Assembly (NCBI GenBank): GCA_017983695.1
Contig: JAGOAX010000009.1
Location: 186,001-250,000, forward strand
Origin: Ferruginibacter sp.
GTDB lineage: Bacteria; Bacteroidota; Bacteroidia; Chitinophagales; Chitinophagaceae
Direction: 5' to 3'
Length of the DNA stretch: 64,000 nt
The notes beneath the pieces were generated by a model, which did no database searches, was not told the DNA's origin, and worked only from the letters and a program-made list of their open reading frames with translations. The translations under genes and the position numbers were made by a program. Below, in pieces: positions 1 through 64,000 of this stretch (position 1 is the stretch's first letter; each line of letters starts with the position of its first letter).

Positions 1-545
1 GGGCATAAACCATATTGTTCAATAGCGTTGCGGTGTATTGCAGTACCGTAGCCTTTATTTTTATCCCAGCCATACTGTGGAAACTCCAGGTGAATTTTTT
101 TCATCAGCTCATCCCGGTAGGTTTTTGCAAGAATGCTGGCAGCTGCAATAGCAGCATATTTTCCATCGCCTTTAATAATGCATTGGTGTGCAATTTTTTT
201 ATAAGGTTTAAAACGGTTGCCATCTATTAATAAAAATTGAGGGATTGTTTTCATTTTATCCAATGATAAATGCATGGCTTTATAACTGGCCTGTAAAATA
301 TTTATTTTATCTATTTCATTATTATCAACGGCAGCTACAGCAAAGGCAATACTTTCTTTTTCAATAATGGGCCGTAACAGGTCTCTTTCTTTTTCCTTTA
401 ACTGTTTACTGTCGTTTAACAGGGGATGAAAAAAATCCGTAGGTAAAATAACTGCAGCAGCAAACACAGGGCCTGCATAGCAACCCCGGCCGGCTTCATC
501 AAGCCCGGCTTCAATTAAATCTTTATGTAGATAGGGTGCAAGCAT
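1..545 (-). CDS. rnhB: Ribonuclease HII (3' end cut by window edge)
   Basis: Ribonuclease HII cuts the RNA strand of RNA-DNA hybrids and starts removal of single ribonucleotides from DNA in the cytoplasm. The frame opens at the ATG complementary to 543-545 and runs off the left edge. The N-terminus holds GLDEAGRG (residues 14-21) with the catalytic Asp16-Glu17 pair, then LNDSKQL, the LLIDGNR strand with another active-site acid, and GDGKYAAIAAASILAKTYRD with the last acid. The visible end, GYGTAIHRNAIEQYG, normally lies only some 10-20 residues before the C-terminus, so little is missing. It is transcribed divergently from heme A synthase. Confidence 0.95.
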   Translation of the reverse strand, partial: MLAPYLHKDLIEAGLDEAGRGCYAGPVFAAAVILPTDFFHPLLNDSKQLKEKERDLLRPIIEKESIAFAVAAVDNNEIDKINILQASYKAMHLSLDKMKTIPQFLLIDGNRFKPYKKIAHQCIIKGDGKYAAIAAASILAKTYRDELMKKIHLEFPQYGWDKNKGYGTAIHRNAIEQYGLC

Positions 546-615
546 TTATGTTTAACAAATATCTGTCAAAACTATAAAATACCTGCTAATGCTGCTGTAA
601 CAAGATTTGCTGTAC

Positions 616-623
616 TAAATTTG
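616..623 (+). promoter_or_regulatory. -7 promoter element of ctaA, almost no leader
   Basis: TAAATTTG matches the Bacteroidota -7 consensus TAnnTTTG exactly and lies 8 nt before the ATG at 632. If used, the transcript would have almost no 5' leader. No convincing TTTG was seen at the -33 position. Confidence 0.5.
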
Positions 624-631
624 CAGCCGAT

Positions 632-1684
632 ATGGATACTACAACGCAACGTAATAACAGGCAGGTGGCTACATGGCTGCTGATTGGAGTGGGGATGATC
701 ATCATCCAGATTTTATTGGGTGGCATTACCCGTTTAACAGAATCAGGATTATCAATTACCGAATGGAAACCCATTACCGGTACATTACCGCCATTAAATG
801 AAGCAGCATGGCAGGCAGAATTTGATAAGTATAAAGTAACCGACCAGTTTAAATATGTACATCAAAATTTTTCTTTAGCCAATTTTAAATTTATTTTTTT
901 CTGGGAGTGGTTTCATCGCCTTTGGGCCAGGTTACTGGCTGTTGTTTTTGTAATTGGCTTTGCATATTTTATTTTTAAAAAGAAGTTTAACAAACAAATG
1001 ATTACCCCAATGATCATTTTGTTTGTGTTGGGTGCTATGCAGGGCGCTATTGGCTGGTTAATGGTAAAAAGCGGTTTGGTACCCGAAAAATATTTTGTTG
1101 GCCATGTGGAATTAACCACCCACTTTATTGCAGCGCTGGGCTTATTGTGTTACACCTTATGGTTCGCCTTAAGCCTGCTGATAAAACCAAAACAAATTGT
1201 TATTAATGTGCCATTGCAAAAAATGATGCTGGCAATTATGGTAATTTTATTTTTTCAATTGATTTACGGCGCTTTTATGGCAGGGTTAAAAGCGGCAGTT
1301 AGTGCACCTACCTGGCCATCTATTAACGGCAGTATGGTGCCAGCAACAATGAACGAATTGTCGCCGTGGAGTAAAAATTTAGTCAGCAATAATATTATGG
1401 TTCATTTTGTTCATCGTGGGCTGGCCTATGTATTGTTTATTTTAATTACGGTTTGGTATTTTAAAGCCGGGGTGGTTAAAAAAAACAGGTTGTTTGGTAA
1501 ACTTCGCTTCAGGCTCTTAATCTTGGTAACCCTGCAACTGGTGCTGGGTATTTTCACAGTGTTAAAGTCAACCCAACCCAACGGACTTTTATTGTTTGGG
1601 GCATTGCACCAGTTTATTGCTATGCTGCTGGTGATGTGTATTATTACTTTATTATACTTGCTGCGGAAAAAGAGCGTTATATAA
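632..1684 (+). CDS. ctaA: Heme A synthase, COX15/CtaA family
   Basis: This integral membrane protein oxidises the C8 methyl group of heme O to make heme A for aa3-type cytochrome oxidases. The 350 residues contain about eight hydrophobic helices. The N-terminal signature GGITRLTESGLSITEWKP and the following GTLPPLNEAAWQAEFDKY are typical of the type-2 (mitochondrial and alphaproteobacterial) branch. Conserved heme-ligand histidines are visible in FFWEWFHRLWAR, VGHVELTTHF, MVHFVHRGLAYV and ALHQFIAML. Length is normal for the family. The oxidase genes are not in this window. The start follows a perfect -7 element by 8 nt, so the transcript may be leaderless. Confidence 0.95.
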   Translation: MDTTTQRNNRQVATWLLIGVGMIIIQILLGGITRLTESGLSITEWKPITGTLPPLNEAAWQAEFDKYKVTDQFKYVHQNFSLANFKFIFFWEWFHRLWARLLAVVFVIGFAYFIFKKKFNKQMITPMIILFVLGAMQGAIGWLMVKSGLVPEKYFVGHVELTTHFIAALGLLCYTLWFALSLLIKPKQIVINVPLQKMMLAIMVILFFQLIYGAFMAGLKAAVSAPTWPSINGSMVPATMNELSPWSKNLVSNNIMVHFVHRGLAYVLFILITVWYFKAGVVKKNRLFGKLRFRLLILVTLQLVLGIFTVLKSTQPNGLLLFGALHQFIAMLLVMCIITLLYLLRKKSVI

Positions 1685-1715
1685 ATACGGTACAATTTAT
1701 ATAACAATAAACCTC

Positions 1716-1748
1716 TTTTGTACCATGCCTGTTTTTTTGGTACATTTA
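1716..1748 (+). promoter_or_regulatory. Promoter of the patatin gene with GTACC/GGTAC inverted repeat
   Basis: TTTTG (1716-1720) and TACATTTA (1741-1748) are 20 nt apart, the Bacteroidota spacing. A GTACC...GGTAC inverted repeat (TACC at 1721-1724, GGTA at 1739-1742, 14 nt between) fills the spacer and could be an operator. Confidence 0.5.
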
Positions 1749-1764
1749 AAAAACAACCACATGT

Positions 1765-3987
1765 ATGAAACAGCTGTTGAATAATATTTTTTATTCTTTT
1801 CCTGTACAGCTTTTTGTGCTGCATTTTAGAAAGTTCCAGGTACTGCTGGTGTTTTGGTATTTGCTTGGTAGTACCATTAACAGCGGTTTTATGAAAACCT
1901 TTGGCGCCGATGCACTTTTTTTTGCACCCGAATATTTAGGCAAAGTTGATATGCTGGCAGCGGTAATTGTAGGTATTGCCCTTGGCGTATTTATCATGAG
2001 CTGGAATGTAACCACATTTATTTTGCATAGTAAGCGCTGTAAATTTTTAGCCACCACATCAAAACCTTTTTTTAAGTATTGCATCAACAATGCAGTACTG
2101 CCCTTACTTTTTATTGTTTTTTATTTTATAAAACTTATCCCTTTTAATAAAAATAAAGAGTTGATGAGTGCCGGCGAAATTACCGTAATAGCAGTGGGGC
2201 TGCTGGCCGGTTTTATCCTGTTGCTGGCAGTTTCATTTATTTATTTTTTTCAGGCCGAAAAAACAATACTCCGGAGTGTGGTACCGATTGTAAGTAATCC
2301 ACAACATTTTAAAGAGGAGTATAACCCGGCAACAAATCCTCAACAGGAAGGTTTTGGAATGAAGGTGGGCTATTATTTTACAGGCAGGTTTCGTTTGCGT
2401 AAGGCAAGAAATGTATCGCATTACAGCCAGGATTTTTTAGATATGATATTTAAACGGCATCACTTTTCTGCCATTACCAGTATTGTACTGGCATTTGTTT
2501 TTCTGGCAGTAGTAGGTTTTTTTTTAGATGATAAATTTTTCCAGGTTCCGGCTGCAGCAAGTATTTTTATTTTTTTTGCTGTAATGACAGCAGTAATTGG
2601 TGCCCTCACTTATTTTTTACAAAGCTGGAGCCTTCCTTTTATAATAGTACTTGTTTTTTTTATTGATATTTTATACAATAATGATATTATTGACCCACGT
2701 AATAAAGCCTACGGGTTAAACTATACCAATAAAACAGAACGGCCGCTATACAACAAGCAAGCGCTGCAACAATTATGTACGCCGGACAAGACAGCTGCAG
2801 ATAAAGCCAATATGCTTACCATACTGGAAAACTGGAAGCAGAAGCAAACAGTACCAAAACCGGTAATGATTTTTATAAATGTAAGTGGAGGCGGTTTACG
2901 CAGCGGCACTTTTGTTATGAACACGCTGCAAAAATTAGATAGTATTACAAAGGGAAGACTTATGCAGCATACTATGCTGATAAGTGGTGCCAGCGGTGGG
3001 ATGCTTGCTGCTACTTATTACCGTGAATTGTATCGTGCTAATTTAACTGCCAACCCTCCAGTTAGTTTAAGTCATCCTGGTTTTACAGATAATATTGCAC
3101 AGGATCTGCTGAACCCGATTTTTTCTTCCATGATAGCAAGGGATATGTTTTCGCCGGCACAAAAATTTACGGTAGGTAATTTTAAATATGTTAAGGACAG
3201 GGGCTATGCTTTTGAACAAAAGCTGAATGATAATACAACAGGAATACTTAATCACCAGATAAAAGATTTTGCTGCAGATGAAAAAGCTGCAAAAGTGCCG
3301 TTGATGATATTTAACTCTACCATCAGCAGGGATGGCAGGCAGATGATAGTCAGCAGCCAGCCGCTGAGTTTTTTGATGAAACCCTTTTTGTATGCCACAG
3401 ATACTTCAGCAAGTCCAGATGCAGTTGACTTTGCAGCATTTTTTGCAAAGCAGGATCCTATGAACCTGCGCCTATTGACTGCATTACGAATGAATGCCAC
3501 CTTTCCTTATGTATTACCAAATGTTTGGCTGCCAACCCAACCTGTTATTGATGTAATGGACGCTGGCTTAAGAGATAATTTTGGCCAGGAAACCAGTTTA
3601 CGTTTTATAGAAAATTTTAAAGACTGGTTACAACAAAATACCGGAGGGGTAATAGTATTGCAATTACGTGACCGCAGAAATGATAACTGGCAGCAACCTT
3701 TTGAAAGCAACAGTATTACCGATGTACTTGTTAAGCCGGCAACCATGCTGCAACACAATTGGTATAAGCTACAGGATTTTTCAGAAACCAATCAATATAG
3801 TTACCTGCATGATGGATTGGATACTTTGTTACACCGCATCAGTTTTATGTATGTACCTAAAAAAGAAGATAAAGGTGCAGCACTAAATTTTCATTTAACA
3901 GCACAGGAAAAAAAAGATGTAATGGAATCTTTTGATAACAGCTATAACCAGGCGGCATTAAAAAAAGTGCTGGAGTTGTTGAAGTGA
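1765..3987 (+). CDS. Patatin-like phospholipase with N-terminal membrane domain
   Basis: This is a predicted serine acyl hydrolase of the patatin family acting on membrane lipids. The first ~320 residues hold several hydrophobic segments (around 60-85, 100-120, 140-160, 230-255 and 265-315) that would anchor the enzyme in the inner membrane. The catalytic half shows the oxyanion motif SGGGLRSG (374-381), the nucleophile elbow GASGG (408-412, Ser410) and the dyad Asp in DAGLRDNFG (Asp599). DAG replaces the commoner DGG, a tolerated variant. It ends 2 bp before a convergent lipid kinase gene, so two lipid-related enzymes are tail to tail. The substrate cannot be read from the sequence. Confidence 0.85.
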   Translation: MKQLLNNIFYSFPVQLFVLHFRKFQVLLVFWYLLGSTINSGFMKTFGADALFFAPEYLGKVDMLAAVIVGIALGVFIMSWNVTTFILHSKRCKFLATTSKPFFKYCINNAVLPLLFIVFYFIKLIPFNKNKELMSAGEITVIAVGLLAGFILLLAVSFIYFFQAEKTILRSVVPIVSNPQHFKEEYNPATNPQQEGFGMKVGYYFTGRFRLRKARNVSHYSQDFLDMIFKRHHFSAITSIVLAFVFLAVVGFFLDDKFFQVPAAASIFIFFAVMTAVIGALTYFLQSWSLPFIIVLVFFIDILYNNDIIDPRNKAYGLNYTNKTERPLYNKQALQQLCTPDKTAADKANMLTILENWKQKQTVPKPVMIFINVSGGGLRSGTFVMNTLQKLDSITKGRLMQHTMLISGASGGMLAATYYRELYRANLTANPPVSLSHPGFTDNIAQDLLNPIFSSMIARDMFSPAQKFTVGNFKYVKDRGYAFEQKLNDNTTGILNHQIKDFAADEKAAKVPLMIFNSTISRDGRQMIVSSQPLSFLMKPFLYATDTSASPDAVDFAAFFAKQDPMNLRLLTALRMNATFPYVLPNVWLPTQPVIDVMDAGLRDNFGQETSLRFIENFKDWLQQNTGGVIVLQLRDRRNDNWQQPFESNSITDVLVKPATMLQHNWYKLQDFSETNQYSYLHDGLDTLLHRISFMYVPKKEDKGAALNFHLTAQEKKDVMESFDNSYNQAALKKVLELLK

Positions 3988-3989
3988 GT

Positions 3990-4895
3990 TTATCTAACAG
4001 GCATTAATAACTTAAATGCATTTTCAATAATCTCAATTTCAAATGTTGCGGCCGTTGCTGCAGGATCACCATCAATATGCAATGGCGCCATAGATGGATT
4101 TTGGATAGTTATTTTTTTAGTTTGAAAATAACCAATATCGGTGCGGTGATATTTTTTATCTTCATAAGGCCGCACTTCTCCTTTGCGTATTTGCTTTATC
4201 ACATTCCACAACATCCGCATCTTACTCATCTTATTTACAATAACAATATCCAGTAAACCGTCATGCAAACTTGCCTGTGGTGCAATAGTAAAATTATTGC
4301 CAAACTGGTTGCTGTTGGCAATGCTGATAAAAAATGCTTCGGTATTGATGCAGCTGTCATTCACCATTAACCCAAAAGGATAGGGTGTAGCTGTTCTGAA
4401 ATTTTTTACTGATTGTTTGATATATGTTTTTAAACCACGTTGCTGTTGTTTGGCAAAATCATGTGCTACCTGTGCATCAAATCCTATACCGCACAACATG
4501 CAGCTGAATTTTTTATTAATATAGAAACTATCGATGTACACTGCATGGTCATTAAAGATCACATCTAAAGCTTTAGTAACAGTTTTTGGGATTTTGGCAG
4601 CAAAGGCCAGGCCATTACCGGAACCCATCGGTATGATACCAATATTTACATCAACACCAAGTAATGCATTGGCAACCTGGTTTACCGAACCATCACCACC
4701 ACAAATAATAATATCGGTAATTTTTTCGGCAGCAATTTTTTCTTTTACATAATTGTAATTGCCTTCTGCATTTGTATGTTCTATTTCGAAAGGGATATTT
4801 TTTTCAATGGTTCTCTTCTTGATCATATCCAGCATCAGCACTTTTCCTTTGGTGCCGGATATGGGATTGATAAAATAAATAAACTTACGGTTCAT
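3990..4895 (-). CDS. Diacylglycerol kinase family lipid kinase (YegS/DgkB type)
   Basis: This is a predicted ATP-dependent lipid kinase of the DAGK_cat family, likely phosphorylating diacylglycerol or a sphingoid-type lipid at the inner membrane. The 301 residues begin with FINPISGTKGK, a conserved first strand. The nucleotide-binding signature CGGDGSVN lies at 65-72, followed by GIIPMGSGNGLAFA. The C-terminal half holds HDGLLDIVIV and HIDGDPA, typical of the YegS fold. It starts 4 nt after the stop of the secreted protein gene at 4900-5343, so the two probably form an operon. The exact lipid substrate is unknown; sphingolipids occur in this phylum and cannot be excluded. Confidence 0.88.
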   Translation of the reverse strand: MNRKFIYFINPISGTKGKVLMLDMIKKRTIEKNIPFEIEHTNAEGNYNYVKEKIAAEKITDIIICGGDGSVNQVANALLGVDVNIGIIPMGSGNGLAFAAKIPKTVTKALDVIFNDHAVYIDSFYINKKFSCMLCGIGFDAQVAHDFAKQQQRGLKTYIKQSVKNFRTATPYPFGLMVNDSCINTEAFFISIANSNQFGNNFTIAPQASLHDGLLDIVIVNKMSKMRMLWNVIKQIRKGEVRPYEDKKYHRTDIGYFQTKKITIQNPSMAPLHIDGDPAATAATFEIEIIENAFKLLMPVR

Positions 4896-4899
4896 GAAA

Positions 4900-5343
4900 T
4901 TATTTTGCAGTAATGGTACCCATATAAATACGCTTAGAAGGAATCATGCTTCTGTCATCGGCGGGATCCATCAGCAGGTATAATTTTATTGGTTTTCCTT
5001 TTGTAAGTAGCGATTTAAGTTTGACACCGGTGAGTATAAACTTGCCGGGTGTACCTACTGTTTCGGGCACGTTTAAAAAAGACAGGCCTGCATTATCAGT
5101 TACTTCTATTGTTCTTTTGTAAACGGTCATACCAATATGCTCACCCTCTATTTGAACAGATAGTTGCTTTAATTTTTTACAGTCAGTTTTTTTAATATTG
5201 GTTCCGCCACCAGTAGTTTCATCTGTCTTTGTTATGTAAGCTCCTTTTTTAACCCCGTTTAAAAAAACGGTAACAGTATTTTGTGCAATTGCTGCAGTAA
5301 ACATAAAAAAGAGTATTAATGCTGTAAATAATTTATGTTTCAT
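4900..5343 (-). CDS. Secreted protein of unknown function
   Basis: Not recognised beyond being exported. I take the ATG at 5341-5343 as start because it opens a clean signal peptide (MKHKLFTALILFFMFTAAIA, cleavage before QNTVTV); an upstream start would add 12 residues before it. The mature part of about 125 residues is rich in beta-strand patterns, with a Lys/Thr-rich stretch near the start and no cysteine pairs or catalytic motif I can name. It lies immediately upstream of the lipid kinase and may be translated together with it. Confidence 0.6.
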   Translation of the reverse strand: MKHKLFTALILFFMFTAAIAQNTVTVFLNGVKKGAYITKTDETTGGGTNIKKTDCKKLKQLSVQIEGEHIGMTVYKRTIEVTDNAGLSFLNVPETVGTPGKFILTGVKLKSLLTKGKPIKLYLLMDPADDRSMIPSKRIYMGTITAK

Positions 5344-5489
5344 ACCGGTGTTTTGTTTTACAAAGTTAACTAATGCCAATACAAGTTAAATACAACTGCA
5401 CGGTTAATATTCATTATAACTGTTAAAAGATTTCAGGCATTTATTTATTTGCAGAAGGTGATAGCGGAGTTATAAACTGCAATAAAAAA

Positions 5490-6023
5490 TTAATTGACCT
5501 TTATCATTTCCGTAAGGCAAAAATCGTCGTCGTAAATAGGGTGTACACGGGTTTTGTAATGAAACTCCAGGCAGTTTCTCAGCTCGTAGTTGTTTTGTAC
5601 CAATTTAGAAGTAAAGTGTTCTGCAAGGGGAAGCAGCGACAATTTGCCATTTTTAAATTTTAATTCAGCGATATAATTAGCACCTTTTACAGAGATATTT
5701 AAAAACTGGTTTCCTGCAACGGTTGACATAAATGCTGTTCCGTTTACCGAATCTCTAAGTAATACTTTAAATGGTTTTAGTTCATCCAGTTTTCCGGTAA
5801 ATACAATATTATATTCCGTGTCAGATCTTTTACTCAAAATAAGTTTTACAATTTCCTGCTTACCGCTGAGGGGTTTTTTTACCAATGTGGCCCAGCTGCC
5901 CATCAGTTCATCTTCTACATAAATAGTCGGATTTTCATCAAGCAGGTATGGAGAACTATACGGACAGGCGCAGAGTAATACACTCAAAAGGAATAATAAT
6001 GCTGTCTGTAGTAATATTCTCAT
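5490..6023 (-). CDS. Lipoprotein of unknown function
   Basis: A 177-residue predicted lipoprotein. The N-terminus MRILLQTALLFLLSVLLCAC is a lipoprotein signal with the acylated Cys at residue 20. The rest alternates polar and hydrophobic residues (for example EIVKLILSKRSDTEYNIVF and FLNISVKGANYIAELKF), suggesting a small beta-rich periplasmic domain. No known motif was seen. It diverges from the GH18 lipoprotein gene with an 86-bp intergenic region, which may link their expression. Confidence 0.65.
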   Translation of the reverse strand: MRILLQTALLFLLSVLLCACPYSSPYLLDENPTIYVEDELMGSWATLVKKPLSGKQEIVKLILSKRSDTEYNIVFTGKLDELKPFKVLLRDSVNGTAFMSTVAGNQFLNISVKGANYIAELKFKNGKLSLLPLAEHFTSKLVQNNYELRNCLEFHYKTRVHPIYDDDFCLTEMIKVN

Positions 6024-6109
6024 CTGTTGTAAAATTAATCATCATTATCTGCTCCGGCAATAGTAAAACTCCCCAAAGGTTAGTAACTTCCAATACTAAT
6101 TTATTTACT

Positions 6110-7153
6110 ATGAAGCGTTTTGCCAGGTTTTGGTTGCTTATTACCACTACTGCCATTTTTTTAGCTGCCTGTAAAAAAGATAACCCGGCAACCGTTCCTG
6201 CACCGGCACCAATTTTTGCACCACCCGATTTTGGTTTTAAAGTAGTAGGCTATTTTCCTTACTACAGAACAGTGAGCGCTGTACCGGATGTAAAATTTAA
6301 AATGACCAATGTGGTGAACTATGCTTTTTTTACTGTTACTGCCAGCGGACTTACTTTAAACAGCCCAACAACTTTTACTGCTGTAGTGGCAAAGGCAAAA
6401 CTTAATAATGCCAAAATATTCATGAGCGTTAACGGTGCTGCTTCAGATTTTAAAACAGCAACGGCATCAACCACTGCACGAAACTCACTTATAAAAAACA
6501 TTATGGATAATGTGCGGCAATATGTTTTAGATGGCGTGGATATTGATTGGGAATTTCCCAGCACCAGCGATGGAACAGACATACAATTTACTGCTTTAAT
6601 GAAGGAATTAAGCGACAGCCTGCACACCAATGGCAAATATTATTTAACAGCGGCTATTACACCCGGTAAATATGCCGGTAGTATAAGAGATGCGGTACAA
6701 ACTGCCGTGTTTAATTATGCAGATTGGTTTAATGTTATGGTGTACGATGATTTTAGCACAACAACATCTTATAAACATCACAGCGATATGGCGTTGGTAA
6801 ATACATCAATAAATTACTGGCTTACCACAAGAGGAATGCCTGCTGCTAAATATGTATTGGGATTGCCGGGTTATGGAAGGCCATCGGGCATAACACAAAC
6901 AAACACCGTACTTACCTACAACAATATTTTAGCGCAGGGTGGCAGTGCGGTATCAGATTCTGCAATAGTTACTGCCAGCGGATACCCTGCACCTTTTACC
7001 ATTTATTACAATGGTCAATATACCATTAAACTTAAAAGCATGCTGGCAAAACAAAGGGGCAATGGTGTAATGCTCTGGGAAAAAGGGCAGGATACCAATG
7101 ATAATACTTCGCTGCTTAAAGCGGTATGCGATACTATTGGCAGACCGTATTAG
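6110..7153 (+). CDS. GH18 family glycoside hydrolase lipoprotein (chitinase-like)
   Basis: A predicted surface or periplasmic enzyme of glycoside hydrolase family 18, which cleaves beta-1,4-N-acetylglucosamine linkages in chitin or similar glycans. I start at 6110 because it opens a lipoprotein signal (MKRFARFWLLITTTAIFLAAC, acylated Cys at residue 21); a longer frame is open upstream but has no signal. The catalytic motif DGVDIDWEF is at 141-149 (DxxDxDxE, acid/base Glu148). The first strand VVGYFPYYR, the substrate-side WFNVMVYDDF and the terminal VMLWEKGQDT fit the family barrel. No binding module is attached. Endo-beta-N-acetylglucosaminidase activity is an alternative to chitinase. Confidence 0.88.
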   Translation: MKRFARFWLLITTTAIFLAACKKDNPATVPAPAPIFAPPDFGFKVVGYFPYYRTVSAVPDVKFKMTNVVNYAFFTVTASGLTLNSPTTFTAVVAKAKLNNAKIFMSVNGAASDFKTATASTTARNSLIKNIMDNVRQYVLDGVDIDWEFPSTSDGTDIQFTALMKELSDSLHTNGKYYLTAAITPGKYAGSIRDAVQTAVFNYADWFNVMVYDDFSTTTSYKHHSDMALVNTSINYWLTTRGMPAAKYVLGLPGYGRPSGITQTNTVLTYNNILAQGGSAVSDSAIVTASGYPAPFTIYYNGQYTIKLKSMLAKQRGNGVMLWEKGQDTNDNTSLLKAVCDTIGRPY

Positions 7154-7162
7154 TCAGCCCAG

Positions 7163-8092
7163 TTATTTTTTAAACAATGCACCCAGCCATCCGCCAATTT
7201 CCATAAACCAGGCAATACCCAGGTGTACAATTAAACCGCCCCAAATACTGCCGGTATTATAGCTTACAATACCTAAAAGTAAACCACCCCAAAAACTGCT
7301 GATAGCTTCACCCATTGGTTTGCCTAAATGAATAGCACAATAAAAACAGGCAACAGGTATTATACAATGCGTACCGCAGATTTTCATCAGCGATAAAATT
7401 AAAAATCCACGAAAGAAAAATTCAATACTTATAAAGTCAAAACCATAACACAACTCATAAACTACATACCGCCACTTTTGATGCCCCAGCTGCAATTGGG
7501 TTAAAAATTTTGCTTTGGGATACATACTCAAAAAATCCCGCTGTGTACTTGCCAGTGCAAGCAGCGGAACCATAATGAGCAACATGATGAGATAAGGCCT
7601 GATATTATCCAAAGCCCTTGTGCCGTAAAAAGGTTGATTGCTTTTATCTTTTATAAACCAGATAATAAATATGGGTATCAGTAACACAAATACACGGACT
7701 ACCCAATTGATACAGCGTAACCAAAATTGCAATTCATCGCCTGTCCATATTTTATTAACGATGTCTTCGTGAAAATTAAAATTTACCCGGAAAGAAAAAA
7801 AGGCCGGCGCCAGCAACAATATTATCCAAAACCACAGCTTGTAGTAATAAGTGCAATCTTTATAAAAAAATAGCTGTAATAAAAAAGCTGTTGCAAAAGG
7901 AATAAGGTAAAGCAGGTAATAACCTAAAAAATTACTCCATCTTGTTTTTCCTGCGGCAGCATACCTGCGTTCCAGCAAGTGCCAGTAGTTTAAATAAATA
8001 ATTGTACCCAGCAATAACAGTATCAATAAAAAATACCAGAGATTAAATTCTTTATTATAAAACTCACGGATATATTTAAATACTGCTGACAA
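7163..8092 (-). CDS. CPBP family intramembrane metalloprotease
   Basis: A predicted membrane-embedded protease of the CPBP (CAAX protease and bacteriocin-processing) family. The 309 residues hold about eight hydrophobic segments. The family motifs lie in the C-terminal half: IEFFFRGFL (motif 1, Glu and Arg), CAIHLGKP (motif 2, His) and GGLIVHLGIAWFMEIGG (motif 3, His). Bacteroidota genomes carry many such genes of unknown substrate. It converges with the GH18 gene (9 bp apart) and is separated from the minus-strand gene upstream by a terminator at 8138-8166. Confidence 0.8.
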   Translation of the reverse strand: MSAVFKYIREFYNKEFNLWYFLLILLLLGTIIYLNYWHLLERRYAAAGKTRWSNFLGYYLLYLIPFATAFLLQLFFYKDCTYYYKLWFWIILLLAPAFFSFRVNFNFHEDIVNKIWTGDELQFWLRCINWVVRVFVLLIPIFIIWFIKDKSNQPFYGTRALDNIRPYLIMLLIMVPLLALASTQRDFLSMYPKAKFLTQLQLGHQKWRYVVYELCYGFDFISIEFFFRGFLILSLMKICGTHCIIPVACFYCAIHLGKPMGEAISSFWGGLLLGIVSYNTGSIWGGLIVHLGIAWFMEIGGWLGALFKK

Positions 8093-8137
8093 TTGCTTTT
8101 AGTTTTTATAAAGATAGCATGAGTACTACTATAAAAA

Positions 8138-8166
8138 AGCCCCTGCATTATACAGGGGCTTTTATG
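8138..8166 (-). terminator. Rho-independent terminator
   Basis: Stem AGCCCCTG / CAGGGGCT (8138-8145 and 8153-8160) with a 7-nt loop. On the minus strand it is followed by a run of six T, so it ends the transcript of the gene at 8186-9016. Confidence 0.85.
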
Positions 8167-8185
8167 CTGGTTGTTTTAGTGTTTT

Positions 8186-9016
8186 TTATTTACAGCCAAA
8201 CCATACTCTTTTTTCCATATCGAAAAACCAGTAGGTGTCGTTGGCAAATGCAAAATTAAATGAAGCTTCTGCGGGAGTGCCGGACGGCAATATAAGTACC
8301 TGGCTTAAAAAGCCGGTTTTAGAATCATACAACTCCACCTGCTTTTTATCTATATTTAAAAACCCAATTTCTGCACCGGGTTTGCCAGTGTAAATTACAG
8401 TAGTACGATTATAGCCTTCGGGTTCTGCGGTTTCATCTTCACCTTCTTTAATGCCCTGCTTTGCCGTAGTTCCCCAGTGAATGGTCAGCCTGTCATCGGG
8501 ATTTACCGAAGCATCCGTAGCATTATACCAAGATACCTGCGATCCAAAAATAAACATCACTGATTTTCTTGCAACATTATATGCGCCAACACTTTGATCA
8601 TCTGGCTGGTTCATGCCTTCAAAATCTATAGCTATTTTTACAGGAATGCCCTTTTTATCAAGCGTATAAGAAAACCATCCATAGCTGCCATAGGTATTTC
8701 CGCAGATTTGTTTTTTTGCCGGATCATACCAAAGCCCACGGCTATCTTCCATTGCGGTTAAAGTATCTAGTGAAAGTTGTTTGCCTTTAACATCATACAC
8801 AGCAAGCGGATAAGCCATATTGCCGGCCATTACCGCATAATATTTTTTCTGTACCGGATGCCACGCCACGCTGGCTCCCCTGGTACCAGGCATATCATCA
8901 TCAATAGTTTTAGGCATTTTAAGCTCCAATACTTTTTTAAGCGGACGGCTTATTTGGCCTTTAACAGCATTACCCAGAACAAAGGTTGCGGCCAAAAATA
9001 AAAAATACTTTTTCAT
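8186..9016 (-). CDS. Secreted protein of unknown function, member of the TACCC/GGGTA site group
   Basis: Not recognised. The ATG complementary to 9014-9016 opens a signal peptide (MKKYFLFLAATFVLGNAVKG). The mature ~255 residues have recurring strand patterns such as SVAWHPVQKKYYAVMAG, GLWYDPAKKQICGNTY and EIGFLNIDKKQVELYD, which suggest a beta-propeller-like fold (inference). It ends with Cys-Lys. A TACCC-type 16-bp inverted repeat lies 46 bp upstream of the start, the same site found before the two-component genes at 50-52 kb, so it may belong to that regulon. A strong terminator follows it. Confidence 0.65.
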   Translation of the reverse strand: MKKYFLFLAATFVLGNAVKGQISRPLKKVLELKMPKTIDDDMPGTRGASVAWHPVQKKYYAVMAGNMAYPLAVYDVKGKQLSLDTLTAMEDSRGLWYDPAKKQICGNTYGSYGWFSYTLDKKGIPVKIAIDFEGMNQPDDQSVGAYNVARKSVMFIFGSQVSWYNATDASVNPDDRLTIHWGTTAKQGIKEGEDETAEPEGYNRTTVIYTGKPGAEIGFLNIDKKQVELYDSKTGFLSQVLILPSGTPAEASFNFAFANDTYWFFDMEKRVWFGCK

Positions 9017-9062
9017 GCGTATAAGTTTATGTAAAGAAACAAATTGAAAAAGTAAAATGCAA

Positions 9063-9078
9063 TACCCTGTTAACGGTA
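9063..9078 (-). promoter_or_regulatory. TACC-N8-GGTA operator candidate (NarL-heptamer geometry), copy 1
   Basis: TACCCTGTTAACGGTA, 46 bp upstream of the gene at 9016. A -7-like TTTCTTTA (9032-9039, minus strand) begins 23 nt after the site, as at the other copies. Confidence 0.55.
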
Positions 9079-9109
9079 TATACAAAGCATAAAACCTGGA
9101 GTAATAGTT

Positions 9110-10117
9110 TTATGCTTTTGCAGGAGCATTTAGTGTTTTCCATAACAGATCTTTTAATTCAGATAAACTCTGGCCTGTTACAGACGAAATAAAAATATGG
9201 GGAATTTTTTTTGGTAGTTCTTTTTCTATGGCTGTTTTTAATTCATCATCCAGCATATCGCTTTTGCTTATGGCAATTACAAAATCTTTTTGCAGCATTT
9301 CGGGATTGTAGGCCTGCAGTTCATTCAATAAAATATCATATTCCTTTTTATGGTCTTTACTGTCTGCCGGAATTAAAAATAATAAAATAGAATTGCGCTC
9401 TATATGCCGTAAAAAACGATGGCCTAATCCTTTGCCTTCTGCAGCACCTTCAATTATGCCCGGTAAATCGGCAATGCAAAAACTTTTACCATCACGGTAT
9501 TCCACCATACCCAGTTGCGGTATTAAAGTGGTAAAAGCATAATCAGCAATTTTTGGTTTGGCAGCTGTTACGCTGCTTAATAAAGTAGATTTGCCTGCAT
9601 TGGGAAAACCTACCAAACCAACATCGGCCAAAACTTTAAGTTCCAGTACCTTCCAGCCTTCTTCCCCTGGTTCTCCGGGTTGAGCATATTCAGGGGTTTG
9701 ATTGGTGGGGGTTTTAAAATTGCTGTTGCCTAATCCGCCACGGCCGCCCTTTACTAAAATTATCTCCTGTCCGTCTTCTAAAATTTCTGCCACCACTTCC
9801 CCGGTTTCTTCGTCACGGGCAATAGTTCCCAAAGGCACTTCAATAATAATATCTTTTCCTGTTTTTCCTGTTGAGGTACTCTTGCTGCCATTTTCTCCAT
9901 CTTCGGCCAGCACATTTTTAAAATACCGGAGGTGGAGTAAGGTCCATAACTGGGTGTTACCTTTTAAAATAATATGGGCACCACGGCCGCCATCACCACC
10001 ATCGGGGCCACCAAAAGCAGTTAATTTATTACGTAATAAATGTTTGCTGCCTGCACCACCATGTCCGCTGCGGCAAAATATTTTTATCTGGTCTACAAAG
10101 TTTGATTTTTCTGACAC
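9110..10117 (-). CDS. obgE: Obg/CgtA GTPase, ribosome assembly
   Basis: Obg is an essential GTPase that binds the large ribosomal subunit during assembly and links it to growth state. Residues 1-160 form the glycine-rich Obg fold ([32 protein letters not shown]). The G domain follows with P-loop GFPNAGKST at 170-178, switch region [12 protein letters not shown]3 [17 protein letters not shown]4-like SKSD and G5-like SSVTGQSL. At 335 residues it has no extra C-terminal domain, as in most Bacteroidota. It lies just downstream of the phenylacetate genes, with 48 bp between. Confidence 0.97.
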
Positions 10118-10165
10118 TTAATTATGCTTATTTGTGCGAAGGTACAGCAATGAAATTTGATAGTG

Positions 10166-10762
10166 TCAGGAGACTCCGTGGCTCCATGGTTTATAATTTT
10201 TTAACCCGGCTGAATTTTCTTTTTCGGGTAGTTGCCTCAAGGGCTCACATACGCTCCAGTTGCTGAACATTTCCCCCGGCAGTTGCTGGTATAATTTTGT
10301 GCCTTCAGTTTTCCAGGCCATCATTTCGTCACTTACTGCTTTAATTTTTTTTGCAGGATTACCCACAATCAAACTCCGGGCTTCAAAAACCTCATCTGCC
10401 TTAATAAAACTTAAAGCACCTACAATACATTCATCACCTAAAACAACATTGTCCATTATTACTGCATTCATACCCACCAAACAATTTTTACCAATGGCAG
10501 CGCCATGTATTACTGCACCATGGCCAATATGTGCACCTTGTTTTAATACAACTGTTACACCCGGAAACATGTGGATGGTACAGTTTTCCTGCACATTGCA
10601 GCCATCTTCAATAATGATTTGCCCCCAATCGCCACGAAGGGCTGCCCCGGGGCCTATATAGCAATCTTTACCGATGATTACATTGCCGGTAACTGCAGCC
10701 TGCGGATGAACAAAAGAAGATTCATGTATTACCGGGATGAAATTGTTGAATTGATAAATCAT
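10166..10762 (-). CDS. paaY: Gamma-carbonic-anhydrase-like hexapeptide protein, PaaY
   Basis: A left-handed beta-helix trimer of the gamma-carbonic anhydrase family. PaaY is a thioesterase-like helper of aerobic phenylacetate degradation, thought to remove dead-end CoA products. The hexapeptide repeats run from about residue 15 to 135 (GNVIIGKDCYIGPGAALRGD, GHGAVIHGAAIGKNCLVGMN). Metal-binding histidines are visible in TIHMFPG and HIGHGAVIHG. The start overlaps the stop of paaI by 4 nt, so the two are translationally coupled. A plain gamma carbonic anhydrase is the alternative, but length (198), C-terminal tail and position favour PaaY. Confidence 0.85.
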   Translation of the reverse strand: MIYQFNNFIPVIHESSFVHPQAAVTGNVIIGKDCYIGPGAALRGDWGQIIIEDGCNVQENCTIHMFPGVTVVLKQGAHIGHGAVIHGAAIGKNCLVGMNAVIMDNVVLGDECIVGALSFIKADEVFEARSLIVGNPAKKIKAVSDEMMAWKTEGTKLYQQLPGEMFSNWSVCEPLRQLPEKENSAGLKNYKPWSHGVS

Positions 10763-11184
10763 ATCAGCTTTTTATCTGTTCTGAAACAGGTGCCTTTAAA
10801 AACAGCCACTATATGTTCTTTTTGATTAGTGATAGTAATTTGATAAAGCCCGGTTGATTTGCCGTTGTGTAATTCTTTTGCTTCGGCAGTCAACACATCA
10901 CCCACATGCACAGGTTTTAAAAAGTTTATGGAAGTATCTAACGCAACAGATAAAACATTGCGGTTGTTGCAGGCAAATGCAAAAGCACTATCCGCTAATG
11001 AAAATGCAATGCCCCCATGTACAATGCTAAAGCCGTTGATCATTTCTTTACGAACGGTCATTTTTATTTTACTGTAGCCTTCTTTAATTGCCAATACTTC
11101 AATGCCCAGCCATTGAGAGAATAAATCGTTCTGCATCATGTGGGCTACTACTTCTCCGGCCTGTTTATCTTTTTCGCTTTGCAT
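10759..11184 (-). CDS. paaI: Hotdog thioesterase PaaI
   Basis: PaaI is an acyl-CoA thioesterase with a hotdog fold that releases CoA from phenylacetyl-CoA-type intermediates when they build up. The 141 residues show the central helix with INGFSIVHGGIAFSLADSAFAFACN, holding the HGG and Asp positions of the PaaI family, followed by ALDTSINFLKPVHVGDVLTAEA. It lies 2 bp from paaG upstream and overlaps paaY downstream by 4 bp, so the three form one operon. Confidence 0.9.
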   Translation of the reverse strand: MQSEKDKQAGEVVAHMMQNDLFSQWLGIEVLAIKEGYSKIKMTVRKEMINGFSIVHGGIAFSLADSAFAFACNNRNVLSVALDTSINFLKPVHVGDVLTAEAKELHNGKSTGLYQITITNQKEHIVAVFKGTCFRTDKKLI

Positions 11185-11186
11185 TT

Positions 11187-11963
11187 TTATTTTCCTTTAA
11201 AGATGGGAGTTCTTTTTTCAAGAAATGAATTTATTCCTTCTTTATGATCTTCTGTTACTGCCGCCTTTTGTTGAAATTTATCTTCAAGCAACAATTGCTC
11301 TTCCCAACTGGCGGCAAAAGACATATTCAGTGCATGTTTGGTATAAGCTAATCCTTTTGTCGGCATCTGCGAAAGTGTTGCTGCAATTTTTTTGCTTTCA
11401 GTTTCAAAAGAAGCGTCATCAAAAACTTTATAGATCATTCCCATCTGTTCTGCTTCAGTGGCATTTACTTTATCTCCTGTCATCATTAAAGCACTTGCTT
11501 TTTGCCAACCTACTAACCGGGGTAAGGTAAATGTACCACCACTATCAGGTATTAAACCAATTTTACTGAATGCCTGTATAAAAGTTGCGGTAGCAGCGGC
11601 CACCACCACATCGCAACACAATGCAATGTTTGCGCCGGCACCGGCAGCTACACCATTTACTGCACATACTACAGGCTTGGGTAAATTTCTTATGCGTTTT
11701 ACAATGGGGTTATAATGTTCGGCAAGTATTTGTTTAAGCTCAATTTTATTTTCACCCACCAATTCACTGATATCCTGGCCGGCACTAAAAGCTTTATCCG
11801 AGCCTGTAATATATACACAGCGTACATCGGGCACACTGGCACATTCATCCAGGTGTGCCTGCATACGCAAAGCCATTTCCCGGTTAAAGGAATTAAATTT
11901 TTCAGGTCGGTTTAAAGTAATGTAAGCAACGGAGTTTTTTATTTCGAACAGGATGGACGACAT
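11187..11963 (-). CDS. paaG: Enoyl-CoA hydratase/isomerase family, PaaG-like epoxyphenylacetyl-CoA isomerase
   Basis: Predicted 1,2-epoxyphenylacetyl-CoA isomerase, which converts the ring epoxide made by PaaABCE to the oxepin form. It is a crotonase-fold protein of 258 residues with the CoA-binding part NRPEKFNSFN, the oxyanion segment FSAGQDISEL, the second oxyanion part NGVAAGAGANIALCCDVVVA and the PaaG-typical GLIPDSGGTFTLPRLVG carrying the catalytic Asp. The downstream ring-opening enzyme PaaZ and the thiolase are not in this window. The operon continues into paaI and paaY. A general enoyl-CoA hydratase is less likely because the usual second catalytic Glu is not in this position. Confidence 0.88.
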   Translation of the reverse strand: MSSILFEIKNSVAYITLNRPEKFNSFNREMALRMQAHLDECASVPDVRCVYITGSDKAFSAGQDISELVGENKIELKQILAEHYNPIVKRIRNLPKPVVCAVNGVAAGAGANIALCCDVVVAAATATFIQAFSKIGLIPDSGGTFTLPRLVGWQKASALMMTGDKVNATEAEQMGMIYKVFDDASFETESKKIAATLSQMPTKGLAYTKHALNMSFAASWEEQLLLEDKFQQKAAVTEDHKEGINSFLEKRTPIFKGK

Positions 11964-11989
11964 ACAATTATTTTTAGCAAGAAAGATAT

Positions 11990-12631
11990 TTACACTTCAA
12001 AACTTTTTACATCAATATGATTTAATAAAAACTGGTTAACGGCATCATAGTTTCTGTCTGGTGAACCGATGCGGTACAGGTATATTGCATCTTTATCTTC
12101 TTTTACCACTTTCATACAGCGGAAAGTCATGTCGTTAAGTTTAAAAAATGTTTCCAGTTCATTTTTAAAATCTTTTCCCAGTTCAATTGTTTTAATGCGG
12201 TAATCTTTTACCCGGTGCAATTTGTTTATAAAACGTTGTACAGGTTCCAGTACAAACAAAGTAATAACCACCATTACAGATACCACAATGGCCAGGGTAT
12301 AATTATGATAACCGATAGCCATTCCTAATGCCGCAGTAATCCAGATAAGTGCGGCCGTGGTTAAGCCATTAACTGTCATACCTTCTTTAAAAATTACACC
12401 TGCACCAATAAATCCAATACCGGTTACAATATTGCTGGCTATGCGGTCGGTGCTTCCGGCAGTACTCTCTTTTGAAAGAATGGTGTACAGGCAGGAGCCA
12501 ACACAAATCAATATCATCGTTCTAAAGCCAGCCGGCTTGCTGCGAAATTCTCTTTCTATGCCGATGATAGCACCGATTATAAATGCTGCGGAAACCTGTG
12601 CCGCTTCTTCAAAATAAATACTTAAGTCCAT
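11990..12631 (-). CDS. MgtC/SapB family membrane protein
   Basis: A small membrane protein of the MgtC/SapB family, linked in other bacteria to magnesium limitation and control of F-ATPase or acid stress; its role here is unknown. Four to five helices occupy the first ~140 residues, with family signatures GAIIGIEREFRSKPAGFRT and IVTGIGFIGAGVIFKEG, then TVNGLTTAALIWITAALG. A C-terminal soluble domain (DYRIKTIELG to the end) follows. I use the ATG at 12631; a TTG 18 nt upstream is the alternative. It sits between paaD and paaG and splits the phenylacetate cluster on the same strand. Confidence 0.88.
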   Translation of the reverse strand: MDLSIYFEEAAQVSAAFIIGAIIGIEREFRSKPAGFRTMILICVGSCLYTILSKESTAGSTDRIASNIVTGIGFIGAGVIFKEGMTVNGLTTAALIWITAALGMAIGYHNYTLAIVVSVMVVITLFVLEPVQRFINKLHRVKDYRIKTIELGKDFKNELETFFKLNDMTFRCMKVVKEDKDAIYLYRIGSPDRNYDAVNQFLLNHIDVKSFEV

Positions 12632-12673
12632 AATTATAAATGTAAGCAATTGCTGCTAAAATTAATACACTGG

Positions 12674-13156
12674 TTAATGACACTTAAAATAATCGAATGG
12701 TTCTTTACAATCACTACATTGGTATAAAGCTTTGCAGGCAGTACTGCCAAATTCGCTAATGAGTTTTGTGCTGGTGGAATTACATTGCGGGCATTGCACA
12801 CCATCTTCAGGGATTTCAAATTTTTTGTTTGGCGCAGCGATACCGTATGCAATCAGCTTGCGTTTTCCTTCTTCACTCATCCAGTCGGTTGTCCATGCCG
12901 GGGAAAGTACAGTGGTGATTTTAATTTTAGTAAAACCATTTTCAGTCAGTGCCAAACGGATGTTCATGGCAATCATATCCATTGCCGGACAGCCGGTGTA
13001 AGTTGGTGTAATTGTAATTTCAACTGTCTCGTCATTAATTTTTACATCTCGTACAATACCTAGGTCCAGTATGGTGAGTACAGGAACTTCGGGGTCGCAA
13101 ACTGTTTCAAGTAGTTTCCATATTTTTTTTACTGGTATGGTGTCATCAATTACCAT
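12674..13156 (-). CDS. paaD: Phenylacetyl-CoA epoxidase assembly subunit PaaD
   Basis: PaaD is needed to mature the phenylacetyl-CoA epoxidase, probably by iron or iron-sulfur cluster handling. The first ~100 residues form a MIP18 family (DUF59) domain: VCDPEVPVLTILDLGIVRDV followed by PTYTGCPAMDMI with its reactive Cys. The C-terminal part holds a zinc-ribbon-like set (CPQCNS and CSDCKEPFDYFKCH). The 160-residue length is normal. The start overlaps the end of paaC by 7 bp. Confidence 0.93.
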   Translation of the reverse strand: MVIDDTIPVKKIWKLLETVCDPEVPVLTILDLGIVRDVKINDETVEITITPTYTGCPAMDMIAMNIRLALTENGFTKIKITTVLSPAWTTDWMSEEGKRKLIAYGIAAPNKKFEIPEDGVQCPQCNSTSTKLISEFGSTACKALYQCSDCKEPFDYFKCH

Positions 13157-13908
13157 GTGGAATTTGGATAGGCTCTTTGCAAATATTGTAACTCTGTTAA
13201 AATATAACCAAGGTGTTCAGTATGTATCCCGGTTTTTCCTCCTGTCTGCATAAATACTTTTTCCGGAACAGTTAAAGTTGCCTCGTCAAAAATAATTTTT
13301 ACTTTTTTGTCCCATTGTTTTTTTATTACAGTAAAGTCGATACCCGAATCTTTTTCATAGTCAGCAGGCATAAACATTTCTCCGGTGTACCTCCATAATT
13401 CATCAATGGCTTTTATCATTCTTGCTTTGCTTTCTCCGGTACCATCACCTAAACGGATTACCCATTCACTACTCCACCGCAAGTGATACTTTATTTCTTT
13501 TAAAGCCTTGGCTGTAATTGCAGCCAGCTGTTCATCTTTACCGGTTTGTAATTGCTCAAATAATAAATATTGATATTGACTGAAAAGATACTGGCGCAAA
13601 ATAGTTTGTGCCCAATCGCCAATGGGTTGTTCTGCCAATAACAGATTTTTAAATTCTCTTTCTTTTCTTAAGTAAGCCAGTTTATCTTCATCAGTACCAT
13701 CGTTAATTGGTTGATTGGTTAATTGGTTTATTAGTAGAGCGGTATATTGATAAAAATTTCTGGACTGTCCAAGCAGATCTAAAGAAATATTGGTGATAGC
13801 AATATCCTGTTCCAGTATTGGCCCATGCCCACACCATTCACTGTTTCGTTGCGAAAGAATTAATGTGGTATCTGCTAAATGAAGAATATAGTCTGTAAGG
13901 TTTTTCAT
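13150..13908 (-). CDS. paaC: Phenylacetyl-CoA epoxidase structural subunit PaaC
   Basis: PaaC is the ferritin-like, non-catalytic partner of PaaA in the oxygenase complex that epoxidises the ring of phenylacetyl-CoA. The N-terminus RNSEWCGHGPILEQDIAITNISLDLLGQSR is characteristic, as are EREFKNLLLAEQPIGDWA and the HLRWSSEWVIRLGDGT stretch. Residues 60-69 (INQLTNQPIN) are coded by a short TTGGTT/ATTGGTT repeat (13703-13730) and look like an extra loop relative to the family, a second kind of repeat insertion in this operon. It overlaps paaD. Confidence 0.93.
   Translation of the reverse strand: MKNLTDYILHLADTTLILSQRNSEWCGHGPILEQDIAITNISLDLLGQSRNFYQYTALLINQLTNQPINDGTDEDKLAYLRKEREFKNLLLAEQPIGDWAQTILRQYLFSQYQYLLFEQLQTGKDEQLAAITAKALKEIKYHLRWSSEWVIRLGDGTGESKARMIKAIDELWRYTGEMFMPADYEKDSGIDFTVIKKQWDKKVKIIFDEATLTVPEKVFMQTGGKTGIHTEHLGYILTELQYLQRAYPNSTW
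13703..13730. repeat. TTAATTGGTTGATTGGTT-type simple repeat inside paaC
   Basis: Degenerate 8-10 bp units around ATTGGTT, in frame in paaC, coding residues 60-69. The codons add a loop that the family does not usually have at this point (judged from memory). Confidence 0.5.
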
Positions 13909-13917
13909 GCTGACTTT

Positions 13918-14304
13918 TTACATGTGATTTACTTCGTCAGGTAAATTATAAAATGTTGGGTGGCGGTAAATTTTATCAACAGCAGGTTCATATAATTCAC
14001 CTGCTTCTTCAGGATTAGAAGCTGTAATGTATTTACTTTCCACCACCCAAATACTCACCCCTTCCTGCCTTCTGGTATAAACATCTCTTGCATTTTCAAT
14101 AGCCATGGCAGCATCAGTTGCATGTAAACTTCCTACATGTTTATGGTCTAATCCTTGTTTGCTGCGGACAAATATTTCCCAAAGGGGCCATGTCCCTCCG
14201 CCTCCGCCAACTGGCGGAGAAACTTGGGTACTTTTCAATTCGTTACTTCCTGCATTTTCTTCAGGAATATCACCGTAATAAAATTTTCTTATTGCAAAAC
14301 TCAT
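13918..14304 (-). CDS. paaB: Phenylacetyl-CoA epoxidase subunit PaaB with repeat-derived N-terminal insert
   Basis: PaaB is a small bridging subunit of the phenylacetyl-CoA epoxidase. The conserved core begins at WPLWEIFVRSKQG (39-51) and continues HKHVGSLHATDAAMAIENARDVYTRR and VSIWVV. Most PaaB proteins start only a few residues before this core. Here about 38 residues precede it, including SPPVGGGGGT coded by a GC-rich palindromic element (14190-14228) related to ones in paaA and after rpsB. The start at 14304 gives MSFAIRKFYYGD. The frame is open and uninterrupted, so the insert is tolerated. paaA ends 15 bp upstream. Confidence 0.92.
   Translation of the reverse strand: MSFAIRKFYYGDIPEENAGSNELKSTQVSPPVGGGGGTWPLWEIFVRSKQGLDHKHVGSLHATDAAMAIENARDVYTRRQEGVSIWVVESKYITASNPEEAGELYEPAVDKIYRHPTFYNLPDEVNHM
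14190..14228. repeat. GC-rich palindromic repeat inside paaB (copy 1)
   Basis: Read on the minus strand: CAAGTTTCTCCGCC, then an inverted GGCGGAG, then GCGGAGGGACA. It shares the order CAAGTT-pyrimidines-palindrome-GGCGGAGGG with copies at 14357-14388 and 47625-47652. It codes for part of the extra N-terminus of PaaB. Confidence 0.6.
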
Positions 14305-14319
14305 AAAAATATTTTTTAG

Positions 14320-15309
14320 TTATACTGCTTTTGAAACTAAAGAACTTTCGCTTTGATCAAGTTCCCCCTTTAGGGGGCGGAGGGGGCTTTTCTTTTTCTC
14401 TGCATACGCCATCGCCGCTTCTCTTACCCATTTACCTTCTTCATGTGCTTTACGTCTTGCTTCTAATCTTTGTTTGTTACAGGGGCCGTTTCCTTTTACC
14501 ACGTTCCAAAATTCATCCCAGTTTATTTCGCCAAAATCATAATGCTTCCTGGCTTCGTTCCATTGCAGTTTTTCGTCAGGTAATTTCATGCCTAAAACTT
14601 TTACCTGTTCTGCTGCCATATCAACAAACTGCTGGCGCAACTCATCATTTGTTTTTCGTTTTATTTTCCATTTCATGCTCTGATCGCTGTTGGTACTTTC
14701 GCTATCTTTAGGACCAAACATCATTAAGCTTGGCCACCACCACCTGTTAATTGCATCCTGGCACATGGCCTTTTGTTCTGCTGTTCCCTGCGATAAAACC
14801 AATAAAGATTCAAAACCCTGCCGCTGATGAAAACTTTCTTCTTTACAAATGCGAACCATAGCTCTTGCATAAGGGCCATAGCTTGTGCGGCACAACATTA
14901 CCTGGTTTAAAATAGCAGCACCATCTACCAGCCAGCCAACAGCACCCATATCTGCCCATGTTAAAGTGGGGTAATTAAAAATAGAAGAATATTTTGCCTT
15001 GCCACTGTTCAGATCATTTATCATTTCATCTCTTGATGTGCCTAATGTTTCTGCCGCACTGTATAAGTATAAACCATGCCCGGCTTCATCCTGCACTTTG
15101 GCAATTAAAATGGCTTTACGTTTTAAAGATGGTGCCCTGCTTATCCAGTTACCTTCGGGCAACATACCCACAATTTCGCTGTGTGCATGCTGACTTATCT
15201 GGCGCACATTGGTTTTACGGTAGGCCTCCGGCATCCAGTCTTTCGGTTCAATTTTTATTTCTTTATCAATTGTATCCTGAAATATTTTTTCGAAATCCTG
15301 TACAAACAT
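14320..15309 (-). CDS. paaA: Phenylacetyl-CoA epoxidase catalytic subunit PaaA
   Basis: PaaA carries the di-iron centre that inserts one oxygen atom into the phenylacetyl-CoA ring. The ATG at 15307-15309 gives a normal start ([17 protein letters not shown]). Di-iron helices are visible in [20 protein letters not shown] and [28 protein letters not shown] and the substrate-side [13 protein letters not shown] are typical. The last 22 residues (308-329, from [10 protein letters not shown]) are coded by a GC-rich palindromic repeat plus adjacent sequence and replace or extend the usual tail. A TetR-type operator overlaps the promoter. paaB, paaC and paaD follow directly. Confidence 0.95.
14357..14388. 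repeat. GC-rich palindromic repeat at the 3' end of paaA (copy 2)
   Basis: GTTCCCCCTTTAGGGGGCGG followed by AGGGGGC. The arms CCCCCT and AGGGGG form a hairpin. It codes [10 protein letters not shown] at the C-terminus of PaaA and matches the reverse complement of the element after rpsB. Confidence 0.7.
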
Positions 15310-15342
15310 ATGGTGGTTATTTATGCAGTAAAAATAATATAA

Positions 15343-15364
15343 AAAACTAACAACTGTTAGCAAA
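15343..15364 (-). promoter_or_regulatory. TetR-type operator over the paaA promoter
   Basis: AAAACTAA-CAACTG-TTAGCAAA, a 22-bp site with the same layout as the one before the tetR gene (17796-17817). On the minus strand the left part includes a -7-like TAGTTTTT, so a bound protein would block RNA polymerase. Confidence 0.6.
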
Positions 15365-15394
15365 AAAGGTTGTATTAAAATAGTAACAGCAAAA

Positions 15395-15410
15395 TACCCT
15401 TTGGTGGGTA
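15395..15410 (+). promoter_or_regulatory. TACC-N8-GGTA operator candidate, copy 2
   Basis: TACCCTTTGGTGGGTA, 44 bp before the ATG at 15455. A -7-like TATGTTTA (15433-15440) begins 22 nt after the site. Confidence 0.55.
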
Positions 15411-15454
15411 CTTAATAAAATAGCAGCTTGTTTATGTTTACAAAAAAATTAAAT

Positions 15455-16090
15455 ATGAAAACAAAGTTGTTAGTTCTCTTCTTTTTTAGTTGCAGTATTG
15501 TAACCGCACAAAATAATAACCCTGTTTATTTAAAGGGAGATTTTGGCTCCAGCAATGTAAAAACCAACGGCGGTAAAGGTAATGGCGATTTTGCATTTGG
15601 TATTGGTTTAGAATCTTATGTTGGAATAAAAAAACTCAAAAATGCCACGCTTGCTTTAAACCCTGTGGTATCTTATTTAAAAACCGGATACGAAACTACC
15701 GTGGGCGGCAAAATAATAGTGAATTACATCAATGTAGCGGTGCCGGTTTCTTTTGTGGTAAACCCACCCAATGGTGGCGAAGAAATGGGTATTGCTTTTG
15801 GTGCCGGGCCATTTGTAGGAGTGGCCGCATCCGGCAAGTTTAAAGTATTAACCACCGACCCGTTTAAAAAAATGAGTTTTGGTAATGGTTTGGCTGATAA
15901 CAGAAAAGCTATTGATGCCGGTCTTACTTTAAAGTCTTCTGTAAGAGTTAAAAAATTAAATCTTGGTATACAGTACAACATTGGACTAACTAATCTTATA
16001 CCCGACGACAGGATAACCAATGGAGCTTATATAAAAAGTAAAAACTTTTTGTTTTACGCCTCTTATGCAATATTTGGCGCAAAGAAATAA
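15455..16090 (+). CDS. Predicted outer-membrane beta-barrel protein
   Basis: Not recognised as a named protein. The start at 15455 opens a signal peptide (MKTKLLVLFFFSCSIVTA). The mature ~190 residues alternate hydrophobic and polar residues in long strands (FAFGIGLESYVGI, VAVPVSFVV, MGIAFGAGPFVGVAASG, LNLGIQYNIGLTNL) and end in an aromatic-rich strand, FLFYASYAIFG, as small outer-membrane barrels do. It lies on the opposite strand inside the phenylacetate cluster, between paaA and paaE. Its own promoter carries a TACCC-type inverted repeat, which ties it to the 50-56 kb genes rather than to paa. Confidence 0.7.
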   Translation: MKTKLLVLFFFSCSIVTAQNNNPVYLKGDFGSSNVKTNGGKGNGDFAFGIGLESYVGIKKLKNATLALNPVVSYLKTGYETTVGGKIIVNYINVAVPVSFVVNPPNGGEEMGIAFGAGPFVGVAASGKFKVLTTDPFKKMSFGNGLADNRKAIDAGLTLKSSVRVKKLNLGIQYNIGLTNLIPDDRITNGAYIKSKNFLFYASYAIFGAKK

Positions 16091-16110
16091 TAAGATAGTT
16101 GTACAGGGTT

Positions 16111-17187
16111 TTATTTAATGTCGAAATCAACTACTACTTTATCTGTGGTAGGATGGCTTTGGCAGGTTAGTATAAAACCCTGTTCAATTTCTTCATGCTC
16201 CAATCCCCAGTTTACATCCATTTCCACCTGTCCTTCTATTAGTTTTGCTTTGCAGGTGCAACATACACCACCTTTACAGGCAAAGGGAAGATCGGCACCC
16301 TGTTGCAGCGCAGCATCTAAAATGCTCTCATTATCAAACCCTAAATCAAAATCAAAACTTCTGCCATCTAACTTAACGGTAATTTTGCTTTTTGGGCCTG
16401 TGCTTTCTGCTGCCACGGGTTTGTTTCTGGATGTTTTCTTTTGCCCGGGAGTTGTAAATAATTCAAAATGTATTTTCCTGTTGTCAATACCCTGCTCCTC
16501 TAAAAATTCTTTTACACAAAAGATCATTTCTTCCGGTCCGCAAATAAAAAAATCATCAATGCTTTTATAATTTATCAGTTTTGATAAGGCTTCAAGTTTC
16601 TCATTGTTTATCCTTCCAAAATTTATTGGGGCATCTGTTTTTTCCCTGCTCAACACATTTATAAAATTAAAACGCTGCAGGTATTTGTTTTTTAAGCCTT
16701 CAAGTTCTTCAAAAAAAATAATAGAGGAACGGCTGCGGTTGCCAAATACTAAAGTAAAATTGCTGTTGGATTCGGTTTGCAAAGTGGTTTTAATAATAGA
16801 AAGAATTGGAGTGATACCGCTGCCTGCTGCAAAAGCTACATATTGTTTGCAGTTGGCTGGCAGCAATTTGCAGTTAAATTTTCCGGTTGGCGGCAACACT
16901 TCCAGCTCGTCACCTTCTTTTAAAGTTTCATTTGCATAGGTAGAAAATTTCCCTCCCTCTACTTTTTTTACCGCAACTTTTAAATCGTTTTCAAATGGGG
17001 CAGCACAAATGGAATAAGAGCGGCGTATCTCTTCTCCATCAATATTTTTTTTAATGGTGATATTTTGTCCCTGTTCAAATGCAAATTCTTTTTGTAGTAA
17101 TTCGGGAACAGTAAATGAAACAGATACACAATCTGCAGTTTCTTTTTTAATCGCCTTAACTTTTAATGTATGAAAATGAACTGCCAT
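16111..17187 (-). CDS. paaE: Phenylacetyl-CoA epoxidase reductase subunit PaaE
   Basis: PaaE passes electrons from NAD(P)H to the PaaA di-iron centre. The order is a flavin-binding barrel with RSYS (56-59), a nucleotide-binding domain with GSGITP (122-127) and CGPEEM (216-221), and a C-terminal plant-type [2Fe-2S] ferredoxin domain with Cys304, Cys309, Cys312 and Cys342. Length (358) is normal. It lies 4 bp after the TetR gene and is split from paaABCD by a gene on the other strand, so it depends on the tetR promoter. Confidence 0.95.
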   Translation of the reverse strand: MAVHFHTLKVKAIKKETADCVSVSFTVPELLQKEFAFEQGQNITIKKNIDGEEIRRSYSICAAPFENDLKVAVKKVEGGKFSTYANETLKEGDELEVLPPTGKFNCKLLPANCKQYVAFAAGSGITPILSIIKTTLQTESNSNFTLVFGNRSRSSIIFFEELEGLKNKYLQRFNFINVLSREKTDAPINFGRINNEKLEALSKLINYKSIDDFFICGPEEMIFCVKEFLEEQGIDNRKIHFELFTTPGQKKTSRNKPVAAESTGPKSKITVKLDGRSFDFDLGFDNESILDAALQQGADLPFACKGGVCCTCKAKLIEGQVEMDVNWGLEHEEIEQGFILTCQSHPTTDKVVVDFDIK

Positions 17188-17191
17188 AAAA

Positions 17192-17782
17192 CTATTTTGT
17201 TATGCCGTTTAATAAATGAGTTACCATATCATCTTCCAGCACTTTGGTGCTGATGTTTTTTTTGTGACGTTGCCAAAACTCCAGTCCACGTACCGCTGAT
17301 AGTAAGGTAAGTATGGCTACATAGGGATTTATATTTTTTAATTCTTTCTTTTTAATTCCTTCTTCAATAAGTGTAACCAGTTTCTTCTCGTAACCCCGGC
17401 GTTGGTTTAAAAAATTACTGAGGAATGGTTCCTGTAAATGCTTCCACTCATGATTGGCTACAAATACTTCATCAAATTCTTCAAGCATCATGTTTATATG
17501 AAACCGGATGATCAACTCAATTTTATTGGTTATACCCGTGTTGATATTTTCTGTTTCATCTAATTGTGTGGTAAACTCATTGGCTACCTTTAAACAAATG
17601 GCCTGTAATAATTCACTTTTACTGCCGATATGATTGTACAGGCTTGGTGCTTCTACGCCAACAGCTTCTGCCAGTTCTCTCATAGAAGCAGCATTAAACC
17701 CTTTTGTTCTGAAAAGCAATGCTGCTTTTTTTATAATAATATCCTTCTTGCTGGCATTTTTACCCGACTTGATTTTAGCCAT
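17192..17782 (-). CDS. TetR family regulator of the paa genes (PaaR-like)
   Basis: A predicted one-component repressor. Residues ~14-60 form the TetR DNA-binding domain (KKAALLFRTKGFNAASMRELAEAVGVEAPSLYNHIGSKSELL). The remaining ~135 residues are the helical ligand domain; in PaaR-like proteins the inducer is phenylacetyl-CoA, which is inferred here from position only. It is the first gene of a transcript with paaE. A perfect 22-bp inverted repeat covers its own -7 element, and a matching site covers the paaA promoter, so autoregulation and control of paaA are likely. Confidence 0.85.
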   Translation of the reverse strand: MAKIKSGKNASKKDIIIKKAALLFRTKGFNAASMRELAEAVGVEAPSLYNHIGSKSELLQAICLKVANEFTTQLDETENINTGITNKIELIIRFHINMMLEEFDEVFVANHEWKHLQEPFLSNFLNQRRGYEKKLVTLIEEGIKKKELKNINPYVAILTLLSAVRGLEFWQRHKKNISTKVLEDDMVTHLLNGITK

Positions 17783-17795
17783 TGCAGTTTTTTAC

Positions 17796-17817
17796 AAAAC
17801 TAACGCTTATTAGTTTT
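17796..17817 (-). promoter_or_regulatory. TetR autoregulatory operator and -7 element
   Basis: AAAACTAA-CGCTTA-TTAGTTTT, 8-bp perfect arms. On the minus strand TAGTTTTG (17795-17802) is an exact TAnnTTTG -7 element for the tetR-paaE transcript, so the operator overlaps the promoter. Confidence 0.65.
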
Positions 17818-17884
17818 TTAGCTTTACTTTTTAAATATTTTCTCACAGTTAAATCATTAAATTTGTTCTGGAAAATTTTTTGCT

Positions 17885-18766
17885 ATGCAATTACAAGCTG
17901 TTGATACTTTTGATACCATATCTGCCGGGGATTTTAAAAAGAATTATTATAACACCATGAAACCGGTAGTTATTAAAAACCTTGCCAAAGAATGGCCTGC
18001 TTATAAAAAATGGACATGGGATTATTTTATTGATATTGTTGGCGAAAAGGAGGTAGGTGTATATAATAACATAAAAAGCGATGCTTATACACCTATTAAT
18101 ACAGCCGATGCCTATATGAAGTTTGGGGATTACCTTAAAAAAGTAAAAGAGGGGCCGCTGGATTTACGAATCTTTCTGTTTAATATTTTTCAACATGCAC
18201 CGGGAGTAGTGGCAGATTTTACATGGCCCGAAGAATTGATGAAAGGGTTTGTAAAAAAATACCCTATGCTTTTCGTTGGGGGGCAAGGTTCGGTAACCCA
18301 TATTCATTTTGATATTGATATGAGCCATATTTTACATACCCAGTTTATCGGACGTAAAAAAGTACTGCTATTTCCTTACGAGGAGCAATACAAGCTATAT
18401 CGAAAGCCATGGGAAGTATTAAGCCTTGCTAATTTTGCCAATTATAATGAAAACTTCGATTATGAAAATTTTCCAGCTGTAAAACTGGCAAAGGGTTACG
18501 AAGTAATACTAGAGCATGGTGATACATTATTTATGCCTGCAGGTTATTGGCACCATATGGAGTATCTAGAGGGTGGCTTTGCAATGAGCCTTAGGGCACT
18601 GCAAAATACTGCAGGGGGTAAATTGACTGGGCTTTGGAAGCTTTTTGGTATGAGAAATATAGATACTTTAATGAAAAAAACTGTTCCAATATGGTGGTAT
18701 AACCGCAAAAAACGGCAATTATTAGCGTTTGCTAACCGTGAATTAAAAGCTTCGGGAAAAATTTAG
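17885..18766 (+). CDS. Cupin-like / JmjC-domain Fe(II) 2-oxoglutarate oxygenase
   Basis: A predicted Fe(II)- and 2-oxoglutarate-dependent hydroxylase of the cupin_8/JmjC group. The 293 residues contain the N-terminal KPVVIKNLAKEWPAYKKW, common in this group, and the metal triad HFD (His141, Asp143) in VTHIHFDID plus a distal His at 223 or 224 in MPAGYWHHMEYLEGG. Related proteins hydroxylate protein or small-molecule targets; the substrate cannot be told here. It diverges from the tetR gene, so the operator there might also touch its promoter. Confidence 0.82.
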   Translation: MQLQAVDTFDTISAGDFKKNYYNTMKPVVIKNLAKEWPAYKKWTWDYFIDIVGEKEVGVYNNIKSDAYTPINTADAYMKFGDYLKKVKEGPLDLRIFLFNIFQHAPGVVADFTWPEELMKGFVKKYPMLFVGGQGSVTHIHFDIDMSHILHTQFIGRKKVLLFPYEEQYKLYRKPWEVLSLANFANYNENFDYENFPAVKLAKGYEVILEHGDTLFMPAGYWHHMEYLEGGFAMSLRALQNTAGGKLTGLWKLFGMRNIDTLMKKTVPIWWYNRKKRQLLAFANRELKASGKI

Positions 18767-18924
18767 TAAAATAAATTATGTTAGTACAAAAAAATCATTA
18801 CTTTTACAACCTGCTAGGTTATTTAATCCACTCCAATCTTATTTAAAGCTTTCAGGATTTTTTGTATTGTACAAGGTCCCTTATTATCCAATTACACATT
18901 CGTTAATAAAATCAACTGTTTAAT

Positions 18925-19006
18925 AGAGTAATCTTATTATACCTTTTTTTCTTGTGGTTTCAGAGGTAAGCAAGGCCGGAGATTTTTATCTCTGGCCATT
19001 TTTTAT
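18925..19006 (+). ncRNA. Possible short RNA or trailer with terminator, in the gap after the JmjC gene
   Basis: The gap 18767-19022 holds no gene I can support. Within it a TATACCTTTT (-7-like, near 18936) is followed by about 35 nt and a strong hairpin, GGCCGGAGAT / ATCTCTGGCC (18974-18983 and 18988-18997), with a T-rich tail. It may end a long JmjC transcript or a short independent RNA. AACCT-GCT-AGGTT near 18806-18818 is a small inverted repeat. Confidence 0.3.
18974..19006 (+). terminator. Rho-independent terminator
   Basis: 10-bp stem with one G-T pair, TTTT loop, followed by ATTTTTTATTTC. It lies between the plus-strand JmjC gene and the minus-strand DUF2461 gene. Confidence 0.7.
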
Positions 19007-19022
19007 TTCAGGATTAATTTTT

Positions 19023-19682
19023 CTAGTCAATAGCACCATTCAGGAAGTCAATCATCGGTTTCATTGCTTTAAATGTGTTTGCTACGTCTTTTACAAATGT
19101 TTTGCTTTGTATTTCGGTATCAGTAAAAGATTTAGTTACAACAAAATTCTTCATTTTTAAATACGCTATAGCCGGATTCGTTTCATCATAGCCTTTTGGG
19201 GGTCTTACTAAAGCTTCTCCTTTTATCCCTTCAATAAATGTTTTTTTAAAAGAGGTATTACCAATTATCTTTTTCCAGTTATCAAAACTATAATCAATTT
19301 CCTGCCTGATACTGGCAAGCTCCTTAGCTTCGGGCATCCACATACCACCTGCGGCAAAACTTTTACCGGGTTCAATATGTAAATAATATCCTGCGCCATT
19401 CCCCTTTTTTCCATTTCTGTTAAAGTAACCGGCGATATTATTTTTATACGGGCTTTTGTCTTTACTAAACCGAACATCACGGTTAATGCGAAATACACAC
19501 TCCTTAGCTATTAATAACGCAATAGCTGGATCAAATACCGAAATGCCTGTAATTAATTTTTCTGTAAGTAGTAAAAAATCCTCTTTAGCAGTTTCGTATT
19601 GCTGGCGGTGTTCTTCAAACCATGGCCTGTTGTTATTCTTTTTAAGGTCTTTTAAAAATTTTAAAGTAGATGACTGCAGCAT
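19023..19682 (-). CDS. DUF2461 family protein (TIGR02453)
   Basis: A cytosolic protein of the DUF2461 family, common in Bacteroidota and of unknown function. The family pattern is clear: STLKFLKDLKKNNNRPWFEEHRQQYE at the start, FRINRDVRFSKDKSPYKNN in the middle and GYYLHIEPGKSFAAGGMWMP after it, then the conserved RPPKGYDETNPA. Length (219) is normal. No signal peptide or membrane segment. Neighbouring genes give no hint of the role. Confidence 0.9.
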   Translation of the reverse strand: MLQSSTLKFLKDLKKNNNRPWFEEHRQQYETAKEDFLLLTEKLITGISVFDPAIALLIAKECVFRINRDVRFSKDKSPYKNNIAGYFNRNGKKGNGAGYYLHIEPGKSFAAGGMWMPEAKELASIRQEIDYSFDNWKKIIGNTSFKKTFIEGIKGEALVRPPKGYDETNPAIAYLKMKNFVVTKSFTDTEIQSKTFVKDVANTFKAMKPMIDFLNGAID

Positions 19683-19779
19683 AGCTTATTTTTTATTTAA
19701 AAAACGAATTTACATAAAACAAAAAAGGAATCAGCTATAGGCTAATTCCTGATTACAAATTACCAATTCCTTTATACTG

Positions 19780-20343
19780 CTATTTTACCCTTCCCCAATT
19801 TTCGCCGCTCTTGATACGATACAAAGTCATTTCACTCACTTTATATTTTGCCGCCAGCTGCTTGTAGGTTATTTTTCGTTTAGGATTTTTAATTATATCC
19901 TTAATCGCTTTAACCTGTGTAGCGTTTAATTTTAAACCTTCTGTTCTGTTGGCCTGCCTTTTTTTATAGGCTATTTTTTCAGGACTGAATTGTTGATGAC
20001 TGCTTACTTCATCAAGTGTAGCCCACTTCAGGTTTTTGTAATGGTTATCTTTCTTTTTATGATTAATATGAATTACAAACTTGTATTTAGGGGATTTTTT
20101 TTTGCAAAAAAGCCTGGCTATTTCCCGGTGAATATAAATGGTCCCATTACCCCCGTTAATATGCAGGTTAAGGGTGCGGTATCCCGATGTTAAAGAACCA
20201 TTTAAAATTTTGCCGTCTTTTTCAATACCCTCGCTAAAACTGGCAGTACGGCCTAATGATGATACAGCATATTTTTTACGCAACGTTTTGTGTCCTGCAA
20301 ACTGGATAGGTTTCCAGATTTCACCAGGAATTTTTTTAATCAT
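19780..20343 (-). CDS. Free-standing NUMOD4/HNH protein with C-terminal HTH
   Basis: A small protein with the layout of homing-type HNH endonucleases. The N-terminal GEIWKPIQFAGHKTLRKKYAVSSLGR is a NUMOD4 DNA-recognition motif. The middle IHREIARLF and VIHINHKKKDNHYKNLKWAT match the two halves of an HNH_3 nuclease, keeping the first His, the metal His and the final Asn but changing HID to HIN. The C-terminus TYKQLAAKYKVSEMTLYRIKSGENW is a helix-turn-helix. It is not inside an intron or intein. It may be a domesticated or decaying mobile nuclease. Confidence 0.8.
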   Translation of the reverse strand: MIKKIPGEIWKPIQFAGHKTLRKKYAVSSLGRTASFSEGIEKDGKILNGSLTSGYRTLNLHINGGNGTIYIHREIARLFCKKKSPKYKFVIHINHKKKDNHYKNLKWATLDEVSSHQQFSPEKIAYKKRQANRTEGLKLNATQVKAIKDIIKNPKRKITYKQLAAKYKVSEMTLYRIKSGENWGRVK

Positions 20344-20367
20344 TTCGATATGATTTAAAAGTGGGAT

Positions 20368-20389
20368 CCGGGTGTTTTGGCTAACCCGG
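20368..20389 (-). terminator. Possible terminator after ligA
   Basis: CCGGGT / ACCCGG stem with a 10-nt loop, between ligA (ends 20444) and the HNH gene. The T-run after it on the minus strand is short (CTTTT), so it is weak or serves another purpose. Confidence 0.35.
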
Positions 20390-20443
20390 AAAAATGTTTT
20401 TAACGATAAATAAGGTTTGACTATAAATATAAAATTTTTTTTA

Positions 20444-22555
<2,112 letters not shown>

Positions 22556-22610
22556 TCATCAAAGATAAAAATAGTAAAGCCCGTTTTAGTACTTTTGAAA
22601 AAAACATTTT

Positions 22611-24257
22611 ATGTTACCGAAAGGACTTATTGCTTATTGCTTATTCCTTATTACTTTTTCTTCCTGCAAATTCCGTCAAAAAGTCCCTCTACTGGTTCAT
22701 CATGCAAAAATTTATACCGTTGATGAAAATTTTTCTGTTGCCGAAGCCATGGCTATACGGGATGGAAAAATAATTGCGATTGGTACCAATGATGAAATAT
22801 TAAAAGAGTACGAAGGTGAGGAAGAACTGAATGCAGGAGGCAAAACTATTTACCCCGGATTTATAGATGCCCACAGCCATTTTACAGGCTATGCAACAGA
22901 TTTATGGAAATGCGATTTGGTTGGTACCACTTCATTTGATGATGTACTTCACCATCTTTCAGATTTTTTTAAATCGAGTAATGCCAAATGGATTTATGGC
23001 CGGGGATGGGATCAAAATGACTGGGATGTAAAAGAGTTTCCCAGTAATGAAAAATTAAACCAGTTATATCCGGACAAACCTGTTTTTTTAAAACGTATTG
23101 ATGGCCATGCTGCATTGGCGAATCAGAAAGCCTTGGATTTAGCCGGAGTTACAGTTAATACCAAAATAGCAGGCGGCAGTTTTGAAATAAAGAACGGAAA
23201 ACTTACTGGTATTTTAATTGACAATGCAATGGATATAGTTGAAAATGTTATTCCACCAGTAAGTGACGATGCGGCAAAGGTTTATTTTAAACAGGCACAA
23301 AATACCTGCTTTGCTCTTGGGCTTACAGGTGTGCATGATTGCGGCGTAAGTGAGCATACTATTGATTTGGTGGATGCAGAACAAAAAGCAGGTAATTTAA
23401 AAATGAAAATTTATGCCATGCTTACTGATAGTGCTCAATACTATGATAAATGGATTGCTAAAGGAATTTATAAAACACCTTATTTAACAGTTGGCGGATT
23501 TAAACTGTATGGCGATGGTGCGTTGGGTAGCCGCGGCGCCTGTTTGTTACAGGAATATACCGATAAGCCGCGATGGAAAGGATTTTTATTAAGTGATCCA
23601 AAACACTTTAAGGAGGTAGCAGCAAAATTGGCTGATACAAAATTTCAAATGTGTACACATGCTATTGGCGATAGCGGCAACAGGGAAATTTTAAAGATTT
23701 ATGCAGCTGTACTCAAAGGAAAAAATGATAAGCGCTGGCGTATTGAACATGCACAGGTGGTAAATGAAAACGATTTTGATTATTTTGATCAGTACTCCAT
23801 TATTCCATCGGTGCAACCCACACATGCAACCAGTGATATGTACTGGGCTGAACAGCGTTTAGACAGCCAGCGTATAAAAGGAGCCTATGCCTATAAAAAA
23901 CTATTGAAGCAAAATGGCTGGATACCGCTGGGTACCGATTTTCCGGTAGAGGATATTTCACCTTTTAAAACATTTTATGCAGCAGTAGCAAGGCAGGATG
24001 CAAAGGGATTTCCGGAAGGTGGGTTTCAAATTAAAAATGCTTTAACCCGTGAAGAAACATTGCGTGGAATGACCATTTGGGCTGCAAAAGCAGCTTTTGA
24101 AGAAAAAGAAAAAGGCAGTTTGGAAAAAGGAAAAGCTGCCGATTTTATAGTGCTGGATGCAGATATGATCAATTGTTCATTGCCAGATATATTGAAAATC
24201 AAAGTGGTAGCAACTTATATAAACGGACAACAGGTGTATCGTATAAAACCAAATTAA
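22611..24257 (+). CDS. Amidohydrolase family lipoprotein (YtcJ-like)
   Basis: A predicted metal-dependent hydrolase of the amidohydrolase superfamily, exported and lipid-anchored. The signal MLPKGLIAYCLFLITFSSC gives the acylated Cys at residue 19. The metal motif DAHSHF holds His88 and His90. Later motifs typical of YtcJ-type enzymes are GRGWDQNDW, FKLYGDGALGSRGACL, CTHAIGDSGNREIL, RIEHAQVV, PLGTDFPVE and KGKAADFIVLDAD near the end. The substrate (amide, formamide or cyclic compound) cannot be told. The gap to the amylase is 58 bp and holds that gene's operator. Confidence 0.88.
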   Translation: MLPKGLIAYCLFLITFSSCKFRQKVPLLVHHAKIYTVDENFSVAEAMAIRDGKIIAIGTNDEILKEYEGEEELNAGGKTIYPGFIDAHSHFTGYATDLWKCDLVGTTSFDDVLHHLSDFFKSSNAKWIYGRGWDQNDWDVKEFPSNEKLNQLYPDKPVFLKRIDGHAALANQKALDLAGVTVNTKIAGGSFEIKNGKLTGILIDNAMDIVENVIPPVSDDAAKVYFKQAQNTCFALGLTGVHDCGVSEHTIDLVDAEQKAGNLKMKIYAMLTDSAQYYDKWIAKGIYKTPYLTVGGFKLYGDGALGSRGACLLQEYTDKPRWKGFLLSDPKHFKEVAAKLADTKFQMCTHAIGDSGNREILKIYAAVLKGKNDKRWRIEHAQVVNENDFDYFDQYSIIPSVQPTHATSDMYWAEQRLDSQRIKGAYAYKKLLKQNGWIPLGTDFPVEDISPFKTFYAAVARQDAKGFPEGGFQIKNALTREETLRGMTIWAAKAAFEEKEKGSLEKGKAADFIVLDADMINCSLPDILKIKVVATYINGQQVYRIKPN

Positions 24258-24283
24258 ACAATCTTTTGCAATTTGAATATAAT

Positions 24284-24298
24284 GTGTTTATTTTACAC
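24284..24298 (+). promoter_or_regulatory. GTGT-N7-ACAC operator candidate before the amylase
   Basis: GTGTTTATTTTACAC, flanked to give AATGTGT...ACACATT (7-bp arms). It overlaps a -7-like TATTTTAC and is followed by AAATCGATTG, as before susC. It lies 17 bp before the start codon. Confidence 0.55.
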
Positions 24299-24315
24299 AT
24301 TAAATCGATTGCTGT

Positions 24316-27300
24316 ATGAAGAAATTTTTATTGGTCATCCTATGTGCTTGCATAGGAATAATCACGAATGCCCAACGTTTATTAAGCTGGACGCCTGAGT
24401 TTCTTCTCGATAATTCTAATCTTGTTTTTACAGTTGATTGCACAAAAGGCAACCAGGGTTTATTAAATTATGGTGGCGGCAGCTCCAATGATGTATATGT
24501 ACATGTAGGTGTAATTACCAATTTAAGTACAGGGCCAAGCGACTGGAAATATGTAAAATTTACCTGGGGTAGTACAGATCCTTTAGCAAAAGCTACTGCT
24601 TTAGGCGCTAATAAATATGAGTACATAATAACTAATGTCCGCAGTTTTTTTGGTGTACCTGCCGGTGAAACAATACAGAAGGTAACAGCAATTTTTAGAA
24701 ACGGCGCAGGAACACAAAAGCAAGTGAACTCTGATGTAAGCGATATGTATATCCCCGTTTATGGAGGTACTGAATTTGCTGTACGGCTAAATTTACCACC
24801 CTTTGAACCACGTTATATACCTTGGCCCGAGCCATTAAATATAACCGTTGGTAGCAATCTTAGTATTGCCGGTGTTGCTTCTGCAAGCTCGGTACTTACA
24901 TTAAAATTAGATGGTACAACTATTACCACTGCTACAGCAAACTCAATTGCAGCAAACCCATCTATTACCACATCGTGTGAGCATAAAATTATGCTGGAAG
25001 GAAATGACGGTAACGGTATTAAAAAAGATTCTTTTAGTTTTTATATCAATCCAACTATTAACGTTGCGGCTTTGCCGGCAGGTGTACAGGAGGGTATTAA
25101 CTATGCTCCAAATAATACATCGGTTACACTGGTATTGTATGCTCCTAATAAAACTAATGTATCGGTTATTGGAGATTTTGCCGGGTGGGCAACAGTTTGT
25201 GCCAATCAAATGAACCGCACACCCGACGGGAATTATTACTGGCTTACCATTAACGGATTAACACCTGGTACAGAATATGGTTATCAATATGTGGTTGATA
25301 ACACTATAAAAATCGCAGATCCTTATGCACAAAAAATATTAGACCCCAATAACGACCAGTATATAAATGCAGTTACCTATCCCAATCTTAAACCTTACCC
25401 CACAGGATTAACAACAGGTTTGGTAAGTGTATTGCAAACTGCCGAGCCACAGTATAACTGGCAGGTAAATAATTTTGTAAAGCCGGATAAAAAAAACCTG
25501 GTGATATACGAATTGTTGATAAGGGATTTTACGGCACAACATAGTTATCAGTCATTGATCGACTCGTTTCAGTATTTTAAAAATATTGGTGTTAACGCAA
25601 TACAATTAATGCCGGTTAATGAGTTTAGCGGTAATGAAAGCTGGGGGTATAATCCTAATTTTTATTTTGCACCAGATAAATATTATGGCACTAAATCCAA
25701 GCTGAAAGAGTTTATAGATAAGTGCCATCTAAACGGTATAGCGGTTATACTGGATGTTGTATATAATCAATGTGATAATGATGCGCCGCAGGCTAAACTG
25801 TATTGGGATGCAGCAAACAACCGTCCGGCGGCAAATAATCCCTGGCTAAATGTTACGGCGCCACACCCATATAGTGTGTTCAACGATTTTAATCATACCT
25901 CCACAGCTACACAATACCTGGTAAAACGTTCATTAAATTTTTGGGCACAGGAATATAAAGTTGATGGTTTTAGGTTTGATTTAGCCAAAGGGTTTACTCA
26001 AACAGTTACTAATACAACTACTGTTGAGAATTATGACGCATCGAGGGTGGCTAATTTAAAAAGATATTACGATACCGTTATACAAAATATTCCATCACAA
26101 TATATGATCCTGGAATTTTTAGGTACCACACCGGCACAGGAAGAGCAGGAGTATGCAGCTTATGGATGGATGCTTTGGGGTAACAGTAATGTTACATATA
26201 ATCAATGTACGATGGGGTATGCAACCAATTCCGATATAACTGCAATGGTTTATAATAGCCCGTTACGAAATTTTAATAACCCTGCTGTTATCGGTTATAG
26301 CCAAAGTCACGATGAGGAGCGTACTATGTTTAAAAATTTACTTTATGGAAATTCTTCAGGAAGCTATAACATAAAAAACCTTCCTACCGCATTACGACAG
26401 GAAGAAGCTGCTGCAAGTGTAATATTCACCATCCCCGGACCAAAAATGATCTGGCAATTCCAGGAAAGGGGGTATGATTCTTCAATAAATGCAATGGGAG
26501 GAAGAACAGCTAATAAACCACCTTTATGGCATTATATGGATGATGCAAACCGCAAACATTTGTATGATACGTATAGCAGTATTATTCAATTCAGGTTAAG
26601 TAATCCTGCAGTTTTTAATAACACCAGTTTTACGTATGACCTTAGCAGTGGCTTATTCAAAGTTTTTCAAATTGCAGACCCGAATACAGCTGGTAAAAAA
26701 GTAACTGTAGTTGCCAATTTTGATGTAACGGCACAAACTAAATCGGTTACTTTTCAGGCAACAGGCGACTGGACAAACTATATAAGTAATGGGATTGGTA
26801 CAGGTGTTAATGGTGCAACGGCATCAAATTTTAATTTAACAACTGCAGCACAATCCATTACGTTGCAACCAGGTGAGTATCATATTTATGCAAGTGTGCC
26901 ACCCTGTGCCACGGCAACGCCAACAGCAACAACACCGGTTAATTATTGTCAAAATGCTGTTGCAGTTCCATTAACTGCAACCGGCACAAATTTATTATGG
27001 TATACAACTGCAACCGGTGGAACCGGAAGTACAACAGCGCCAACACCATCTACAACTACAGTTGGCAGTACAACTTATTATGTTAGCCAAACCATTGGAT
27101 GCGAAAGCCCAAGGTTTGCAATTGTAGTAAATATTACAGCTACTACTCCGCCACCAACAGTAACAACACCGGTTAATTATTGTCAAAATGCTGTTGCCGT
27201 TCAATTAGCAGCAACTGGTACAAATTTATTATGGTATACAACTGCAACCGGCGGAACCGGAACTACTACTGCACCAACACCATCCACAACTGTAGTTGGA

Positions 27301-28650
27301 AATGTTACTTACTATGTTAGTCAAACACAAAGCTGTGGCGAAAGTCCCAGAGCTGCAATAGTTGTAAATGTAAATGCAATTCCCGGCGCACCGGCAATAA
27401 CCAGCCCGGTAACTTATTGCCAAAATGCTACCGCCGTTTCATTAACCGCAACGGGTACAAGTTTATTATGGTACACAACAGCAACGGGTGGAACAGGAAG
27501 TACAACAGCACCAACGCCATCAACGGTAAACTCAGGATCAATAAATTATTATGTAACTCAGACAATAACAGGTTGTGAAAGTCCAAGGGCAGCAATAACT
27601 GTAACAATAAATGCAACGCCGGCATCACCTGTTGTTAACAATACAGTTGCCTATTGCCAAAATGCAACAGCGGCTCCACTAACAGCAACGGGTACAAATT
27701 TATTGTGGTATACAGCATCAACTGGCGGAACCGGCAGTGCAACAGCACCAACACCTTCTACAGCTGTCGCCGGTTCAACAAGTTATTATGTAACTCAAAC
27801 TACAACAGGATGCGAAAGCCCAAGGGCACTTATAACGGTTAATGTTACTGCAATTCCTGCTGCGCCAGTAGTAACCAGCCCGGTAACTTATTGCCAAAAT
27901 GCAATCGCCGTTCCATTAACCGCAAGCGGTACCAATCTTTTATGGTATACCGTTGCAACAGGAGGAACCGGAACGGCTACAGCGCCAATACCACAAACAG
28001 CAACAGCAGGTACCACAATATATTATGTAAGCCAATCTAATACCTGCGGCACCAGTACCAGGGCTTCGGTAAGTGTTATAGTGAACCCGGTACCGGCTGT
28101 ACCAACAGGCCTAACTGTAACAAATATTACTATAACAACAGCCACATTAAACTGGACAGCTATTAATGGAGTTTATTATACGGTTGAGTACAAGCTGCCT
28201 GCGGCTTCTGTGTGGAGTAATGCTACAACCGGTATTACAACAGGTACTGTAAATATTTCTAACTTAACTATTTCCACCACATATGACTGGAGAGTTAGTG
28301 CAAATTGTGCCGCAACTTCCATAAATAATTATACAGCTGCACAATTTACCACTTCGTCTCACAACAACGGTATTGCCAATTTAAAAGACGGTTATGGTAT
28401 CAAAATTTCACCTAACCCTTTAATTGATAAAGCCATTATTGATTATATTGTGGCCGGTAGCGGCGCAGTAACAATTGATATAACGGATGTATTTGGGCAA
28501 AGGGTGCAAACATTGTATAATGGCAATCAAAACCAGGGACAATACCAGCTTATCATCAATAGTCAGTTAAAAACATTAAGTGCAGGCGTATATTTTATAA
28601 GGCTGCAACAAAACGGAAAAGGTAATTATACCCGTTTTTTAAAACTATAA
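24316..28650 (+). CDS. Secreted multidomain alpha-amylase (GH13) with Ig-like repeats and T9SS signal
   Basis: A large extracellular starch-cleaving enzyme. Order: signal peptide (1-19), an N-terminal beta domain, an E-set/CBM48-like domain (~256-345), the GH13 barrel (~393-790) with conserved regions DVVYNQ (480-485), GFRFDLAKG (nucleophile Asp555), ILEFLG (acid Glu600) and SQSHDEER (Asp666), then five CHU_C-type Ig-like repeats of about 80 residues (~873-1255), a fibronectin-III-like domain and a T9SS type A sorting domain (KISPNPLIDKA to the end). The NHD of region IV is replaced by SHD, seen in some pullulanase-like relatives, so debranching or neopullulanase activity is possible. It is co-directional with the regulator and susCDEF. 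Confidence 0.92.
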   Translation: MKKFLLVILCACIGIITNAQRLLSWTPEFLLDNSNLVFTVDCTKGNQGLLNYGGGSSNDVYVHVGVITNLSTGPSDWKYVKFTWGSTDPLAKATALGANKYEYIITNVRSFFGVPAGETIQKVTAIFRNGAGTQKQVNSDVSDMYIPVYGGTEFAVRLNLPPFEPRYIPWPEPLNITVGSNLSIAGVASASSVLTLKLDGTTITTATANSIAANPSITTSCEHKIMLEGNDGNGIKKDSFSFYINPTINVAALPAGVQEGINYAPNNTSVTLVLYAPNKTNVSVIGDFAGWATVCANQMNRTPDGNYYWLTINGLTPGTEYGYQYVVDNTIKIADPYAQKILDPNNDQYINAVTYPNLKPYPTGLTTGLVSVLQTAEPQYNWQVNNFVKPDKKNLVIYELLIRDFTAQHSYQSLIDSFQYFKNIGVNAIQLMPVNEFSGNESWGYNPNFYFAPDKYYGTKSKLKEFIDKCHLNGIAVILDVVYNQCDNDAPQAKLYWDAANNRPAANNPWLNVTAPHPYSVFNDFNHTSTATQYLVKRSLNFWAQEYKVDGFRFDLAKGFTQTVTNTTTVENYDASRVANLKRYYDTVIQNIPSQYMILEFLGTTPAQEEQEYAAYGWMLWGNSNVTYNQCTMGYATNSDITAMVYNSPLRNFNNPAVIGYSQSHDEERTMFKNLLYGNSSGSYNIKNLPTALRQEEAAASVIFTIPGPKMIWQFQERGYDSSINAMGGRTANKPPLWHYMDDANRKHLYDTYSSIIQFRLSNPAVFNNTSFTYDLSSGLFKVFQIADPNTAGKKVTVVANFDVTAQTKSVTFQATGDWTNYISNGIGTGVNGATASNFNLTTAAQSITLQPGEYHIYASVPPCATATPTATTPVNYCQNAVAVPLTATGTNLLWYTTATGGTGSTTAPTPSTTTVGSTTYYVSQTIGCESPRFAIVVNITATTPPPTVTTPVNYCQNAVAVQLAATGTNLLWYTTATGGTGTTTAPTPSTTVVGNVTYYVSQTQSCGESPRAAIVVNVNAIPGAPAITSPVTYCQNATAVSLTATGTSLLWYTTATGGTGSTTAPTPSTVNSGSINYYVTQTITGCESPRAAITVTINATPASPVVNNTVAYCQNATAAPLTATGTNLLWYTASTGGTGSATAPTPSTAVAGSTSYYVTQTTTGCESPRALITVNVTAIPAAPVVTSPVTYCQNAIAVPLTASGTNLLWYTVATGGTGTATAPIPQTATAGTTIYYVSQSNTCGTSTRASVSVIVNPVPAVPTGLTVTNITITTATLNWTAINGVYYTVEYKLPAASVWSNATTGITTGTVNISNLTISTTYDWRVSANCAATSINNYTAAQFTTSSHNNGIANLKDGYGIKISPNPLIDKAIIDYIVAGSGAVTIDITDVFGQRVQTLYNGNQNQGQYQLIINSQLKTLSAGVYFIRLQQNGKGNYTRFLKL
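26934..28095 (+). repeat. Five tandem repeats of 231-243 bp within the amylase gene
   Basis: Units start near 26934, 27165, 27408, 27642 and 27882. Each codes YCQNA...LTATGTNLLWYT...GGTG...APTPST...YYV.Q and a CESPR-type end. DNA identity between units is high, so recent duplication or gene conversion and unit-number variation are plausible. Confidence 0.9.
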
Positions 28651-28677
28651 TAATAACTAGTAAGTAATATATTACCA

Positions 28678-29412
28678 ATGGCAACCGAAACAGAACAGGC
28701 GAAGACCGTTAAAACATTACATACCATACAGTCAGAAGTACAAAGCAGTAACCGGATTGCTTTATCTGTTGACTGTGTGATTTTTGGTTTTGATGAAGAT
28801 AAACTAAAGGTAATGTTGATAAGAAGTGATTTGAAAAAATACCTGGGTAAATGGTCCTTGTTAGGAGATTTAGTAAGACCTGATGAAGATCTTGATGCCG
28901 CTGCATACCGTATTTTAAAACAGCGTACCGGACTAAGCGATGTTTACCTGGAGCAGGTACATACTTTTGGTTCGGTTGGCCGGCACCCTGCAGGAAGGGT
29001 TGTTACAGTTACTTATTGTTCTTTAATAAATGTGCAACACCATAAACTAAGAATACTGGAGAATGAACTGCATTGGCATGATGTAAAGAATGTGACCGAC
29101 CTCGCTTTTGATCATCAGCAAATTTTTGATACCTGTTATAAGCGGTTACAAAAAAGAATACAGGAACATCCCCTTGGTTTCAATCTATTACCTAAAAAAT
29201 TCTCGTTACGTGACCTGCAGAATTTATATGAAGCCATTCTTGATATTAAAATGGATCGCCGGAACTTTAGAAAGAAATTTTTTACTATGGATTTTTTAAT
29301 TGACTTGGATGAGATGGAGCAGGATGTACCTCATCGCCCTGGTAAACTATATAAATTCAATTACGAGAAGTACGAAAAAAAGAAAAAAAAGTGGGTAGGT
29401 ATTGATTTTTAA
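28678..29412 (+). CDS. Nudix-derived transcriptional regulator (NrtR/AraR type)
   Basis: A predicted DNA-binding regulator of the NrtR family: an N-terminal Nudix-fold ligand-sensing domain (~25-165) plus a C-terminal winged helix (~170-235, LPKKFSLRDLQNLYEAILDIKMDRRNFRKKF). The Nudix box starts at Gly63, but its catalytic REUxEE becomes RILKQR (78-83), losing the metal-binding Glu pair, so it should bind rather than hydrolyse its ligand. NrtR relatives in Bacteroides control sugar use. Position between the amylase (27 bp upstream) and susCDEF suggests control of starch genes, likely through the GTGT-N7-ACAC sites. Confidence 0.85.
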   Translation: MATETEQAKTVKTLHTIQSEVQSSNRIALSVDCVIFGFDEDKLKVMLIRSDLKKYLGKWSLLGDLVRPDEDLDAAAYRILKQRTGLSDVYLEQVHTFGSVGRHPAGRVVTVTYCSLINVQHHKLRILENELHWHDVKNVTDLAFDHQQIFDTCYKRLQKRIQEHPLGFNLLPKKFSLRDLQNLYEAILDIKMDRRNFRKKFFTMDFLIDLDEMEQDVPHRPGKLYKFNYEKYEKKKKKWVGIDF

Positions 29413-29449
29413 CCGTGATTTTTTAAGGTAATGCAGCGTCGAATCTTTC

Positions 29450-29474
29450 AAAACTGTCCAAAATTTACAGTTTT
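29450..29474. terminator. Hairpin after the Nudix regulator gene
   Basis: AAAACTGT / ACAGTTTT, 8-bp perfect arms and a 9-nt loop, ending in TTTTCTGG. It may end the amylase-regulator transcript or be an operator for susC. Confidence 0.4.
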
Positions 29475-29481
29475 CTGGTAT

Positions 29482-29501
29482 CGTTTGCGAAAACGTTTGC
29501 A
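29482..29501. promoter_or_regulatory. LacI-family-like operator upstream of susC
   Basis: CGTTTGCGAAAACGTTTGCA. The core AAACGTTT is a perfect palindrome with the central CG typical of LacI/GalR sites, and CGTTTGC occurs twice 12 bp apart. It lies about 50 bp upstream of the -33 element. No LacI gene is in the window. Confidence 0.5.
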
Positions 29502-29549
29502 ATACTGTGTATTTTTTTTAGACAAAAGCTATAAAATTCTTTAACAAAA

Positions 29550-29580
29550 TTTTGGCGGATAAGAAAATTGCCTTACTTTG
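29550..29580 (+). promoter_or_regulatory. susC promoter
   Basis: TTTTG (29550-29554) and TACTTTG (29574-29580) are 19 nt apart, close to the Bacteroidota consensus. Confidence 0.65.
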
Positions 29581-29594
29581 CGTAAGTTTTACAC
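29580..29594 (+). promoter_or_regulatory. Imperfect GTGT-N7-ACAC site at the susC transcription start
   Basis: GCGTAAGTTTTACAC, one mismatch from the 15-bp layout of the amylase site. It overlaps the expected start of transcription. Confidence 0.4.
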
Positions 29595-29603
29595 ATTTAC
29601 TTA

Positions 29604-29618
29604 GTGTATAAAATACAC
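29604..29618 (+). promoter_or_regulatory. GTGT-N7-ACAC operator candidate before susC
   Basis: GTGTATAAAATACAC, perfect 6-bp arms, followed by ATT and then AAATCGATTG, like the amylase site. It is downstream of the promoter, 24 bp centre to centre from the imperfect site. Confidence 0.55.
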
Positions 29619-29667
29619 ATTATAATAAATCGATTGTAAATTTTTTTTAAAACGAAATGCTTCTATT

Positions 29668-32643
29668 ATGAGAAAGATTCCCAAATTTTTGTTGGTGTCG
29701 TTTTCGTTGTTGCTGTTTTCTATAACAGCTTTGGCGCAAAATGTAATTACCGGTAAAGTAACCGATTCTAAAGACGGATCACCTGCTGCAGGTGTAACTG
29801 TTACAGTAAAAGGTACAACAACAGCAACACAAACTGCCACAGACGGCAGTTTTAAAATTAATGCACCTGCTAATGCTGTATTAGTATTTACATCAGTAAG
29901 TTTTGTTACCCAGGAGGTTTCAATTGCAGGTAAAGTTTCTGTTGATGTAAGCCTTGTACAAAGCAACCAGCAGTTGAATGAAGTTGTGGTAATTGGTTAT
30001 GGTACCACACGTAAAAAAGATCTTACAGGAAGTATAAACCTGGTAACTGCAAAAGATTTTCAAAAAGGAAATATTACCACACCGGAACAAATGATAGCCG
30101 GTAAAGTGCCTGGAGTTTCAATTGTATCAAATGGGGGTCAACCAGGTTCCGGAAGTACTATCCGTATCCGTGGCGGTTCTTCATTAAATGCAACTAACGA
30201 TCCACTGATTGTAATTGATGGGGTGCCTTTAAACAGTGATGGAATTAATGGAGCAAGTAACCCGTTAAGTTTTATCAACCCCAACGATATAGAAAGCTTT
30301 ACTGTATTGAAAGATGCTTCTGCTGCTGCTATATATGGAACAAGGGCGGCAAATGGCGTTATTATTATTACAACCAAAAAAGGTAAAGCCGGCGGATTAA
30401 AATTAAATTTTACCACGGTTACTTCTATTGCAAGTAAAACAGGAGAGGTTGATGTTTTAACAGGCGACCAGGTTAGGGCTATAGTTGCTCAATTAGGTAA
30501 TAGCAAACAAAAAAGCCAGGTAGGTACTGCAAATACCAACTGGCAGGATGCTATTTATCAAACTGCAGTTTCTACTGATAATAATTTAAGCTTTAGCGGC
30601 GGCGTGAAAAATTTACCCTACCGTATTTCTTTAGGATATTCCTACCTGAATGGAATATTAAGAACCGATCATTTACAAAAGACATCTGTTGCACTGGTAT
30701 TGAACCCTACTTTTTTTCATAATACTTTAAAGGTAGATATCAATTTAAAAGGAAGTATGCAAAAAACAAGGTTTGGCAACCAAGGTGCCATTGGTGGTGC
30801 CGTTCAGTTTGACCCAACCCAACCCATACGTACCAATAGCCCAAGATACAACGGCTACTACGAATGGTTGGAATCAAACGGTGACTTGATCTTAAACCGC
30901 CCCAATAATCCTGTGGGAGTGCTGGAACAAACTTTTGATAAGCAAACACCCAAAAGAAGCATTGGTAATATACAGTTTGATTATGCAATTCCTTTTGTAA
31001 AAGGATTACATGCCAACTTAAACCTGGCCTATGATGTAAGTAAAAGCGCCGGTACTTATTTTGTAAATGATAGCGCTGCACAAGCTTATATCATCGGCAA
31101 GCCAGGTATTGGCGGTAGTTCAAGTTTTAATAAATCAACCAAGCAAAATACTGTGGTAGATTTTTACCTGAATTATATAAAAGATATTCCTTCCATAAAA
31201 AGCAGGATAGATTTTACTGCTGGGTATACTTACAATAACTATTTTGCCACATACTATAATTATCGTGGCTATAATGCAAAAGGCGATACTATTGCAGGAA
31301 CCTCTGTTCCAAACTTTCCGTTTAACAAACCAGAAAATACTGTAATTGGTATTTTTGGAAGATTGAACTATGTACTTGACAATAAGTACTACCTGACAGC
31401 AACCCTTCGCCGTGATGGTTCATCACGTTTTGGTCCGGGTAATAAATATGCTACATTCCCTTCTGTAGCAGTTTCTTGGAAAATGAAAGAGGAATCTTTC
31501 CTGAAAAACAGCAAAGTGATTTCTGATCTTAAATTAAGACTGGGTTATGGTATTACTGGTCAACAGGATGGAATAGGTAACTATGCGTTTCTTTCTACTT
31601 ATAGTTTAGGCGGCCAGAATTCTTTAACACAATTCGGTAATACTTATTATAATACCTATGCACCCAGTGGTTTTTATCCCGATTTGAAATGGGAGCAAAC
31701 AACAGGCTATAATATTGGTATAGATTATGGTTTTATCAATAACAGGATCAGCGGTAGTGTGGATGTTTATCTTAAAAGAACAGAGGATCTTTTAAATAGT
31801 GTATCTCAACCGGCCGGTACAAATTTCTCAGCTTATGTACTAGCCAATGTGGGTAATATGGATAATAAGGGTGTGGAATTTAACCTTAACCTGGTACCCG
31901 TAAAATCTAAAAACCTTACCTGGGATGTTAATTTGAATGCTACTTATAACAAGAACACCATTACTAATTTAACTGTTGTGCCTAAAGACTTAAATTATCC
32001 CGGCGCACCTGGTAGTGGAGCAGACGGAGTTAACGGGCCAATACAATTAAGCCAGGTTGGTTATGCAAAATATACATTTAACTTATACCACCAGATATAT
32101 GACGTAAACGGACAACCTATTGAAGGTTTGTTTGAAGATGTTAACCGTGACGGTATCATTAATGAAAAAGATAAATATTTAAGCAAAGCTCCTGATGCCA
32201 ACCTGTTTTTTGGGTTTAGTACAAACTTTAGCTACAAAAAATGGAATGCAGGTTTTGTTTTAAGGTCTAGCTTCAATAATTATGTATATAATAATATTTA
32301 CAGCAACCAGGGAAAATTAACCCAAATACTTGATGCATATACTGTACATAACGGATCTGTAAATTACCTGGAAACACAATTTGCCGGCAAAACAGATATC
32401 CAGGGTTTTAGTGATTATTATTTAGAAAATGCTTCTTTTTTAAGAATGGATAATTTTTCGCTTGGTTATAATCTCGGCGCTGTATCAAAGGGTAAATATG
32501 CAGTTAGGTTAAGTGCCAACGTTCAAAATGTTTTTGTTATTACAAAATATAAAGGCCTTGATCCGGAAGTTAACGGCGGTGTTGACAGAAGACTTTATCC
32601 CCGTCCAAGGGTAATCTCTATAGGTGCAAACCTGGATTTTTAA
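29668..32643 (+). CDS. susC: SusC-type TonB-dependent outer-membrane transporter
   Basis: The outer-membrane channel of the starch uptake pair; it imports maltodextrin using TonB energy. A signal peptide (1-23) is followed by a carboxypeptidase-like domain (ITGKVTDSKDGSPAAGVTV to ~100), the TonB-box region QQLNEVVVIGYGTTRKKDLTGSI, the plug (GKVPGVSIVSNGGQPGSGSTIRIRGGSSL, NDPLIVIDGVPL, IESFTVLKDASAAAIYGTRAANGVIIITTKKGK) and the barrel, ending in the strand VISIGANLDF. 991 residues is normal. Substrate is inferred from the neighbouring amylase and SusD/E/F. It leads a susCDEF operon. Confidence 0.95.
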   Translation: MRKIPKFLLVSFSLLLFSITALAQNVITGKVTDSKDGSPAAGVTVTVKGTTTATQTATDGSFKINAPANAVLVFTSVSFVTQEVSIAGKVSVDVSLVQSNQQLNEVVVIGYGTTRKKDLTGSINLVTAKDFQKGNITTPEQMIAGKVPGVSIVSNGGQPGSGSTIRIRGGSSLNATNDPLIVIDGVPLNSDGINGASNPLSFINPNDIESFTVLKDASAAAIYGTRAANGVIIITTKKGKAGGLKLNFTTVTSIASKTGEVDVLTGDQVRAIVAQLGNSKQKSQVGTANTNWQDAIYQTAVSTDNNLSFSGGVKNLPYRISLGYSYLNGILRTDHLQKTSVALVLNPTFFHNTLKVDINLKGSMQKTRFGNQGAIGGAVQFDPTQPIRTNSPRYNGYYEWLESNGDLILNRPNNPVGVLEQTFDKQTPKRSIGNIQFDYAIPFVKGLHANLNLAYDVSKSAGTYFVNDSAAQAYIIGKPGIGGSSSFNKSTKQNTVVDFYLNYIKDIPSIKSRIDFTAGYTYNNYFATYYNYRGYNAKGDTIAGTSVPNFPFNKPENTVIGIFGRLNYVLDNKYYLTATLRRDGSSRFGPGNKYATFPSVAVSWKMKEESFLKNSKVISDLKLRLGYGITGQQDGIGNYAFLSTYSLGGQNSLTQFGNTYYNTYAPSGFYPDLKWEQTTGYNIGIDYGFINNRISGSVDVYLKRTEDLLNSVSQPAGTNFSAYVLANVGNMDNKGVEFNLNLVPVKSKNLTWDVNLNATYNKNTITNLTVVPKDLNYPGAPGSGADGVNGPIQLSQVGYAKYTFNLYHQIYDVNGQPIEGLFEDVNRDGIINEKDKYLSKAPDANLFFGFSTNFSYKKWNAGFVLRSSFNNYVYNNIYSNQGKLTQILDAYTVHNGSVNYLETQFAGKTDIQGFSDYYLENASFLRMDNFSLGYNLGAVSKGKYAVRLSANVQNVFVITKYKGLDPEVNGGVDRRLYPRPRVISIGANLDF

Positions 32644-32668
32644 TTCATTAAAATTTTAAAAAAATTAT

Positions 32669-34270
32669 ATGAAACATAATTCATTGAAATCAAAATTTAT
32701 TACCTCAGTACTTGCTTTAGCGGTATTGGCGGGGTGTACAAAAAAACTGGATTTAAGCCCTACTAACGAGCTTACCAATGATAAAGTATTTGCAACGCCT
32801 TTGGGATATAAACAAGCTTTAGCAAAAGTATATGGCGTAATGATTACTACCGGTAGCCAGGGCCCGGGCAGTGGTGACCTGCCATCTCAAATCATCAGTG
32901 ATGCAGGTAACTCTGATTTTTTTCGTAACATGTGGTACCTGGAATGCCTGAGTACGGATGAGGCCGGCTGGACTTATCACGGTAATACCGATCCTATTGG
33001 TATACACCAGATGAACTGGACAGCGGTAAACTTTTCTGTAAAGTGCAGTTATTACAGGTCATATTATGCCATTACACTGGCTAATAACTTTATTAATGAA
33101 TCATCTGATGCAAACCTTTCAAAACGTGGTATAACCGGTAAAGATGCTGCAGATATTAAAGTGTATAAAGAAGAAGCCCGTTTTTTAAGAGCTTATCACT
33201 ACTGGCTATTAATGGATCTTTTTGGAAATCCTCCATTAGTTACAGAAGCTGTATCTATCGGTTCTAAATCTTTTCCAACACAAGTTGGCCGCAGCAGTAT
33301 TTTTAGTTTTATTGAAAGTGAATTAAAAGATCTGGAAACAAAATTACCTGCAGCAAAAACTAATGAATATGGCAGGGTAGACCAGGCAGGTGCTCAATCT
33401 TTACTGGCACGTTTGTATTTAAATGCGGTTACCTATACAGGTTCAGCAAAATATACGGAAGCCATTACCTATGCTAATAAAGTAATAGCAGCCGGTTATA
33501 CGCTTTATCCAAAATATAAAGAGTTGATGCTGGCAGATAATCATCTTATTACAAATGAATTTATATGGACTCTACCATACGATGGAATTGCCACTCAAAC
33601 TTATGGCGGAACTACATTCCTGGTTCATGGCCCTGCAGGTGTAACCGGCGATAGCTCGGGCAGTAGCGGCACATGGGGTTGTATGAGGATTACGCAACAG
33701 TTTGTTGACCTTTTTGACCCTTTAGATATCAGGGGCCAGTTTTATACCAGCGGTCAAAACAAAATAATGACACAATTGCTGGATGTATCTACTGATGGCT
33801 ATTCTTCTACCAAATTCAGGAACAAAACCAGGGCAGGTGTAATTGCGCCAAATATTGATAACAACAAAACATTTGCAAGTATTGATATGCCCATGTTCAG
33901 GCTGGCAGAAATTTATTTAATTTATGCCGAAGCTGTAGCAAGAGGTGGTGCCGGTGGCTCAAATGCCACAGCATTAAATTACCTGCAGCAACTGGCGGTA
34001 AGGGCCAGGCCAACAGACCCTAATGCTGCAAACAGTGCATTACTTACACTGCCTTATATTATAACAGAAAGGGGCCGTGAATTGATGTGGGAAGGACATC
34101 GCCGTACAGATTTGATCCGTTACGGACAGTTTACAACCGGCACATATTTGTGGGCATGGAAAGGTGGCGTAGCTTCCGGAACAGGAGTGGACAGCAAATA
34201 CAATCTGTATCCTATCCCCAATGATGACCTTGCAGCAAACCCTAACTTAACTCAAAACCCAGGGTATTAA
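32669..34270 (+). CDS. susD: SusD-like starch-binding lipoprotein
   Basis: The surface lid of the SusC channel that captures oligosaccharide. The lipoprotein signal ends in VLAGC (acylated Cys23). The SusD/RagB helical fold is visible in LDLSPTNELTNDKVF, EARFLRAYHYWLLMDLFGNPPLVTE, LLARLYLNAVTYTGSAKYTEAITYANKVIAAG and the C-terminal ERGRELMWEGHRRTDLIRYG. It ends DDLAANPNLTQNPGY, as is common in the family. It follows susC by 25 bp. Confidence 0.95.
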   Translation: MKHNSLKSKFITSVLALAVLAGCTKKLDLSPTNELTNDKVFATPLGYKQALAKVYGVMITTGSQGPGSGDLPSQIISDAGNSDFFRNMWYLECLSTDEAGWTYHGNTDPIGIHQMNWTAVNFSVKCSYYRSYYAITLANNFINESSDANLSKRGITGKDAADIKVYKEEARFLRAYHYWLLMDLFGNPPLVTEAVSIGSKSFPTQVGRSSIFSFIESELKDLETKLPAAKTNEYGRVDQAGAQSLLARLYLNAVTYTGSAKYTEAITYANKVIAAGYTLYPKYKELMLADNHLITNEFIWTLPYDGIATQTYGGTTFLVHGPAGVTGDSSGSSGTWGCMRITQQFVDLFDPLDIRGQFYTSGQNKIMTQLLDVSTDGYSSTKFRNKTRAGVIAPNIDNNKTFASIDMPMFRLAEIYLIYAEAVARGGAGGSNATALNYLQQLAVRARPTDPNAANSALLTLPYIITERGRELMWEGHRRTDLIRYGQFTTGTYLWAWKGGVASGTGVDSKYNLYPIPNDDLAANPNLTQNPGY

Positions 34271-34294
34271 TTTATAAAAATTAAATTGTTTGAT

Positions 34295-35128
34295 ATGAAA
34301 AAAATAATAAAACTTTTTGGTAGCGCTTTGCTGGTTTCCATTTTGTTTTCGGCATGCAAAAAACAAATTAGCGAAATACAATACCTTGGCGGTACATCGC
34401 CTTTATTAACGGCATCATCAACAACACCTTTAGTGTTGAATATTGCAAATAAGAATAATGATGTACTTAAGTTTACATGGACAAATCCTAATTACCAGTT
34501 TACTACCGGAGTAAGTTCGCAAGATGTATCCTATACTTTACAGGTAGATACAACCGGTGCAAATTTTACCGGCCCTTTATTAAGCGAACGTTCTATATCT
34601 AAAGAACTTTCTCTTAATTTAACTGTAAGTGATCTGGATCAATTATTAGCAAACTGGCAGGAGGAAATACCACGGTCACGTAATTTCGATTTCAGGATTA
34701 AATCTACTATGGCTAATGGGTCAGCTATTTTATATTCTAATGTAATTAAAATAACTGTAACGCCTTACCTGGATGTTGTGGTAACATTACCATTTACAAG
34801 TAACCTGTTTTTAATAGGCAGTGCAACTCCAGGTGGTGATGCAACAGGTTGGAACAATCCTGTTCCGGTACCTTCTCAGCAATTTAGTAAGGTTGGTGCA
34901 GGTGTTTATCAATTAACAACTCCGTTAATTGGAGGAAAGCAATACCTGGTAATACCTGATAACGGTTCATGGAGTAATAAATATGCTGTAAAAGCAGCTG
35001 ATGTAACAGCAGATGGCGGTCCCTTTGGATATAATTTCGGAGATAATTTTCCTGGTCCTGCTACATCCGGTACTTATAAAATAGTGCTGAACTTTAAATC
35101 AGGCAGGTTTACTGTAACCAAACTTTAA
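34295..35128 (+). CDS. susE: SusE-like surface glycan-binding lipoprotein
   Basis: An accessory outer-membrane lipoprotein that holds starch at the cell surface. The ATG at 34295 opens a lipoprotein signal (MKKIIKLFGSALLVSILFSAC, Cys21); a TTG 9 nt upstream is less likely. Residues ~35-160 form the SusE N-terminal Ig-like domain (LVLNIANKNNDVLKFTWTNPNY, LSLNLTVSDLDQLLANW). The C-terminal ~95 residues (NLFLIGSATPGGDATGWNNP to FKSGRFTVTKL) form one SusE/SusF starch-binding module with Trp residues. It is shorter than classic SusE, with one module instead of two. Confidence 0.85.
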   Translation: MKKIIKLFGSALLVSILFSACKKQISEIQYLGGTSPLLTASSTTPLVLNIANKNNDVLKFTWTNPNYQFTTGVSSQDVSYTLQVDTTGANFTGPLLSERSISKELSLNLTVSDLDQLLANWQEEIPRSRNFDFRIKSTMANGSAILYSNVIKITVTPYLDVVVTLPFTSNLFLIGSATPGGDATGWNNPVPVPSQQFSKVGAGVYQLTTPLIGGKQYLVIPDNGSWSNKYAVKAADVTADGGPFGYNFGDNFPGPATSGTYKIVLNFKSGRFTVTKL

Positions 35129-35145
35129 AAATTAAAAAAACTAGT

Positions 35146-36939
35146 ATGAAATATTTTTCAAAACCTATTATAGCAATACTGGCATCAGTTGCAATCTTTT
35201 CGGCGTGCAGTAAACTGAATATAAAAGACAAAGAAGATGTACTGCCTGTTTATCAACTAGGAGTATCTCCTGTTTTAAGCAGTTCATCAGTTGCAATTGC
35301 ACCAACATTAACCGATACTAACGGTATTGCAGTTACTTTTAAATGGACCAATCCCAAGTATTCGAATGATTCAGCAACTACAAAATACATTTTGGAGATT
35401 GACAGTGCAGGCAAAAATTTTGCAAAAGCACAAAGTAAAACTGTTATCGGCGTATTATCAACCACACTAATCAGCAGGGAGCTGAATGCATTTTTATTAA
35501 ACCTGGGGTTGAAACTGAATGTTGCACAAACTGTTGACATAAGATTAATATCTTCTTACAATAACAATAATGAAAGATATACTTCTAATATTATAAAAAC
35601 AACTGTTACACCTTTCCCCGATCCGGCAATATTAAAAACAGCCAACACATCGGTTACCTGTGCTTTGGCAACAGCTTCATCACCTTCCAATACTTTCGAC
35701 TGGGCAGCAGCTTTTAAAGGATATGCAGGAATTGTAACTTATACTTTGCAATACGACTCTGCCAATAAAAACTTTGCTAATGTAAAAGAAATTGCTGTTG
35801 GCCCATCTATACTTACAAAAGGGTTAACACAGGGCGAAATGAATACCACAGCTTTATCTTCTAATGTTCCCGGTGGTAATATTGGTAAAATAGAATACCG
35901 TATTAAAGCGGTAACAGCATTGGGTGCTATTGCTTATTCAAATGTGGTAAGTGTTACTATTCAAAGTTATTTTCCTATTGTACGGATGTACTTACCCGGC
36001 GGTTACCAGGCGGCTACAGGTAATGGTAACGACTGGGATCCGGGTACGGCGCCAGAGTTGATAAGAGACCTTCGTTCGTCTGTATTCAATGACATGTATT
36101 ATATCTACATTTATTTACCGGCAGGCGCACAGTTTAAAGTTTCGGAAGGCCGCTCATGGACTACAGCTTATGGAACTGCAGCAGCACCGGGTGCTATTAC
36201 CAGTAACAATGGCGGTAATTTTTCTGTTGGCACTTCGGGTTATTACAGAGTTACAGTTAACCGTACTACTTTAAGATATGATATTAGAGAAGGCAGAATG
36301 GGTTTTGTAGGTGGTTCAACAGGTGCAGGATGGAATCCTCCAAATGTGTTCCCTACATATGCAATGGGTACTGCTGGTACAAATTTATTTGTGGGCATCA
36401 ATACCTTCCCAACTACCGGCGGCTGGAAACTGATTGATAATAATGCCTGGAATAATGGCAGCAATGCAGTTGATGAAACCAGAAGCTACGGTACGCCTAA
36501 TGGCGATGGTGGTACAATGGAAGTAAACGGTGCCAACTTTGCAGATATTACAACAGCCCCCGTTAGAAGCAGGGTAATATGGGACGGCCGTGATGTAAAT
36601 AATATTAAATATTTTATGAGCCCGGCTGCAGAAATGAGAGTTGTTGGTGATGGTATTAACCAGGCTGGTGTAAATGATTGGGATCCGCCATCATCACCAC
36701 AAATGACTTATAATGGTAATGGTGTATGGACAATTACCATTACACTTAAAGCCAATAAAGACATTAAGTTTTTAGCCGGCAATGCATGGGGCGCTTTTGA
36801 TTATGAAGATAATGGTGCAGGTGCAGGTATAGATAGAAAAATAAAATGGGAAGGAGGAAGTAACTTTAAAACTCCGGCAGCTGCAGGTACTTACACTATT
36901 ACATTGAATGAGAATTTGCAGACAATGAAAATAAATTAA
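35146..36939 (+). CDS. susF: SusE/SusF-family multimodule starch-binding lipoprotein
   Basis: A longer relative of the preceding gene. The lipoprotein signal ends ASVAIFSAC (Cys21). Two Ig-like SusE domains follow (KWTNPKYSNDSATTKYILEID; TFDWAAAFKGYAGIVTYTLQYD). Three starch-binding modules occupy the rest, with repeated W-D-P patterns: GGYQAATGNGNDWDPGTAPE, FVGGSTGAGWNPPNVFP and GDGINQAGVNDWDPPSSPQ, each ending in a strand such as YRVTVNRTTLRYDIREG. It is the last gene of the sus operon, ended by a terminator at 36958-36991. Confidence 0.85.
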   Translation: MKYFSKPIIAILASVAIFSACSKLNIKDKEDVLPVYQLGVSPVLSSSSVAIAPTLTDTNGIAVTFKWTNPKYSNDSATTKYILEIDSAGKNFAKAQSKTVIGVLSTTLISRELNAFLLNLGLKLNVAQTVDIRLISSYNNNNERYTSNIIKTTVTPFPDPAILKTANTSVTCALATASSPSNTFDWAAAFKGYAGIVTYTLQYDSANKNFANVKEIAVGPSILTKGLTQGEMNTTALSSNVPGGNIGKIEYRIKAVTALGAIAYSNVVSVTIQSYFPIVRMYLPGGYQAATGNGNDWDPGTAPELIRDLRSSVFNDMYYIYIYLPAGAQFKVSEGRSWTTAYGTAAAPGAITSNNGGNFSVGTSGYYRVTVNRTTLRYDIREGRMGFVGGSTGAGWNPPNVFPTYAMGTAGTNLFVGINTFPTTGGWKLIDNNAWNNGSNAVDETRSYGTPNGDGGTMEVNGANFADITTAPVRSRVIWDGRDVNNIKYFMSPAAEMRVVGDGINQAGVNDWDPPSSPQMTYNGNGVWTITITLKANKDIKFLAGNAWGAFDYEDNGAGAGIDRKIKWEGGSNFKTPAAAGTYTITLNENLQTMKIN

Positions 36940-36957
36940 ACCAGTTGTGGATGTAAT

Positions 36958-36991
36958 TAAAAAGGGCTGACATTTTTGTCAGCCCTTTTTT
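36958..36991. terminator. Bidirectional terminator between susF and the NarL regulator
   Basis: GGGCTGACA / TGTCAGCCC with TTTT loop, flanked by A-run and T-run so it works both ways. Confidence 0.9.
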
Positions 36992-37009
36992 AATACGCAG
37001 GTTGATAAA

Positions 37010-37657
37010 TTATATATTCACCACTCCATTTTTAATAGCATACATCACCAGGCCAACCCTTGTTTTAACATGCAGCTTCTCAAATAATGCATCACGGTAG
37101 CCATCAATGGTACGTGGGCTTACAAACATTTTGTCGGCAATTTCTTTATAGGTCATTTCGGTACAGGCGTATTTTAAAAAATCGGTTTCCCTGTCGTTAA
37201 GTTGTATAAGGCTTTTAAGGCCGTTGTCATCATTATCCAGTTTATTAATGGCATGTATCAGTTTACCGCTTACCAAATCACTGTAATAAAAACCTTTATT
37301 CATTACAGCTTCAATGGCAGCTTTTAGTTCTGCAGGCTCACTGTCTTTTAAAATATAACCTTTGGCACCACACTTTAACATACGGATGATAGAGTTCTCA
37401 TTATCATACATGCTTAGGGCCAGCACTTTTATATCGTAGTGATTGTTTTTTATCCATTGCGCTGTGTCGTAGCCATCCATTTCGGGCATATTAATATCTA
37501 GTAAAACCAGCTCGGGTAAATTGTTTTTGTCCAGTTTGCTGATAAAATCTTTGCCATTATCGGCTTCAAATAATACGGTATGCCCAAGGCTGGTTACTAA
37601 AGAAGCCAGCCCGTTGCGGAGTAAAGAATGATCGTCTGCCAATGCGATTGTTGCCAT
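37010..37657 (-). CDS. NarL/FixJ-type response regulator (system 1)
   Basis: A two-component response regulator. The receiver domain (1-120) has the acidic pair DD (8-9), phosphoacceptor Asp54 in LVLLDINMPEMDG, and the conserved Ser/Lys positions in LALSMYDN and GYILKDS. The C-terminal LuxR-type helix-turn-helix (~150-210) contains LNDRETDFLKYACTEMTYKEIADKMFVSPRTIDGYRDALFEKLHV. It follows its kinase by 13 bp. Possible targets are the genes at 40208 and 41042, whose promoters share a 20-nt repeat (inference). Confidence 0.93.
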   Translation of the reverse strand: MATIALADDHSLLRNGLASLVTSLGHTVLFEADNGKDFISKLDKNNLPELVLLDINMPEMDGYDTAQWIKNNHYDIKVLALSMYDNENSIIRMLKCGAKGYILKDSEPAELKAAIEAVMNKGFYYSDLVSGKLIHAINKLDNDDNGLKSLIQLNDRETDFLKYACTEMTYKEIADKMFVSPRTIDGYRDALFEKLHVKTRVGLVMYAIKNGVVNI

Positions 37658-37670
37658 GCTGAGTTGTAAG

Positions 37671-38438
37671 TTATAAAGTTTTCAATTCAATATTTATTAT
37701 TGTTCCATTACCTGCTGCAGAAGTAATGGTAAATGCTCCGCCAATTAATGCTGCCCTGTTTTGCATACTGGTTAAACCTATGCCGGTTTTACTGGCAGGC
37801 AATGCCGCCACATTAAAGCCAATACCATCATCGCTAATGGTGAGGCTAAATATTTGAGGCTGGTAATTTAACTGTACGGTAATATTTTTTGCTTTGGAAT
37901 ACTTTACTGCATTGTTCAATGCTTCCTGTACAATACGAAAGAGTACCATTTCTTTTTGCGGATCTAATTTATAATGATTACCAACGATCTTTAAGGCCGT
38001 GGTAAACTGCCCGCTGTTTTGTAATATATTCAGTTCGTCTTCAATAGATTGCTGCAGGCCCAGTTGGGCAATTCTATCGCCATGAATACTGCGGCTGAGG
38101 TTGCGTAAATCGTTAATGGCCTTGCTTACCAGGTTTTTAGTATCCTGTATTTTTTGGTCTGCTGTATTATCCAGCGTATTTAAATTTAGTTTGGCAAGGC
38201 TTAATATCTGCCCCACATTATCATGTATTTCTTCGCTGATGGTTTTAAGGGTTTGCTCCTGAATTTCTATTTGGGTTTGCAGGAGTTCCTGTTGAAACTG
38301 GGTTTGCATTTTCATCTTTTCATTTTTATTTTTTTGCTGTTTCCTGGAATATAAAGCAGCAAGTAAAAGCATAAACAGCCCTAATAACAGGAAAGCAATA
38401 ACAGAAGTTATAAAATAATATCTAATATCCTGCGGCAT
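37671..38438 (-). CDS. HisKA_3 sensor histidine kinase (system 1)
   Basis: A sensor kinase with one N-terminal membrane helix (~10-32) and no visible sensor domain. The cytoplasmic part has a coiled coil, the dimerisation/phosphorylation helix with ISEEIHDNVGQIL (His72), and a HATPase domain (IVQEALNNAVKYSKA, ISDDGIGFNV, GIGLTSMQNRAALIGG). The ATG at 38436-38438 is chosen; it overlaps the upstream membrane gene by 17 bp, and a start 33 nt further up is possible. Lack of a sensor domain and the overlap suggest that the upstream membrane protein supplies sensing (inference). Confidence 0.9.
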   Translation of the reverse strand: MPQDIRYYFITSVIAFLLLGLFMLLLAALYSRKQQKNKNEKMKMQTQFQQELLQTQIEIQEQTLKTISEEIHDNVGQILSLAKLNLNTLDNTADQKIQDTKNLVSKAINDLRNLSRSIHGDRIAQLGLQQSIEDELNILQNSGQFTTALKIVGNHYKLDPQKEMVLFRIVQEALNNAVKYSKAKNITVQLNYQPQIFSLTISDDGIGFNVAALPASKTGIGLTSMQNRAALIGGAFTITSAAGNGTIINIELKTL

Positions 38439-39078
38439 TTTTATTGTTTGATTTGTATTTATTATAAACAATAATAGCTATAATATAAGATAAATATAGA
38501 AGTAATAATAAGCGATTATTAATAGATTCAAACAATTCATCTGATTTATCCCAATTGCTTAATTGTATTTTTGGGAATAAATTAAAGTATGTAAAATCTC
38601 CAAGGTTAAACAGAAGTAAGCCTGACATTAACCAGTAAAAGTAATTTTGCAGTAAAGACTCCTCAGTCGGATTTTGAAACTTCTCATATATATAAATACA
38701 TGAGCACACAATTACAGATATATGACCAATACGTAAAACATTATCATGTAGAGAATAAAATGGTTCAGTATAAAAATTTATACAACAACTTGTAAAAAGA
38801 ACAATTAAAGAAAGAAAGGAAAATGTTTTTAATATTTTTTGCCCATGTTGAAAATAAACAAATAAATAAAATGAATACTCAACAGGTATTGTAAAGTTAT
38901 ACAGCTTTGCATTTGCATAGGGTACTTTATGGAAATAGTTCCCTATTAGTTCAATTGTTAAAATAAAGAAAAGAAAAAAAGGCAACATGCGTAATTTGCC
39001 TTTTTTAAGTGACTTCCACGAAATAATACTAACTGATAATGCCAAAAACTCTGCAATATGATTTTGAGTTATTGTCAT
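38422..39078 (-). CDS. Multi-pass membrane protein upstream of kinase, possible sensor
   Basis: Not recognised. The 218 residues contain about seven hydrophobic segments (MLPFFLFFILTIELIG, FTIPVEYSFYLFVYF, FSFLSLIVLFTSCC, VIVCSCIYIYE, YFYWLMSGLLLFNLG and LLLLLYLSYIIAIIVY among them). It overlaps the start of the sensor-poor histidine kinase, so it may act as its input unit. No enzymatic motif was seen. Confidence 0.7.
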   Translation of the reverse strand: MTITQNHIAEFLALSVSIISWKSLKKGKLRMLPFFLFFILTIELIGNYFHKVPYANAKLYNFTIPVEYSFYLFVYFQHGQKILKTFSFLSLIVLFTSCCINFYTEPFYSLHDNVLRIGHISVIVCSCIYIYEKFQNPTEESLLQNYFYWLMSGLLLFNLGDFTYFNLFPKIQLSNWDKSDELFESINNRLLLLLYLSYIIAIIVYNKYKSNNKNAAGY

Positions 39079-39081
39079 AAT

Positions 39082-40032
39082 TTAATTGCATGAATTAGGG
39101 CATAATTCTCCATGATTGTACGCAGTTGTTCCTCTTATTTTTAAAATTAAATTATAAAAAAGCTCTGTAATCTCCCAAACATCTTCATGCGGAATAATAC
39201 TCCCGGACTTACTAAGTACTAAGATTACCGAACTTTGATTTGGCTTAAACTGACCTTTAGGACGAGAGGTGCCAAATTTTGTATAGGCAGCCATTTTTAT
39301 ATTTACTCCATCTAAATTATAAGTTCCGGAGTAAACATTAAGAATATTAGCTAATGATTTTATCACACACTTATCAATCCACACTTTTTCTGATAAAGAA
39401 TCTCTTGTTGCAGCAGCAGCAGGAGGATTGGGACTTCTACGATAAAATCCGGCAAAGTCAATTATATATGGCCTTGCTACTTGGTGTTTTGCAAAATATA
39501 GATTTGAGCCGGCGCATCCTGTATTGGGTATAGCTATGTCCCACTTATCTTCATGTCCGTTCAAAGCTGGATTTCCACCAGGGTCTTTTACTAATTTCGT
39601 CGGTACAAGAAAAATTTTGCTTTTGTGACTTTCCGAAGAAGATGAACCAAATACAATTCTTATGCCATCATATCCAGTGCTATCTGTAAAAAATCTGTCA
39701 AGAGCTAAAACAATGCAGCTATTAACCCAGTAAGAAGTATCAAGATTATCCAGAGGGTTTCCTATTTCATCAATTTTATAGACTGCTTTAAAATGTCCAG
39801 TCATTTTTTTTGCATCAGAGGGTTTAATTATTAAATTTCCACTACCAGCAGCTTCACAAAAATCTGTTACAATAAGAGAATCTTGTTTTGTATAGGAAGT
39901 GGTATCTAAAGATAATTTATCTTCGCCTATCAGAGTATTTTCGGATTTTTTGTTTGAAGATTCTTCCCCATTGCAACTTATAAGTAAACATACTGTTAAA
40001 ATATAAAGGACATGAACTTTGATTTTTTTCAT
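39082..40032 (-). CDS. Lipoprotein of unknown function
   Basis: A 316-residue predicted lipoprotein; the ATG at 40030-40032 opens MKKIKVHVLYILTVCLLISC (Cys20). The protein appears to contain two related halves, each with a 'DSxSYWVNSCIVLALDRF / DKCVIKSLANILN' helix and a following 'G.DGIRIVFGS / LDGVNIKMAAY' strand set, and a repeated W-(D/E)-I motif (DKWDIAIP, EDVWEITEL). This duplication is my reading and needs an alignment. It lies just upstream of the membrane protein and kinase of system 1 and diverges from the gene at 40208. Confidence 0.65.
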   Translation of the reverse strand: MKKIKVHVLYILTVCLLISCNGEESSNKKSENTLIGEDKLSLDTTSYTKQDSLIVTDFCEAAGSGNLIIKPSDAKKMTGHFKAVYKIDEIGNPLDNLDTSYWVNSCIVLALDRFFTDSTGYDGIRIVFGSSSSESHKSKIFLVPTKLVKDPGGNPALNGHEDKWDIAIPNTGCAGSNLYFAKHQVARPYIIDFAGFYRRSPNPPAAAATRDSLSEKVWIDKCVIKSLANILNVYSGTYNLDGVNIKMAAYTKFGTSRPKGQFKPNQSSVILVLSKSGSIIPHEDVWEITELFYNLILKIRGTTAYNHGELCPNSCN

Positions 40033-40119
40033 AAAAATAATTTTTAGGTTTAGAAATTTTATTAGACCACTAAAGTCTGTAATACTTCTCATATATGCAA
40101 TAGCCCTTTCACCTTTTAT

Positions 40120-40139
40120 TTACCGTTTTTTCACCCTCT
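40120..40139 (+). repeat. 20-nt promoter repeat, copy 1
   Basis: TTACCGTTTTTTCACCCTCT, identical at 40936-40955. It lies 41 nt before the -7 element of the gene at 40208. Confidence 0.7.
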
Positions 40140-40157
40140 AAATAATTTTAAACACTG

Positions 40158-40188
40158 TTGTAAACAGGCCAATGCTTTAATATATTTG
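40158..40188 (+). promoter_or_regulatory. Promoter of the gene at 40208
   Basis: TTG (40158-40160) and TATATTTG (40181-40188), an exact TAnnTTTG, are 20 nt apart. Confidence 0.6.
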
Positions 40189-40207
40189 TTTAACTAAATC
40201 TTCTGTT

Positions 40208-40891
40208 ATGAAAAAATATATTCTTCTGATGGCAATACTACTGCAATATTGCTTAGGCAATGCACAAACAGCCGACTTAAAAGGAGTAACTTTTGGACTG
40301 GGGCTTGGCTACAGCCATTTGTTTACTGCCCCTAAAGAGTATTACCTTACAACCGACGCTACCCATAAACTACAGGTGCAAAACTTAGATAAATCAGGTG
40401 TCGTTTTATCTTCTGTAATTACAATAAAGCTTAGTAAAGTAGCCGTGCAAAGCCAAACCAGTGGCACCAGAACCCAAAATGTACTGGTAAATGCAAACAG
40501 AACAAGAACATTAAGCCGAAAACCCGGAGAACTATCTGCTACAGCAACTGAACCTACTTATGATAAACTAAAATTTTCGGAACGGCTTGCCGTTAACCTT
40601 AGCCTTAACCTGGCAGATGTAAACAGTGGCAATGTTTCTTTTAATAAATATATCGATGGAGGCATTGGCCTGGGTTGCTACATTAATGAATTTACGCAGG
40701 TAGCGCTAATGTATGAAATGCAGCGCCTGCGGCAAATGCGTACAAAAATTGTAGAAACCTACGAAGGCAAATCTATACCCAATGGCAACGAAGTGCTGAA
40801 TGCACTTGATGAAAAAGACAATAACCTGTTTTACAACAAATATTATTCAGGTGTAGCAATTAAAGTTGTTTTTTCGTTAGGGAATAAATAA
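40208..40891 (+). CDS. Secreted, probably outer-membrane protein of unknown function
   Basis: Not recognised. A signal peptide (MKKYILLMAILLQYCLGNA) precedes ~208 residues with barrel-like strands (GVTFGLGLGYSHLF, RLAVNLSLNLADV, GGIGLGCYINEFTQVALMYEMQ) and a final strand YYSGVAIKVVFSLGN. The central part is rich in Ser/Thr/Arg. It is followed by a strong terminator, so it is a single-gene transcript. Its promoter shares a 20-nt repeat with the next gene. Confidence 0.65.
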   Translation: MKKYILLMAILLQYCLGNAQTADLKGVTFGLGLGYSHLFTAPKEYYLTTDATHKLQVQNLDKSGVVLSSVITIKLSKVAVQSQTSGTRTQNVLVNANRTRTLSRKPGELSATATEPTYDKLKFSERLAVNLSLNLADVNSGNVSFNKYIDGGIGLGCYINEFTQVALMYEMQRLRQMRTKIVETYEGKSIPNGNEVLNALDEKDNNLFYNKYYSGVAIKVVFSLGNK

Positions 40892-40908
40892 TCAAGTTTC
40901 TATTTTTT

Positions 40909-40935
40909 AAACCGCCAGAAATGGCGGTTTTTTTA
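40909..40935 (+). terminator. Rho-independent terminator with GAAA tetraloop
   Basis: AAACCGCCA-GAAA-TGGCGGTTT followed by TTTTTA. Confidence 0.92.
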
Positions 40936-40955
40936 TTACCGTTTTTTCACCCTCT
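40936..40955 (+). repeat. 20-nt promoter repeat, copy 2
   Basis: TTACCGTTTTTTCACCCTCT, identical to 40120-40139. It lies 86 nt before the start at 41042 and 45 nt before a -7-like AAGATTTG (41001-41008). Confidence 0.7.
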
Positions 40956-41041
40956 TGGTTTTGGGTTGTTTTACCCTTGCTTCCTGGCTTTGGTTTTTGG
41001 AAGATTTGTAGGAACATTTTTAAATAACCAAAACTAACAAG

Positions 41042-42490
41042 ATGAAAAAGATAATATTGATAATAGTCCTCGGGCTAATTGCTGATGCCTTAAAAGCTCA
41101 AGGGTTGTTAGAAAATTCCCATTCTCAGAAAAATGCAAAAACAGCAACAGATTATTATTCGTGGTTTAATGAGAATAGATACGACACTACAACTATCAAA
41201 ATTAATTATAGTAATTGGTGGGAAAATGAAAAAAAATACACTCCCCAAGTTAAAACAGTGGTTATAAAAGGCAAAAAGATTTCTAAAGAAGTTTCACCTC
41301 AAGAATCATATGCGATGTTAAAAACCATTCTTAATAACGAACTTAAAAGTAATATTCAAGAAGAAATTAAATACGATGCCCCTTTTTTTGATGAGTGTAA
41401 AATTAAGATAGAAGAAACCAAAAAGGAATTAGCAGAATTGAATAAAGACTTGGATGCCTTGAAGAAAGTTGCGGATTCCCCTAAAATATCAGTTAGGGAA
41501 AAATTGCTTTTAACTTCTTTTCATCAATCCCTGGTAAAGGATAAAGATATAATTCAGCAGTTTAATTCGTCTTTTGAAGACAAAAAGGACAGTCTTAATG
41601 TTTTGCTTGAAAGTTTAAAAAAATTTAACCCGGATACCATCACACTTTTTGTTAGTTACACAAATATAGATAGCCTTTCTAAAGAGAATTCAAAAATGCT
41701 GACAGGGTTAAAGCTTAGGATTGGGATTGTGCTGAATGAAATTAAAGAGGGTAAAATAAAAATTAAAACCAGGCTTGATGAGCTTGCTAAAGCTTCAGAA
41801 ATAAAAGCCCCGAAAGATGATAATGTGAGCACATTGCCCTTTATAAATAGTATTCCCGGAATTAAAAGTATTTCTGGTTCTATATCTGTTTTCGGTCAAA
41901 ACACGATAAATCTTGCTAAAACCTCTTTATATGCTGAATATGGAGGATTTGTTGGTACAAATGGGAATACTGATCAGCAGAACCTTAATAGTCTTTTTAT
42001 ACCTGAAGCCAGTACGTATGCTTTTTTTATAAAAAGCAGTTGGGGCTTTGACCTATCGAGTGCTACGGAAAGGAACGGACGCCTCGGATTAAACCTTAAT
42101 TTTTATTATGCAGGCAAGAAATTAATTACTGATACTGCAAAAGATAAAAAAGGTTTTGATGTGTCATTGTTTCAGATGAAGACTGGCTTTGAGTTTCAGA
42201 TATTCAGAGACCTAATGAGTATTTACGGAAATATTAATGCACTTACTATTGGCAATAATGTTGAGCAATTTGAAAAAACGGTAGGAAATACAAAAAAAGT
42301 AAGAGGGTTTATTGACTGGGGGGTAAAGATGCTTTTGGATCCTAATAAAAACTTAGACCTGGGGAATTTTAAATTATTTTTTGATTTGAACTTTTTAATA
42401 AACGGCGGAGATCTTAGATCAATAAATAAATCGACAGATTTAATAGTGCCAAATATCAGGTTTGGCGTTCGTAAAGGTTTTCGTATTTAA
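41042..42490 (+). CDS. Secreted coiled-coil protein with C-terminal beta domain
   Basis: Not recognised. A signal peptide (1-19, ending ADALKA) is followed by a Lys/Glu-rich region with a long coiled coil (~115-235, for example CKIKIEETKKELAELNKDLDALKKV). From ~280 the sequence becomes strand-rich with repeated aromatic turns (SLYAEYGGFVGTNG, GRLGLNLNFYYAGKK, FRDLMSIYGNINAL, FKLFFDLNFLING) and ends in a likely barrel strand (IRFGVRKGFRI). It may be an outer-membrane protein with a periplasmic coiled coil. The small gene at 42511 follows by 20 bp. Confidence 0.7.
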   Translation: MKKIILIIVLGLIADALKAQGLLENSHSQKNAKTATDYYSWFNENRYDTTTIKINYSNWWENEKKYTPQVKTVVIKGKKISKEVSPQESYAMLKTILNNELKSNIQEEIKYDAPFFDECKIKIEETKKELAELNKDLDALKKVADSPKISVREKLLLTSFHQSLVKDKDIIQQFNSSFEDKKDSLNVLLESLKKFNPDTITLFVSYTNIDSLSKENSKMLTGLKLRIGIVLNEIKEGKIKIKTRLDELAKASEIKAPKDDNVSTLPFINSIPGIKSISGSISVFGQNTINLAKTSLYAEYGGFVGTNGNTDQQNLNSLFIPEASTYAFFIKSSWGFDLSSATERNGRLGLNLNFYYAGKKLITDTAKDKKGFDVSLFQMKTGFEFQIFRDLMSIYGNINALTIGNNVEQFEKTVGNTKKVRGFIDWGVKMLLDPNKNLDLGNFKLFFDLNFLINGGDLRSINKSTDLIVPNIRFGVRKGFRI

Positions 42491-42510
42491 TAATCTATAA
42501 AAATAAAATT

Positions 42511-42789
42511 ATGTTATTACAACGCACAATAGAATTTGTAACATCTTCCAATAGATTTGTGAATATGACTCACGAGGCTTCTATCAACTTAAATTTGTGT
42601 TGGAAGATAGAAGCTAAAATTGTAAACGTATCAGCCAGCCAAGTAATTTCTATAGAAGTGAGGTATGATTTTGGCCGTGAAGGACAGAGTACTAACGATG
42701 TACTTGCCCAGATCATATTCAGACCGCAGGCTGAATCCTTTGAACTTCGTGATATATTTTTTAATCCCTGGTATCAAAACCACCACTAG
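42511..42789 (+). CDS. Small protein of unknown function, operon partner
   Basis: A 92-residue protein with no signal peptide and no motif I recognise. Alternating patterns (INLNLCWKIEAKIVNV, VISIEVRYDFG) suggest a small beta sheet. It lies 20 bp after the coiled-coil gene on the same strand and is probably cotranscribed. Confidence 0.5.
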   Translation: MLLQRTIEFVTSSNRFVNMTHEASINLNLCWKIEAKIVNVSASQVISIEVRYDFGREGQSTNDVLAQIIFRPQAESFELRDIFFNPWYQNHH

Positions 42790-42902
42790 GGTTTATCAAA
42801 CAAAACTCAGGATGCACAAAATTTAGAAATCGTCAATTATGTTTTATAAAGCTCTGGCTCGTTGTATGCGTTTTTAGTAACATAATGTTAATGGAAACTC
42901 GG

Positions 42903-43580
42903 TTACACGACTGCTGAACCCTTCTTCCCCTCATCCCTCAAAAACAACACTTCCGCTTTGGTAACCCACGAAAAACCAAAAGCGATCAATGCAATAGATT
43001 CAAACCAAAATACCAGGTGGTAGGTTTGGCTTAATTCGGTAAGCCATATCATGCCTACGGCAATAGCGGCCACACAAACAATCATAATAATACCACAGAT
43101 TAAATAAATGCGGTTGCGGTTAGTTTTTTGTTTGGTGCGTACTTTTTTCGGGTCGGTTTTTCTAAAAAGGTAAATGGAGAAAAAGATAAAAGTGGAAAAA
43201 AGCAGCAGTGCAAAAACAAAGTGCATAATATGTATAGTGTAATTGCTGCTGGTTGTTGGAAACAGCGCCACACCCAGTGCAAAACTACCACCCAGGTTGG
43301 CAGCAATACTGTCTATGCGTTCGTAACCTTTATAAGCCATTAAAAATAAACCCAGCACAAACAGTATGCCCACTAAAATATCGCCGGCAGTACCATTGTC
43401 GTAATAATCGCTTACCGAAAATTCTATCTGTGTACTGTTGTTGGCAATCAGCTTACCAATCATTAATAAAAAGGGCAATGCTATACCCGTTGCGCCAATC
43501 AATATCCTTAGTATAATGTAGGATATGATCTGGTCATTATTTTCCCGGTATTTTTCTGGTGTTATTAAATCGTTACTCAT
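42903..43580 (-). CDS. Six-helix membrane protein, DUF998-like
   Basis: A 225-residue integral membrane protein with about six helices. The motif SVSDYYDNGTAGDILVGILFVLGLFLMAYKGY, then DSIAANLGGSFALGVALFPTT and a central loop with RKTDPKKVRTKQKTNRNRIYLICG, resemble DUF998-like proteins common in Bacteroidota. The function is unknown. It is flanked by long non-coding stretches. Confidence 0.65.
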   Translation of the reverse strand: MSNDLITPEKYRENNDQIISYIILRILIGATGIALPFLLMIGKLIANNSTQIEFSVSDYYDNGTAGDILVGILFVLGLFLMAYKGYERIDSIAANLGGSFALGVALFPTTSSNYTIHIMHFVFALLLFSTFIFFSIYLFRKTDPKKVRTKQKTNRNRIYLICGIIMIVCVAAIAVGMIWLTELSQTYHLVFWFESIALIAFGFSWVTKAEVLFLRDEGKKGSAVV

Positions 43581-44077
43581 AAACGAACGGTATTATAATG
43601 GTTATGTGAATTAGCGGCTCTTAATATGTAAAATAGAATTTATAATTAAAAATCACAATAGTATTTTATCTGTACCATCCCTTCTGGTGTAATCACCCTG
43701 TCAATTCCCGTTTTAATACCCTGCCACCAAAATAATTATAAAGCCATATTTGTACTAACAATAATGATTCCCCAAAAGGGGTATTGCTAAGTGTTAGGGC
43801 ATCAACTATTTTTAATTTTTTACAGCATGATAAAATCAATGGTAGCTTAACCAAACCCAACAGGAAGTATTAGCTGCTATTCACAAGGCCTGCTGTATAA
43901 AGAAATTACACAATGTTTATCTATATCCCTTGATACATTAAAAATCCTGTAAAAACATTTACCCCAACCTTAATGTCTGTAACCGAACAGTAACCAGTAA
44001 TTATTTCAATGCCCTGAAAGCTACATAACACTAAACCTGTTGTGCCAACCCAATTTTTAATAACAAAATCTATCAGC
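43581..44077. other. Non-coding gap of about 500 bp
   Basis: No gene is supported. A hairpin CCCCAAAAGGGG lies near 43771-43782. On the minus strand, codons 43646-43732 read WWQGIKTGIDRVITPEGMVQ and a short end before a stop, which looks protein-like and might be a gene remnant, but I cannot name a family. The last part serves as leader of the LamG gene. Confidence 0.4.
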
Positions 44078-45361
44078 ATGAAAAGGATTTTACTTATCAC
44101 AATTACAGCTTTATCTATAAGCTATGCAATTGCTCAACCAACCGCCGGCCTTGTAGCTTATTGGCCCATGAATGGAAATTTTAATGATGCCGGGCCCAAT
44201 GCGTTAAACGGCACCAATATTGCAGCTACAGCCACCACTAACAGTTTGGGTGCTGCAAATGCTGCCATGGCATTTGTTAACCCTTTCAGCGGAAGCCCTA
44301 ATATGGTTAACCAATATGGCACCCATCCAATAAATTCGCTTTTAAATTTTGCTGCAGGGGCCAGTTTTACGCTTAGCTTTAATGTTTATGTAAATTCGCC
44401 ATTTGTTAGTGCTGGTGGTATATACGATAATAATTTAAATGCAAGTGGTTACGGGGCTTATTTTTGGCAGGGATTTGGGTTTTCGCAAATAGTTTTTAAC
44501 TGGCGAAATGCAAGCGTATTAACCACTAACGGTGCCATCCCATTGGCCACCTGGAAGAACATTTGCTGTGTTGTTACACCAACCAGTACTTCAATTTACA
44601 TTAATGGTGTTTTAAATGCAACTAATAATGTAATTGGAACAAATGTACCTGCATATCCTTTAACAGGCCGTTTTGGTACCTTTAGTTATTCGGGTTATCC
44701 AGCTCCTAATAATTATAATGGGTTTAATGGAAAAATTGATGAATGCAGAATTTATAACCGTGCCCTAACCCTGGTAGAAATACAACAGATTAGCGCATTA
44801 TTGCCTGTAAAACTTACCAGCTTTACCGCCACCAAAAACAATACAGATGTTGTACTTAACTGGCAAACCGAGTATGAACAAAACAGCAGCCACTTTAATA
44901 TACAGCGCAGTACCGATGGTATAAACTTTACCAGCATTAGTACTACGCCGTCTAAAGGCAATTCGTCAGTACCAACTAATTATCAGTTTACCGATAACAG
45001 TGTAAAAAACCTGGCCAATGTAAAAACTGTTTTTTACCGCCTGCAGATGGTGGACATTGATGCCAGTAAAGTAAACAGTGGTACAGTACCCGTAAAATTA
45101 GATACCGATAAAAGGGAGTTAACCATTTTACAAAACCCAACAGCTAATGATTTACGGATACTATTCTCTTCATCGGCAAAAGAAATTGCCCAAATAATAA
45201 TTACAGATAACAGTGGCAGACAGTTATTAACTAAACAAATTCAGTTGAACATTGGTACAGTTTCAACAGTAATACCTGTTAATTCACTTGCCGCCGGCAA
45301 CTATTATATTACTGTAACCAGCACCCAGGGTAAACAAACCAAAGCATTTCTCAAACAGTAA
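44078..45361 (+). CDS. Secreted LamG-domain protein with T9SS sorting domain
   Basis: An exported surface or extracellular protein. The start at 44078 opens a signal peptide (MKRILLITITALSISYAIA). Residues ~22-235 form a LamG/concanavalin-A-like domain (GLVAYWPMNGNFNDAGPNALNG, ICCVVTPTSTSIYINGVL, NGKIDECRIYNRALTLVEIQQI). A linker and small beta domain (LPVKLTSFTATKNNTDVVLNWQTEYEQNSSHFNIQRS) follow, typical of T9SS cargo, and the C-terminus (LQNPTANDLRILF to FLKQ) is a type A sorting domain. LamG domains usually bind glycans or proteins. A terminator follows. Confidence 0.88.
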   Translation: MKRILLITITALSISYAIAQPTAGLVAYWPMNGNFNDAGPNALNGTNIAATATTNSLGAANAAMAFVNPFSGSPNMVNQYGTHPINSLLNFAAGASFTLSFNVYVNSPFVSAGGIYDNNLNASGYGAYFWQGFGFSQIVFNWRNASVLTTNGAIPLATWKNICCVVTPTSTSIYINGVLNATNNVIGTNVPAYPLTGRFGTFSYSGYPAPNNYNGFNGKIDECRIYNRALTLVEIQQISALLPVKLTSFTATKNNTDVVLNWQTEYEQNSSHFNIQRSTDGINFTSISTTPSKGNSSVPTNYQFTDNSVKNLANVKTVFYRLQMVDIDASKVNSGTVPVKLDTDKRELTILQNPTANDLRILFSSSAKEIAQIIITDNSGRQLLTKQIQLNIGTVSTVIPVNSLAAGNYYITVTSTQGKQTKAFLKQ

Positions 45362-45407
45362 ATTTTGAGTAAAACGGGGTATTTTTTCTTCATGCTTGAA
45401 CAATCAA

Positions 45408-45435
45408 CCGGGCCTTACCAGCCCGGCATTTTTTT
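45408..45435 (+). terminator. Rho-independent terminator
   Basis: CCGGGC-CTTACCA-GCCCGG followed by CATTTTTTT. Confidence 0.9.
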
Positions 45436-45548
45436 ATTTTTAACCGGGTAAATACCTGCAGTTTTAAAGTGAAGTAAAATTTATTGTCAAAAATTTTACT
45501 GAAAACCAGCTGTTTATAAAGGAGTGATTAAAAATACTTCCTCTTTTG

Positions 45549-45581
45549 TTTGGAACTTAACCTGATAGGGAGTTACCTTCG
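45549..45581 (+). promoter_or_regulatory. Promoter of the rplM operon
   Basis: TTTG (45549-45552) and TACCTTCG (45574-45581), 21 nt apart, fit the Bacteroidota consensus with one change. Confidence 0.6.
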
Positions 45582-45587
45582 CCGTCC

Positions 45588-45682
45588 CAAAAAAAGCGCA
45601 AGCTAAAAGGGAGAAGTAAGGGGATGGCCTGCTTCTTTATTTAAATAACTGTTGCGCCTTAGGCGGAACTAAAAACAAAAAA
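45588..45682 (+). ncRNA. Structured leader of the rplM-rpsI operon (candidate ribosomal leader)
   Basis: The leader can fold into an outer stem GCGCAA (45596-45601) / TTGCGC (45652-45657) enclosing a hairpin AGAAGTAAGG (45612-45621) / CCTGCTTCT (45628-45636), and GCCTTAGGC just before the start may compete. This resembles autoregulatory ribosomal-protein leaders, where the protein product binds its own mRNA. The rest of the gap 45362-45547 holds only the upstream terminator and nothing else I can name. Confidence 0.5.
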
Positions 45683-46126
45683 ATGAGCAAATTACATTTC
45701 ACCACCAAACATGCGAACGAGGCTACCGTTACTCACAACTGGTACGTTGTAGATGGTACTAATCAAACCGTTGGTCGTATGTGTGCAAAAATTGCGGCTG
45801 TTCTTCGTGGAAAGAACAAAGCCTATTTTACCCCACACGTTGATTGTGGAGATTTTATTATTGTTATTAACTGCGAAAAAGTAAAGTTAACCGGTAATAA
45901 AATGGATGATAAAGTTTACGACCACTTTACCGGGTACCCCGGCGGACGTAAAGAAGAAATTGCCAAAGACCTGCAAAAACGCAGACCCGAAGTATTGATT
46001 GAAAGGGCTGTAAAAGGTATGTTGCCTAAAAACCGTTTGGGCCGCCAGCTATACAAAAAATTATTTGTTTATGCAGGTTCAGCACATCCGCATGGCGCAC
46101 AACAACCAAAAGAACTTAAATTCTAA
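45683..46126 (+). CDS. rplM: Ribosomal protein uL13
   Basis: Large-subunit protein L13, an early assembly protein. The 147 residues show WYVVDGTNQTVGRMCAKIAAVLRGKNK, YFTPHVDCGDFIIVINCEKVKLTGNKMDDKVYDHFTGYPGG and ERAVKGMLPKNRLGRQLYKKL, all typical of the family. It is the first gene after a structured leader and is followed by rpsI, the usual pairing. Confidence 0.97.
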   Translation: MSKLHFTTKHANEATVTHNWYVVDGTNQTVGRMCAKIAAVLRGKNKAYFTPHVDCGDFIIVINCEKVKLTGNKMDDKVYDHFTGYPGGRKEEIAKDLQKRRPEVLIERAVKGMLPKNRLGRQLYKKLFVYAGSAHPHGAQQPKELKF

Positions 46127-46142
46127 AAAAGCTACAAGTTAT

Positions 46143-46190
46143 CAGCTACAAGCCGCAAGTAAAATACTGCCCCTTGAAGCTTGAGGCTTG
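46143..46190. repeat. CTACAAGC/GCTTG hairpin repeat between rplM and rpsI
   Basis: Arms CAGCTACAAGCCGCAAG (46143-46159) and CTTGAAGCTTGAGGCTTG (46173-46190) pair almost fully. A related, longer copy lies at 46605-46676. It looks like a dispersed palindromic repeat of the genome. Confidence 0.65.
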
Positions 46191-46209
46191 AATCTAAAAA
46201 AACATATAA

Positions 46210-46599
46210 ATGGAAAAGCAAAAAAACGCAGTCGGCCGCAGAAAAGAAGCTGTAACACGTGTTTTCCTTAGTAAAGGAGAAGGCAAAATTACAATCAATG
46301 GCAAAGACTATAAAGCCTACTTTCCCCTGGTGTATTTGCAAAACCAGGTAGAAGCACCTTTTAAAACTGTTGAAGCAGCCGATAAATTTGATGTGGTAAT
46401 TAATGCTACCGGTGGTGGTGTTAAAGGCCAGGCAGAAGCTGCAAAGCTGGGTATTTCCCGTGCATTATTGGAAGTAAGCGCAGATTACCGTCCGGCTTTA
46501 AAAGCGGCTGGTTTATTAAAGCGTGACCCACGTTCTGTAGAGCGTAAAAAACCAGGTCGCAAAAAAGCAAGAAGAAGCTTCCAGTTCAGCAAGCGTTAA
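46210..46599 (+). CDS. rpsI: Ribosomal protein uS9
   Basis: Small-subunit protein S9, whose C-terminal tail reaches the P-site tRNA. The 129 residues start KNAVGRRKEAVTRVFLSKGEGKITING and end with the conserved basic tail DPRSVERKKPGRKKARRSFQFSKR. The gap from rplM carries a palindromic repeat. Confidence 0.97.
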   Translation: MEKQKNAVGRRKEAVTRVFLSKGEGKITINGKDYKAYFPLVYLQNQVEAPFKTVEAADKFDVVINATGGGVKGQAEAAKLGISRALLEVSADYRPALKAAGLLKRDPRSVERKKPGRKKARRSFQFSKR

Positions 46600-46604
46600 T
46601 CAAC

Positions 46605-46676
46605 AGCTACAAGCTACAAGACACAAGGGACAACTTTTTATATGGTGCAACCCTTGCAGCTTGAGGCTTGCAGCTT
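46605..46676. repeat. CTACAAGC/GCTTG hairpin repeat between rpsI and rpsB
   Basis: Arms 46605-46629 (AGCTACAAGCTACAAGACAC then AAGGG) and 46651-46676 (CCCTTGCAGCTTGAGGCTTG then CAGCTT) can pair over about 25 nt with some mismatches. Confidence 0.65.
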
Positions 46677-46709
46677 AACAATAATAAATAACAACATTAA
46701 TAATATACA

Positions 46710-47618
46710 ATGGAAAATAATACTTCCTTACAACAACAGTTACTTGAAGCAGGTGTACACTTTGGCCATTTAAAAAAGAAATGGAATCCAAAAATGTTGC
46801 CTTACATCTTTGCCGAAAAGAAAGGTATTCACATTATTGACCTTAACAAAACTGTAGAAGGTTTACAGGAGTGTGCAGCAGCTTTAAAGGCAATTGCACG
46901 CAGTGGTAAAAAAATAATGTTTGTGGCTACCAAAAAGCAGGCTAAAGAAATCGTTAGCGAATGTGCAAGAAAAGTTAACATGCCTTACGTAACCGAGCGT
47001 TGGTTAGGTGGAATGTTGACCAACTTTAACACGGTTCGCAAAAGTGTTAAAAAAATGCAGAGCATAGAAAAAATGCTTAACGACGGAAGTGCTGAAAGCC
47101 TTACTAAAAAAGAGCGTTTAACACTTACACGTGATAAAGATAAACTGGAAAAAGTATTGGGCGGTATTGCACAGATAAGCCGTGTACCGGCAGCTTTATT
47201 TTTAGTTGATATCGGGCACGAACATATTGCAATGGCTGAAGCAAAAAAATTAGGCATCAGCACTTTTGGTATGGTAGATACCAACTGCGATCCTAATAAA
47301 GTTGACTTTGCAATTCCTGCAAATGACGATGCTACAAAATCAATTTCTATAATAGTTAATTACTTAACTGCTGCAATTACCGAAGGTTTACAGGAGCGCC
47401 AGGCAGATAAAGACAGTGATGATGATCATAACGATACCGAAGAATCTGCTGAAGCTAAAGCCGCAAGGTTTGAAAACAAAGCGGATGGTGGCGACGACAG
47501 AAACAAACGTGGCGGTGGCCGTGGTCCTGGTGGACCAGGTGGTCAACCAAAACGCAGAGTAGCTGGCCCTGGCCAGGGTGGTAGAAGACCAGCTGGTGGT
47601 TCTGGTGGAGCAAGATAA
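46710..47618 (+). CDS. rpsB: Ribosomal protein uS2 with long Gly/Arg-rich tail
   Basis: Small-subunit protein S2. The conserved body is clear (LEAGVHFGHLKKKWNPKMLPYIFAEKKGIHIIDLNKT, TERWLGGMLTNFNTVRKSVKKM, ALFLVDIGHEHIAMAEAKKLGI, DTNCDPNKVDFAIPANDDATKSI). The family usually ends near residue 230-260; here about 70 further residues follow, first acidic (DKDSDDDHNDTEESAEAKAA) and then Gly/Arg-rich (RNKRGGGRGPGGPGGQPKRR to SGGAR), likely disordered. tsf follows as usual. Confidence 0.96.
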   Translation: MENNTSLQQQLLEAGVHFGHLKKKWNPKMLPYIFAEKKGIHIIDLNKTVEGLQECAAALKAIARSGKKIMFVATKKQAKEIVSECARKVNMPYVTERWLGGMLTNFNTVRKSVKKMQSIEKMLNDGSAESLTKKERLTLTRDKDKLEKVLGGIAQISRVPAALFLVDIGHEHIAMAEAKKLGISTFGMVDTNCDPNKVDFAIPANDDATKSISIIVNYLTAAITEGLQERQADKDSDDDHNDTEESAEAKAARFENKADGGDDRNKRGGGRGPGGPGGQPKRRVAGPGQGGRRPAGGSGGAR

Positions 47619-47624
47619 AAAGCT

Positions 47625-47652
47625 CTTGCCCCTCCGCCCCTAAAGGGGAACC
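47625..47652. repeat. GC-rich palindromic repeat after rpsB (copy 3)
   Basis: CTTGCCCCTCCGCCCCTAAA then GGGGAACC. Its reverse complement matches the element in paaA (order GTTCCCCTTTAGGGGCGGAG). Here it is non-coding, between rpsB and tsf. Confidence 0.7.
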
Positions 47653-47764
47653 ATGAAGGAGATGAAAGCGAAGATGGTGGTTTGAATTTTATAAAGTTTG
47701 TTTTAACTAATGCACTTTTTAATCCAAAACATTAATCATTATTAATTTTTAATTATCAATTACA

Positions 47765-48589
47765 ATGAGTGTTACTATAACAGCAGCAGACATTAATAAA
47801 TTACGTCAAACTACCGGAGCAGGTATGTTAGACTGCCGTAAAGCATTAACAGAAAGCAACGGCGATTTTGAAGCAGCTATTGATTGGTTGCGTAAACAAG
47901 GACAAAAAGTTGCAGCAAAGCGCAGCGACCGTGAAGCAAAAGAAGGTGTGATAATTGCACAAACCACTGCCGATAATAAAAGCGGTATTGTTTTATGCGT
48001 TAGCGCAGAAACAGATTTTGTAAGTAACAATGCAGAGTTTGTTGCTTTTGTAAAAAGCATTGCTGATGCAGCAATAGCTAATAATGTAAATAGTGCAGAA
48101 GAATTAAACGAAGTGGTTATCAATGGTGCAAAAGTAACCGATATGATCAATGATAAACTGGCTGCAATTGGCGAAAAAATCGGTATCACCCGTTTTGAAA
48201 GAGTGAATGCTGAATATGTAGCTTCCTATATTCACGGTGCAAACCGTATGGGTGTATTGGTAGGTTTAACAAAAGCAGCAGCTGAAGCTGGCAAAGATGT
48301 AGCAATGCAAATTGCTGCAATGAACCCTTTGGCAGTTGATGAATCATCTATTGCACCGGAAACTATTGCACGTGAAAGAGAAATTGCTATTGAGCAAATT
48401 AAAGCTGAAGGCAAACCTGCTGAAATGGCCGAAAAAATTGCAATAGGCAAAGTAAATAAATTTTTAAAAGATAATACTTTAGTACATCAGCCTTTTGTAA
48501 AAGACAATGGTAAATCTGTTGCCGATTACTTAAAGAGTGTTGATGCTGATTTAAAAGTTACTGAATTTAGAAGAGTTGCTTTAGGATAA
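47765..48589 (+). CDS. tsf: Elongation factor Ts
   Basis: EF-Ts recycles EF-Tu by releasing GDP. The 274 residues start ITAADINKLRQTTGAGMLDCRKALTESNGDFEAAIDWLRKQG, the UBA-like N-domain, followed by AAKRSDREAKEGVI and the core contact region VSAETDFVSNNAEFVAFV with the TDFV motif. The end is DADLKVTEFRRVALG. Length is normal for Bacteroidota. A bidirectional terminator follows. Confidence 0.97.
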   Translation: MSVTITAADINKLRQTTGAGMLDCRKALTESNGDFEAAIDWLRKQGQKVAAKRSDREAKEGVIIAQTTADNKSGIVLCVSAETDFVSNNAEFVAFVKSIADAAIANNVNSAEELNEVVINGAKVTDMINDKLAAIGEKIGITRFERVNAEYVASYIHGANRMGVLVGLTKAAAEAGKDVAMQIAAMNPLAVDESSIAPETIAREREIAIEQIKAEGKPAEMAEKIAIGKVNKFLKDNTLVHQPFVKDNGKSVADYLKSVDADLKVTEFRRVALG

Positions 48590-48610
48590 GGCATCTAAAA
48601 AAAAGTATAA

Positions 48611-48642
48611 AAAAAGCGTCCCAATAAATCGGGGCGCTTTTT
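48611..48642. terminator. Bidirectional terminator after tsf
   Basis: AAAGCGTCCC / GGGGCGCTTT around an AATAAATC loop, with A-run before and TTTTTT after; it serves both tsf and the convergent gene. Confidence 0.88.
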
Positions 48643-48644
48643 TA

Positions 48645-49247
48645 TTATTGCGGGATAAGGGTTTGATCTTCTTCATCGGCAGGATAAATATTATCCGCCA
48701 TCTTCCAGATACCTTTTCCCTTTACAAAGGGAACAATACTCCAGCTGCGGTCTTTATCCGCTGTGCCTTCACCAAGTTCGCTGCCAATTTTTAATAGGGC
48801 AGTATTGCCGGTAATAGTAACAATGTATTTGTTTTTGGGTGATGTGTACCATTTAATGGTGTAGCTAATATCTTCCTGCCCGCCAGCCCAGCGGTCATAA
48901 TCAAAACCTGCTGCAATCTCTTCTGTAGGGTCAGCTTTAAAACAACTATCGGAGTGTTTAAAATGTGCTCTTTCGGCTTTAATATATGCTTCGCCAACAT
49001 AAGGCACACTCCTGCGCAGGTAAGTAAAATATTTTTCCGCTTCTGCCCATTGTACTTTATAAGGTGGACTATTATCCTTTCCTTTTCCTTTATACAACTT
49101 AAAAGAGTTAAACTTTTTCTCGTTGTTTTTATAAAATTTCAAAAAACTGAAAAAGGTCTTTTGAATTACCTGTTGCTCTTTTGTAAGCTGTGCATTGCCA
49201 GTAAAAGCAACCATCACCAAACAAAAAATTATAAATATCTTTTTCAT
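48645..49247 (-). CDS. Secreted protein of unknown function
   Basis: Not recognised with confidence. A signal peptide (MKKIFIIFCLVMVAFTGNA) is followed by ~180 residues: a helical start (TKEQQVIQKTFFSFLKFYKNNEKKFNSFKLYKG) and then DYDRWAGGQEDISYTIKWYTSPKNKYIVTITGNTALLKIG, ending in an acidic tail. The layout (short helix pair, then a beta domain) recalls DUF3828-like secreted proteins, but this is a guess. It converges on tsf and shares its terminator. Confidence 0.6.
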   Translation of the reverse strand: MKKIFIIFCLVMVAFTGNAQLTKEQQVIQKTFFSFLKFYKNNEKKFNSFKLYKGKGKDNSPPYKVQWAEAEKYFTYLRRSVPYVGEAYIKAERAHFKHSDSCFKADPTEEIAAGFDYDRWAGGQEDISYTIKWYTSPKNKYIVTITGNTALLKIGSELGEGTADKDRSWSIVPFVKGKGIWKMADNIYPADEEDQTLIPQ

Positions 49248-49295
49248 ACATTAAAAAAGGAAAAACAATTTTACTGATCTTGTTTGCAGTTGATT

Positions 49296-49850
49296 TTACC
49301 TTGCATACACCCCATTGGGTGATACCACACTAGCCGGCCCACCGGTAATACCAACAGGCGGTATAATTATATTTATATTCTCTCCATTTACTTTTAAAGA
49401 AACTTTACGGGCATGTATTTCCACTCCCAGCTGGTAAAATGGAGGCATGGCCGAAGGCTCCCGGTTAATAAGATACGGCGCTGTAAAATCACTCATCTCT
49501 ACTTCAAAAGTATAGCCCGCCACTACACATTTACTTACTGCTTTATCTGCACCAATTTGAATATCGAATGTTGCATTTAAAACCGGCGCCTGTTCAAATG
49601 GGGTATCTGCAAAAATATTTGGCCCAAAATATTTGCCCACCGTTTCATCGGTACTTACAAAACCCATTACCGCCGGCATGGCTGCAGGATCTGGTTGCCA
49701 CAGTATCATACCGCTTGCAGCATTACCAACAGGTGTGTTTACCATGCGGCCTAAGTGTACTATTACATTGGGCATTTGCAGATCAGGAGAAGTTACTGCT
49801 ACTAAATCTATTCCACCTTCCCAGCTCATCCATTTGGTTACATTACTCAT
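49296..49850 (-). CDS. Protein of unknown function, divergent from kinase of system 2
   Basis: Not recognised. The 184 residues have no signal peptide or membrane segment and start MSNVTKWMSWEGGIDLVAV. Strand patterns such as FDIQIGADKAVSKCVVAGYTFEVEMSDF and ARKVSLKVNGENINIIIPP suggest a beta-sandwich. Many Pro and Met residues. It diverges from the kinase gene at 49998, and the perfect TACCC-N6-GGGTA site lies between them, 58 bp from this start, so both could be controlled by it. Confidence 0.6.
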   Translation of the reverse strand: MSNVTKWMSWEGGIDLVAVTSPDLQMPNVIVHLGRMVNTPVGNAASGMILWQPDPAAMPAVMGFVSTDETVGKYFGPNIFADTPFEQAPVLNATFDIQIGADKAVSKCVVAGYTFEVEMSDFTAPYLINREPSAMPPFYQLGVEIHARKVSLKVNGENINIIIPPVGITGGPASVVSPNGVYAR

Positions 49851-49908
49851 AAAAAAGGTTTAGGGTTTTATAATGTAACAAGTTAACCACGGTATTTAAT
49901 TATTGTAA

Positions 49909-49924
49909 TACCCTGCACAGGGTA
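49909..49924. promoter_or_regulatory. TACC-N8-GGTA operator candidate, copy 3 (perfect palindrome)
   Basis: TACCCTGCACAGGGTA, a perfect 7-2-7 inverted repeat. It is 21 nt before a -7-like TACTTTTA (49946-49953) of the kinase gene and 58 bp from the divergent gene. Confidence 0.65.
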
Positions 49925-49997
49925 TTTTGTAATGCAGGGTGGTTTTACTTTTAATTATTTAGTTTTAAAATTTATCTTTCAGCCTATTAACAACCAG

Positions 49998-51704
49998 ATG
50001 AGGAAAACATTATTTCTTTTTTTTGTACTGATGTTTTGTGCTAATTTTTTAACTGCACAAACCGATACTATTCCCCAACTGATGGAAAAGCTGGAGGCTA
50101 CCAGTGATAATAAGGCAGCTGTAATAACCATAAGCCAGCTGCTTAAAAGTAAAGAGCTGAGTGAAACAAACCGGCTTGCGCTGCAAATTACTTTAATTCA
50201 TAAGTACCAGGAGTTGCAGCAATGGGATGTATGCCTCAATTATTGCCAGCAACAGGTTACTGAAGCACATGCACAAAACAATACGCTGGCCGAAGCCACT
50301 TTTTATAAAATGATTGGTAATACTTATTACTATATTCCTGATAAGGATAAAGCGATAGCGTACTGGAAAAAATGTATTGGTATAAGTGAACCGGCACGGT
50401 TTAATTTATTGCTGGAACAATGCTATCATAACATTGGTTCGGTTTACCTGGAACAATCAGAGCATTATGACTGGGCAGAAAAATATTTACAGCAATCTGT
50501 AAAGCTGAGTATTGCTAATAAAACAGATGAGCAGGCATTGGGCCGCCTGCATTACAGATTGCTGGCCACTTTGTATGAGCGTACCAATCAATTAGACAAA
50601 GCCTTAAAAGCATATGAAGATGTTATTACAAAAAGCAGGCAGGCAAAAGACTCTTCTAATATTGCAGAAGCATTAATGTTTTCGTCTGGCTTACTAATAA
50701 AGCAAAAGAAATTTAATGAGGCATTGCAGGTAAGCAACGAGGCACTTGCCATAGCAAGAAAATTTGCAAAACTGGATATGGTGCGTACTGCACTCGATTT
50801 TCATTCAATGAATTTATATGCTGCAGGAAAATATAAAGAGGCTTATGAGTTTAAAACCGAAGTTGCCGAAATTATTCTTACACGGTATAACAGCGACCTT
50901 AATAATAAACTGAGCGAAGCGGAAGCAAAATTTAAAACAACTGAAATACAGCATGAGAAAGAAATAGCATCAGTAAAAGCTAAAAAAGAAAAACAGTTTT
51001 ATATGCTGGCATTTATCAGTTTGCTTGGTATTGCAGGCTCTGTATTTTATTACTTGTACCAAAAAAGAAATGTAAAACAGAAAATACAAATGCAGCTCCA
51101 GGTACAGGAAGAGAAGGAAAGACTGAGTAGGGATTTACATGATAACCTGGGTTCACAAATGGCATTGTTGTCTAATAACATCGAAAACCTGGATAGTAAT
51201 TTTAAAAAACAACAACCGCTTGATGAAAATATTGAAAAGGTAAAAGGCACATCTAAACAACTATTACAAACCTTACGGGAAACAATATGGATATTGAATA
51301 AAAAGCAGGTAACAGCACAGGAATTCTTTGATAAACTGGTGGATTACACACACCGGTACTTACAATTTTATCCCGGTATGCAATTGCAGGTAAAAGAAGA
51401 TTTTTCAATTCAGAAAACGCTTAATTCCAATGAGGCGCTGCAACTTTTTCGTATTTGCCAAGAGGCAGTATCAAATGCCTGCAAATATTCGGGCAGTACA
51501 ATTTTGCTTTTGCAGGGAAATTCGCAGCAAACATTTTTTGAGATTATCATCCAGGATTTTGGAAAAGGATTTGATACGAACAAAATAAGTGAAGAAGGAC
51601 ATTACGGCTTAAAAAATATGCAACAGCGGGCAACAGCTATAAATGCAACATTGATAATAACTGCAGCCGCAGACAAAGGTGTTGCTGTAGCAATAAAAAT
51701 ATGA
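49998..51704 (+). CDS. TPR sensor histidine kinase, HisKA_3 type (system 2)
   Basis: A membrane kinase with a periplasmic or sensory TPR region. The start at 49998 opens a signal peptide (MRKTLFLFFVLMFCANFLTA). Residues ~25-290 form TPR-like helix pairs (KYQELQQWDVCLNYCQQQ, AEALMFSSGLLIKQKKFNEALQVSNEALAIARK). A helix-coil (KTTEIQHEKEIASVKAKKEKQ) leads to one membrane helix (FYMLAFISLLGIAGSVFYYLY). The kinase core has EKERLSRDLHDNLGSQM with His381 and a HATPase domain (EAVSNACKY, IIQDFGKGFDTNK, GHYGLKNMQQRATAIN). Its regulator follows 52 bp downstream with its own promoter and operator. Confidence 0.92.
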   Translation: MRKTLFLFFVLMFCANFLTAQTDTIPQLMEKLEATSDNKAAVITISQLLKSKELSETNRLALQITLIHKYQELQQWDVCLNYCQQQVTEAHAQNNTLAEATFYKMIGNTYYYIPDKDKAIAYWKKCIGISEPARFNLLLEQCYHNIGSVYLEQSEHYDWAEKYLQQSVKLSIANKTDEQALGRLHYRLLATLYERTNQLDKALKAYEDVITKSRQAKDSSNIAEALMFSSGLLIKQKKFNEALQVSNEALAIARKFAKLDMVRTALDFHSMNLYAAGKYKEAYEFKTEVAEIILTRYNSDLNNKLSEAEAKFKTTEIQHEKEIASVKAKKEKQFYMLAFISLLGIAGSVFYYLYQKRNVKQKIQMQLQVQEEKERLSRDLHDNLGSQMALLSNNIENLDSNFKKQQPLDENIEKVKGTSKQLLQTLRETIWILNKKQVTAQEFFDKLVDYTHRYLQFYPGMQLQVKEDFSIQKTLNSNEALQLFRICQEAVSNACKYSGSTILLLQGNSQQTFFEIIIQDFGKGFDTNKISEEGHYGLKNMQQRATAINATLIITAAADKGVAVAIKI

Positions 51705-51706
51705 AA

Positions 51707-51722
51707 TGCCTTACAGAGGGTA
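51707..51722 (+). promoter_or_regulatory. TACC-N8-GGTA operator candidate, copy 4
   Basis: TGCCTTACAGAGGGTA, 2 bp after the kinase stop. An exact -7 element TAATTTTG (51745-51752) starts 22 nt after it. The RR start codon is only 4 nt beyond, so the transcript may be leaderless. Confidence 0.6.
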
Positions 51723-51756
51723 TAGGTAAATTTAAATCTCTTTTTAATTTTGTACA

Positions 51757-52425
51757 ATGTTAATTGCCATTGTTGACGATAAACCATATTTGCGGCAGTC
51801 GCTTAAAGAAAAGCTGGCATCCATTGAAAATGATGTTACTGTTATTATGGAAGCAAGTGATGGTACAGATTTTCTTAAAAAAATGAAAGCCGCCCAGCAA
51901 AAGCCGGATGTGGTATTGATGGATATAGAAATGAATGAACTGAATGGTATAGAAACCGTGCAAAGGGCTGCCCCACTTTACCCCTCCGTAAAATTTATTA
52001 TGCTTACGGTGTTTGATGATGACGAACGAATTTTTAATGCCATTAAAGCAGGGGCACACGGCTATTTATTAAAAGAAGAGACGGCACAAAATATTATTGA
52101 TGCTATTTACCAGGTACATCAGGATGAAGGTGCACCCATGAGCCCCGGTATAGCCCGTAAAGCATGGAAATGGCTTACCGCAATAACGGCGCAGCCATTC
52201 AGCGAAAAAAAATCTGCTGCAACAAATACAATAGAGCCGCTGAGCGAAAGGGAGAAAGAAATTTTAAAATTCAGCATGGAGGGTAAAGAGTACGCACAAA
52301 TTGCCGAGCAACTTTTTTTAAGCAAACATACAGTACGCCAGCACATGAAAAATATTTACAGCAAGCTGCATGTAAGCAGTAAAATTGAAGCCCTGCAAAT
52401 TAGTTTAAAAAATAAATGGATTTAA
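51757..52425 (+). CDS. NarL/FixJ-type response regulator (system 2)
   Basis: A two-component regulator, the expected partner of the kinase at 49998. The receiver (1-122) has DD at 7-8, phosphoacceptor Asp56 in VVLMDIEMNELNG, LTVFDDD and GYLLKEE. The C-terminal LuxR helix-turn-helix (~155-218) has LSEREKEILKFSMEGKEYAQIAEQLFLSKHTVRQHMKNIYSKLHV. The start cannot move downstream because the acidic pair is near the N-terminus. NarL-family proteins bind heptamer pairs such as TACYYMT-N2-AKRRGTA, and the 16-bp sites around this gene have that geometry, so it is the best candidate to bind them (inference). Confidence 0.93.
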   Translation: MLIAIVDDKPYLRQSLKEKLASIENDVTVIMEASDGTDFLKKMKAAQQKPDVVLMDIEMNELNGIETVQRAAPLYPSVKFIMLTVFDDDERIFNAIKAGAHGYLLKEETAQNIIDAIYQVHQDEGAPMSPGIARKAWKWLTAITAQPFSEKKSAATNTIEPLSEREKEILKFSMEGKEYAQIAEQLFLSKHTVRQHMKNIYSKLHVSSKIEALQISLKNKWI

Positions 52426-52476
52426 AGTAATGCTGTTCTCAAAATATGTCCCGGTAAAATACTTTTCTGCAAAAAA

Positions 52477-52492
52477 TGCCTCACAGAGGGTA
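52477..52492 (+). promoter_or_regulatory. TACC-N8-GGTA operator candidate, copy 5
   Basis: TGCCTCACAGAGGGTA, differing from copy 4 at one base; 50 bp before the start at 52543. Its -7 match (AAGATTTT, 52514-52521) is weak. Confidence 0.55.
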
Positions 52493-52542
52493 TAGTTTAA
52501 GAAACCAATAAAGAAGATTTTTATGCCATAAAATATGTTATT

Positions 52543-52896
52543 ATGGCTAGCAACACAAGTATTGAAGTTACTCCATCAACGGTACAGCAAGAATCTTACA
52601 CTGATTACTCAGCGTTACTGCTATTGCCAGTGGCGGCAGTGGTAGCGCACCAGTACAGCAAAAAACAAATGCGTAAACTTGGAAGAAAAATGACGTGGCA
52701 GTTATTGAAAACGAAAGTAAAATCTATGTTTTCGTTTAAGAAAGGAAGTGGAAACAAACAGGGTATAAAGTTGCTGCTTATTTTATTGGGTCTGGGTTTT
52801 ATTGCTGCAGTAGGTATTTTTCTCAGCTGGAGCATAGCCATTACACTGCTGGTAGTGGGCGGACTAATTGGAATAATCTATTCTGCTAAGGATTAA
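52543..52896 (+). CDS. Small membrane protein of unknown function
   Basis: Not recognised. The 117 residues have no signal peptide. One hydrophobic segment (~23-38, YSALLLLPVAAVVAHQY) is followed by a basic stretch (KKQMRKLGRKMTWQLLKTKVKSMFSFKKGSGNK) and two closely spaced helices (~76-112, LLLILLGLGFIAAVGIFL and IAITLLVVGGLIGII). It carries a TACCC-type site in its promoter, directly after the regulator, and may be an envelope target. Confidence 0.6.
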   Translation: MASNTSIEVTPSTVQQESYTDYSALLLLPVAAVVAHQYSKKQMRKLGRKMTWQLLKTKVKSMFSFKKGSGNKQGIKLLLILLGLGFIAAVGIFLSWSIAITLLVVGGLIGIIYSAKD

Positions 52897-52944
52897 TTGC
52901 AGGAGAGCCACAAGGTTTTCAGTTTTTATAATTATAAATAAAGC

Positions 52945-54633
52945 ATGAAAAAAATATTAATCAGTTTAACAACAATACTACTCAGCGGAATATTATTTGC
53001 TCAAACAGCTTATGATCCTTTAACAGACCCCATTGTTCAAAAACCAGCTAACCCGGCCCTGTTTTTAGAGAATATGAGAGTAATGAGGCAATTAGAGATT
53101 TTACAGGCAATAGCATACACGAAGGAAAAATGTAAGGCTTTTGAAGACGATTTCCATAAAACTAAAAAATGGAATTCAACAATACAGGAAGTAGTTGTAA
53201 GAAATAACTCAGGGAATAATGCTGAATTAGAAAGTAAATACGAAATCGCTAAGCAACTGTACTATCAGGTGGTTTGGAACAAAAATGGTTACAGCGGTTA
53301 CCATACAGATGATCCAATTGTAGGTTTTTATTATTTTAAAACCTGTTACGATTTAGGGAGGCTCCTTTCTAAAATGGGAGATTACAAAAACTCTTATGAA
53401 TTTTATACTGCCGCAGTGGATTTTTATAAAACAGATTCTTCACTTTATTTTTCGGCAGTGGCCGGGCTTAATGGAATAAAAAGCAAAACTATTTCGGCAG
53501 CAACAGAAGGCAGTGCTATATTTAAAAATATAAACAAGGCGATTGAATTAAAACCCAATAACGCCGCATATATTTCTACAAGAGGAAAGTATTATTTGGA
53601 AATAACAAAGGACACCGTAAAAGCACTTGCAGATTTTAATAAAGCGGTACAGTTAAATCCAAAAGACGAGAGTACTTACGAGTACCTGGCAATAATCAAT
53701 TACTATCAATCAAACTTTAAAGAGGCAATTAATAATATCACCAAATGCATAGTAATAAATAAATACGAAGACTCGTATTTTCAAAAGAGGGCTGTATTTT
53801 ATACTTATTTAAAAAATTATCAGGCGGCAGTAGCAGATTATGACGAGGCTATTTTAATAAATCAAACTAAAATTGAGTATTATATAAGCCGGGCATTATG
53901 CCATGTTACGCTAAAAAATTATGCGGCTGCTTATGATGACTATGGGTTTTCTACTATGCTAAATCCCAATGATGCTGATTCAAAAAAAGAATTGCAAAAA
54001 CTAGACCCCTTATTAAAAACTGAGTATGAAAAAATTGGGATGACATCACAAAATGCCTATCAATTTTTTTTACAAAGAGCTGATAAGTTAGCCTTACTAA
54101 GTGAAGGTTTTAAATTAGGACCTGCTATAATGAATTATTATAAATGTATTCAGATAGAGCCCAAAAACCCTGTGCCTTATAATAAGGCCGGCATATTATT
54201 CAGGCAATTGAATATGAATAAATATGCCGAGCAGTTTTTACGCTATGCTGCTTATGCCGATGGTAAAAACCCGGAATACTTTTTTCATTTGGGCAAGTAT
54301 TATTCTGACAATGAACAGGATTATAAAAAAGCTTCGGGTTGTTATGATACTGCGGCTATACTTGGTTCTGTAAATGTAAGTGGCTATCTCACCAATGGAG
54401 AAATAAAATATATCAAACTCAATAATAACGAAGGAGCATTAAAGGATTTTAATAAAGCCGTGGCATTAGAACCTGCTAATAAGGATGCTCTTAACAGAAG
54501 AGGAATTTTTTATTTTGAGGGTTTAAAAAATTACAAAGCAGCATTAGCCGATTTTGAATCTGTTAAAAAACTTAACCCTAACGATAAAGTAAATAACAGC
54601 AATATAGAAGCATGTAAAGAAAAATTGAAATAG
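52945..54633 (+). CDS. Secreted tetratricopeptide-repeat protein
   Basis: A 562-residue exported protein; signal peptide MKKILISLTTILLSGILFA. Most of the rest is TPR: about ten units, for example NINKAIELKPNNAAYISTRGKYYLEI, ALADFNKAVQLNPKDESTYEYLAIINYYQSNFKEAI, AVADYDEAILINQTKIEYYISRA and ALKDFNKAVALEPANKDALNRRG. TPR proteins act as scaffolds or binding platforms; no enzymatic domain is attached. It lies 48 bp after the small membrane gene and precedes other secreted genes on the same strand. Confidence 0.85.
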   Translation: MKKILISLTTILLSGILFAQTAYDPLTDPIVQKPANPALFLENMRVMRQLEILQAIAYTKEKCKAFEDDFHKTKKWNSTIQEVVVRNNSGNNAELESKYEIAKQLYYQVVWNKNGYSGYHTDDPIVGFYYFKTCYDLGRLLSKMGDYKNSYEFYTAAVDFYKTDSSLYFSAVAGLNGIKSKTISAATEGSAIFKNINKAIELKPNNAAYISTRGKYYLEITKDTVKALADFNKAVQLNPKDESTYEYLAIINYYQSNFKEAINNITKCIVINKYEDSYFQKRAVFYTYLKNYQAAVADYDEAILINQTKIEYYISRALCHVTLKNYAAAYDDYGFSTMLNPNDADSKKELQKLDPLLKTEYEKIGMTSQNAYQFFLQRADKLALLSEGFKLGPAIMNYYKCIQIEPKNPVPYNKAGILFRQLNMNKYAEQFLRYAAYADGKNPEYFFHLGKYYSDNEQDYKKASGCYDTAAILGSVNVSGYLTNGEIKYIKLNNNEGALKDFNKAVALEPANKDALNRRGIFYFEGLKNYKAALADFESVKKLNPNDKVNNSNIEACKEKLK

Positions 54634-54672
54634 TAACGGATTTAATTTAAATGATAACTTAAATATACACTG

Positions 54673-55149
54673 ATGAAAAAAATGTTTTTATCCCTGATGC
54701 TTAGTTTATTTGTTATGCTGTCTTTTTCGCAACATGCTGGATACGATAAAATACGAAGAGACTATCCAGGAAGGGGGAATAAAGAAATGAGGGAAGCAAA
54801 AATTGCCGAGCTGGATAAACAATACAGAATAACAATTGGCACCAGTAAACTCAAAGCATCTTACAACCCGGATGGCATTGAACTAAAGGATACTGATTTA
54901 CGTCTTGTTGGCCTTTTATTCAGGGGTGGTAAACTGGATGTAGATGAATTATACATTGTAATACAAAAAGACGGAGCAGCAGTTGATTCCTTAACTACAT
55001 CCTGTGGGTCAAATGCAAAATGGAAAGACTTTTATTTTCATCTTAACAATGTTGTGCCGAGTGAGAATTACAGGATTGATGTTTACTCCAATAAAGAAAG
55101 AGCATTCCTGGGTAGCAAAAATTTTTATTTAAGAAAACCAAAAGAATAA
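54673..55149 (+). CDS. Secreted protein of unknown function
   Basis: Not recognised. A signal peptide (MKKMFLSLMLSLFVMLSFS) is followed by ~139 residues: a charged helix with RRDYPGRGNKEMREAKIAELDKQY and then a beta-rich domain (LVGLLFRGGKLDVDELYIVIQKDGAAVDSL, WKDFYFHLNNVVPSENYRIDVYSNKERAFLG). It lies 39 bp after the TPR gene and 31 bp before the next, so an operon is likely. Confidence 0.6.
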   Translation: MKKMFLSLMLSLFVMLSFSQHAGYDKIRRDYPGRGNKEMREAKIAELDKQYRITIGTSKLKASYNPDGIELKDTDLRLVGLLFRGGKLDVDELYIVIQKDGAAVDSLTTSCGSNAKWKDFYFHLNNVVPSENYRIDVYSNKERAFLGSKNFYLRKPKE

Positions 55150-55180
55150 ATATCTCATTATAAAAAATTAAACCTACAGT

Positions 55181-55894
55181 ATGAAAAAAATACATTTAAC
55201 TGCTCTTCTGTTTATATGTTCAATAATTGCTTTTAGCCAAAAAAAGAAAACTACCGTTGAGGGTAAAGCACTCTACTTTGGGGTAGCTTATGCAAAGCCT
55301 GTTAGAACTGAATTTGATAAATACATGGCAGTAATAAGTGATTCGCTTAAATTAACCAATCCGTTGCTGGTAAAGAATAGCTACGGTATTCATGCAGGTG
55401 TAGTTTTTAGAAATGGCAACGGCGAATTTGAAGCAGGAGGTAGTTATGTATTTGGCATTACGGCAAAGAGCAGCAATGCTAATAATAGTACTTCAGCAAC
55501 CTTAGCCACCAACACATTCGATATTCATTTTGGATACAGCCAATATATTGCAGGGCCGCTTTTTATAGGTTTTGATTTGGGAGTAATAAGTAATGATGGA
55601 AAATTTACTAACAAAGGCGGCAATGGAGCTCTTTTTGAGGAAACTCCCGAAAGCAATAACCCCTTTAAAGGCTATGTATTTTTTGCCAGACCAAAAGGTG
55701 GTTTCTTTTTCCCTTTTAAAAAAGATAAACTGTCAGGGTTTAAGCTGAATGCTTTTTATGATTTAAGTATGTCGAAGTATGATTTTTATAATAAAGATAT
55801 TTTTCCTGACAGGTTAAAAAATTATAAAGGAGCTACTAAATCTTCTTTTAAAGGGTTGGGTGCTCAGGCCAGTTTGGTATTGTCGATAGATTAA
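55181..55894 (+). CDS. Predicted outer-membrane beta-barrel protein
   Basis: Not recognised by name. A signal peptide (MKKIHLTALLFICSIIAFS) precedes ~218 residues with repeated strand patterns (ALYFGVAYAKPVRTEFDKY, GIHAGVVFRNGNGEFEAGGSYVFGI, TFDIHFGYSQYIAGPLFIGFDLGVIS, GFKLNAFYDLSMSKYDFY) and a final strand GLGAQASLVLSID. These fit an 8- to 10-stranded barrel (inference). It is the last of three secreted genes in one direction. Confidence 0.65.
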   Translation: MKKIHLTALLFICSIIAFSQKKKTTVEGKALYFGVAYAKPVRTEFDKYMAVISDSLKLTNPLLVKNSYGIHAGVVFRNGNGEFEAGGSYVFGITAKSSNANNSTSATLATNTFDIHFGYSQYIAGPLFIGFDLGVISNDGKFTNKGGNGALFEETPESNNPFKGYVFFARPKGGFFFPFKKDKLSGFKLNAFYDLSMSKYDFYNKDIFPDRLKNYKGATKSSFKGLGAQASLVLSID

Positions 55895-55951
55895 TACAGC
55901 AAAGATTATTGCAATAGCCAAAGAAATAAATTCAATGTTAACTCCAGTAAA

Positions 55952-55967
55952 TACCCTTCCCGGGGTA
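55952..55967 (+). promoter_or_regulatory. TACC-N8-GGTA operator candidate, copy 6
   Basis: TACCCTTCCCGGGGTA, 47 bp before the start at 56015. TATCTTTA (55991-55998), a good -7 element, starts 23 nt after it. Confidence 0.6.
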
Positions 55968-56014
55968 TATGGCTTACCAGTAAGTTAGAGTATCTTTAAA
56001 AAAAAGGATATCGT

Positions 56015-56335
56015 ATGAAAAAATTACTATTCATTTTAACGATGTGTTTTACCAGTTTTGCAATGGCGCAAAATACTACCGGTGTAAGAACTATTTCATT
56101 AGATTCTTTAAAGAAATATAAGATTGGTATTGCGAAAAAGGACAGCGCTAAAATATATGTAGTAAAGAGTAATGAAATACCCTGGAGCCAAATGAGTATG
56201 CTACAAAAGGGTAAGTACATTGTAAAAACTGTACTTAATGAGTACCGGATAAAATATCCTGTTACTTTTTGGTTATTGGCATCGCTGTTAGCATTTTGGG
56301 TATTAAAGCAAATAAGCAGGCTGTTTAAAAAATAA
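56015..56335 (+). CDS. Small exported membrane protein of unknown function
   Basis: Not recognised. The 106 residues start with a signal peptide (MKKLLFILTMCFTSFAMA), have a short periplasmic part, and end with one membrane helix (~80-100, FWLLASLLAFWVLKQISRLF) and a basic tail. It is the first gene after a TACCC-type site and is followed by the related-looking gene at 56363, with 27 bp between. Confidence 0.6.
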   Translation: MKKLLFILTMCFTSFAMAQNTTGVRTISLDSLKKYKIGIAKKDSAKIYVVKSNEIPWSQMSMLQKGKYIVKTVLNEYRIKYPVTFWLLASLLAFWVLKQISRLFKK

Positions 56336-56362
56336 TTTTTAAAATCTTTTAACTCCTGAAAT

Positions 56363-57391
56363 ATGCGGTATTCAATTTTGGTTTTCGGTTGTTTTTTATT
56401 ACCCTTTTTTACTTTGGGTAATGCCGCAATGCCAGGTGTTTGGCAAATAGGTTTTGGTGGCCGCTTTTTACCCTTAATTGCAGCAGACAGCAGTAACTAC
56501 GGAAAGATTAAAATGCAATCCGAACTGGTGTTAATAGATTTGTACAATGGCTTTAGTGTAGTAAAGGGTACATATTATATGTACAATGCCCAGGATACTG
56601 AAGTTGAAATGTACACGGGCTATCCGCAACATGGCGATTACAATCAGGATATTGTAAAAAATATAATAATTGGCGATGCACCTTTTAATATGAAGGTGTT
56701 GGTTAACGGTTTTGAAGTGACCAGTGCTGTTTATAATGACAGTTCATTTTCTGCCAATAATTTAAGCACTACAACAACACCGGCAATACATGCCAGTAGA
56801 AATTACCAAAATTGGTTTCTATGGAAAATGAAATTTGCGCCCAAAAAATTAACTAATATTACAGTTTATTTTGTAACCAATAACAGCAAGGCTAAATTAA
56901 CCAGTGGGTATAGTAAATCAAAAGGGCATGCATTTGGATACGTGTTAGAAAGTGGTAAAGCATGGGCGGGTAATATTGATACAGGTAATATTTTCATTAG
57001 AATGATGGATGGTATTACACTAAAAAATATTTCAGGTATTCTACCCGATTCCACTATAAAGGAAAGCAACGGAAAACTGGCGTATAGTTTTATAAACAAA
57101 GATCCTTCAGCAGGCGATAATTTACTGATTTGGTACAATAAAGATTTAGATAGTATAGCATTTACCCAAAACGTGTTACCCAAAACAGTTGTTTACTTTG
57201 CGGCCATCAATAATTTTCCTGTTAATGATTTTGCAAATAGTAAAAGCTGGCAAACAATTAGCTTAACAGATTTTACACCACAAGATAGCGGACTGGGAAA
57301 ATTAGTTATTGGGTTATTAATTGGAGGAGTATTAATTATCGGAGTTGTTATTTGGCTTGTGATAAAATTGATTGGCAGGCTGCGAAAATAA
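56363..57391 (+). CDS. Exported C-terminally anchored protein of unknown function
   Basis: Not recognised with confidence. A signal peptide (MRYSILVFGCFLLPFFTLGNA) is followed by a ~285-residue extracytoplasmic domain rich in strands (KIKMQSELVLIDLYNGFSVVKGTYYMYNAQDTEVEMYTGYP, WFLWKMKFAPKKLTNITVYFV) and one C-terminal membrane helix (GKLVIGLLIGGVLIIGVVIWLVIKLI) with a basic end. The N-terminal pattern loosely recalls DUF4424 proteins (low certainty). It shares its topology with the gene before it, so the pair may work together in the inner membrane. Confidence 0.6.
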   Translation: MRYSILVFGCFLLPFFTLGNAAMPGVWQIGFGGRFLPLIAADSSNYGKIKMQSELVLIDLYNGFSVVKGTYYMYNAQDTEVEMYTGYPQHGDYNQDIVKNIIIGDAPFNMKVLVNGFEVTSAVYNDSSFSANNLSTTTTPAIHASRNYQNWFLWKMKFAPKKLTNITVYFVTNNSKAKLTSGYSKSKGHAFGYVLESGKAWAGNIDTGNIFIRMMDGITLKNISGILPDSTIKESNGKLAYSFINKDPSAGDNLLIWYNKDLDSIAFTQNVLPKTVVYFAAINNFPVNDFANSKSWQTISLTDFTPQDSGLGKLVIGLLIGGVLIIGVVIWLVIKLIGRLRK

Positions 57392-57460
57392 TAGATAAAC
57401 CACAGGAATGACAATATTAATTTACTTTTGCTACCAGATAAATATATAGCTGATTAATTT

Positions 57461-57590
57461 TTAAACCGCTACTCTTACAATGGCGGTAGTACCTTCATTT
57501 TCACAGAATTTGTATTGAAGATTACCACCTAAAAGCTGTATACAGCTTTTAGGTGGTAATGCCTATGCCATTCTTTTTTTATCAGGCTAA
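57461..57590 (-). pseudogene. C-terminal remnant of a sensor histidine kinase
   Basis: On the minus strand, codons ending at the stop 57461-57463 read SCIQLLGGNLQYKFCENEGT and then TAIVRVAV, the usual end of a HATPase domain after a GL(K/T)xxxxRxxLLGG box. In another frame just upstream, NGIGITT resembles the DNGIGF box. The two are out of frame and separated by a 40-bp palindrome, and no start or kinase core is present. The rest of the gap 57392-57934 holds an open frame on the minus strand (57582-57827) that I do not trust, and the promoter of the next gene. Confidence 0.55.
57521..57560. repeat. Perfect 40-bp palindrome without spacer
   Basis: The left arm is ATTACCACCTAAAAGCTGTA (57521-57540) and 57541-57560 is its exact reverse complement. 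The next bases on each side do not pair. It lies inside the kinase remnant and includes its LLGGN codons. Confidence 0.9.
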
Positions 57591-57874
57591 AGTTAAAACT
57601 TTGCAATTATGCTTTTTACAACACATAAATTTGTTTTCAAAATTATTAGCTTGTGCAATAATAGCAATCAGTCTTATGTCTAAATAATTGTATAAATCTA
57701 TAGAAATACACTCTCTTTCCCGGAGAGTTTTTTCAAATAGTCTGCATCTTTCATACTTTTTTATTTGTATTAAAAAAAATGCCAATAAAAATACCCAGGT
57801 CGCTGTCTTTACTTGTTCCTTAAGCAAGCTCTAAGTTTTTATTTAATGCCACGATTAAAAAAGAGTAATTATTT

Positions 57875-57915
57875 TATCTTTGATAAATCAATTATTATAA
57901 ATATCCGTATTACGG
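57875..57915 (+). promoter_or_regulatory. Promoter and small inverted repeat before the kinase of system 3
   Basis: TATCTTTG (57875-57882) is an exact -7 element. CCGTA-T-TACGG (57905-57915) lies in the leader and could be an operator. Confidence 0.5.
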
Positions 57916-57934
57916 TTGCTTTTATTAATAATCT

Positions 57935-60247
57935 ATGGCAAAAAAATTAGGTGTTTTATGTGTTTTACAAATTCTTTTTGTTGCCGCTTTTGCTCAGCAG
58001 GGAAAGGAAATTGACAGTATTCAAAAATTGATACAAAGTAATATAGCCGATAGCCTGAAAGCTAAGAACCTCTATAAGCTCGGAAAACTATATGCCGATG
58101 CACAGGATTCCACAAATGCCGTTAACAGTTATTTTAAAGGGATACGTATAGCAAAAGAAAACAAACTGCATCAGCTCGTAGCTTATGGGAATAACGAAGT
58201 TGGGTTTTTATATGAGTTAATGAATGAAAATATTTTGGCCCTTGGCTATTATCGTCATGCCATTAATTATTCCAAACAATATGGGTTACTCCCCGAACTA
58301 GGTAAAGCATATAAGAATACCGCTTTTGCGTATGGAAATATAGGAAACCTTGCTACAGCTGTAGTTTATGACGACTCCACTATTGCAGTGTATGAAAAGT
58401 TGGGGAATTTATTGGAAAAAGCTAATGCCATTAATAACCAGGGGCTTCGTTATCATTACTTAAATAAAAACAACCAGGCAATAGTTAATTACCAAAATGC
58501 ATTGGACATTTACGATTTTTTAAAAGAAGAAAAGAAAAAAGCAAATACGGTGCTAAATATTGGTCAGGTACATTTGCAGCAAATAAACTACAATATAGCC
58601 CTCGATTTTTTTAACAGGGCAAAAGCAATTGCCATTACAACAAACAACCCACAATCGCAGATGCTGGCAGAAAATAATATTGGCGTTGTGTACTTTGACC
58701 AGAAGCAGTATGCACTGGCAATTCCTTATTTTGAAAAAACACAGGAACTGGCAAAAGCCAACAATAACACAAATATGTACCTGCAGTCCTGTAACAATCT
58801 GGGCACTTGTAATGAAAGCTTAGGTGAGTTTGCAAAAGCAGAAATGTATTATAAACGGGCAGAAGCTGAACTTTTAAAGGGGAATCAGTATGAAAGCATT
58901 TTGGTAAACTATATTAACCAGGCTTCGTTGGCAGGCAGACAAAACAAGTTAAACGACTGTCTGGCATTTTGTGATAAATGTTTTTTTTACTTAAACAATT
59001 ATCAGGGGTTAGATAAATACAAGCATAGCGTTTTTGAAACAGCAGCTTACGCAAATAAATTACAGGGTAATTATGATAAAGCCTTTATGCTGCAGGATTC
59101 GCAGATTATTTATAAAGATGCCACCATAAACGAAAAAACAAACGCCGAAATATTAGAACTACAAACCAAATATGAAACGGAGAAAAAAGAATTAAGAATA
59201 AGTTTGCTGTCAAAAGCAGATTCTATAAAAGCATTAAGAATAGATAATCAGGCCATTCAAATTAACAGGCAGCAGTTAAGCCTGGCGGCTCAACAGCTTA
59301 CCCTTTCACAAGCCAGCCTGCAAATGGTAAAAGATAGCCTGCTACTGGCAGAAAACAGGCTGGAGCTTATAGACAAGAATTATATTATTAAAGACAATGA
59401 AGCTAAAACTTTACACCAACAGCAATATATTGCCCGGCTGGCACAGGAAAAAAAAATAAAAGATCTGGAGCTAAGTAAGAAGAATAATATGTTGATTGGT
59501 GTAAGCGTACTGGTGCCGTTATTAATACTGGGGGGAATACTTTTTTATAAGAATAAACAGCAACGGCTTAAAAGTAAATTACAAGCACAGCTTTTTGAAC
59601 AACAAAAAATGGCCACCATAAACATTTTAGCAGCCGAGGAAAAAGAAAGAAAACGAATTGCCAGCGATTTACATGATGGGGTGGGGCAATTAATGACTGC
59701 CGCCTGGCTCAATATACAAGCCATTAATACTAAAGCTAAAAACACAGATAATGAAACAGCCGAACTAATAAATAAAACCATGCACCTGGTAGATGAAAGC
59801 TGCAAAGAAGTACGGGCTGTAAGCCACAATATGATGCCGAATGCGTTATTAAAGAAAGGACTGGTAAATGCGGTACGGGAATTTTTAAGCCAAATAAATA
59901 CAAAGGCAACGCAAATAAATTTACAAACCGATAACTTACATAAGCCATTGCCCAACCATATAGAAACAGTGCTTTACAGGATAATACAAGAAAGTGTAAA
60001 CAATGTAATAAAACATGCCGCAGCTACCCGGCTGGATATTAGTATAAACCAGGATGAGGAAGGTATAGATGTAATGATAGAAGATAATGGCAAAGGCTTT
60101 AATTTTAACCAGGCAACCCAAAAAGATGGAATAGGGTTGCAAAATATTAAAAGCAGGATTCAATATTTAAACGGAACAGTGGAATGGAACACCGCCGAAA
60201 ATAAAGGAACTTTAGTGGCCATACATATACCCGAAACAAAGGCATGA
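57935..60247 (+). CDS. TPR sensor histidine kinase, HisKA_3 type (system 3)
   Basis: A 770-residue membrane kinase. A signal peptide (MAKKLGVLCVLQILFVAAFA) is followed by a TPR array (~30-420: AYGNNEVGFLYELMNENILALGYYRHAI, AMLxNN-type units such as MLAENNIGVVYFDQKQYALAIPYFEKTQELAK), a long coiled coil (~400-510) and one membrane helix (MLIGVSVLVPLLILGGILFY). The kinase core has AAEEKERKRIASDLHDGVGQLM with His580, then the HATPase domain (RIIQESVNNVIKHAAA, IEDNGKGFNFN, GIGLQNIKSRIQYLNG). The regulator start overlaps its stop by 4 nt, so the pair is translationally coupled. Confidence 0.92.
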   Translation: MAKKLGVLCVLQILFVAAFAQQGKEIDSIQKLIQSNIADSLKAKNLYKLGKLYADAQDSTNAVNSYFKGIRIAKENKLHQLVAYGNNEVGFLYELMNENILALGYYRHAINYSKQYGLLPELGKAYKNTAFAYGNIGNLATAVVYDDSTIAVYEKLGNLLEKANAINNQGLRYHYLNKNNQAIVNYQNALDIYDFLKEEKKKANTVLNIGQVHLQQINYNIALDFFNRAKAIAITTNNPQSQMLAENNIGVVYFDQKQYALAIPYFEKTQELAKANNNTNMYLQSCNNLGTCNESLGEFAKAEMYYKRAEAELLKGNQYESILVNYINQASLAGRQNKLNDCLAFCDKCFFYLNNYQGLDKYKHSVFETAAYANKLQGNYDKAFMLQDSQIIYKDATINEKTNAEILELQTKYETEKKELRISLLSKADSIKALRIDNQAIQINRQQLSLAAQQLTLSQASLQMVKDSLLLAENRLELIDKNYIIKDNEAKTLHQQQYIARLAQEKKIKDLELSKKNNMLIGVSVLVPLLILGGILFYKNKQQRLKSKLQAQLFEQQKMATINILAAEEKERKRIASDLHDGVGQLMTAAWLNIQAINTKAKNTDNETAELINKTMHLVDESCKEVRAVSHNMMPNALLKKGLVNAVREFLSQINTKATQINLQTDNLHKPLPNHIETVLYRIIQESVNNVIKHAAATRLDISINQDEEGIDVMIEDNGKGFNFNQATQKDGIGLQNIKSRIQYLNGTVEWNTAENKGTLVAIHIPETKA

Positions 60248-60894
60248 ACAATATCTATAAAATAAAATTGGCAATGGTAGATGACCATCAAATTGTAATT
60301 GATGGCATTATGGCATTATTACGGGAAGATAAGGAGCTGGATATAGTGGCTACTGCCAACTCTTCTACCCGTATGCTGCAATTGTTGCAGCAACATGAAG
60401 TGGATATTTTATTGACAGATGTGGTAATGGAAGGCATTAGCGGACAGCAATTGGCAAAAGAGGTGAGAAAACTTTTTCCCTCCATAAAAATTATAGCCCT
60501 TAGCATGAGCGGCGTTGGCGAAATAGTAGAAGAAATGATAAACGATGCTGATATTTCAGGTTATTTATTAAAACAAACTGGTAAACAAGAACTGGTAGAT
60601 GCCATTAAGAAAGTGTATAGCGGTGGGCAATACTTTCAGCCAAAAATATTAGATGAGCTGGCAAAACAAGCCGAAGTAAGAACAGAAACGGATGCAGCAC
60701 ACCTAACCAGCCGGGAAAAAGAAATAATTGTATTGCTGGAAAAAAACCTCTCCAGCAAAGAAATAGCAGAAACACTTTTCATTTCTGTAAGAACAGTGGA
60801 AACACATCGCAAGAATATCCTTAAAAAAACCGATACTACAAACCTGCTTAGCCTGCTAAAATGGGCTAAGAGCCATAAAATAATAACAGGTTAA
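60244..60894 (+). CDS. NarL/FixJ-type response regulator (system 3)
   Basis: The cognate regulator of the preceding kinase (ATGA overlap). The receiver (1-125) has DD (13-14), phosphoacceptor Asp59 in ILLTDVVMEGISG, LSMSGVG and GYLLKQT. The LuxR-type helix-turn-helix (~150-212) has LTSREKEIIVLLEKNLSSKEIAETLFISVRTVETHRKNILKKTDTTN. Possible targets are not evident apart from the neighbouring gene at 61078. Confidence 0.94.
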   Translation: MNNIYKIKLAMVDDHQIVIDGIMALLREDKELDIVATANSSTRMLQLLQQHEVDILLTDVVMEGISGQQLAKEVRKLFPSIKIIALSMSGVGEIVEEMINDADISGYLLKQTGKQELVDAIKKVYSGGQYFQPKILDELAKQAEVRTETDAAHLTSREKEIIVLLEKNLSSKEIAETLFISVRTVETHRKNILKKTDTTNLLSLLKWAKSHKIITG

Positions 60895-60944
60895 GCTTTA
60901 CTGCCTTCTCCAAACAGCTACTTACTCCCGAAATTTTTAAAAAA

Positions 60945-60960
60945 TACCCAATCAACGGTA
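60945..60960 (+). promoter_or_regulatory. TACC-N8-GGTA operator candidate, copy 7 (weakest)
   Basis: TACCCAATCAACGGTA, 117 bp before the start at 61078. A CATTTTGC (60983-60990) starts 22 nt after it, but a better -7 element, TAACCTTG (61050-61057), lies nearer the gene. Confidence 0.35.
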
Positions 60961-61077
60961 TAGGAGTGCTTTTTTAATGCTGCATTTTGCATCTGGTTGC
61001 GATATTATAAAATACGTAGCTCGCCGTATCTATTATATTTTTATAAAATTAACCTTGCAATGTATTAATCAAAAAAT

Positions 61078-63975
61078 ATGAGAAATTTAATAAGTTTGGT
61101 TCTGTTATTTCTATGTGTTGTAACAAGTGCACAAAATCCTCTGATTGTTAAAACAGTTTCGGGTACAGAAATGAGACCCTACGATAATTCACAACAAAAC
61201 TGGCAAAGTAACCAATGGAATGGCTTGTTTTTTTACTTTGGAACAGGTACTCCTACAAAATTATGTGTTACAGATGGCACTACAGCCGGAACTAAGTTTT
61301 TAGCAAACGTAGGTGCAGGTTTACCCAACCGGATTTTTGTAGCAAAAGATTTTATTTATGCCATTACTACAGAGCTGATTTCCCCTTCTCCTTATACTAT
61401 AAAAAGTGAAATCTGGAAATCTGATGGTACGGCAGCAGGTACAACACTGGTATATACAATGCCAAATGCTGTTGGGTTTACCAATGCTAATCAGTTTGGC
61501 AGCAACAGTAATACTATCGATAACTTTTCGTTGGATGCCACTACAAACCTTATGTACTTTGGTGGCTACGATGCTACTAATGGCAACGAACTTTGGGTTA
61601 CAGATGGTACTGCAGCCGGAACGCATATTGTAAAAGATATTAAAGCCGGCGCCGGTAACAGCAACCCGTGGGGTTTTTGTAAAATTGGCAACGATGTTTT
61701 TTTTAATTGTACAGAAGTTGGCCTTGAAAGAAAACTTTGGAAAACAGATGGCACCGCTGCCGGTACAGTACAAATTGCTGTGGCAGAACCTTTTTTTATA
61801 GTGAATGGAAACATAGGAAAACTGGGCAACAAGTTTATTTTTGATGCACATAATACTGTAGATGGTTATGAAAGATATGTAAGCGATGGTACTGCAGCAG
61901 GCACTTTTATGTTGGCCAATATAAACCCAACCGGCGATTCATATTTAGCCGCTTCCGAAGAAGTTAGTTTTAAAAGTAACAGCAAGTATTGTTTTTTTAT
62001 TGCCCGTAACGGCATTGATACAAGCCTGTACAGAACTGATGGTACAAGCGCCGGAACAATAAGACTTACACCAAATGGAGTTTCTCTAAAAAACGGAGTA
62101 AGTTCAGGTGGCTACAGTGATATTGATGAAAGCGGTTTGTGGATGGTGCAGTATAACTCAGTTGGTGGTGGTAATGCCGAAAAAATATGGAAGAGCGACG
62201 GAACGCTTGAGGGTACTTATATGGCCGCACAAAATATAAGTTATGGCCAAAAATTAAAAATTTATAAAAATGCATTGTGGATGCAAGCCAGAAATATTGG
62301 AAGTGCAGCCAATACAGAGCCCTGGCGTTGTGGCGGTAATCAAGCAACTACAAATATTGCTTTGGAAATCCGTCCAGAAAATTCTGGCTCACCAATATTT
62401 GCGCCATTTAGCTCTGATCCCTTTGGGTTTTTTGTGAAAAACAATAAGCTGTATTTTTTTGCTACAAGAAGCTCTGGCCCCACCATAAACCTTTATGAAT
62501 ACACCGGCGATTTTACATTTAACGGCAACCTTGCCGGCGGCAACTGGAAAGACAGCGCCAACTGGAATGGTATGATGCCACCGGGTATTACAGACAGTGT
62601 GTATGTAAATGCAGGTACACCCAATGCATTAAATATTGCAACAGGTAATGCGTATGCAGGCACATTACTGCTGGGTAATAATGCTGTTGTAAATATTGCA
62701 ACAGCTACAGACAGTATTATTGTAAACACCCGTATTGCAGCAGCAGGCAACAACAGTTTTACAGGCAATGGTGTAGTGGCATTAAGAAATATTGCAGCTG
62801 ATACTGTTGAAATAAATGATGGTTTCAGCACTGCAAATCTTGCATTGCAATCTCATGCATCTGCAGCAGCGGGTACTTTAAGTGTAAACAATAATCTTAA
62901 CCTTACCAATAACAGCCAGTTAATGGTAAACAACGGCAGTATTGTTTTAACAGGCAGCACCAGTACCATTACGCAAACCGGCAACAGTTATATAAATACT
63001 AATGGTATTGGTAAACTGACTATTGAAAATATTGGAGCCGCCGGCAGAACAGGTGCTGTAAATTTTCCTGTCGGCACATCATCTTACTATAACCCGGTAA
63101 CTTTTACTAATGCTGGCGTAATGGATAATTTTAGTGTTCGTGTGCAGCCGCAGGTTTTTGCAGCATACACAGGCGAAACCGGAACAGGAGCATATACCGC
63201 TACTGCAGTAAATGCCACCTGGTTTATTACAGAAACCAATACTGGCGGCAGCAATGCAGATGTTGTATTGCAGTGGGATGCATTGCAGGAGTTGCCCGGT
63301 TTTGACAGAAGCATCAGCCGCTTTGGCCATTATAACAGCAGCTGGCAATTAGGTACACCATCTACAGCAGCAGGCAGTAATCCTTATACATTCAGCGGAA
63401 CAGGCATTACTTCCTTTTCTCCTTTTGGGATATTAAATAATGCAGGAGCGCTGCCATTGCGCTTTATTCAGTTTGCTGCCCAAAAATGTAACAGTAATAA
63501 TGTGTGTATTAACTGGCAAACAACAAGCGAAATAAATGTATCGCACTTTATAGTAGAACGCAGCCTTGACGGGCAGCTGTACACGCCTGTTACAACCGTT
63601 GCTGCACAAAACGGCCTTATTAATAATTATGTTTTTACAGATGATATTGCATTGCTGCAGTACAGCAGTAAAATTTATTACCGTATTAAACAAACAGATG
63701 CCGATGGAAAATCAAGCTTTAGCAATGTACAGGTAATAAAAGCCGACATTAATAAAATTGAAATTTATCCAAACCCAGTAGCCGACAGGCTTTATTTTAC
63801 CAACTGGCAGCAAATAAAAACAATACAGTTGTTTTCTGCCGATGGCAAATTGCTGCAGGTTGTTTTTAGCAATCAAAATTATATAGATGTAAAAACATTA
63901 CCTAATGGCACTTATTTTATTAAAACAACCAGTAAACAAAACGAGACAGGTATGCATAGCTTTATAAAGCGATAA
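61078..63975 (+). CDS. Large secreted protein with DGTxAGT repeats and T9SS sorting domain
   Basis: A 965-residue extracellular protein. A signal peptide (MRNLISLVLLFLCVVTSA) leads to a beta-propeller-like region (~20-475) with seven copies of a (L/I)W(K/V)(T/S)DGT.AGT motif (CVTDGTTAGT, WKSDGTAAGT, LWVTDGTAAGT, LWKTDGTAAGT, YVSDGTAAGT, LYRTDGTSAGT, IWKSDGTLEGT). A second beta-rich region (~480-780, GNWKDSANWNGMMPPGITDSVYVNAG onward) resembles filamentous autotransported-type stretches. A short domain (LPLRFIQFAAQKCNSNNVCINWQTTSEINVSHFIVERS) precedes the T9SS sorting domain (EIYPNPVADRLYF to FIKR). Role unknown; adhesion or matrix function is a guess. Confidence 0.88.
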   Translation: MRNLISLVLLFLCVVTSAQNPLIVKTVSGTEMRPYDNSQQNWQSNQWNGLFFYFGTGTPTKLCVTDGTTAGTKFLANVGAGLPNRIFVAKDFIYAITTELISPSPYTIKSEIWKSDGTAAGTTLVYTMPNAVGFTNANQFGSNSNTIDNFSLDATTNLMYFGGYDATNGNELWVTDGTAAGTHIVKDIKAGAGNSNPWGFCKIGNDVFFNCTEVGLERKLWKTDGTAAGTVQIAVAEPFFIVNGNIGKLGNKFIFDAHNTVDGYERYVSDGTAAGTFMLANINPTGDSYLAASEEVSFKSNSKYCFFIARNGIDTSLYRTDGTSAGTIRLTPNGVSLKNGVSSGGYSDIDESGLWMVQYNSVGGGNAEKIWKSDGTLEGTYMAAQNISYGQKLKIYKNALWMQARNIGSAANTEPWRCGGNQATTNIALEIRPENSGSPIFAPFSSDPFGFFVKNNKLYFFATRSSGPTINLYEYTGDFTFNGNLAGGNWKDSANWNGMMPPGITDSVYVNAGTPNALNIATGNAYAGTLLLGNNAVVNIATATDSIIVNTRIAAAGNNSFTGNGVVALRNIAADTVEINDGFSTANLALQSHASAAAGTLSVNNNLNLTNNSQLMVNNGSIVLTGSTSTITQTGNSYINTNGIGKLTIENIGAAGRTGAVNFPVGTSSYYNPVTFTNAGVMDNFSVRVQPQVFAAYTGETGTGAYTATAVNATWFITETNTGGSNADVVLQWDALQELPGFDRSISRFGHYNSSWQLGTPSTAAGSNPYTFSGTGITSFSPFGILNNAGALPLRFIQFAAQKCNSNNVCINWQTTSEINVSHFIVERSLDGQLYTPVTTVAAQNGLINNYVFTDDIALLQYSSKIYYRIKQTDADGKSSFSNVQVIKADINKIEIYPNPVADRLYFTNWQQIKTIQLFSADGKLLQVVFSNQNYIDVKTLPNGTYFIKTTSKQNETGMHSFIKR

Positions 63976-64000
63976 GACAGCCCTTACATAATTTACAAAG

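Follow-up and report, generated by a model that had tools for sequence, protein, structure and literature searches.

To our knowledge, little has been described of the operators that response regulators use in Bacteroidota, polysaccharide-use systems excepted. Among the described systems, the E. coli NarL/NarP 7-2-7 operators resemble the sites analyzed here in being 16-bp inverted repeats with TAC...GTA edges and a NarL-type regulator nearby, and the E. coli class-II NarL promoters (ogt NarL II and yeaR) resemble them in the position predicted here, near −43/−44.5 (PMC7419079). Porphyromonas gingivalis FimS/FimR similarly pairs a TPR sensor kinase with a LuxR-type regulator of surface proteins; the FimR paper (PMC1974823) makes no mention of a FimR consensus or palindrome. 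The envelope stress systems LiaSR/VraSR share with the system here a HisKA_3 kinase, a NarL-type regulator, autoregulation (putative here) and envelope targets. Here we describe dyads that, in a little-studied Ferruginibacter-like bacterium, mark a conserved promoter set including a nearby sensor-regulator pair.

Four 16-bp sites had been reported in the window (the whole stretch of 64,000 nucleotides that was analyzed) by a sequence-only reading. On re-reading of the letters, their sequences and coordinates were exact, and all four had been placed correctly with respect to their gene neighbours, with the small correction that two of the four start with TGCC, not TACC. The AAA noted before the sites is part of AAA/TTT-type flanks, and the four belong to a longer dyad of 18–20 bp with the consensus AATACCC-N6-GGGTATT. 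These sites are real, but those at 9061, 15393 and 60943, along with one just past the window end, had been missed. The window thus contains seven dyads at no more than one mismatch (9061, 15393, 49907, 51705, 52475, 55950 and 60943), compared to 0.12 per Markov-simulated window (maximum, 1 in 60 simulations); the eighth lies 20 bp beyond the window end and 50 bp before a PQQ/BamB-like gene. We distinguish type 1, the plain dyad, from type 2, the subtype TRCCnYACAGnGGGTA with a conserved ACAG spacer; the two types have half-sites and promoter geometry in common (Table 1).

Table 1 Features of the window.
Feature	Sequence	Position	Strand	Remark
P0006, 184-aa protein of unknown family		49296..49850	-	most conserved target of the site
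TPR sensor histidine kinase (TPR_12, HisKA_3, HATPase_c)		49998..51704	+	likely start 49998
P0001, NarL/LuxR-type response regulator (Response_reg + GerE)		51757..52425	+	from domain matches
P0003, 117-aa small membrane protein		52543..52896	+	probably heads a gene run to 55894
P0004, 106-aa exported/membrane protein		56015..56335	+	first gene of two-gene operon
P0005, 342-aa exported/membrane protein		56363..57391	+	second gene of operon
16-bp site	TACCCTGCACAGGGTA	49909
16-bp site	TGCCTTACAGAGGGTA	51707
16-bp site	TGCCTCACAGAGGGTA	52477
16-bp site	TACCCTTCCCGGGGTA	55952
Type-1 operator (putative)	AATACCCTGCACAGGGTATT	49907..49926	.	between divergent gene P0006 and kinase
Candidate −7 box, kinase promoter	TACTTTTA	49946..49953	+	19 bp after site
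Type-2 operator (putative)	AATGCCTTACAGAGGGTATA	51705..51724	+	before regulator P0001
−7 box, regulator promoter	TAATTTTG	51745..51752	+	ATG 4 bp on
Type-2 operator (putative)	AATGCCTCACAGAGGGTATA	52475..52494	+	before P0003; same 20-mer at L056/G067 ortholog copies
Type-1 operator (putative)	AATACCCTTCCCGGGGTATA	55950..55969	+	before P0004; site also at G061 homolog
−7 box	TATCTTTA	55991..55998	+	21 bp after site
Further site	AATACCCTGTTAACGGTATA	9061..9080	-	44 bp before exported 276-aa protein
Further site	AATACCCTTTGGTGGGTACT	15393..15412	+	42 bp before outer-membrane beta-barrel protein
Further site	AATACCCAATCAACGGTATA	60943..60962	+	after second kinase/regulator pair; 115 bp before 965-aa T9SS-like cargo gene

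When the whole genome was searched for WATACCC-N6-GGGTATW at one mismatch, 20 sites were found vs. 1 for the reversed control pattern; across 93 genomes of the genus, the counts were 577 and 144, with strong enrichment in many species and none in a group of mostly small genomes. Sites were intergenic in 21 of 27 cases (11 of 17 in this genome and 10 of 10 in G035) compared to 1 of 21 for the control (p = 2 × 10−7), and six of the 25 listed sites of this genome (at most one mismatch) fall in a 14-kb stretch surrounding the two-component system, where 0.08 are expected (p ~ 2 × 10−10). The motif is thus not equally frequent inside genes, and it is conserved in relatives, where orthologous targets keep their sites; the sequence-only reading had named the opposite of either outcome as grounds for its own rejection.

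Orthologs of P0006 are present in 10 of 90 genomes, and the exact site precedes the start in all nine that are readable there, the tenth having an assembly gap; among these copies, the six spacer bases vary and the half-sites are fixed. In three genomes, P0006 is not beside the two-component system in the stretch examined, and yet the site is kept. Other orthologous targets keep the site at 42–49 bp in G000, G035, G061, G014 and G067. Six target families besides P0006 keep it across species: the PQQ/BamB-like target (five genomes), an M20 peptidase (two genomes), an OmpA protein, an outer-membrane barrel and two families without a Pfam match. In G061, the site stands at d 45 in the ortholog of the 276-aa exported protein gene, at d 44 in that of the beta-barrel gene near 15393 (whose product has a sub-threshold OMP_b-brl match) and at d 44 in a P0004 homolog (37.5% over 104 aa), and the 20-mer at 60943 is found unchanged in G035 C200. 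As had been proposed, the targets are mostly cell-envelope or secreted proteins. Judging from the sequence comparisons, we consider a conserved envelope regulon with a putatively autoregulated NarL-type two-component system inside it to be genuine and apparently undescribed; no description of the motif or regulon was found in the literature searched, i.e. open-licence papers.

The regulator P0001 belongs to the NarL/LuxR family by domains scoring over cut-off (Response_reg, 82 bits; GerE, 62.9 bits), and it falls short of the NarL equivalog (NCBIfam PRK10651, 128.6 bits against a cut-off of 250); its best solved-structure match is VraR. For the kinase, the HATPase_c match in the profile search is below cut-off, and none of the best NCBIfam matches (FimS, NarQ and UhpB) comes near its cut-off. 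P0005 has only a sub-threshold match to DUF4424, whereas P0006 has no match in Pfam, NCBIfam, PHROG or PDB, and its fold predicted from two sequences (pLDDT 38.5) was too poor for use. P0006 and its orthologs end in a near-invariant GITGGPASVVSPNGVYAR tail and, in most species, are without a signal peptide. A second TPR kinase/regulator pair is located at 57935–60894 of the window, 5.5 kb downstream of the first; it is also near P0006 in G035, and both here and there a site ending in AATCAACGGTATA comes after the pair.

A consistent promoter geometry was observed, whereby the end of the dyad is usually 43–56 bp ahead of the start codon and a TAnnTTT −7 box follows the dyad at a fixed 20–21 bp (TAnnTT begins at +20 or +21, and a T occupies offset +25 in 42 of 44 sites); the promoter-proximal half-site GGGTAT is better conserved than the other. 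The TAnnTTTG −7 box of Flavobacterium psychrophilum extends from −12 to −5 (PMC9723704). If this placement holds here, the fixed spacing would put the centre of the dyad at −42.5 to −43.5 from the predicted start sites, in place of the −33 box and within the range of class-II activator sites, −41.5 to −44.5, where a site overlaps the −33/−35 region. A 7-2-7 site at −44.5 serves E. coli NarL for activation (PMC7419079), and from this likeness in position we infer activation. At the regulator promoter, about 4 bp separate the −7 box from the ATG, a short gap seen in all orthologs inspected, so that the P0001 message is probably leaderless.

Being short inverted repeats, the sites might be regarded as a mobile repeat, a terminator or chance matches, but this non-regulatory reading has no strong point and is extremely improbable: the spacer varies while the half-sites do not, the offset to the −7 box and the distance to the start are kept, the latter between orthologs, the sites lie upstream of genes and not after them, and the control pattern is nearly missing from intergenic DNA. 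Chance or repeat origin is ruled out by the reversed-pattern, intergenic and Markov-simulation controls. The sites are almost certainly regulatory promoter elements.

An autoregulated two-component system is expected to carry an operator at its own promoter that is conserved in orthologs, and such a site was found in all seven orthologs of P0001 with at least 80% identity (G000, G008, G020, G067, G074, G075 and G078), 29–33 bp before the regulator ATG, in the form TRCCnYACAGnGGGTA with ACAG invariant. In six of the seven, the gene after the regulator likewise has a site similar in sequence in front of it; scanning of the G078 stretch gave none, and the centre of the G074 copy reads CTACAAG. 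The gene itself nevertheless varies, its product being a small membrane protein in some cases and large secreted proteins or a lipoprotein-like protein in others; in G067 (L056), the P0003 ortholog is duplicated, with an identical 20-mer before both copies. The autoregulation proposed in the sequence-only reading thereby gains support, with binding putative: the seven conserved promoter sites support autoregulation together with control of the adjacent envelope gene, P0001 is a good candidate reader of the type-2 sites in this genome, and it quite likely autoregulates through them. Common descent could partly account for the ACAG spacer. In L056, a Ferruginibacter MAG, the TPR kinase is split in two frames (3391–4569 and 4448–5131, span 3391–5131), which is either a frameshift or an assembly error; the regulator and sites there are intact.

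Whether P0001 alone governs every site, as the sequence-only reading had it, is a different matter. The sites cluster around its gene, enrichment is seen in all seven genomes with a close ortholog (3.9 excess sites per Mb in genomes with a close ortholog vs. 0.8 in those without, p = 1 × 10−4), and none of the six nearest P0001 paralogs of this genome has a high-scoring site in its 4–5 kb locus. However, the complete genome G061 has 16 sites and the orthologous targets and no P0001 homolog at E ≤ 10−36; P0001 is therefore not the sole reader across the genus, and it is ruled out as the reader everywhere. Sites are likewise abundant in G035, G013, G082, G010, G090 and G073, none of which has a close P0001 ortholog, and the regulator beside P0006 in G035 was rejected as a P0001 ortholog, being an 80% ortholog of a different regulator of this genome. 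The proposed regulon thus stands for the regulator's own promoter and for the envelope nature of the targets but not for the whole set, and a single master is unlikely. It is very likely that another reader exists in the genus; that P0001 reads the type-1 sites in this genome has close to an even chance, if slightly less, and the two subtypes may be read by two proteins.

A plausible alternative, which we rate somewhat below probable, is that the type-1 sites are read by a different regulator, either unlinked or neighbouring, which has the two-component system as just one of its targets. The type-1 regulon outlives P0001 in G061, and among the regulators compared, the only members that the NarL-type set of G061 has in common with this genome are relatives of the second regulator (60244–60894 of the window; 53%) and of the L203 regulator (48%). 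The second regulator is one candidate: it has a further relative in G035 (82%), and a site is found just downstream of the pair in both this genome and G035; however, no site precedes the pair, and a relative is also present in G060, which has few sites. The other candidate is a protein of the CRP/FNR family, given the 5-N6-5 spacing, which CRP/FNR-type sites also have, and the putative class-II position, but the usual CRP/FNR half-sites are TGTGA or TTGAT, and TACCC is atypical. Autoregulation as a route to the reader yielded no regulator gene with a site at its own promoter in G061 or G035. Related regulators with their own dyads near the start, namely TACTC/GGGTA in G014, TGCTC/GAGTA in G022 and TACCACTTTGTGGTA in the L203 clade, favour NarL-type regulators as readers; TACTC dyads were found in G022, G006, G014 and G018. 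A more speculative reading, less likely than not, is that of a conserved Bacteroidota envelope regulon in which operators and targets would stay constant and different lineages would have exchanged the response regulator that reads them; the type of sensor and the half-site sequence (TACCC, TACTC, TACCAC) would then drift from one regulator clade to another.

Conserved elements were also observed before other regulators. The NarL-type clade of L203 (own C36 ~126780), L216 and L208 (MKIPVAIVEDN...) has a conserved dyad, TACCACTTTGTGGTA, 38–75 bp before the start in three genomes, and in a further clade, L214 and L036/L035, the element CTACTACAAAnTAGGTATT is conserved 46 bp ahead of the start. 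In L058, a response regulator/kinase pair is preceded at a distance of 56 bp by the dyad TATACACCAATTAGTGTATT (position 3820), which suggests a TACAC half-site for this clade.

The explanation that we favour, and consider reasonably likely as a whole, is that the dyad is the activator operator of an envelope set with an autoregulated P0001 inside it. The protein bound to AATACCC-N6-GGGTATT would be a dimer, most likely a response regulator of the NarL/LuxR family, with the site centred about 42–43 bp upstream of the transcription start, at the place of the −33 box. Presumably depending on phosphorylation, it would recruit RNA polymerase to the TAnnTTT −7 box and so switch on the conserved envelope and secreted proteins. 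In this genome, the set would include the local TPR kinase and P0001, which would autoregulate from TRCCnYACAGnGGGTA at 51705 and drive the membrane gene next to it from the same subtype at 52475; type-1 sites may be read by P0001 here as well, but in other species of the genus another regulator would have to read them. The finding provides a concrete consensus, a promoter model with fixed −7 box spacing, a cross-species target list and half-sites that vary by clade, which together make the assignment of the regulator and the evolution of the operator directly testable.

Compared to LiaSR/VraSR, the kinase here has a large TPR sensor and is far under the LiaS model cut-off, and no Lia/Vra-type operator or target was recognised. 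The targets of FimS/FimR are fimbriae, unlike the set described here. The 7-2-7 likeness to NarL on which the sequence-only reading relied holds for the TAC-Y-Y/R-R-GTA edges but not beyond, as heptamer positions 6–7 are almost without information; the sites depart from the full consensus TACYYMT-N2-AKRRGTA, with the TAC-Y-Y edge in most of them and two of the four beginning with TGC. Because positions 6–7 are information-poor and 5-N6-5 spacing is common to CRP/FNR sites, NarL geometry is not diagnostic. In contrast to the E. coli NarL system, it is the AAT/ATT flanks rather than positions 6–7 that are conserved, the sensor has TPRs and no nitrate-sensor match above cut-off, and a Bacteroidota −7 box stands in place of −35/−10.
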